DNA of 25,954 nt from a virus. The notes beneath the pieces are model-generated. The model made no database searches, had not been told where the DNA came from, and worked only from the letters and a program-made list of their open reading frames with translations. Position 1 is the stretch's first letter, and each line of letters opens with the position of its first letter. Below are positions 1 to 25,954 of the stretch, piece by piece. Where the stretch lies: positions 1 through 25,954 of IMG/VR virus record IMGVR_UViG_3300048571_000220. One strand, 5' to 3'. The translations under genes were made by a program, and so were the position numbers.

Positions 1-72
1 TATAACATATATTTTTAATAATGTCAACCTTTTTTTAAAAAAAGATGCCTTTTATTTGAATATATTAAAAAA
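1..72 (-). repeat. 72-base direct repeat carrying a leftward promoter (copy 1, cut by window edge)
   Basis: Bases 1-72 are identical to 22711-22782. Read on the minus strand, the repeat begins with the U-tract of a terminator, passes an A/T palindrome of seven T and seven A flanked by C and G (29-44, possible UP element) and reaches a perfect -35 TTGACA (plus bases 22-27). The matching -10 box would start at base 4 and run off the window; only TATA of it is visible, but copy 2 shows TATACT. A leftward gene is therefore expected just outside the left edge. The repeat may extend further left than can be seen. Confidence 0.85.
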
Positions 73-90
73 TATCCTAAAATAGGATAT
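72..90 (-). terminator. Intrinsic terminator for leftward transcript
   Basis: The inverted repeat ATATCCT (72-78) / AGGATAT (84-90), with loop AAAAT, is followed on the minus strand by five U (plus bases 67-71). It sits exactly at the edge of the 72-base repeat, whose U-tract it uses. Nothing with coding potential lies between it and the leftward promoter at 184-193, so it probably ends a short non-coding RNA. Confidence 0.6.
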
Positions 91-178
91 TCAAGAAATT
101 TTATATTATCAAATAAATTAACTAAAAAGGGTTTTTTGTCATACCAGGAGTGGTATTGTGTCTGTAGAATTAACTACA
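72..178 (-). ncRNA. Candidate small non-coding RNA, leftward, with CUCC loop
   Basis: The extended -10 box TGTTATAAT on the minus strand (plus 184-192) would start a transcript near 177. That RNA would hold a 5' hairpin (TGTAG-TTAATT-CTACA, plus 163-178), a second hairpin with a six-pair stem and loop CUCC (ATACCA/TGGTAT, plus 141-156), a short A/U stretch and the terminator at 72-90, about 105 nt in all. There is no usable reading frame with a ribosome site. The loop exposes ACUCCU, which is complementary to AGGAGU-type Shine-Dalgarno sites. Structure and signals are visible; the RNA itself and any target are inferred. The hairpin at 163-178 could instead be an operator. Confidence 0.45.
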
Positions 179-183
179 TATAT

Positions 184-193
184 ATTATAACAT
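184..193 (-). promoter_or_regulatory. Leftward extended -10 promoter with operator-like word
   Basis: The minus strand reads ATGTTATAAT followed by ATATATGTAG. The 10-base word ATGTTATAAT is identical to rightward promoters at 403, 3990, 8494 and 19267. No good -35 box lies 17 bases upstream, so it would work as an extended -10 promoter. The adjoining word CTACATATATA (174-184) recurs at 308-318 and 22699-22709, each time over the -10 to +1 part of a leftward promoter. Confidence 0.5.
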
Positions 194-296
194 GTTTTTT
201 AAATAAAAAAATAAATTTAATTAATAATGATTAAAAAAAATCAAAATCAATCAAATTTAAATATAAAATTTGGTAAAAAATTATACTTTTTTTTGC

Positions 297-326
297 AGTG
301 AATTTCACTACATATATATTATAGCA
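297..326 (-). promoter_or_regulatory. Second leftward extended -10 promoter with palindrome
   Basis: The minus strand reads TGC-TATAAT (plus 318-326), then the shared word ATATATGTAG, then a perfect 13-base palindrome AGTGAA-T-TTCACT (297-309). It lies about 134 bases upstream of the other leftward promoter and would run in tandem with it. The palindrome at the expected start site could be a repressor operator or a 5' stem of the transcript. No -35 consensus is visible. Confidence 0.4.
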
Positions 327-383
327 GAATAATCATATTTTTTATTTAGTTTCTATTTGTTTTTATTTATTTTTAAAAATTGT

Positions 384-412
384 TTGACTTTCTTTAAATT
401 TTATGTTATAAT
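384..412 (+). promoter_or_regulatory. Consensus sigma-70-type promoter of the replication operon
   Basis: TTGACT (384-389), a 17-base spacer and TATAAT (407-412), with TG at 404-405 giving an extended -10 element. Transcription should start near 419 and enter the leader described next. It is the strongest promoter in the window by consensus and the only one in front of the initiator and helicase genes. Confidence 0.85.
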
Positions 413-463
413 ATATCTTGTATCAAATTCAGAAAAGAATTAAAAATCTAGCCGTAGGAAGCT

Positions 464-499
464 ATGATGAAAGATTGGAAAAAGACACTATTGAATTAA
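464..499 (+). CDS. Leader peptide of attenuator (MMKDWKKTLLN)
   Basis: This is an 11-codon reading frame between the promoter at 384-412 and the terminator hairpin at 531-559. AGGA at 456-459 serves the second ATG (467) at good spacing, so the peptide may be only 10 residues. It contains one Trp and three Lys codons ahead of codons that form strand 1 of a folding switch (487-492). Its stop codon TAA (497-499) touches the start of strand 2 (498-506). The position, the ribosome site and the overlap with the alternative hairpins suggest a translated regulatory peptide rather than a functional protein. Confidence 0.5.
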   Translation: MMKDWKKTLLN

Positions 500-559
500 G
501 AATAGTAAATTCCTATAATCAATTTTTCGTCACTATTCTTAGCTGAGTAGTGTTTTTTT
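487..559 (+). promoter_or_regulatory. Transcription attenuator with alternative hairpins 1:2, 2:3 and 3:4
   Basis: Four strands can pair in exclusive ways. Strand 1 ACTATT (487-492) pairs with AATAGT (501-506). Strand 2 AAGAATAGT (498-506) pairs perfectly over nine bases with ACTATTCTT (532-540). Strand 3 CACTATTC (531-538) pairs over eight bases with GAGTAGTG (545-552), leaving loop TTAGCT, and is followed by seven T (553-559). The last is an intrinsic terminator and the 2:3 pairing destroys it. This is the layout of a ribosome-controlled attenuator. The initiator gene starts 39 bases beyond the U-tract. Confidence 0.65.
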
Positions 560-597
560 ATGTTTCAAAAATGTTTCAAAAAATTAAAGGAGGGACA

Positions 598-1323
598 ATG
601 AATAGGGGTTTTTTAAAACTGCAAAGAAGAATATTGGATTGGGAATGGTATACTGACGTAAACACTAAATCTGTATTTATTCATTTATTACTAAAAGCAA
701 ATGTTAAAGAAAGTAGATTTCATGGGCACGAAATACCAATCGGAAGTTGTGTCATTGGCAGGAATGCTTTGAGTCAACAATTAGGAATTAGTGAAAGCCA
801 AGTACGAACAGCTCTTTTGAAATTAGAGAAATCAGGAGAAATCACAAAGAAAGCGACCAACAGATTTACCATCATAAATATCGCCAATTACAAGGAATAC
901 AACAATTCAGGAGCATCACTTCCGCCAACAAGTAACCAACAAGTGGCCAACGAACAACCAACAAGTAACCAACAAGTGGCCACATCTAAAGAATTTAAGA
1001 AGTTAAGAAGTAAAGAAGTAAAGAAAAAAGATAATTTAGAAGAGGCGGATTTGCTTTTTGAAGAAATGAAAGAAATACTTTACAAATATTATCCAAATTC
1101 TTCAAATAAATTAAATACAACAACAACAAAAAAAAAGTTGAAAACAAAATTAAGTGAAAAAGAATTCATAATCAAAGGATTAAATAATTATTTAAAAGAA
1201 TCGAAAAATAAAGGAACAGAATTAACGTTCATAAAAGGTTTAACAACTTTTTTGAATCAGGAGACTTACTTAGATTATCAAGAAACAAATATTAAAGAAA
1301 GGTATGAATTAGCATATTGGTAA
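598..1323 (+). CDS. Phage replication initiator, winged-helix type
   Basis: This is a 241-residue protein that probably binds the phage origin and loads the helicase encoded next. Residues 1-105 resemble the N-terminal winged-helix domain of phage replisome-organiser/DnaD-like proteins: a start around RGFLKLQRRILDWEWY, a helix-turn-helix near 56-80 (LSQQLGISESQVRTALLKLEKSG) and a wing near 85-98. Residues 110-130 are an 11-residue repeat (PTSNQQVANEQ) encoded by DNA iterons. The C-terminal part (150-241) is helical and not diagnostic. ATG 598 is preceded by AAAGGAGGG (587-594); an in-frame GTG at 550 lies inside the terminator and is rejected. Gene order (initiator then DnaB) supports the call; the precise family is uncertain. 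Confidence 0.75.
   Translation: MNRGFLKLQRRILDWEWYTDVNTKSVFIHLLLKANVKESRFHGHEIPIGSCVIGRNALSQQLGISESQVRTALLKLEKSGEITKKATNRFTIINIANYKEYNNSGASLPPTSNQQVANEQPTSNQQVATSKEFKKLRSKEVKKKDNLEEADLLFEEMKEILYKYYPNSSNKLNTTTTKKKLKTKLSEKEFIIKGLNNYLKESKNKGTELTFIKGLTTFLNQETYLDYQETNIKERYELAYW
925..979 (+). repeat. Five tandem 11-base iterons, candidate replication origin
   Basis: Units start at 925, 936, 947, 958 and 969: CCAACAAGTAA, CCAACAAGTGG, CCAACGAACAA, CCAACAAGTAA, CCAACAAGTGG. An 11-base period places every site on the same face of the helix. A purine-rich stretch with an 8-base period (about 995-1027, AAGAAGT units) follows, and the surroundings are very AT-rich. Iterons plus an unwinding region inside the initiator gene match the plan of lambda ori inside gene O. 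Function is inferred. Confidence 0.6.
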
Positions 1324-1355
1324 TTATTATTAATTAATATAAAAAAGGAGAAACA

Positions 1356-2594
1356 ATGAACAACAATCTAGCAAATCAAATCGCTGAAGTCACAATATTG
1401 ACAGGTGTAATGCACAATAATAACAATATTAATAAATTTGAATATTTTACAGAAGAATATTTTTCGCAAAATTATCTGAAGGCAATATTTTTAGAAATGT
1501 TAAATTTACATAAAAATAAAAAAGAAATAAATTTTTTAAGTTTGAGTGTAAATTTAAAAAAAGAAGTAATCGAAGACTTCGCGGAACAAATATCAGATAT
1601 TTCTCAAGCAATTGATACCAATGAATTTGTTTCGGTTGTAGAAGAATTGTTTGTAAAAAGAGAAGTCAGAAAAAAAATAATAGAGATAAATTCAAAAATT
1701 GCGGATGTATCGTTGAATGAAATCGAAGAAGATATTAATAAACTAGATTTTTTCATGAAACAAAAATCAAACTCAGGAATTGAAACCTACGATGAACAAA
1801 TTCACAATTTTGAAAAACACTTGTTTAGTGACGAACAAATGAACTTTAAAGCAACAGGATTTAATAAATTCGACAATCACGTAAAATTGCGAGATGGCGA
1901 CACGTACATAGTAGCGGCTGCTACCGGTATCGGTAAAAGTACGTTTACGCAAGCGATGTCAATTGAATTGGCGAAAAAGGGTGGAAAAGGAGTTTTATTT
2001 TCGTTAGAAATGTCCAAAAATGTAATTTTAAAAAAACAGGTTGCAAATTTACTTGGTGTAAATTACGATGAAATTGATAAAAATCATAAATTTAGAAATT
2101 CTCAATTAAATGAAAATATCAAACTAGCTGTAAATGAATTAAAGCAGAAAAAGCAACAAATTCACGTAATTGATACTTTTGATATTCCAATCGAAAAAGT
2201 AAAAATAATTTCAAGGGATTTGAAGAAAAAAAACGAACTAGACTTTTTGGTGATTGACCAAATCGGGCACATTTCAACGCACGTGAAATCTGATAAAATG
2301 GCTAAAATGCATTTGCTTTCTTGGGAGTTCAGAAAATTAGCACACGAGTTGCAAATACCAATTATTATACTTTGCCAATTGAATCGGGGTGTAGAAACAG
2401 AAACGCCTGGAATTCATCATATTGCTGAAAGTAGTGATTTGGCCAGAGACGCCAGCGGAGTGATTTTGCTCTCATCAGAAAGAGATGATCCAAATGCTGT
2501 TTTGGATGTAACAATTGTAAAAAATCGTTACGGTAGCAATGGTAAGATTGCATATGCAAAAGAATTCGCAAAAACAAGAATACTAGAAATGTAA
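1356..2594 (+). CDS. DnaB-type replicative DNA helicase
   Basis: This 412-residue hexameric helicase unwinds DNA ahead of the phage replication fork using ATP. Residues 1-100 match the helical DnaB N-terminal domain. The RecA-like core starts near 165. Walker A is AAATGIGKST (187-196; the first Gly of the motif is Ala, as in many DnaB proteins), followed by VLFSLEMS (213-220). Walker B is FLVIDQ (297-302). LCQLNRGVE (339-347) carries the sensor Gln, DLARDASGVI follows at 361-370, and KNRYGSNG (389-396) is the arginine-finger region. It is slightly shorter than cellular DnaB (about 450-470). ATG 1356 follows AAAGGAG, 32 bases after the initiator, so both genes are probably co-transcribed. No separate loader gene is visible. 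Confidence 0.93.
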   Translation: MNNNLANQIAEVTILTGVMHNNNNINKFEYFTEEYFSQNYLKAIFLEMLNLHKNKKEINFLSLSVNLKKEVIEDFAEQISDISQAIDTNEFVSVVEELFVKREVRKKIIEINSKIADVSLNEIEEDINKLDFFMKQKSNSGIETYDEQIHNFEKHLFSDEQMNFKATGFNKFDNHVKLRDGDTYIVAAATGIGKSTFTQAMSIELAKKGGKGVLFSLEMSKNVILKKQVANLLGVNYDEIDKNHKFRNSQLNENIKLAVNELKQKKQQIHVIDTFDIPIEKVKIISRDLKKKNELDFLVIDQIGHISTHVKSDKMAKMHLLSWEFRKLAHELQIPIIILCQLNRGVETETPGIHHIAESSDLARDASGVILLSSERDDPNAVLDVTIVKNRYGSNGKIAYAKEFAKTRILEM

Positions 2595-2646
2595 TTTTCT
2601 TTTTGGATGAATTTTTAAGCGCATCGATAAAAAAACGCAAAATTAG

Positions 2647-2655
2647 TGGTATAAT
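2647..2655 (+). promoter_or_regulatory. Extended -10 promoter for accessory gene
   Basis: TGG-TATAAT (2647-2655) lies 44 bases before the chosen ATG at 2699. No convincing -35 box is visible. It falls inside an upstream extension of the reading frame (from 2603), which argues that the true gene starts at 2699. Confidence 0.5.
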
Positions 2656-2698
2656 ATATTTATATCTGGATAAAATAAAAAACAAAATAGGAGAATTT

Positions 2699-3109
2699 AT
2701 GAATAAAAATATGACAATCGAAGAATTAAACGTTACGAATCTTAAAAATGAAAAAACAATAGAATTGGTAGAATTTATGAAAAAAAACTTTATGAGCGAG
2801 GAAGGCGATATTTATGTCGACGGCATGGACTTCAGCCAATTTGAAGGTAATGTGTATATCAACAATTCAATCTTTTTAAATGATGTTTCATTCTCTCACA
2901 CCATGGTGATAAAAGGAGATTTTTATTGCGAGTGCAATAATGTGGGCGGTAGCATCTACCAAACGATGCAAAAAAGCGGAAACAGAATATCTCAAAATGG
3001 GCACTCTGCCTATAACGGGATTTTGGAGGGGGGCCACATTGTGAAAACACCTCAAGTTCGAGTCGAGCCACAATTGAGAGGAACTTTCGCAGCGAAAACA
3101 CCAGAATAA
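2699..3109 (+). CDS. Hypothetical beta-rich protein, accessory
   Basis: This is a 136-residue protein that I do not recognise. The N-terminal 30 residues are charged and helical; residues 36-90 alternate hydrophobic and polar positions with repeated Gly/Asn turns (GDIYVDGMDFSQFEGNVYI and onwards), which suggests a beta-solenoid or bactofilin-like stack, though I cannot prove it. The C-terminus is Gly/Pro-rich. ATG 2699 follows ATAGGAG; the frame is open upstream to 2603, but that stretch contains the promoter at 2647-2655. It is the first of three self-standing genes between the helicase and the terminase. Confidence 0.7.
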   Translation: MNKNMTIEELNVTNLKNEKTIELVEFMKKNFMSEEGDIYVDGMDFSQFEGNVYINNSIFLNDVSFSHTMVIKGDFYCECNNVGGSIYQTMQKSGNRISQNGHSAYNGILEGGHIVKTPQVRVEPQLRGTFAAKTPE

Positions 3110-3135
3110 AATCAAATAAACTAAAAAGGAGAAAT

Positions 3136-3453
3136 ATGAATAATTCAAATAATAGAAGTAGATTTGAAGGAACTTTAGCAGGGCAAATAGGAATAAATAT
3201 ATTAGTTTGTTTAATAATAATATTCAGTTTTGGATTCGCAGCACCGTTTGCGTTAGTTTTGAAATATGATTACGAAGCAAAAAATACTTTTATAAATAAC
3301 CAGCAGTTAGAGTTTGACGGAACAGGAATCCAGTTGTTTGGTTCTTGGTTGAAATGGAGTTTACTAACAATAATTACATTTGGCATTTATGGTTTTTGGT
3401 TTTCCTTAAATTTAAAAAAGTGGAGAACTAAGCACACTTCATTAGTTTTATAA
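3136..3453 (+). CDS. DUF898/YjgN-like small membrane protein
   Basis: This 105-residue membrane protein starts with a 16-residue polar head, then has a hydrophobic segment at about 17-43 and a second at about 74-91. The block LEFDGTGIQLFGSWLKW (56-72), followed by ITFGIYGFW and LKKWRTKHT, matches the conserved core of DUF898 (YjgN-type) membrane proteins, which are chromosomal and of unknown function. It represents only about one unit of the usual longer protein. It follows the previous gene by 26 bases with AAAGGAG, and probably shares its transcript. A host-like membrane gene in this position suggests a moron, perhaps changing the host envelope. Confidence 0.7.
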   Translation: MNNSNNRSRFEGTLAGQIGINILVCLIIIFSFGFAAPFALVLKYDYEAKNTFINNQQLEFDGTGIQLFGSWLKWSLLTIITFGIYGFWFSLNLKKWRTKHTSLVL

Positions 3454-3473
3454 AATTTAATTAAGCATATCGC

Positions 3474-3502
3474 TTGACAAGGAAAGTAATTAATTATATA
3501 AT
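3474..3502 (+). promoter_or_regulatory. Perfect sigma-70-type promoter for accessory gene
   Basis: TTGACA (3474-3479), a 17-base spacer and TATAAT (3497-3502) match the consensus at all twelve positions. The start should be near G3509 (transcript begins GAGC). The 75-base leader holds a small stem GTTAA-AAA-TTAAC just before the ribosome site. Such a promoter would be active in the host without any phage factor. Confidence 0.88.
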
Positions 3503-3584
3503 TATTTTGAGCAGTAGGCGATAAAATGATTTAAACCACAAAAAACAAACGTTAAAAATTAACACCAAGGAGCAAATAAAAAAT

Positions 3585-3956
3585 ATGAAAAGAAAAAATA
3601 TGAAAAACAATAAATACAATATCAACTTAAATGAATTTAAAAAATTACTAATAAACAGAGTTACACTTTTCGGCGCAACTAAAGACCTAAATACTTTAAG
3701 CGCATTTACATTATTAAATAAAAAAAGCAAATCGCCAATTATAAATTTTATAAAATTCTTATTTTATTCAGAGTTTAAAAAAATAAAATTCTTAAAAGAT
3801 TGCGGATTTGCGCACGAGCAAATATTATATGATAAAGAAGGTAATAAATTAGATATTGAAGAATTTAATTCTAGGCCTGACGATGAAGTTGGCTGCATGT
3901 GTGAATATAAAGTAATAAATATGTTATACAAATCGTCGTGCAAAAAATATGAATAA
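3585..3956 (+). CDS. Hypothetical protein, single-gene transcription unit
   Basis: This 123-residue, Lys/Asn-rich protein matches no family I recognise. It is predicted to be mainly helical, with a cluster of Cys residues near the C-terminus (GCMCEY at 105-110 and a Cys in the final tail). AAGGAG lies 12 bases before the first ATG (3585); a second ATG at 3600 is an alternative start. The gene has its own consensus promoter (3474-3502) and its own terminator (3952-3978), so it is an independent cassette, as expected of a lysogeny-expressed moron. Confidence 0.65.
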   Translation: MKRKNMKNNKYNINLNEFKKLLINRVTLFGATKDLNTLSAFTLLNKKSKSPIINFIKFLFYSEFKKIKFLKDCGFAHEQILYDKEGNKLDIEEFNSRPDDEVGCMCEYKVINMLYKSSCKKYE

Positions 3957-3978
3957 TTCTTAAATGAATTATTTTTTT
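3952..3978 (+). terminator. Intrinsic terminator after accessory gene
   Basis: The stem AATAATTC (3952-3959) / GAATTATT (3966-3973), with loop TTAAAT, is followed by five T. The stop codon TAA (3954-3956) is inside the stem. A different nine-pair stem (TTCTTAAAT 3957-3965 / ATTTAAGAA 3979-3987) overlaps it and would exclude it. Confidence 0.75.
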
Positions 3979-3989
3979 ATTTAAGAAAT

Positions 3990-3999
3990 ATGTTATAAT
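3990..3999 (+). promoter_or_regulatory. Extended -10 promoter of the head gene operon
   Basis: This is the word ATGTTATAAT without a clear -35 box. It precedes the terminase genes and probably starts the late head transcript near 4006. The shared 10-base word links it with promoters at 403, 8494 and 19267. Confidence 0.55.
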
Positions 4000-4034
4000 A
4001 ATATTATAAAAAAATTATAAAAAATTGGAGGAGC

Positions 4035-4145
4035 ATGGAAATCTAAAAAAAGAAAATAAAAATAAAAAACAATAAAAATCCTGTAAAAAAAAATAAAAAT
4101 TTCTACATAAAAAAATTAAAAAGAAACGGTGATACTAGAACTGAA
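4035..4145 (+). other. Probable 5' part of the small terminase gene, interrupted by UAA at codon 4
   Basis: ATG 4035 has GGAGGAG directly upstream (4027-4033) and is in frame with the small terminase, but reads ATG GAA ATC TAA. From 4047 the same frame stays open for 33 codons up to 4146, although the stretch holds about ten stop triplets in the other two frames. The encoded part is very Lys/Asn-rich. No other good start with a ribosome site exists before 4146. This could be stop readthrough, a nonsense mutation, a sequence error or a minimal upstream reading frame. Confidence 0.45.
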
Positions 4146-4646
4146 TTGACACTTTCTAAATTCACTTTGCCGCAATTAAGAATAATGAGCCCTAAATTAG
4201 ATGACGCTCCAACCGGAAAAGAATTAATCATGTCCGCTGAAGAAATATTAGAAAAGTGCTATGAATATTTAGAGTCAGCTTATACGAACAAAAGCGACGG
4301 TGCAAAAAAAATGGATATAGTAACCTTGTCCGGATTAAATAAATTTATCGGGTTTGGATATATCTATGTTCAGAAGCACCCTCATTATATTCAAATTAAA
4401 GAAGAAATAGCGCTTTTGTTGGAGGAGCATATCCTCGTGGCTACTTCGCGAGGGGACATTCCAAATCAATTTGCTTCCTTCTTTTTGAAGAATAGATATG
4501 AGTATTCTGATAATAAAAATCGTGATGAAATTTACAAAGAAGAATTAAAATTAAAAAAGAAAGCAAACGAGATTATTTCAAATCGTGAGGATGAAATAGA
4601 TTTGTCGGACGAAGAATTATTAGCTATAATTTCGAAAGATTTGTAA
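4146..4646 (+). CDS. terS: Terminase small subunit
   Basis: This 166-residue product (from TTG 4146) is assigned as the small terminase mainly because it directly precedes the large terminase by one base; small terminases bind the packaging site and hand DNA to the motor. The sequence is helical and charged, with a central segment (YEYLESAYTNKSDGAKKMD, then a Gly-rich turn) and an acidic C-terminal tail (EIDLSDEELLAIISKDL) of the kind that contacts the large subunit. A clear DNA-binding helix-turn-helix is not obvious. The start is doubtful: TTG 4146 has no good ribosome site, and the open frame continues upstream to 4047. The gene probably begins at ATG 4035 if its UAA is bypassed. Confidence 0.65.
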   Translation: MTLSKFTLPQLRIMSPKLDDAPTGKELIMSAEEILEKCYEYLESAYTNKSDGAKKMDIVTLSGLNKFIGFGYIYVQKHPHYIQIKEEIALLLEEHILVATSRGDIPNQFASFFLKNRYEYSDNKNRDEIYKEELKLKKKANEIISNREDEIDLSDEELLAIISKDL

Positions 4647-4647
4647 A

Positions 4648-5985
4648 ATGGAAAATATATCTAAAGACCAGGCTCGATTAATTCTAGCAAAAAGAATTGC
4701 CAGGAGTAATTTTCGAAGTTTTTGCTATTTTATGAATTATGATTTTTTCAAAACAAGAGAACCACATTTTTCAAAAATAGCAAAAGAGTTAGACTCTCTT
4801 TCTAAAAATGGCGGGCGACTATCAATCAATACTCCGCCCAGATTTGGAAAGAGTACGATTAGCAATTACTTTATTTGCTATTTATTATTAATTGAGTTTG
4901 ACAGAGCAATATTAAGAGCATCATATTCAGCCAGCCTGTCGCAAGAACTTAACTCGCAAGTTCGAGAAATTATTAAAACAAGTAAATTTTCATCACTACA
5001 AAAATTTGATTTTGATGAAATAGAAAATAACAAAACAAAATTAAGATTTGCAGGTAGGCACAGAGCATCCCTTTACGCCTCTTCCGTCGGCGGTTCAACG
5101 ACTGGTTTTGGTGGGGACACTATAATATCAGACGATTTATACAAGGACCATACAGAGGCCCTCAGTGACACTGTGAACAACAAAACTATAACATGGTACC
5201 ATTCAGCATTTCAATCTCGCTTGGATGGTGAAAAAAAAATTGAGCTGATGATAGGGACCAGGTGGCGTACTGAAGAACTGACTGACGTTTTGGAAAAAAA
5301 AGGATACTTTGATAATTCGATTATAATTAGGGCTTTAAATGAAGATGGAAAATCTTTCAATGAAAAAGTAAAAAAAACTTCTGAGTTAAAAGAGCTTCAA
5401 AGTTTAATGCATCCAAGAATATTTAATTCGATGTATCAGCAGAATCCAATGGAAAGTTTCGAAGAGTTGATTACACTTTCAGATATTAGATATTTAAAAA
5501 AATATAATCCTTCAAATTTCACTAACAGAATAATGGTAGTCGATATTGCTGATGAAGGTTCGGATAGTACTACCGCCGTTGTTGCAGATGTTTATGATGA
5601 TGATGTGGTAATATTAGACTTATTAACTGATGATAATAATTTGGATATTGTACGTGCACGATTAATAAATATGGCTGTTATTTATGACCCTATTTTTAAA
5701 ATAGAAAAAAATAATAATAGTTATTTTGGGCGTAAAATTTGTGAAGAATTAAAAGAAAAAAATATTAGGGCCATGAGGTTTTCGTCTTCGCAAAACAAAA
5801 GAAACAAAATTCTTTTAAATGCTCATGAAATAAAAAAATTTAAATTTATTGAAAATCAGGATAGTGAATATAATACATTCATTAGAAAAGTGTGTAAATA
5901 CGATTTGACAAATTCAAATCAACATGACGACGAAATCGACGTCCTAGCGATGCTTGTAAATGAAATTTATAAAATGAGGAAATAA
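4648..5985 (+). CDS. terL: Terminase large subunit
   Basis: This 445-residue packaging motor translocates DNA into the prohead with ATP and cuts it with a nuclease domain. Walker A is TPPRFGKST (62-70), Walker B is IISDD (159-163) and the coupling motif is GTRW (203-206). SMYQQNP (261-267) closes the ATPase part, as in gp17-type terminases. The RNase H-like nuclease begins with VVDIADEGSDST (297-308, first catalytic Asp 299) and ends with HDDEIDVLAML (426-436, last catalytic Asp). Length fits the family. It starts one base after the small terminase stop, a sign of translational coupling. I am confident of the function; the packaging type (cos or pac) cannot be told. Confidence 0.95.
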   Translation: MENISKDQARLILAKRIARSNFRSFCYFMNYDFFKTREPHFSKIAKELDSLSKNGGRLSINTPPRFGKSTISNYFICYLLLIEFDRAILRASYSASLSQELNSQVREIIKTSKFSSLQKFDFDEIENNKTKLRFAGRHRASLYASSVGGSTTGFGGDTIISDDLYKDHTEALSDTVNNKTITWYHSAFQSRLDGEKKIELMIGTRWRTEELTDVLEKKGYFDNSIIIRALNEDGKSFNEKVKKTSELKELQSLMHPRIFNSMYQQNPMESFEELITLSDIRYLKKYNPSNFTNRIMVVDIADEGSDSTTAVVADVYDDDVVILDLLTDDNNLDIVRARLINMAVIYDPIFKIEKNNNSYFGRKICEELKEKNIRAMRFSSSQNKRNKILLNAHEIKKFKFIENQDSEYNTFIRKVCKYDLTNSNQHDDEIDVLAMLVNEIYKMRK

Positions 5986-6012
5986 AAAAAAATAAAACAA
6001 GGAGTTTTAAAA

Positions 6013-6225
6013 ATGGCGATATTTGATAAAAAAAAAGCAACTGAAACAATGGATGATACCCGCGAGAGAATAGCAAACGCAATTGATCCCGCGCGATCAA
6101 ATAGAAATGTTTTAAGAAACAAAAAAAATGTTTTAACAATTGAAGAAATTAAAAACTCAAAAAAATATTTTAAAAATAATCTATATTTGTTTTTAGAAAC
6201 AACTTTTACAAACATTCAATTTTAA
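6013..6225 (+). CDS. Portal protein, N-terminal fragment (frame 1)
   Basis: This frame has 70 residues, with a good ribosome site (AAGGAG 6000-6005) and ATG 6013. The start (MAIFDKKK) is typical of siphovirus portals, which often begin with a short basic stretch before the first helix. The frame ends at 6225. The rest of the portal continues in the -1 frame, open from 6180 to 7400, so the two frames overlap by 46 bases. The joined product would be about 462 residues, the usual portal length, whereas 70 residues alone make no sense. The nearest run, G-TTT-TTA at 6189-6195, is only a poor slippery site. Either the gene is frameshifted by mutation or sequence error, or it is recoded. Confidence 0.6.
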   Translation: MAIFDKKKATETMDDTRERIANAIDPARSNRNVLRNKKNVLTIEEIKNSKKYFKNNLYLFLETTFTNIQF

Positions 6226-7400
6226 AAGAAAGTAATTCTTTTTTTGATTCAAATATAAAAACTTCCAAACTGGAAGAAGTAGTAAAAAAAATAAATGCAA
6301 AAGTATTGGATGAATTTTCTTTTTATGATTTGACAAATGAGGGAGAACCAATTGAAGTTTTTAATACTGAATCCGGCTCATTTATTTTTGACCGCTCAGA
6401 ACTCTCGAAGCTGACAGAGCAATTAATAATTTATGGTAATTCATTTTGTAAAGTAAATATTGTTGATGGCAAATTTGATTTTAATTTTATCGAACCATTT
6501 AAAGTTTTTGAAAATGAACTTTTCACGGATGTGGTTTTTAGTAAAAAAGGTAAAATATTAATCGAAAGAAGGTTTGAAAATGAAATACAAATTTTACAAG
6601 AAAGTGCAAGTAGTGGAAAATTGGAAGTGATTTCAAAAAATGTGCACAACACTGAAAATAAATTAATCTTCAAAATTGACATGGGTGATAGCGTAATCAC
6701 CAATGGGTCGATTGAAATGATATTAATGCAATCCAAACTATTCACAACTTTAAACCACGAAGTAGAATCAACAAAAACAAAAATATTTATGGACCAAACA
6801 TATTTGAAATTTTACAATTCAATCAGAGAACATTTTGTTCCAGTTGCTTCGCCTGAAATGATTGAAGAGAATAACTCGAGGCCAATTTTTGAGACATTGC
6901 AATCAAATTTAAAAAGCGATGATTTGAAAAAAGCTAATGAAATATTAGAAAATCAAATAGCTACAAATTTAATGCTGGACAAATCTACTTTAGGTTTGTC
7001 ATCAGTAACTGCTACAGAGCTTAATATGTCCACTTCGCAAACATGCGATACTATTAACATTCTAAAATCAAAAGTTGAAAATGCAATCACTTTATTTATT
7101 TGTGAATTATTGAACAGTGATGATTATTTCATAAAAATTAAAGATTATTCGATTAAAAATGAAAAAGAAAACATTGCGCTAACTTCGCAATTGTTGCAAG
7201 TCGGTGCAATTACTGAACTTTCTGCTGTAAAAAAGTTAAATCCTGAATGGAGTTTAATTGAACAAAAAGTTGAAGCTTATTCGTTAATGTATCAAAAGGG
7301 TACGCCTTTTACAGAAAATCAAAGAATAGAAGCAATTGAACTGGGTATTTTGCAAAGTTCAAATATTGAAGGGGGTGATGAGGATGGCACAATTCTATAA
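6180..7400 (+). CDS. Portal protein, main part (frame -1 relative to its start)
   Basis: The frame is open from 6180 and encodes about 406 residues, of which the part from TTG 6306 (364 residues) could start only with a TTG that lacks a ribosome site. The portal is the dodecameric ring through which DNA enters the head. Support: position after the large terminase; a helical segment with TATELNMSTSQT followed by a long helix, the pattern of the portal stem and crown; and a downstream minor head protein. The first 50 or so residues lie in the other frame (6013-6225). The next gene starts inside its last codons. Confidence 0.75.
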   Translation, partial: SIFVFRNNFYKHSILKESNSFFDSNIKTSKLEEVVKKINAKVLDEFSFYDLTNEGEPIEVFNTESGSFIFDRSELSKLTEQLIIYGNSFCKVNIVDGKFDFNFIEPFKVFENELFTDVVFSKKGKILIERRFENEIQILQESASSGKLEVISKNVHNTENKLIFKIDMGDSVITNGSIEMILMQSKLFTTLNHEVESTKTKIFMDQTYLKFYNSIREHFVPVASPEMIEENNSRPIFETLQSNLKSDDLKKANEILENQIATNLMLDKSTLGLSSVTATELNMSTSQTCDTINILKSKVENAITLFICELLNSDDYFIKIKDYSIKNEKENIALTSQLLQVGAITELSAVKKLNPEWSLIEQKVEAYSLMYQKGTPFTENQRIEAIELGILQSSNIEGGDEDGTIL

Positions 7401-7803
7401 CGAAGAAATCTACGAAAAAATAAAAAATGTTTTAAATTTTATGTCTAAAAAAGATATAGATTTAAATATTTTCATTTCTGCAGAATTGTCGAAATATTCT
7501 CAACGCGGAAAAAAAATAGGTAAGATTAATTTTGAAAAAGAATTTTATGAAATATATAATTTTGAAATTCCAAATTTAGAACCTATAATAAAAAAGCTTT
7601 TTATTTTTAATTCACAAGATTTTGAAAATGTGGATAATTCCAAAAACACAATTAATGATTTTGATATTTCATTAGAAAATACTCATCTTTTAAATGTCGA
7701 GTTTAATAAAAAAATAACAGAACTATGCAATAATTCATATGCTAAATATTTATCCCTAGCTAATTTATATGATATTGAATTAAACAAAAAACTTAAAAAG
7801 TGA
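7384..7803 (+). CDS. Hypothetical minor head protein
   Basis: This 139-residue Lys/Asn-rich helical protein fits no family I recognise. It sits between the portal and a minor capsid protein 2 homologue, where many Gram-positive phages carry a minor capsid gene, so a structural or head-assembly role is likely. ATG 7384 is chosen because GAAGGGGGTG ends about seven bases upstream; ATG 7378 is also possible. The gene overlaps the portal end by 17 bases, which suggests coupled translation. Confidence 0.6.
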   Translation: MAQFYNEEIYEKIKNVLNFMSKKDIDLNIFISAELSKYSQRGKKIGKINFEKEFYEIYNFEIPNLEPIIKKLFIFNSQDFENVDNSKNTINDFDISLENTHLLNVEFNKKITELCNNSYAKYLSLANLYDIELNKKLKK

Positions 7804-7820
7804 TTTAGAATGGAGTGGCG

Positions 7821-8456
7821 ATGGATAATATAGAAAATGTAGAAATTGAATTTACGGGCGAAGAATTGGACGCATTAAAAAAAGAAATTTATGAAGAAGT
7901 TGCTACAAAAGGACTTTTGATTAATAATTTTATTTTAGATGGCGCAGGAAGAAAATATGAGTTTGAAACCTGGTTAAACAGATCGTTGAGAATTAGTATA
8001 GCTAATGATTTATTTGATAATACAATAAATTTAGGCGCTGAAGTTGGCCAGTCTGAATATTTAATAAGTGCCGTTTCTGATTGTTCAAATTTGTGTATCA
8101 ATTATCAGAACAATATTTATAGCACAGATAGTAAATCTAAATATCCTCCACTAAATTCAACACTTTTTAAAAATGGGGGAGGACTGCTTCATCCAAATTG
8201 TAGGCATACAATTGACCCTTATTTTGAAGGCGTTACAGAAAAATGGGATGTTCCTAATCGAAGTGAAATAAAGAAAAACTCAGAAAATCGCGCGGAGTGG
8301 TTAAAGTGTAATAATAATTATATTAAATATTCTAAAATTGCTGAAGCGCAAAAAGAGTTAGGATTTGATAATTCAGGTTATTTAAGAAAAGCAAATGAAT
8401 GGCTCGCTCGCAGAAATGCTTTACCTAATCCATATGACAGCGCATTTGATTTATGA
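7821..8456 (+). CDS. Phage minor capsid protein 2-like head protein
   Basis: This 211-residue protein resembles the Phage_min_cap2 family (PF06152). Residues 86-136 carry the family pattern: SDCSNLCINYQNNIYS, then a Gly-rich loop and LLHPNCRHTIDPY with conserved Cys and His. It is shorter than the family usual of about 300 or more because the N-terminal helical part is reduced; the preceding gene may supply that part. ATG 7821 has GGAG six bases upstream; GTG 7815 is in frame and possible. The protein probably sits in the prohead near the portal and may enter the cell with the DNA. Confidence 0.75.
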   Translation: MDNIENVEIEFTGEELDALKKEIYEEVATKGLLINNFILDGAGRKYEFETWLNRSLRISIANDLFDNTINLGAEVGQSEYLISAVSDCSNLCINYQNNIYSTDSKSKYPPLNSTLFKNGGGLLHPNCRHTIDPYFEGVTEKWDVPNRSEIKKNSENRAEWLKCNNNYIKYSKIAEAQKELGFDNSGYLRKANEWLARRNALPNPYDSAFDL

Positions 8457-8474
8457 ACACTCTGTAAATATTAT

Positions 8475-8503
8475 TTTACAAAATATCTTTAATATGTTAT
8501 AAT
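8475..8503 (+). promoter_or_regulatory. Promoter in front of scaffold and capsid genes
   Basis: TTTACA (8475-8480), a 17-base spacer and extended -10 TGTTATAAT (8495-8503). The start should be G8511 (transcript GGAGCACC). The -35 box is the right arm of an inverted repeat TGTAAA-TATTAT-TTTACA (8463-8480), which could be an operator or a weak terminator for the upstream gene. A separate promoter here would raise capsid and scaffold output. Confidence 0.75.
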
Positions 8504-8540
8504 AAAAATAGGAGCACCATTCTCTGAAAAAGTGGGCGAA

Positions 8541-8553
8541 CGCGACTCTCGCG
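8541..8553 (+). promoter_or_regulatory. GC-rich leader hairpin before the scaffold gene
   Basis: CGCGA-CTC-TCGCG is a perfect five-pair stem in an otherwise AT-rich leader. It ends six bases before AAGGAGG (8560-8566) of the scaffold gene. It may protect the 5' end of this abundant message or tune ribosome access. Confidence 0.5.
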
Positions 8554-8568
8554 GAAAAAGGAGGAATT

Positions 8569-9096
8569 ATGGAAAAAGCTAAATTACAAGAAATAATTAA
8601 AAACAATACAGATGAAAAAGGTGATATTGATTTTGAAAAAGTTGGGGAAATAGTAGCTTCGGAAAATCAAAAAAAAATAGATTCTATTATTGTGGCAAAA
8701 AAGAATAAGGCAAAAGAAAAGTTATCAAAAATGGAAGAAGAATTAAATGAATTAAAAAATAGCTCTAAAAAAGCAGAGCCTAAAATTAAAGCAGATAATT
8801 CAGATGATTCAGATTTGATAAAAAAACAATTTGAAGAATTAAAAAGTCAAATTGAGAACATGCAAAAAGAAAAAGAAAAAGAATCAAAAATAAAAGCGTT
8901 TAAGAAAAGCGCGAAAGAGTTAAAAGTGGATGATATTTTGATAAATTCATTTATTGATTCTGGTTCGGACCTGGATAAGATTGACCTTGATAAATTTAAA
9001 GGTAAGGAGCAAATTATTAAAAATCTAGGTGAAGATGATGATAGTGAAGAAGAATCGGGTTCAGGTTTATCAAAAGTAGAACAGCTTTTACTCTAA
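8569..9096 (+). CDS. Capsid scaffold protein
   Basis: This 175-residue, highly charged protein has coiled-coil heptads at about 40-115 (KEKLSKMEEELNELKN; FEELKSQIENMQKEKEKE), an acidic Asp/Ser/Glu tail and a short C-terminal helix (LSKVEQLLL). That composition and its place directly before the major capsid gene are typical of siphovirus scaffolds (DUF4355-like), which fill the prohead and leave before DNA enters. No protease motif is seen. It has a strong ribosome site (AAGGAGG) and its own promoter and leader, and is followed at 13 bases by the capsid gene. Confidence 0.78.
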   Translation: MEKAKLQEIIKNNTDEKGDIDFEKVGEIVASENQKKIDSIIVAKKNKAKEKLSKMEEELNELKNSSKKAEPKIKADNSDDSDLIKKQFEELKSQIENMQKEKEKESKIKAFKKSAKELKVDDILINSFIDSGSDLDKIDLDKFKGKEQIIKNLGEDDDSEEESGSGLSKVEQLLL

Positions 9097-9109
9097 AAAA
9101 GGAGAAAAA

Positions 9110-10012
9110 ATGGCATTTACGAACAAAGACTATGCAGGAACGATACCAATATTAGAAAAAGAAGCATTAGATTTAAATAGGTTTTTTGTTTACAAAGAAA
9201 GTAACAGAAATCTAAAAACTGCAATATTTGATTTGAATCCTATTATAAATATTTCAAGCGAAGAAATATCTAGTTGCGAAGGCAAAGACGAAATAGAATG
9301 TTTGGAGTTGGGAAGTTTAGAAATCACAGCAACTTTACCTGCTAAAATAAACGCTAAACTTCCAAAATGTTATGAGTCGGAAAAAAAAGATGATTCAATG
9401 ATGATTGATATGCGAGAAATAGCAACAGCTAATGCAAATGCAAAAGCGGCGCGTGGTTTTTCAGAAATAATAGCGCAAGCGGCACCTGCAGATTACAATA
9501 TACACATTTTAGAAAATGTGAAAGATAAGTTGGTTGCCTCGATAAAAGCACTTTCATTAAAAGGTGTACCAATAAACCAAATGACTATTTTAATAAAAGA
9601 AGATTTGTCTTTGGATTTAAAATCATTAGAAATTCAATATTCAGATTACAATATTGTAACGGCTGACAAAAAGAATTTTACGATACTGAATGGATTGGGC
9701 GTTAAGGATATTGCGTCAGTTCCAAGCGCTATTTTAAATTATGGTGCTAAAACTCCTGCTGACTATATTGACTTTTTAATTTACGTTCCGTCGAGAACCC
9801 CGATTCACATTTTTTGTGACAAACCGTTACGATTGGTTAAATTTAACGATGTTAACGTTGGCGAAACAACAAAAGTGGATGGATATTCTCAAGTTGGCGC
9901 AAAAACTGCAACTGATTGTATCAAAGTATTTACACAAGCGCCGTCTGAACCAGGTAACATTGAGGCTTCAAAAACTGCACCATCAAAAGAAATTGCAAAA
10001 AACACAAAATAA
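9110..10012 (+). CDS. Major capsid protein (by position)
   Basis: This 300-residue protein is assigned as the main shell protein because it follows the scaffold, has a strong ribosome site (AAAGGAG) and is followed by a large terminator-like hairpin that would favour its message. I do not recognise a diagnostic HK97 motif, but the mix of alpha helix (114-127, ANANAKAARGFSEI; 138-150) and beta segments, and the length, fit an HK97-type fold without a delta domain. There is no sign of a cleaved N-terminal extension. The C-terminal 30 residues are Lys/Ser/Pro-rich and probably disordered. Confidence 0.72.
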   Translation: MAFTNKDYAGTIPILEKEALDLNRFFVYKESNRNLKTAIFDLNPIINISSEEISSCEGKDEIECLELGSLEITATLPAKINAKLPKCYESEKKDDSMMIDMREIATANANAKAARGFSEIIAQAAPADYNIHILENVKDKLVASIKALSLKGVPINQMTILIKEDLSLDLKSLEIQYSDYNIVTADKKNFTILNGLGVKDIASVPSAILNYGAKTPADYIDFLIYVPSRTPIHIFCDKPLRLVKFNDVNVGETTKVDGYSQVGAKTATDCIKVFTQAPSEPGNIEASKTAPSKEIAKNTK

Positions 10013-10020
10013 AACATAAA

Positions 10021-10081
10021 AAAGTTACTTCTTTTATTCTTTCATAAAGAAAGGCTATTAAAAAGAGGTAATTTCTTTTTT
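10021..10081 (+). terminator. Long hairpin terminator after the capsid gene
   Basis: TTACTTCTTTT (10025-10035) pairs with AAAAGAGGTAA (10051-10061) with one G-T pair, and TTCTTT-CAT-AAAGAA forms an inner stem. A T-rich tail (10062-10081) follows. It is likely a partial terminator that lets the capsid and scaffold be made in excess over the connector and tail genes. Confidence 0.65.
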
Positions 10082-10099
10082 AAAAAGTTAGGAGCAAAA

Positions 10100-10411
10100 A
10101 TGAATAATGATATGGACTACATTTTTGAATATTACAAAAAATTTGTTGAAGAAAAATTTGACGTCTTCGACAATATTTGTAATGAAAAAATAACAAAAAC
10201 TTCTTTATTTGAAGGAAGAATTTATGTTCAAAAACTTTATAATAATGATTGTTATTGCAACACTAATCACGACACACATTTATTAGATGCTATATGTATA
10301 TACACTCATTTTGATGCAAATATAATTTCTGACGATGAAACTATTCAAAAAAATGTAGCTAAAAAAAATTGTTATAATTACCTTTTAAATTTAGGATTAG
10401 TAAATGCTTAA
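10100..10411 (+). CDS. Putative head-tail connector protein
   Basis: This 103-residue helical protein has a Cys/His-rich central part. No family match is certain. Its position directly after the capsid, and its size, suit the connector that docks under the portal (gp6/gp15-like). It starts with ATG 10100 after TTAGGAG. Its end overlaps the next start by eight bases. Confidence 0.55.
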   Translation: MNNDMDYIFEYYKKFVEEKFDVFDNICNEKITKTSLFEGRIYVQKLYNNDCYCNTNHDTHLLDAICIYTHFDANIISDDETIQKNVAKKNCYNYLLNLGLVNA

Positions 10412-10796
10412 AAGTAAAAGTGCTAACTTTGAAAGGAATTTAAACAGCAAAAAAATGAGTTCGCAAATTGATAAAAATAGTTATAAAATTGTGAATATAA
10501 TCGCAACTTCTGCTAAACAAAATTTTATACCAGTTGCAACACGCGCAACATTTAATAGTATAAAGATTTCGAAATCTAAAAATGGTTATGAAATAAGTTC
10601 GTTTAATTATCAGGATGTGGCAAATTCTGGTGTAGATAGATACAATTATAAAAAACCAAATAAAGCATATGCAACTAAATCAGGAAATATAATTCCTGCG
10701 GGAAAAAATGCAGGTAGGTTTCAGTGGTTCAAAAAAGCTTATAAATTGCAAAAAACAAATATCGATAAAATTGCAAAAGGAGGCGTTGTAAAATGA
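10404..10796 (+). CDS. Minor capsid/neck protein (PF11114-like)
   Basis: This 130-residue protein includes the segment VATRATFNSIKISKSKNGYE followed by a strand-rich part and GRFQWFKKAY, the pattern of Gram-positive phage minor capsid or neck proteins (a 'remove charge, pack barrel, Trp near the end' layout also seen in HK97 gp10-like proteins). It likely joins head to tail. It begins inside the last codons of the previous gene and ends with an ATGA overlap with the next, so translation is coupled. Confidence 0.6.
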   Translation: MLKSKSANFERNLNSKKMSSQIDKNSYKIVNIIATSAKQNFIPVATRATFNSIKISKSKNGYEISSFNYQDVANSGVDRYNYKKPNKAYATKSGNIIPAGKNAGRFQWFKKAYKLQKTNIDKIAKGGVVK

Positions 10797-11167
10797 GTGA
10801 TTATTTAAATTTAGAATATTATCTAAATGGATATTTCAATCATTTATTTAATGCGCAAAATACATCTTTTAATTTGAGTGGCACAAATTTCAAAACTTTT
10901 TTAGGAACGCCGCCGGAATTGACTCAATCGGGAGAATCCAAACAATCACAATTGACGCTAAACATACCACTCGAAGAAAAAAAAGAAATAGTAATAAAAG
11001 AATTGTTCCAAGAATTCTACTCAAATTCAATACCTGAATTCGACGGAGTTCGGATAAATTTAAAAATCAAAAGCGTTGATTTTCAAGAACGCACAAAAAA
11101 ATGTGATGTTTATTTCATAAATATTGAGTATTCATTGCACCAAAAAAAGGAGAAAAAATGGAGTTAA
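10793..11167 (+). CDS. Putative tail terminator/neck protein
   Basis: This 124-residue protein follows an ATGA overlap with the upstream gene. Predicted as alpha helix then beta strands (LTLNIPLEEKKEIVIKELFQEF; VRINLKIKSVDFQ), it fits the fold and place of tail terminator or minor capsid proteins that cap the tail tube just before the major tail protein gene. I cannot name a family with confidence. The last ten bases overlap the start of the tail tube gene, whose ribosome site lies within this coding region. Confidence 0.55.
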   Translation: MSDYLNLEYYLNGYFNHLFNAQNTSFNLSGTNFKTFLGTPPELTQSGESKQSQLTLNIPLEEKKEIVIKELFQEFYSNSIPEFDGVRINLKIKSVDFQERTKKCDVYFINIEYSLHQKKEKKWS

Positions 11168-12135
11168 ATAAAGAAACAATATCAGAAACAATTTCAACAA
11201 GTGATTTTCAAAATGGTAAAAATGAAGTAATAAATACTGCAACCGGGAACATTGATGAAAAGGGCGGTTTTCAATTTGAAGACCCTTCTTTTAAAGATTT
11301 GCAAGAAAAATGCGGAATGTCATCAAGTTCAACAATTAGAAATATTCAACCGGGAATTTCACTTTTTGGAAAATGTCAAGATGACATATTATGGTTTGAT
11401 TCTTCAGATGTAAATATTATTTCTGATGAAGGTGAAATAAAGGTATCGCGTGAGGACGTTGAGAATAATTCAAATTATAAAGAAACAACATCGGGAAAAA
11501 TCGAAGGAACAAAAACAATTACAATTAAACCTAATTTTGGAAGCAAATTTATTCAAAAAATGATGGAAATTCAAATGCGCGCTCAAACTGACAATGGAGA
11601 AACTCTTAAAAAATATTCAGATGGTGGTTTCCACTTAAAAACAACTTTGGAAGATTCGGAAGGTAATTTTCAAATAGTGATATTAGATTTAAATATGAAA
11701 TTTGAAGGTGACTTTGACGCCCTTGGTAAAAATTTTTCAGATGGGGAGTTAGAAATGGAGCTTAGTTTCATGATTGAAAGACCATCTTCAACTTTAATTT
11801 TGGGTGTTCTTCCGGAGAACTTTGGATTCTCGGAAGATTTTGAAGCTCCAAAAATTTCGGGTGGAACAACGACAACGACTGCTGCAGAAGTGACTGTAAA
11901 AAGTGCAGTATTGACGGACACTCTTGGTTGCACGGATGGCAATATTTATTATGTTGTATATGGTATTGACAATAATATCATAGGTAGCACGATTTCGAAA
12001 TCTGGTACAGAAGCAAAAATATCAGGAACTTTTACTCCTAACGCGGGGCAAAAATTAGTAGTAACAATGGGCTATTTAATTTCTGGCGGAAATGTTCCGT
12101 TCCCGGTGCACAAAATTGATGTAACAGTTTCATGA
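11158..12135 (+). CDS. Major tail (tube) protein with C-terminal Ig-like domain
   Basis: This 325-residue protein is placed between neck genes and the tail chaperone, where the tube protein lies. Residues 1-225 form the tube domain (strand-rich, with a helix FIQKMMEIQMRAQ). A short acidic linker, a Thr run (TTTTTAA) and a separate beta-sandwich-like domain (about 240-325) follow; such Ig-like additions on the tail tube are common in siphoviruses and stick to surfaces. ATG 11158 has AAAGGAG upstream within the previous gene. Confidence 0.75.
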   Translation: MELNKETISETISTSDFQNGKNEVINTATGNIDEKGGFQFEDPSFKDLQEKCGMSSSSTIRNIQPGISLFGKCQDDILWFDSSDVNIISDEGEIKVSREDVENNSNYKETTSGKIEGTKTITIKPNFGSKFIQKMMEIQMRAQTDNGETLKKYSDGGFHLKTTLEDSEGNFQIVILDLNMKFEGDFDALGKNFSDGELEMELSFMIERPSSTLILGVLPENFGFSEDFEAPKISGGTTTTTAAEVTVKSAVLTDTLGCTDGNIYYVVYGIDNNIIGSTISKSGTEAKISGTFTPNAGQKLVVTMGYLISGGNVPFPVHKIDVTVS

Positions 12136-12191
12136 TATTTTAATAAAATTTTCATGGTTCTAAAAATAAAATAGAAATTAAAAGGAGAATT

Positions 12192-12650
12192 ATGGCTATA
12201 ACATTTAACAAAAAAGAAAAAGTGAATTCTTTTTCTTTTCAAGAAAATGGCGTAAAAATCGATAAAATAAAAATTTCAAGCAAAATGATAGATTTAAAAA
12301 ATGAACAGTCTGAAAAAATAAATAAAATGCTGATGAAAAAAGTTAGTAAAAATGGTATGAAAATCAATCCAAATAAAAAAGGAGAAATTGACATTAAAGA
12401 TTTCGATTTAACAGAAGAAGACTTTTTAAAAATGACAAGCAAGGATAAAAATTATTTCGAAGAAATGACATCATTGGTTTTCGAACAACAAGGCTCAAAT
12501 TTGGAAGAACTAAAAAGTGTATTCGCTGAACGTGATGAGTCGGATGCTACTGAATTGGCAAGTGCATTATACACTAATTTTGTTGGTAAATTATCAAATA
12601 AAATCGAAGAAGAAATCGATAAAATATTAGGGGATAATACTCCCAGCTGA
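12192..12650 (+). CDS. Tail assembly chaperone, short form (gpG-like)
   Basis: This 152-residue acidic and helical protein lies directly before the tape measure gene. It is the short product of the universal siphovirus G/GT pair that guides tail tube assembly and is not in the virion. Near its end, TTA GGG GAT AAT ACT CCC AGC TGA contains two shift-prone sites, GGGG (12630-12633) and CCCA (12642-12645). A +1 shift joins it to the frame 12631-13110. It starts at ATG 12192 after AAAGGAG. Confidence 0.8.
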   Translation: MAITFNKKEKVNSFSFQENGVKIDKIKISSKMIDLKNEQSEKINKMLMKKVSKNGMKINPNKKGEIDIKDFDLTEEDFLKMTSKDKNYFEEMTSLVFEQQGSNLEELKSVFAERDESDATELASALYTNFVGKLSNKIEEEIDKILGDNTPS

Positions 12651-13110
12651 TGGGGGTAATATAAAACCTCCAAAATTAGATTTGGAAATGGAATACGAGT
12701 ATGAATTAATACATTCTCAATATTCGAAGGAATACTCAAGAAGTACATTTGAAGAAGATTATTCACTTTTACATTTTAAATTATTCAACGCTAGAATAAT
12801 GACTTTAACTGGGCCAATCGAAAATATTATTAAAGCTAGAGCTATTTTGCTTGGTGAAAATAAAGCGGATAAAGAAGAAAAAAAATGGGCCAGAAAATTC
12901 ATGACTCCCTCTATTGAAGCATATTTAAAAAATGTAGATTTGGACAAAGATATAAACAAAGTTCAGTCTATTTTTCAAAGTGCTGAATTGATGGCAAGTA
13001 AAAAAAGCGATAGTTTTTTAAGTGAAAAAAGGCTTCAAGAAAAAAATAAAAGAATTCAAAATCAATTTTTGAAGTCTATGAAAGGGGTGAACAATAATGG
13101 CAACAACTGA
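12631..13110 (+). CDS. Tail assembly chaperone extension (gpT-like, made by +1 frameshift)
   Basis: The frame is open from 12631, right after the in-frame stop TAG at 12628-12630, and overlaps the end of the short chaperone by 20 bases. It has no ATG near its start and no ribosome site before TTG 12682, so it is expected only as a fusion of about 305 residues with the upstream protein. It encodes helical segments and a charged tail (KRLQEKNKRIQNQFLKSMKG). Position before the tape measure is the hallmark of the T part, which binds the tape measure protein. The end overlaps the tape measure start by 14 bases. Confidence 0.75.
   Translation, partial: GIILPADGGNIKPPKLDLEMEYEYELIHSQYSKEYSRSTFEEDYSLLHFKLFNARIMTLTGPIENIIKARAILLGENKADKEEKKWARKFMTPSIEAYLKNVDLDKDINKVQSIFQSAELMASKKSDSFLSEKRLQEKNKRIQNQFLKSMKGVNNNGNN
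12639..12657 (+). promoter_or_regulatory. Hairpin with the zero-frame stop codon in its loop, possible frameshift stimulator
   Basis: ACTCCCA (12639-12645) pairs with TGGGGGT (12651-12657), seven pairs including one G-T, and the loop GCTGA holds the stop of the short tail chaperone. It begins five bases after GGGG (12630-12633), the spacing usual for structures that stall ribosomes at a shift site. Confidence 0.55.
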
Positions 13111-15079
13111 ATTAGTAATTTATGAATACAAATCTAATACAAATGATTTTGTAAAAAATATTGACAAAGCAAAAAATTCTGAAGATAGGATGTCGCGATC
13201 TACGGATGTTTTAGATGGAAAAGCTTCAAAATTAGGTAATACTTTTACGTTAGTAGCGGGTGCTACAGGTATTGCACTCGGAGTTTTGAGTGGAGCAATT
13301 TTTAAAACGGGATTGGAATTTAATGCTATGCAAGAGTCGACGCATAAAGCTTTGACTGTTCTGCTTGAAAGCGAAAGCGCCGCTTCAGATTTAGAAGGAG
13401 AATTAAAAAAATTAGCTGATTCTTCTCAATTTGACTTATCGGCAATTAATGGTTTGGGGATTGCCCTCGTAAATGCTGGAATCGGCGCTGAAGATGTACC
13501 AGGAAAAGTAAATGATATTGCTGATGCTGTTGGTGCATTGGGTGGCGGAACTTCTGAATTAGAAAGTGTAACTCGCGCAATTGGACAAATGTACGCAAAA
13601 GGAAAAATTCAGGCTCAAGAAATGAATCAGTTGGCTGAGGCAGGTATTCCTGCATGGAAATTGCTATCAGAATCAATGGGGCTTTCTGTTGCAGAAGTGA
13701 TGAAACTTGGTGAAGAAGGTAAATTGACGACAGATGAAATTGACTTGTTGGTTAAAGCCATGGGCGAAAAATATGAAGGTGGAGCGGCGATTGACACATT
13801 TCCTGAAAAGTTATCAAACATGAAAGCTCAATTTTCTGAATTCTCAGGAGTAATTATGCAGGTTTTTACGCCCGCGTTGACTCAAGCGGTCGAGAAATTA
13901 ACGATATTTTTTGACGCTTTTGATGACGGAATACCACCTGAAATAATAACAGCCTTGAAAAATGTGGCAATTGTGATTGGATTAATCGCATTATCAGTTG
14001 CCGCTTGGAGCTTTGCACAATTGCTTTTGAGAGGTTCTTTGGTTCAGGCCACAAAAGCTATTATTTTGCAAGGAGTCGCATGGGCAATTGCCAGCTGGCC
14101 TGTTGTATTACTTTCGATGGCAATATTGGCGCTTGGTTTGGCATTTATATATGCATATACAAGAAGTGAAGAGTTGAGGCTAATTGTTTCCAAAACTTTT
14201 GAAATTATTGGTATCGTTTTTATGTTCTTGATGAAAGTCATGATTGCTGGGTTTGGAATCATGGTTAAATTTCTGAAGAAAATGTGGTCACTGTTTGGCG
14301 ACGAGTTAACTGCTGTTTTCAAATTTGCTTTTATTGTAATTGGGGCAATATTGTTGCTGTTCGTTGTCTTGTTAAAAGCGGTAATATTTACTTGCCAATT
14401 CTTTTGGGAAATGTTCGGCGAGAGCATCACTTTTATTTTTAAAACTGCTTTTGACGGAATCCAAAGCATTCTAAACATTTTTCAAGGATTTTTCAAATTT
14501 GTTATGGGTATTCTCACTGGCGATTGGGGGCTGATGTCCGAAGGCTTAAGAATGATTTGGACTGGTTTGTGTGACTTTTTGATTTCCATTTTTAAAACAC
14601 TTTTTATCGGGCCAATAAAGCTTATTTTGGATATTTTCGGAATCGACTGGCAGACGGCCTGTGATTTTATGAAATCCATTTGGGAATCATTCACGAGTGG
14701 AATTACTTCTCTTTTCAATGGTTTTAAAAACATTTTTGATTCTGTAGTCGCCGGAATTCAAAACGGGTGGCAGAAAATGACTGATTTCATGATGATGCTT
14801 TGGGATAATTCCATCGGCAAAATGATTGAGGGAATTCAGAATTTAGCGTCATTTGCTGGTGATGCACTTTCAAAAATACCTTTTGTTGGCGGCTTGTTCG
14901 GAGGTAAAAGTTCGTTGAATATCAATAATGGTTTTTCAAAAGTTCCTTCTGGAAATTCCGGAAATTCAAATACAACAAATAATTATAATTTTGAAGTAAA
15001 AAGTACTGATGTAAAGTCAATGAGGCAAGCATATCGAAGCGGCAGAGCGATGGTGCTCAGTGATGGCAGAACATTATAA
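13097..15079 (+). CDS. Tape measure protein
   Basis: This 660-residue protein sets tail length and crosses the envelope at infection. The family 'tape measure domain' is clear at about 65-235 (helical, with AINGLGIALVNAGIGAEDV and IGQMYAKGKIQAQEMNQLAEAG in parts). Several hydrophobic segments follow (about 288-310, 328-352, 368-385, 410-435), then a Trp/Phe-rich part (about 440-600) with repeated W-x-x-M/F motifs, and a Ser/Asn-rich linker before a short C-terminal domain. At about 0.15 nm per residue the tail would be near 100 nm, typical of small siphoviruses. ATG 13097 follows AAAGGGGTG and overlaps the chaperone frame. Confidence 0.93.
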   Translation: MATTELVIYEYKSNTNDFVKNIDKAKNSEDRMSRSTDVLDGKASKLGNTFTLVAGATGIALGVLSGAIFKTGLEFNAMQESTHKALTVLLESESAASDLEGELKKLADSSQFDLSAINGLGIALVNAGIGAEDVPGKVNDIADAVGALGGGTSELESVTRAIGQMYAKGKIQAQEMNQLAEAGIPAWKLLSESMGLSVAEVMKLGEEGKLTTDEIDLLVKAMGEKYEGGAAIDTFPEKLSNMKAQFSEFSGVIMQVFTPALTQAVEKLTIFFDAFDDGIPPEIITALKNVAIVIGLIALSVAAWSFAQLLLRGSLVQATKAIILQGVAWAIASWPVVLLSMAILALGLAFIYAYTRSEELRLIVSKTFEIIGIVFMFLMKVMIAGFGIMVKFLKKMWSLFGDELTAVFKFAFIVIGAILLLFVVLLKAVIFTCQFFWEMFGESITFIFKTAFDGIQSILNIFQGFFKFVMGILTGDWGLMSEGLRMIWTGLCDFLISIFKTLFIGPIKLILDIFGIDWQTACDFMKSIWESFTSGITSLFNGFKNIFDSVVAGIQNGWQKMTDFMMMLWDNSIGKMIEGIQNLASFAGDALSKIPFVGGLFGGKSSLNINNGFSKVPSGNSGNSNTTNNYNFEVKSTDVKSMRQAYRSGRAMVLSDGRTL

Positions 15080-15120
15080 ATTAAATATAAAAAAAATATA
15101 CAAATGAAAGGAGGTTTTTT

Positions 15121-16116
15121 ATGATAGTTACTTTGACTTCGTTAGAACAAAATTCAAGTGGTGGGTTAGTTCCTGGAAGAATATCAATTAAATTCATGGA
15201 TAAAAATCAGTTTGACTACAATTATGGATTCGGAAGTTCACTTTATGGTTGCTATGATTGTACAGTAAATAATAAAATGACTTTTATTGCAACTTCATTT
15301 GGTGGATTTTTCGATAATTTACCTATTGAATCAAACTCAGAAAGTGGAGTCGGAATGGTCGGGAATACTTGGCTAGGTAATGTTTTGGGCTCAAGAATTC
15401 TAACAATAAATTTTAATAACGTTTTTTCAAGAAGTGAAAATAAGGATATTTCACCAAATGAATTTCTGACGATGCTGATGTCACAGCCAACATCCTTGGT
15501 CGAAGTTGGTGTAAAATTGTCAGAAGAGGATACAGATTACAAATTAGTTTGTCACTTTTTTGGAGATACAAGTTTAGAAAGTGGTACTATTGCTTTGGAA
15601 AGTGCACTTCCAAATTCTGGAGCTTTTTGGAACGGTGGTATTGTAACAAATTGGTACAATATTTACGAAGAATCACCAACAATTCCATTTAAATTACCTC
15701 AGTATTTATTAGAAAATTATTTTTACCCTTTCACCAAAAATATAATATCAAGTGCAAGTCAAGCGTTGTATTTTGAAGCTTCTGGCGAAACTAATGGTTC
15801 ATTTTCAAAAGTAAGAATTAAATTAAATTCTGATGTGGAATTATTTTATAACGGTGACGCAATTTTACGCGAGTTGATTATCGACTCGGTAGAAGAAAAA
15901 ATAACAAACGAGTTGAACGAAGACGTTTCTGAATTTCTAGAAATAGTAAAAGGCGAATCTAAATTTTTATATTTAAAATCTGGCATAAATGCTTTAGAAG
16001 TTATTTTTGATGAAGAATTTGAATTTTCAAAATTACCAAATTTACCAACAGATACACGGATTTTGTATCGTTATGAAAAACTTGTTAACAGTTTAGGGGG
16101 TGTTTTGAATTGTTAA
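15121..16116 (+). CDS. Distal tail (Dit-like) protein
   Basis: This 331-residue protein directly follows the tape measure gene, where the distal tail protein is encoded. It is rich in beta strands with many Asn, Ser and Gly turns, and its size fits Dit proteins with an extra C-terminal domain. I see no motif that proves the family. The ribosome site AAAGGAGG is one of the best in the window. The last codons overlap the start of the next gene. Confidence 0.6.
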   Translation: MIVTLTSLEQNSSGGLVPGRISIKFMDKNQFDYNYGFGSSLYGCYDCTVNNKMTFIATSFGGFFDNLPIESNSESGVGMVGNTWLGNVLGSRILTINFNNVFSRSENKDISPNEFLTMLMSQPTSLVEVGVKLSEEDTDYKLVCHFFGDTSLESGTIALESALPNSGAFWNGGIVTNWYNIYEESPTIPFKLPQYLLENYFYPFTKNIISSASQALYFEASGETNGSFSKVRIKLNSDVELFYNGDAILRELIIDSVEEKITNELNEDVSEFLEIVKGESKFLYLKSGINALEVIFDEEFEFSKLPNLPTDTRILYRYEKLVNSLGGVLNC

Positions 16117-17417
16117 ATTTAGGAAATCAAAAAATACACGAAAACACAGATTTATTTTGCAGAGCTAGATTTTTCAACGTCGCCAATGATAAAGTTGAAG
16201 ATTTGGTATTTATAAATTATGGTGATTTGCAAGCTGGTAGTAATTACTCGCTCAGTTCTATTTTTTCTGATGAAAATAGCACCTGCGAATTAGATTTTTT
16301 AAATGAAGCAAAATTTAACATCATTAAAAAAAAATTAGAAGTAGCGCCTATTTTAATTGAAGTTTTTGAAAATATTGATTATGAGGAATTAGGATCAAGT
16401 AGATTTAATCCTATTTATTTTGTTGAAAATGTTTCAGTTGTAATTGAAAAAAATAATGGTAATGAGGATTTAAAAACTTTAAAATTAATGGGTATTGCGG
16501 GTCCGGAAGTATTATTAAAAACAACAATTTGTAATGATAATATTGCAAATGTAAAAATAACAGTTGATGCTGATGGCAATAAAGTAGAACCGCCAAATTT
16601 TAATAAAATTGTATTTACGGAAAAAACGCTCAAATCAATTTTGGAGGAATTATTCAAAATGAATATTACTTCACCTAATTTTTTATCAAAAGGAAAAGGT
16701 GGAGCAACTGGATTGGATTCAACTAGAGCTCCGGCAGGTTTGTCGAGCGTGATATTTAGTGACGAACCTAGTATTTCAATTGATTTGGTTTCTGAAAAAA
16801 AAGATTTATTCACAATAGTAAAAGATTTATACAATATTTGTAGGTCTAAAAGTGATATTGAAGATTATCCATATATTTATTTAGGCTTTGATTACGCTTC
16901 TAATGATGGATTTAAATATGATTTGATTTTTTACAAAAATAACGCGGTTGTTTTAGATAAAATTTATAATTCAGATTTAATTAAATTTCAAGAAACAAAG
17001 TACAATTTTGAGAATTCTACAAATTCAGCATTTGCAGAAAGTGATAAATTGGATTATGCTTTTGCAAGTAAAAAAAGAGCAAGACCAAATTTTTGGAAAT
17101 TAAAAGAAAAAATAGAAACTTCAAGTCCTAATGAAGGTACTGAAGAAAAGCCAATTTTAGAAACAGATGAAAAATACATAGCGCCATTGAACGACAAATG
17201 TGATGAAGTTTTGTCAAATGGCACTCCGATAAATGAAACTGAAATTGAAATGCTTTTCAAAAATAAGAAACTTTTTACAGAATTGCACCCGCAGCAAATT
17301 TTAGAATTAATAAATTTTGGTGATTTAGATGGAAAATTTAGAATTGATAAAATTAGTGCGGTTGTTGAATCAACTTATACTTCATATTCACTTGAAAAAA
17401 TAACAAAAATAAAGTAA
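16110..17417 (+). CDS. Tail hub/tail-associated protein
   Basis: This 435-residue protein starts at TTG 16110, with GGGGGTG (16096-16102) upstream and seven bases of overlap with the Dit-like gene. It is mixed alpha/beta and acidic, with no peptidase motif visible. The place after Dit is that of the tail hub (gp27-like/Tal N-terminal domain); the length suits a hub without the long lysin or fibre extension. The family is inferred from order only. Confidence 0.55.
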   Translation: MLNLGNQKIHENTDLFCRARFFNVANDKVEDLVFINYGDLQAGSNYSLSSIFSDENSTCELDFLNEAKFNIIKKKLEVAPILIEVFENIDYEELGSSRFNPIYFVENVSVVIEKNNGNEDLKTLKLMGIAGPEVLLKTTICNDNIANVKITVDADGNKVEPPNFNKIVFTEKTLKSILEELFKMNITSPNFLSKGKGGATGLDSTRAPAGLSSVIFSDEPSISIDLVSEKKDLFTIVKDLYNICRSKSDIEDYPYIYLGFDYASNDGFKYDLIFYKNNAVVLDKIYNSDLIKFQETKYNFENSTNSAFAESDKLDYAFASKKRARPNFWKLKEKIETSSPNEGTEEKPILETDEKYIAPLNDKCDEVLSNGTPINETEIEMLFKNKKLFTELHPQQILELINFGDLDGKFRIDKISAVVESTYTSYSLEKITKIK

Positions 17418-17462
17418 AAATAAAGTAAAATTAAAATAAAAAATTAACAAGAAAGGAAAAAA

Positions 17463-18674
17463 ATGGCATTTACAAATAATCGCCTAGAATTTAGAAATTT
17501 GCAGTCTTATGATGAAATAACTTTTGGCTCGGCTTTTTCGAAAGGAATTGTAAATAGGGTTACATTTGGATTGGGTATTTCAGGCGCAAATATTTCTGCA
17601 GGAACTTTTATAAATGGGGGCTTTTTCGGACAACTGGGAGCAAAAGGAGAAACTAATAGTTTGACGATTTCATATACTGGATATTTGCACATCAAATCAT
17701 CAATAAAAGGTGCCGAAAGTACCTCGACTTTGCATTACTCAACTTCAAAAGTTATTACTGACCCATTTGACACTTCATCAATCAAATATTTTTGTATTTA
17801 CAAGTTAAAAAATGGTGCTGTGGAAATAGATTACAGAATACCAGAAGCAAGTATTGACACGTCGCACTTTATTCATGACGGAAGCCTAGGTACTTCTGTT
17901 CAAAAAATTGATTTATCGAGTGGAACTTTGAAAATGGGGAACTTCGATAATAATGACGCTTTGAAATCATCGTCAGCATTAGACTTTTATTCGCTGTACA
18001 AATCTGCACAACTAGAAGGCTACAATTATAGGGCATACGCAGGGTTTAGATACAGATTCAAGAATAAAAAAAATGAATATATGGCCGGGCATTATCTAGA
18101 CTTCTTTTTAAACGACTTGGACGAGGTGCGATTGGAATATTCGCGTGACAGGAATCAAAAGAAATTTGATAAAGAAGTTGCTGTTTTGGGTGATTTATTC
18201 AATACAAATCCAACATCATCAGAAAAAGCATCGAACAAATTTATTGAAAGGAGAATAATTGACCCGTTGAACAACCGAGCGAACAACACGCTCGTGTGGA
18301 AAGGCGCATACTTTTTGCACGAAGGACAAATATGTAATTTAAATTTACCTTATTTGGATAATATCGGTTTGGCGCCGAAGATTGTGCTCAAATTCTCAGA
18401 CTATGACCAGCCGTCAGCAACGGCGAAAGATTATAATATCGTCGAGTACAACATTACAAATACAAATGACGCTGATTATGGTGGAGCACAATTGGATTCA
18501 AAAGGTCAATCTGCTTCGGTGGCCTGTTATTCACCGGTTCCTGGGAATTCTCCGCACAAAATATTTGGATTTGACATAAATCAAACAAATAACACGTTAA
18601 TTGGCGATACTGCCAAAGATTCTGCGAACTACCCTGATTCAGTGCTTCGCGAAATTTGGATAGTGAATCAATAA
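17463..18674 (+). CDS. Candidate receptor-binding or upper baseplate protein
   Basis: This 403-residue protein is rich in Gly, Ser, Asn and Phe. The first 90 residues form a run of short strands (FGLGISGANISAG; FINGGFFGQLGAKG), and there is a long central beta-rich region with aromatic residues. It lies between the hub gene and the lysis genes, where host-recognition proteins are usually encoded. No collagen repeats, carbohydrate-binding motif or chaperone domain is recognised. ATG 17463 follows AAAGGAAAA. Confidence 0.5.
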   Translation: MAFTNNRLEFRNLQSYDEITFGSAFSKGIVNRVTFGLGISGANISAGTFINGGFFGQLGAKGETNSLTISYTGYLHIKSSIKGAESTSTLHYSTSKVITDPFDTSSIKYFCIYKLKNGAVEIDYRIPEASIDTSHFIHDGSLGTSVQKIDLSSGTLKMGNFDNNDALKSSSALDFYSLYKSAQLEGYNYRAYAGFRYRFKNKKNEYMAGHYLDFFLNDLDEVRLEYSRDRNQKKFDKEVAVLGDLFNTNPTSSEKASNKFIERRIIDPLNNRANNTLVWKGAYFLHEGQICNLNLPYLDNIGLAPKIVLKFSDYDQPSATAKDYNIVEYNITNTNDADYGGAQLDSKGQSASVACYSPVPGNSPHKIFGFDINQTNNTLIGDTAKDSANYPDSVLREIWIVNQ

Positions 18675-18710
18675 TAATAATTATTCAACAAAAAACAAAA
18701 AAGGAGAAAT

Positions 18711-19229
18711 ATGAAAAAAAGTAAAATTGAAAAAACAACAACAGAAAATAAAGATATTGTTTCGAAACAACAATTAATAATCGAAAATGGAAGAGCTGGT
18801 TTTTACACAGTCATTGAAAATGTGCAAACATTTGATAAAAAAAAATTACAATATGTTTCTGAAAATATTATGAATGTGAATCCAATGAAAAGTATAGCTT
18901 TGGAAAGCTTCGAAGAAGTGATGCTAAATAAAGACGGTGAGCCAATTTATAATTGGAGCGAAGGTTTCACTTTGCAGAATTTAAAAGATTTAGTTGCAAA
19001 TTTAGAAGAATTAGTGGAAACAAAAACAATAACTTTCAACGAAAAATTCAAAGACGTTGATTCAAATGGAAATACAATTTATCGAAGTGTTTCAAGCCAA
19101 AAAGTTGTACAATTTTTCAAGCCTGAAATTTTAAATGCGGATTCAAATTCTGAATCAGAAATAATGAAATCAGTTGATGTTGATGATGTGATTTTATCAT
19201 CAGAAACGACAATTAGCGAAACAGAATAA
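18711..19229 (+). CDS. Hypothetical protein at the end of the tail operon
   Basis: This 172-residue protein with a basic N-terminus and an acidic Ser-rich C-terminus is not recognised. The middle part has helices (FTLQNLKDLVANLEELV) and strand pairs. It follows the receptor-binding candidate by 36 bases with AAAGGAG and ends before the lysis promoter, so it is probably a small tail or baseplate accessory protein or an assembly factor. Confidence 0.6.
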   Translation: MKKSKIEKTTTENKDIVSKQQLIIENGRAGFYTVIENVQTFDKKKLQYVSENIMNVNPMKSIALESFEEVMLNKDGEPIYNWSEGFTLQNLKDLVANLEELVETKTITFNEKFKDVDSNGNTIYRSVSSQKVVQFFKPEILNADSNSESEIMKSVDVDDVILSSETTISETE

Positions 19230-19266
19230 AAGTAAAATTATTTTAGCAATTTAAATTTGCAAAATT

Positions 19267-19276
19267 ATGTTATAAT
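19267..19276 (+). promoter_or_regulatory. Extended -10 promoter of the lysis genes
   Basis: This is the word ATGTTATAAT with no clear -35 box. The start is expected at G19283; the transcript would begin with the small stem GAGC-TAAAC-GCTC (19283-19295), shortly before AAGGAGG of the endolysin gene. A weak inverted repeat GCAA...TTGC (19246-19260) lies upstream. Confidence 0.6.
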
Positions 19277-19310
19277 ATTATTGAGCTAAACGCTCTTAAA
19301 AAGGAGGAAT

Positions 19311-20159
19311 ATGATAAATATTAATACTAGTAAACTAATTACAAATTTCCCAAGTTACTCAAACCGAAATTACACGCCTAAATATATCGTTATTCACGAT
19401 ACTGCAGGAATGAGTTCAGCTCTTGGTGAAGCAGAAAGATTAAATAATCTTTACAAAGACCCAAATTGCGAAAGCGGAATAGCTCATTATTATTGCGATG
19501 AAGCTAATACATACCAATTAGTTGAAGATAAAGTTAAGGCTTATCATTCAGGCGATGGACCTGATGGGAAAGGAAATGGCCAATCTTTATCAATTGAAGT
19601 TTGCCGTTCGTTACCATCTGGTGATTTTCAGAGCGAAAGTGATAGAAGTAGGTATTTAAAAGCCCTAGATAATGCATATCAATTATCCGCTTATTTGTGC
19701 AAAAAGTATGGAATATCACCAAATAACATTTTACAACACAAAGATTTGCAGGCAACAGCTTGCCCATACACACAAAAAGTAGTTTTTGGAAGTTATGAAA
19801 AAGCACTTGAAAATGCAAAAAAAGAAGTTAATAATTATTTTGGTGGGAGTGAATCAATTCCAAATACACCCGAACCTACACCTCCTACAAATTCAGGTGG
19901 ATATGACAAGGAATATTCTGAAAATGGTACTTGTACATTCAATGAAGTTGTATCAATAAATAATTCACCAATTCCAAATACTGGAGTGGGCGTAAATTAT
20001 TTGATTGGTGAACGTGTAGTTTATGATAAAGTAATTTACAATGACGGATATATTTGGGTATCATACATTAGAACTAGCACAGGCAAAAGAGCTTATTGTG
20101 CTACAGGTACTTACAATTCTAGTTTAAATCGAACAGAAAGTTGGTGCTCTTTTGTATAA
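19311..20159 (+). CDS. Endolysin: N-acetylmuramoyl-L-alanine amidase with SH3-type wall-binding domain
   Basis: This 282-residue enzyme cuts the bond between the glycan and the stem peptide of the cell wall at lysis. The Amidase_2 (PGRP-like, zinc) domain covers about 22-155: IVIHDT (26-31, zinc His 29), GIAHYY (56-61), SLSIEV (92-97) and QHKDLQATACP (142-152, zinc His 143 and Cys 151). A Pro/Thr linker (182-197) leads to an SH3b/SH3_5-like domain (about 206-268, with YIWVSYIRTSTGKRAY). There is no signal peptide, so it needs a holin. SH3_5 domains are typical of phages of Gram-positive hosts. It has its own promoter. Confidence 0.92.
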   Translation: MININTSKLITNFPSYSNRNYTPKYIVIHDTAGMSSALGEAERLNNLYKDPNCESGIAHYYCDEANTYQLVEDKVKAYHSGDGPDGKGNGQSLSIEVCRSLPSGDFQSESDRSRYLKALDNAYQLSAYLCKKYGISPNNILQHKDLQATACPYTQKVVFGSYEKALENAKKEVNNYFGGSESIPNTPEPTPPTNSGGYDKEYSENGTCTFNEVVSINNSPIPNTGVGVNYLIGERVVYDKVIYNDGYIWVSYIRTSTGKRAYCATGTYNSSLNRTESWCSFV

Positions 20160-20184
20160 AAATATTACAGTAGAAAGGAATTTT

Positions 20185-20562
20185 ATGAAAACAGAATCAA
20201 AAACAGAATCAAAAACAGAATCAAAAACAAATACAAGACTTGGTTATAAATTAAAAATGGTTGTATCATTTGTTTATTTAGTAAGTTTATTTGCATTTAT
20301 AGAATTTATTTTCAATTTTACTCCTTTGAGCAAATTAGCATATATAAATTCATTATCGACGAGCGATATATTCCTAAATCAATTGTCGTCATTTGTAATT
20401 TACATGATCGTTATTGTCTTTTTCGTTATGCTTTTAAATTCGCTTAGACGATACCGAAAGGTTATGGAATTTCAGGAAATAAAATCAAAAAATCCAAATG
20501 ACCCGAGAGTTCACGGATTCGTAGACCCCCGAGGATGCGGAATCTGGAACCCGACTTGCTGA
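20185..20562 (+). CDS. Small membrane protein, candidate holin
   Basis: This 125-residue protein has two strong hydrophobic segments (about 25-47, VVSFVYLVSLFAFIEFIF; about 68-90, FVIYMIVIVFFVMLL) and a polar C-terminus with PRVHGFVDPRGCG. It lies just after the endolysin, where the holin is expected. ATG 20185 follows AAAGGAA; the in-frame ATG 20152 lies inside the endolysin end. Residues 2-13 are three copies of KTES, encoded by three 12-base direct repeats (20188-20223), a spot prone to copy-number change. Confidence 0.6.
   Translation: MKTESKTESKTESKTNTRLGYKLKMVVSFVYLVSLFAFIEFIFNFTPLSKLAYINSLSTSDIFLNQLSSFVIYMIVIVFFVMLLNSLRRYRKVMEFQEIKSKNPNDPRVHGFVDPRGCGIWNPTC
20188..20223 (+). repeat. 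Three tandem 12-base repeats in the membrane protein gene
   Basis: AAAACAGAATCA occurs three times without change, followed by a half copy. Units are in frame (KTES), so gain or loss of a unit would change the cytoplasmic or N-terminal tail of the candidate holin without breaking the gene. Confidence 0.9.
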
Positions 20563-20563
20563 T

Positions 20564-20872
20564 ATGGCTGCAGATAGTACTACCTTAATAGTATCTAGTA
20601 TTTCAATTTATACTATTGTTCGTTTTTCGATATTTTTGATTCCACTTGTTTTAAAATGGAATGGGTCGAAGGGCGAAGAATTGGTTTTAAAAAATGAAGT
20701 GTCTAGAATCATTTTAAGCGTTGAAAAATTGACAGATGTGATGGAAACAACTTCACGCGAAACTTTAGAGCAACGAAAAGAAATATTCGTGAAACTTAAA
20801 GCTCATGATGAAAAAATAGAATATATTGAACGCGATATCGAACGATTGATGAATAATAAAAAAGACTATTAA
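20564..20872 (+). CDS. XhlA-like membrane-anchored lysis protein candidate
   Basis: This 102-residue protein has one N-terminal membrane segment (about 8-30) and a long charged coiled-coil tail (about 38-100, with KLTDVMETTSRETLEQRKE and HDEKIEYIERDIERL). That layout recalls XhlA/hemolysin-type small lysis proteins found next to endolysins, although there the membrane segment is usually C-terminal. The start lies two bases after the previous stop with only a weak ribosome site, so translation is probably coupled. It is the last gene of the rightward transcript. Confidence 0.55.
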   Translation: MAADSTTLIVSSISIYTIVRFSIFLIPLVLKWNGSKGEELVLKNEVSRIILSVEKLTDVMETTSRETLEQRKEIFVKLKAHDEKIEYIERDIERLMNNKKDY

Positions 20873-20881
20873 TTAGTCTTT
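20861..20881. terminator. Bidirectional terminator between convergent operons
   Basis: AAAGACTA (20861-20868) / TAGTCTTT (20874-20881), with loop TTAAT, is flanked by T-rich sequence on the right and A-rich on the left, so it works on both strands. The stop codon of the rightward gene (20870-20872) lies in the loop. It ends the late transcript and the leftward early transcript. Confidence 0.85.
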
Positions 20882-20887
20882 TCTTTT

Positions 20888-21163
20888 TTAAAAATATAAA
20901 AATGCGTGTAATTCATCTTCAGTTAATTGCTTTTGATTTGTATTGTCGACAAAATCACATATTTTTTCATAAATAACATCTACCAAAATGTCAAATTGAA
21001 TGTGCGTGCAGTATTGCAAATCATTTAAACTGCGGACTTCAACGCATCTAAAAGGAAAGTACTCCTTATTTATTTTTCCAAATTCATTTATTACTCCTCC
21101 CTTTATCATCGCTTCGTAAATATCACATTCTAAAATATCTGTATTGTATTTGGGTTCGCTCAT
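20888..21163 (-). CDS. Hypothetical acidic protein
   Basis: This 91-residue, acidic, mixed helix/strand protein (Cys at 13, 40 and others, pattern not of a zinc site) is not recognised. It is the last gene of the leftward transcript and starts with an ATGA overlap with the upstream gene, so it is translated as part of a tight cluster of four (22218 down to 20888). Small acidic early proteins of this kind are often host-modifying or anti-defence factors; that is inference from place and size only. Confidence 0.6.
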   Translation of the reverse strand: MSEPKYNTDILECDIYEAMIKGGVINEFGKINKEYFPFRCVEVRSLNDLQYCTHIQFDILVDVIYEKICDFVDNTNQKQLTEDELHAFLYF

Positions 21164-21612
21164 TTATCCTCCATCATTATATTATATTTTTTTTTGGGAA
21201 AAACCAAATTAATCACTTCTTTTTGCAAATCTAATTTTAAAATATCTGAGTATTTTATGTCTATTTTTTCTTTTGTTTTTTCGCAAGTGTTATTATCAAA
21301 TTTGAAAATTATACAATTGTCGTTTAATGTTTTTTTGATTTTGTTTATTTTTTGAGGAGTTAGAATGTTTTCACATGTTAAATTTTTTTCTTTTCTGTGA
21401 TTTTCTTTTACAATACTATGTTTTTCAAAGTTTTTTTTGAATTCTTCGCTTGTGTTTAAAATATATTTATCATCAATAAAGTGAATAGATTCACGGTCGC
21501 AGAATGATTTTCCCGTGTGAAAACTCAAAGGTAGACCTGTTTCTTTTCGAAAATTTGCAATGTTTCCATAATCTTCTTTGATTATTTTTAATTTAAATTT
21601 ATAACTAGGCAT
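21160..21612 (-). CDS. Hypothetical basic protein
   Basis: This 150-residue Lys-rich protein has no motif that I recognise. Its N-terminal part (MPSYKFKLKIIKEDYGNI) looks strand-rich; residues 60-100 are helical and charged. It overlaps the upstream membrane protein gene by eight bases and the next gene by four. A GGAG precedes the ATG. No function is proposed. Confidence 0.6.
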   Translation of the reverse strand: MPSYKFKLKIIKEDYGNIANFRKETGLPLSFHTGKSFCDRESIHFIDDKYILNTSEEFKKNFEKHSIVKENHRKEKNLTCENILTPQKINKIKKTLNDNCIIFKFDNNTCEKTKEKIDIKYSDILKLDLQKEVINLVFPKKKYNIMMEDK

Positions 21613-21862
21613 AATTAACTCCTAAAAATTGAACGATGAAAGACAATGTTATCACATGATAAAGCACTTTCAATACCAAAAAGCATGCCTGAATTTTCAA
21701 ATCACCAGTTGATGGCCTTTCATCAAAACCTATTTTTTTGTTAAATAAAATCGCCAATCCACGCAAATTATCTTTATCCAAATTTGATGGCAATTTTACA
21801 AATGTAAATATTGTTATAAAAATTTCACACCATAAAAAAAACCAAAGCGCAAATGCGTTCAT
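21605..21862 (-). CDS. Small two-helix membrane protein
   Basis: This 85-residue protein has hydrophobic segments at about 3-23 (FALWFFLWCEIFITIFTFV) and about 58-80 (ACFLVLKVLYHVITLSFIV), with a charged loop between them (NLDKDNLRG; DERPSTGDLK). It could be an early membrane protein, for instance in superinfection exclusion, but nothing proves this. It begins with an ATGA overlap with the upstream gene. Confidence 0.6.
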   Translation of the reverse strand: MNAFALWFFLWCEIFITIFTFVKLPSNLDKDNLRGLAILFNKKIGFDERPSTGDLKIQACFLVLKVLYHVITLSFIVQFLGVNYA

Positions 21863-22218
21863 AATTCCCCAATTTCATCACGGATGCGCTCAACAACTTG
21901 CACAAGCGCATCTTCAGCCACAAATTCAAGACCTTCAACTTTTTCAAATCCAGCAGAATCTATATTTTTTGCCATCTCTTGCAAAAATAAATTGTTACAT
22001 ATTGTTTCTTTTGTCTGCATTTGCCATTTTTTATCCAGAATTTCAAAAGGTTCAATTTGCCTATTTAAAAATGAAACTAAATCTTTTTCTTCTAAATTTA
22101 AAATTATATTTGAATAGTGTTGCATCACTTTTATTTCATCTTTGCGAAATTTAATTTCTAAATTTACTGCCTTTTTCAGTTCTTCGATTCTTTTGGCTTT
22201 TTTATTTGTATTGTTCAT
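21859..22218 (-). CDS. Hypothetical helical protein
   Basis: This 119-residue, almost entirely helical protein has a charged N-terminal third (KKAKRIEELKKAVNLEIKF) and a C-terminal part with repeated hydrophobic heptads; a coiled coil is likely. There is no catalytic motif. AGGAG sits before ATG 22218. It is the first of the four overlapping leftward genes and is transcribed through from the promoter at 22709-22737 unless the hairpin at 22286-22304 stops it. Confidence 0.6.
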   Translation of the reverse strand: MNNTNKKAKRIEELKKAVNLEIKFRKDEIKVMQHYSNIILNLEEKDLVSFLNRQIEPFEILDKKWQMQTKETICNNLFLQEMAKNIDSAGFEKVEGLEFVAEDALVQVVERIRDEIGEL

Positions 22219-22320
22219 ATTATTCTCCTGTGCGCCATTTTAGACACTTTTTTATTTTGCTACATGTATTGCCCTTTTTTAAATAAGGAGGCCGCTTGCC
22301 CCCTGAATGATTAAATTCTA
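22219..22320 (-). promoter_or_regulatory. Intergenic region with GC-rich hairpin and operator-like half site
   Basis: On the minus strand, AGGGGGC-AAGCG-GCCTCCT (plus 22286-22304) forms a seven-pair stem with one G-T pair, unusual in this AT-rich genome, then UUAUUU, so it may be a partial terminator. Further on, CTACATGTATT (22260-22270 on plus) resembles the CTACATATATA word of the leftward promoters, but no -10/-35 pair is seen. Confidence 0.4.
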
Positions 22321-22656
22321 TTAGTATAGATTGGCTAAAGCATAAATTATTATTTCGCTGTCGTTTTTGAATGATCGTGGTTCGAAATTTCCATTAATAT
22401 AGTCATATCCTTCATTTTTGAAATCTTCTAAATCTTCGATATCAATACCATCATTTTCATCAGATTCAATTATCACAGAGTCGATAGTGTATAACGTTGA
22501 ATCTGTATGTACGCATCTGTTCGCTATTGCTATTGCATTTTCTTTGAATTCTCCATCATCAATTAATTGTAAACATTCTTTTAAATATTGTCTTTTAAAT
22601 TCTTTATTCATTTCACCTAATTTATATGCATTTATTCCATTTATTGTATTATTCAT
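22321..22656 (-). CDS. Hypothetical early protein under the repeated promoter
   Basis: This 111-residue acidic protein has a helical first half (EFKRQYLKECLQLIDDGEF) and a second half with an acidic loop (ESDENDGIDIEDLEDF) and Asn/Phe-rich end. No family is recognised. AGGAG precedes ATG 22656. It is the first gene after the promoter at 22709-22737, whose sequence is the cassette repeated at the left window edge, so a gene under the same control is expected there. Confidence 0.6.
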   Translation of the reverse strand: MNNTINGINAYKLGEMNKEFKRQYLKECLQLIDDGEFKENAIAIANRCVHTDSTLYTIDSVIIESDENDGIDIEDLEDFKNEGYDYINGNFEPRSFKNDSEIIIYALANLY

Positions 22657-22698
22657 TTTTTCTCCTAGTATATTTTTTTTAGTTTTTCTTTTTATTTG

Positions 22699-22737
22699 CT
22701 ACATATATAGTATAACATATATTTTTAATAATGTCAA
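22699..22737 (-). promoter_or_regulatory. Strong leftward early promoter with operator-like word
   Basis: The minus strand reads TTGACA (plus 22732-22737), a 17-base spacer and TATACT (plus 22709-22714), followed by ATATATGTAG. The word CTACATATATA (22699-22709) is shared exactly with 174-184 and 308-318 at the same place relative to their -10 boxes, suggesting one regulator for all three. Confidence 0.85.
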
Positions 22738-22782
22738 CCTTTTTTTAAAAAAAGATGCCTTTTATTTGAATATATTAAAAAA
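22711..22782 (-). repeat. 72-base direct repeat carrying a leftward promoter (copy 2)
   Basis: Identical to bases 1-72. It spans from inside the -10 box to the U-tract of the terminator ahead of it. The flanking terminator stems differ between the copies (72-90 versus 22778-22805), so the match ends exactly where the stems begin. Confidence 0.9.
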
Positions 22783-22805
22783 ACCTCTATTTTAAATGGT
22801 TTTTT
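22778..22805 (-). terminator. Terminator of the leftward recombination operon
   Basis: On the minus strand, AAAAAACC and GGTTTTTT form an eight-pair stem around a 12-base loop. It starts within the last codons of the zinc-ribbon gene (stop at 22792-22794) and is followed by the promoter of the next unit. Confidence 0.6.
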
Positions 22806-23088
22806 GTTTTAATTTAATGTATTTTTTTGGAGTTTTTTTAAAAGTTTCGGAATTTTTGGTTAAATTCTTGGCTCCGACAATTACTGAACGGACAAACGCG
22901 TAACTCAAATCATATTTTCTGCAAAATGCTTTTAAATATTTGAAGTCTGATTTTATTAATTTTTCATCGAAAATGTAGTGGTCTACTCTCTTTTTTATTC
23001 CACAAATAGGGCAGTGAATAAATTTGATATCTATTTGTTCGCCGCATCTTCTGCAAATATAATAATTTTCATTTGTATTATTTTTCAA
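22792..23088 (-). CDS. Zinc-ribbon protein, possibly DNA-binding
   Basis: This 98-residue protein has Cys12-x2-Cys15 and Cys26-x2-Cys29, a four-Cys zinc ribbon, followed by a basic region (LKAFCRKYDLSYAFVRSVI resembles a helix-turn-helix, about 52-70) and a Lys-rich tail. It could bind nucleic acid and act as a regulator or a recombination helper. The start is TTG 23088, 11 bases inside the resolvase gene, with AAGGAGGG upstream. It is the last gene before the terminator. Confidence 0.7.
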   Translation of the reverse strand: MKNNTNENYYICRRCGEQIDIKFIHCPICGIKKRVDHYIFDEKLIKSDFKYLKAFCRKYDLSYAFVRSVIVGAKNLTKNSETFKKTPKKYIKLKQKTI

Positions 23089-23584
23089 TTTTTAACCCTC
23101 CTTTCTCGTGAAAATATGTGTACAGCATGAACGCATCTGATTCGTCATCGTTACCACAACTCATTTCGCGGTTTTTTGCAAAATTTAAACTTAGATTTTT
23201 TGATTTTGCCCTGTCACTACCGCCATAACCGGTCATCTGCTTCCTTATTTGAGATTCAAAAAATGTAACAACGCCGCAACTCGTTTGATTTGCTATTAAT
23301 TTAACAATTCCTACGAGTTCGAAAAGTGCTTTCAGAGTATTGTGATTGACGCTAAACATGTCGTTTATTATTATTGTATCGATTTCATTTTTTAAAATAA
23401 TTCCTTTTATTTCGCAATAAAATGAAAAATGGTCTTTACTTTGTTTTTTTAATATTTTTCCTGAAACACCTGTTACATTTTTTAGTGGTGAAAAACTTTC
23501 GGAAATTATTTTTTTTTCTACCGCGTCAAAAAAGCAAAGCCCTGTACTTTCCCAACTCGGGTCAATCGCTAGTATTTTTTTCAA
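23078..23584 (-). CDS. RuvC-like Holliday junction resolvase
   Basis: This 168-residue protein of RNase H fold cuts branched DNA made during recombination and packaging. ILAIDPSWESTG (4-15) carries the first catalytic Asp (8). SQIRKQMTGYGGSDRAKS (111-128) and GNDDESDAFML (144-154) match the RuvC pattern of a Gly/Lys loop and the last Asp pair. The Glu normally found at the fourth strand is replaced: IIINDMF (71-77) has Asn-Asp. The start is TTG 23584 after AAGGAGAAG. The gene lies in the RecT/nuclease/SSB operon. Confidence 0.8.
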   Translation of the reverse strand: MKKILAIDPSWESTGLCFFDAVEKKIISESFSPLKNVTGVSGKILKKQSKDHFSFYCEIKGIILKNEIDTIIINDMFSVNHNTLKALFELVGIVKLIANQTSCGVVTFFESQIRKQMTGYGGSDRAKSKNLSLNFAKNREMSCGNDDESDAFMLYTYFHEKGGLKIEK

Positions 23585-23605
23585 AACTTCTCCTTAATTT
23601 ACTTT

Positions 23606-24127
23606 TTAAAATGGCAAATCATTTTCAATTGCTGAATTTAAGTCAGCACTATTTGAATTTGTAAAATTATTATTATTAAATTCTTCATTTTTATTATTTT
23701 CAATTTTAATCAAATTTATTTCTTTTAGATTTTCACTTTTTTGAGGAATGAATTTGACTTCTTTTCGCATTGTTTTTTTTTCGATTTGCTCCGTTTGGTC
23801 GAAAAAAGTATTCTCTTTTTCAAAAATTTCAATTTGAAAAGTGTGTTTTTTATCATTTAAAAACTGTACCATTTTTTCAACAGACATGTTTGCATCTGTA
23901 ATGTTATGCCCCGCTGATTTCCAGCAATTTTGCCAATTGAATAGCGCTTTTTCTGTTGCAACAAGTCTAGCAATTGGAGACTTCCCCCCACCATTCGCGG
24001 GCGTAAATTTCAATTCTATCATTTTATTTCCTGAAGCTGATGTACGTACATCAATACTGTCCACTTTCGCTAAATATTTACCTGTTTCTAAAGATACTGC
24101 TATTTCATTTGGATTGAATTTAAACAT
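23606..24127 (-). CDS. Single-stranded DNA-binding protein-like
   Basis: This 173-residue protein has a strand-rich N-terminal domain (about 1-115), a low-complexity Asn-rich stretch (about 145-165) and a final IENDLPF, the classical acidic C-terminal tip of SSB that recruits partner enzymes. The N-terminal domain does not look like a plain OB fold from E. coli SSB; it may be of the DUF669-like phage family. With RecT and the nuclease it forms a recombination and replication set. ATG 24127 follows AAAGGAG. Confidence 0.75.
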   Translation of the reverse strand: MFKFNPNEIAVSLETGKYLAKVDSIDVRTSASGNKMIELKFTPANGGGKSPIARLVATEKALFNWQNCWKSAGHNITDANMSVEKMVQFLNDKKHTFQIEIFEKENTFFDQTEQIEKKTMRKEVKFIPQKSENLKEINLIKIENNKNEEFNNNNFTNSNSADLNSAIENDLPF

Positions 24128-24144
24128 ATTTCTCCTTTTTATTT

Positions 24145-24795
24145 TTATTTATTTTTGTTGTTATTTGAAATTAAATGTGTGTATACTATATCTATTAACG
24201 ATTCGATATAGTCAATTCTGTATATTTTGCATTCGTAAACTTTTAACAAATCTTCTGCTTTTCTTTCTTTCCCTGCCGGTGTCAATTTTTCTTTTTTTGT
24301 CAAATGCACTATTTTTAATTTGTCGATTTTTTTACAGTGCTTTTTGAAAATCATATATCTGTAAATATTCAGCTGCAGTTCATATTTTTCTAATTCTTTT
24401 TTTCCCAAAACTGAATTTGTCTTCCAGTCAATTATTTGAGAATCATCGCGATAATCAACGTACCCCCTTATTTTTTCCAATTCCAAAAATTCCTCGAGAG
24501 TTCGATTTTCTTCCAATTCTAAAATTTCATTAAAAGACGAAAAATTAGAAAATTGAGTCATTAATATTTTTTTATCATTTTCAGAAATTTGATTATTTAT
24601 ATCTATTGTTTCTGCTAATTCGCCAAATGTAAAACTTTTTTTCAAAAGTGAGTGCTCGATTGCTGAATGTAATATATTGCCGCGGATTCCTGCGCGCTCC
24701 AAAATATCGTGAGGAATTGTATTATCCATCGGAAAATAATAATTCAATATTGTCGATGGACTGATTCTTGTTTCGTCTTTTTTGTATTTGCTCAC
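24145..24795 (-). CDS. PD-(D/E)XK nuclease, RecT partner exonuclease
   Basis: This 216-residue nuclease of the RecB/Cas4-like PD-(D/E)XK group (PF12705 type) has RGNILHSAIE (38-47, with conserved His 43), GYVD (111-114, metal Asp 114), IIDWKT (121-126, Asp 123 and Lys 125) and QLNIY (141-145, the Q-x3-Y motif), all in the expected order. Next to RecT, it most likely resects double-strand ends to give single strands for annealing. The four Cys of Cas4 are absent. The start is GTG 24795, 11 bases after the RecT stop, with AAGGGG upstream. Confidence 0.88.
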   Translation of the reverse strand: MSKYKKDETRISPSTILNYYFPMDNTIPHDILERAGIRGNILHSAIEHSLLKKSFTFGELAETIDINNQISENDKKILMTQFSNFSSFNEILELEENRTLEEFLELEKIRGYVDYRDDSQIIDWKTNSVLGKKELEKYELQLNIYRYMIFKKHCKKIDKLKIVHLTKKEKLTPAGKERKAEDLLKVYECKIYRIDYIESLIDIVYTHLISNNNKNK

Positions 24796-24806
24796 TTTGC
24801 CCCTTT

Positions 24807-25841
24807 TTAAAAATCCAGTTCTTTTTCTGCTAAAATCGAGTAAGCCTCTTTTAAAGCATTTTCAAAATCTGTTTCCGTGAATTCACTCGATTTTTTCCCC
24901 CGAGAAATCCTTAATTTTTCTTCAGCAGTAAATTCTGCACTTTTGATTATGTTCGATAATTGTTTTTTTATTTTTTTTTCATTTTTTGAAACTGTTACTT
25001 CTGCTGTCACTTCTTCAGCTTCTAATACTACTTTCGGCATTTCTCTTTTTTCAGTCGCTTGGTTTGTTTCATATGTAATCACATCATCTTTCTTGATGAA
25101 AGGCGAAGAAAGATTATTTATTGTGTTCAGTGCTTCTGTTTGTAAATCGTTCTTAATTTTGAGCGGATACCATTTCAAACTTTTTTTTATCAAAGTCTTG
25201 TGCCACATTCGCTCAGGCCAAGCGTTCCATGGAGAAAGAGCAGACGAAGAACCAGGTGATATTTTTTTAACGTCAATTATTTCTTTCATGGATATGAATT
25301 GAAAATCCTCTTCGCCGTTTTCAAGCGTAAAAATAGCATAGCAACCTCTCGCTTTACCTCTACTTTTTTCATCGCCAAAAGGGTCGTACGAGTGAGCTAC
25401 CACTTTGTTTTTATCAAATTCAAAAATATCATTTTCAAAAACTGTATAACATTGAATGTTTTTTAATGTTTTTATCGAGTACTGTAAAAGTAATTTAATC
25501 TCTGCTTTGTAATCGATATGAGGCGTGAGTATCCCGCCGAACGGCAGTACGTTTGTTTCTGTTCCTGGTTGCAAATTTAAAGAAATGAAATTTAATGTGA
25601 TTAGCGCGAAATCTTCCGGATTATTTGCAATCGCTTCCAAAGTCGACGAGTTTCCTTTTTTTCTTTCTTTTTCGATTTGTTTTAAGAAGTGATTTTCATA
25701 TTTTGCAACAAGTAGATTTGTTTGTAAATCTTTAGGTAAATCATTCGCTATTTGGTTCACCCTGGTTTGTAAAGTTTTTTTATAATTATCAAATGCCTGC
25801 AACTCATTTTTATTTAATTTGATTTCATTTTTATTATTCAT
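24807..25841 (-). CDS. recT: RecT-family single-strand annealing protein
   Basis: This 344-residue annealase pairs complementary single strands in phage recombination. The family pattern is clear: LITLNFISLNLQPGTETNVLPFGG in part, then HIDYKAEIKLLLQY (conserved tract after the YK-x-ik motif), YDPFGDEKSRGKARGCYAIF around the centre, and SPWNAWPERMWHKTLIKKSLKWYPL before the variable tail. The C-terminus is charged and rich in Glu/Lys. ATG 25841 is chosen because AAGGAGGAAGT precedes it and it overlaps the upstream stop as ATGA; an in-frame start at 25865 has no ribosome site. Confidence 0.9.
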   Translation of the reverse strand: MNNKNEIKLNKNELQAFDNYKKTLQTRVNQIANDLPKDLQTNLLVAKYENHFLKQIEKERKKGNSSTLEAIANNPEDFALITLNFISLNLQPGTETNVLPFGGILTPHIDYKAEIKLLLQYSIKTLKNIQCYTVFENDIFEFDKNKVVAHSYDPFGDEKSRGKARGCYAIFTLENGEEDFQFISMKEIIDVKKISPGSSSALSPWNAWPERMWHKTLIKKSLKWYPLKIKNDLQTEALNTINNLSSPFIKKDDVITYETNQATEKREMPKVVLEAEEVTAEVTVSKNEKKIKKQLSNIIKSAEFTAEEKLRISRGKKSSEFTETDFENALKEAYSILAEKELDF

Positions 25842-25954
25842 ACTTCCTCCTTCTTGTACTTCCACCCGTCTTCATTTTCAAAAATCATAACTTCTTCAGA
25901 TTCTACTGCTTCGATGAAACACCAAGCCAACTTTAACAATCCGACTCTGCTTGT
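25838..25954 (-). CDS. 3' end of an unknown gene upstream of recT (partial)
   Basis: The last 38 codons of a leftward frame run from the window edge to TGA 25838-25840, which overlaps the recT start (ATGA). The peptide ends in WKYKKEEV and has acidic and aromatic residues. The tight overlap shows it belongs to the same operon. The rest lies outside the window, and no function can be given. Confidence 0.6.
   Translation of the reverse strand, partial: TSRVGLLKLAWCFIEAVESEEVMIFENEDGWKYKKEEV

Follow-up and report, generated by a model that had tools for sequence, protein, structure and literature searches.

Amino-acid operons and resistance operons are the known settings of ribosome-mediated transcription attenuation. 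The leader described here precedes the replication genes of an AT-rich uncharacterised phage (IMG/VR virus record IMGVR_UViG_3300048571_000220; the whole stretch of 25,954 bases was analysed and is referred to as the window) and resembles several described systems. Like the E. coli trp leader, it has a short open reading frame (ORF) with strand 1 in its last codons and a stop codon abutting strand 2, a 2:3 antiterminator, a 3:4 terminator followed by a U run, and a ribosome-free RNA that is predicted to terminate. With mef(E)/mel and erm(K) it shares a very short, here putative, leader peptide, an intrinsic terminator and an anti-attenuator that would form upon stalling (PMC4335068); with Tn916, the location in a mobile element and an operon limited by terminators and, presumably, raised by slowed translation (PMC9154091, PMC11658703); with Inc18/pT181, a replication initiator gene whose leader holds a putative transcription attenuator (PMC4981023); and with lambdoid tL/tR and HK022 put, terminators situated soon after divergent early promoters (PMC11658703).

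There are also differences. Unlike the trp leader, the phage leader has a weak 1:2 helix, a possible 1:4 helix and a further helix, A, over the start codons; it contains no run of regulatory codons, and the genes downstream are rep and dnaB, not genes of amino-acid metabolism. Its predicted working principle is like that of the trp attenuator, but two defining features of the amino-acid operon class are lacking. In contrast to mef(E)/mel and erm(K), the peptide MMKDWKKTLLN has no MRLR-type stall motif of the kind tabulated in PMC4335068, no resistance gene follows, and the leader is shorter (141 nt to the end of the terminator, versus a 327-base 5' region; PMC4335068). The Tn916 attenuator is found at tet(M), where a cis-acting RNA, canT, antiterminates (PMC9154091, PMC11658703), and the Inc18/pT181 attenuators are switched by antisense RNA, for which no convincing promoter was seen in the phage leader. 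Unlike in lambdoid phages, no nut site or antitermination protein was recognised, and an alternative antiterminator fold is built into the leader itself. What is new is the setting, that of phage replication genes, and the fifth helix. Our search of the open-access literature, the coverage of which is incomplete, retrieved no case of a ribosome-mediated attenuator ahead of phage replication genes.

The window has the appearance of a small tailed phage genome that is almost complete, and no exact terminal repeat was present in its 25,954 bases. The first gene of the rightward operon (598-1323, plus strand, Shine-Dalgarno sequence AAAGGAGGG) encodes a DnaD-like helicase loader or replication initiation protein, rep (phrog_2514, E 6.8e-27; phrog_270, E 2.8e-19), and is followed by a gene for a DnaB-like replicative helicase (1356-2594, plus strand; PF03796, E 3e-35; phrog_19, E 1.6e-61). 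Other products include a large terminase, a tape measure protein and an amidase endolysin, and the right end carries, on the minus strand, genes for SSB, an exonuclease and RecT. A bidirectional terminator (20860-20882) separates the convergent rightward and leftward operons, and a perfect consensus promoter (TTGACA-17-TATAAT, 3474-3502) stands ahead of a function-unassigned gene (3585-3956). G+C near the leader is about 26%. Between the terminator and rep lies a second short frame, MFQKCFKKLKEGQ (560-601), which has no Shine-Dalgarno sequence, contains the repeated ATGTTTCAAAA, and ends in a TGA that overlaps the rep start codon (ATGA).

A reading of the sequence alone (hereafter the sequence-only reading) had placed ahead of rep a consensus promoter, an 11-codon frame with a ribosome site, and four strands forming a terminator and its alternatives. 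All of these elements were found again. The promoter (384-412, plus strand) reads TTGACT-17-TATAAT with TGT ahead of the -10 box, matches 11 of the 12 consensus positions, ranks among the best five in the left half of the window, and places the RNA start at about 419. The candidate leader ORF (464-499, plus strand), which encodes MMKDWKKTLLN, agrees letter for letter with what had been claimed, from ATG464 to the TAA at 497-499, and is preceded by a candidate Shine-Dalgarno sequence, AGGA (456-459, plus strand), 4 nt from ATG464 and 7 nt from ATG467; this is weaker than the AAGGAG of other genes of the phage. As described, strand 1 (487-492) lies within the peptide codons and the stop codon meets strand 2 (498-506) at position 498. 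Strand 3 (531-540), strand 4, which is the 3' arm of the terminator (545-552), and a TTTTTTT run (553-559) follow on the same plus strand.

The three helices of the sequence-only reading were recovered by folding, with two more beside them. Strands 1 and 2 pair as 487-492/501-506 (-3.1 kcal/mol). Strands 2 and 3 form nine Watson-Crick pairs (498-506/532-540, -5.3 kcal/mol; -7.8 kcal/mol when extended to 496-506/532-542). Strands 3 and 4 form eight pairs including one U-G (531-538/545-552, -8.8 kcal/mol) and are followed by the seven T; this hairpin was indeed the strongest terminator in a relaxed scan of the window. The strands had been said to pair exclusively. Yet, strand 1 also pairs with strand 4 (486-492 with 546-552), and this 1:4 helix is compatible with 2:3. 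Together, 1:4 and 2:3 make up the minimum-free-energy structure of the finished RNA, one long stem with a 25-nt loop whose arms (479-506 and 532-559, 28 nt each, plus strand) are 82% complementary. Stacked on 2:3, helix 1:4 sets a stem right before the U run, and it re-forms a terminator over a barrier of about 2 kcal/mol, so that 2:3 on its own does not remove termination, contrary to what had been proposed. Pairing of 2 with 3 would allow readthrough only when strand 1 is covered, because a free strand 1 zips with strand 4. Helix A, the fifth helix and one overlooked in the sequence-only reading, joins the start codons and codons 2-5 (465-478) to 519-532 (both plus strand), a segment within the 2:3 loop. 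It consists of 14 pairs (-10.9 kcal/mol alone, -15.6 kcal/mol with 1:2; duplex p 0.02), occludes the start of the leader ORF and cannot coexist with 2:3; both 1:2 and 3:4 can form alongside it.

The effect of a ribosome was modelled by masking the RNA around the first base of the P-site codon, 13 bases on its 5' side and 15 on its 3' side. In the ribosome-free nascent RNA, 1:2 was present with a probability of 0.96-0.99 up to base 552, together with helix A; the barrier from A plus 1:2 to 3:4 was 1.8 kcal/mol, and that to 2:3 about 21 kcal/mol. With P sites at 464-470, strand 1 stayed free and 1:4 plus 2:3 formed. With P sites at 473-482, 2:3 was the main structure until strand 4 emerged (0.67-0.99 with the RNA end at 545; 0.67-0.97 for P sites 476-482, which correspond to codons 5-7). 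From P site 485 onwards, the stop codon included, 2:3 was abolished, reaching zero at the stop. These values suggest a narrow response, in which the operon is predicted to stay off unless a ribosome is held near codons 5-8 (Trp5-Thr8). The ribosome logic of the sequence-only reading, with 2:3 upon a stall within the ORF and termination with a ribosome at the stop codon or with none, thus emerged from the folding as a kinetic and not an equilibrium property. With strand 1 masked, 3:4 prevails over 2:3 at equilibrium (0.93-0.97), and the switch therefore depends on kinetics. Escape from 2:3 to 3:4 in the stalled state has a barrier of 8.8-10.2 kcal/mol, and by a rough rate estimate the 2:3 trap would last longer than the polymerase needs to cross the U run. 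For a ribosome sitting on the stop codon, other long-range pairings limited 3:4 to just 0.37 at equilibrium.

That the rep leader carries a transcription attenuator or a terminator of some kind is likely. On the more specific question we lean, tentatively and at slightly less than even confidence, towards a default-off transcription attenuator of rep and dnaB that is switched by translation of the 11-codon ORF. In RNA without a ribosome, helix A and 1:2 would form during synthesis and block 2:3, leaving 3:4 free to form and to cause termination at 553-559. A ribosome finishing the ORF would cover strands 1 and 2, again giving 3:4. A ribosome held with its P site at about Trp5-Lys7 would cover both the 5' arm of helix A and strand 1, and strand 2 would then pair with strand 3 before strand 4 is made, 1:4 being impossible; with 2:3 formed and 1:4 barred, RNA polymerase would continue into rep. 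This scheme supposes that the leader ORF is translated, that stalling occurs and that the switch is used by the phage. The order and spacing of promoter, ORF with its Shine-Dalgarno sequence, strands, U run and rep gene would argue for it.

As to what may hold the ribosome, the sequence-only reading had suggested that the phage could sense translation stress or charged tRNA. The codon content of the leader does not support the sensing of a particular charged tRNA: MMKDWKKTLLN contains one Trp and three Lys, the Lys content of the genome being 8.8%, and there is no run of control codons, just one Lys pair and one Leu pair, Lys and Leu being the commonest residues in this phage. Amino-acid-specific sensing was rejected on this ground. 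No known stall motif was recognised in the peptide. Near strand 1 lie the codons AAG and CTA, which the phage uses rarely (10% of Lys and 8% of Leu codons, respectively) and which could slow ribosomes; we offer this as a suggestion only. The cause of a stall would presumably be slow translation in general and not the shortage of one amino acid.

To estimate how readily such an arrangement arises by chance, we shuffled 419-525 3000 times with the terminator left intact. An antiterminator of 9 bp or more appeared in 0.5% of these shuffles, and the complete layout of 1:2, 2:3 and an ORF with its stop codon in none of the 3000. Folding z-scores were -5.85 for 479-559 and -3.5 for 419-559, and the fold of 464-532 had a p value of 0.007. 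The layout had been described before the tests were designed, which makes these p values somewhat generous. An ORF led by a Shine-Dalgarno sequence and ending near strand 2 was found in 7% (ATG only) to 12% of shuffles in a separate test; on its own, the leader ORF is weak evidence (p 0.07-0.12).

We considered the possibility that the hairpin is an ordinary early terminator belonging to a pair placed after divergent early promoters. It would be leaky, or else relieved by an antitermination factor or an RNA (of the lambda N/nut or HK022 put kind), and would set the level of rep transcription, the ORF being incidental. This explanation is doubtful but serious. In lambda and HK022, early terminators that antitermination relieves are an established arrangement (PMC11658703), the leader ORF lies within chance expectation, and two terminator-like sites occur in 1-600 where 0.02 were expected. 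The second of these early terminators belongs to the leftward leader, behind two leftward promoters akin to the rightward one (64-91, minus strand; hairpin at plus-strand coordinates 73-89). It reads AATATCCTA-TTT-TAGGATATT followed by T, i.e. a TAGGATA hairpin with a T run (-8.9 kcal/mol for the extended hairpin), and it precedes every leftward gene and the left end of the contig; RecT would come after it if the genome is circular or permuted. No ORF with a Shine-Dalgarno sequence is present in the leftward leader, which makes a mechanism independent of any peptide conceivable. By analogy with lambdoid antitermination, this pairing of early terminators is the best argument for the chief rival. 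A plain terminator does not account for helices 2:3, 1:2 and A, which are additional and mutually exclusive. Furthermore, every 12-mer of the leader was confined to it within the window, so that no shared nut-like site was seen, and no antitermination protein was recognised among genes of which many have no assigned function.

The divergent promoter region has other features of its own. Three sister promoters (165-192, 299-326 and 401-431), one rightward and two leftward, have TGnTATAATATAT and a similar start region in common, the minus-strand motifs of the leftward pair beginning at 326 and 192. The palindromes TGTAGTTAATTCTACA and AGTGAAATTCACT sit on the leftward start sites and look like repressor operators. 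On the plus strand at 146-190, a hairpin with an SD-like loop (ATACCA-GGAG-TGGTAT) is followed by a short ORF, VSVELTTYIL (158-190). Within the rep leader itself there is a promoter-like site (491-519, TTGAAT-17-TATAAT, 10/12), the RNA of which would start just ahead of the terminator hairpin and bypass the leader ORF.

The inverted repeat might instead act as DNA, as an operator or an origin feature, or represent an unused duplicated hairpin, its resemblance to an attenuator being a by-product. A single tandem duplication of one hairpin can yield 1:2, 2:3, 3:4 and 1:4 in one event, so that the pieces of the four-strand pattern are not independent evidence, and the palindromes at the nearby leftward start sites are in keeping with a role as DNA. 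We nevertheless regard this explanation as unlikely: the second hairpin has its seven-T tail exactly where a terminator needs one, terminator-like sites are in excess in the window (7, versus a shuffle mean of about 1.3), and a duplication does not account for helix A. Control by an RNA acting in trans, either a counter-transcript or a short phage RNA that would drive 3:4 by pairing with the leader (as in the plasmids pIP501/pT181 or in P4-type immunity), is very improbable, since, although leader terminators are known to control replication initiators (PMC4981023) and leader-pairing RNAs of phages and satellites are mentioned in PMC7567579, the best promoter on the minus strand of 430-760 matched only 8/12 positions, with at most 20 looser sites among the matches listed and a genome-wide minus-strand background of about 15 sites at 8/12 or better per 330 bases, and the complementarity of the leftward RNA to the leader was not above that of shuffles (p 0.25 and 0.95).

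Relatives of rep were found, in genome and viral contigs, at about 87 loci, 80 of them from an alignment-based search, with at most 56% identity over part of the length. None of the loci inspected shared the leader; upstream of rep there was instead a different gene or a spacer of unrelated sequence. That such distant relatives do not have the leader refutes nothing. One 32-kb contig had rep matches at both ends (L022 and L023, 41% and 56% identity), perhaps the parts of a single gene cut where a circular sequence was opened. Searches with DnaB, TerL, the 9110 protein and RecT yielded nothing, no close relative came from any search, and the exact terminator sequence had no match in viral contigs. 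Among phage records there was no DNA match, and protein matches were below 40% identity among the matches listed; TerL gave one match (29%) in 398 bacterial genomes. No Rfam leader or riboswitch reached its gathering score in the window, and at E values up to 5 just eukaryotic RNA families appeared, far below their gathering scores.

Returning to the translation-dependent attenuator, its fullest form would be a sensor of translation speed that gates the replication operon and includes the fifth helix at the start codons. It would be off when ribosomes are absent or fast, and would turn on only if they slow midway through the ORF. We hold this to be possible but rather improbable. If real, the device would tie the decision of the phage to replicate to the translation state of its host.
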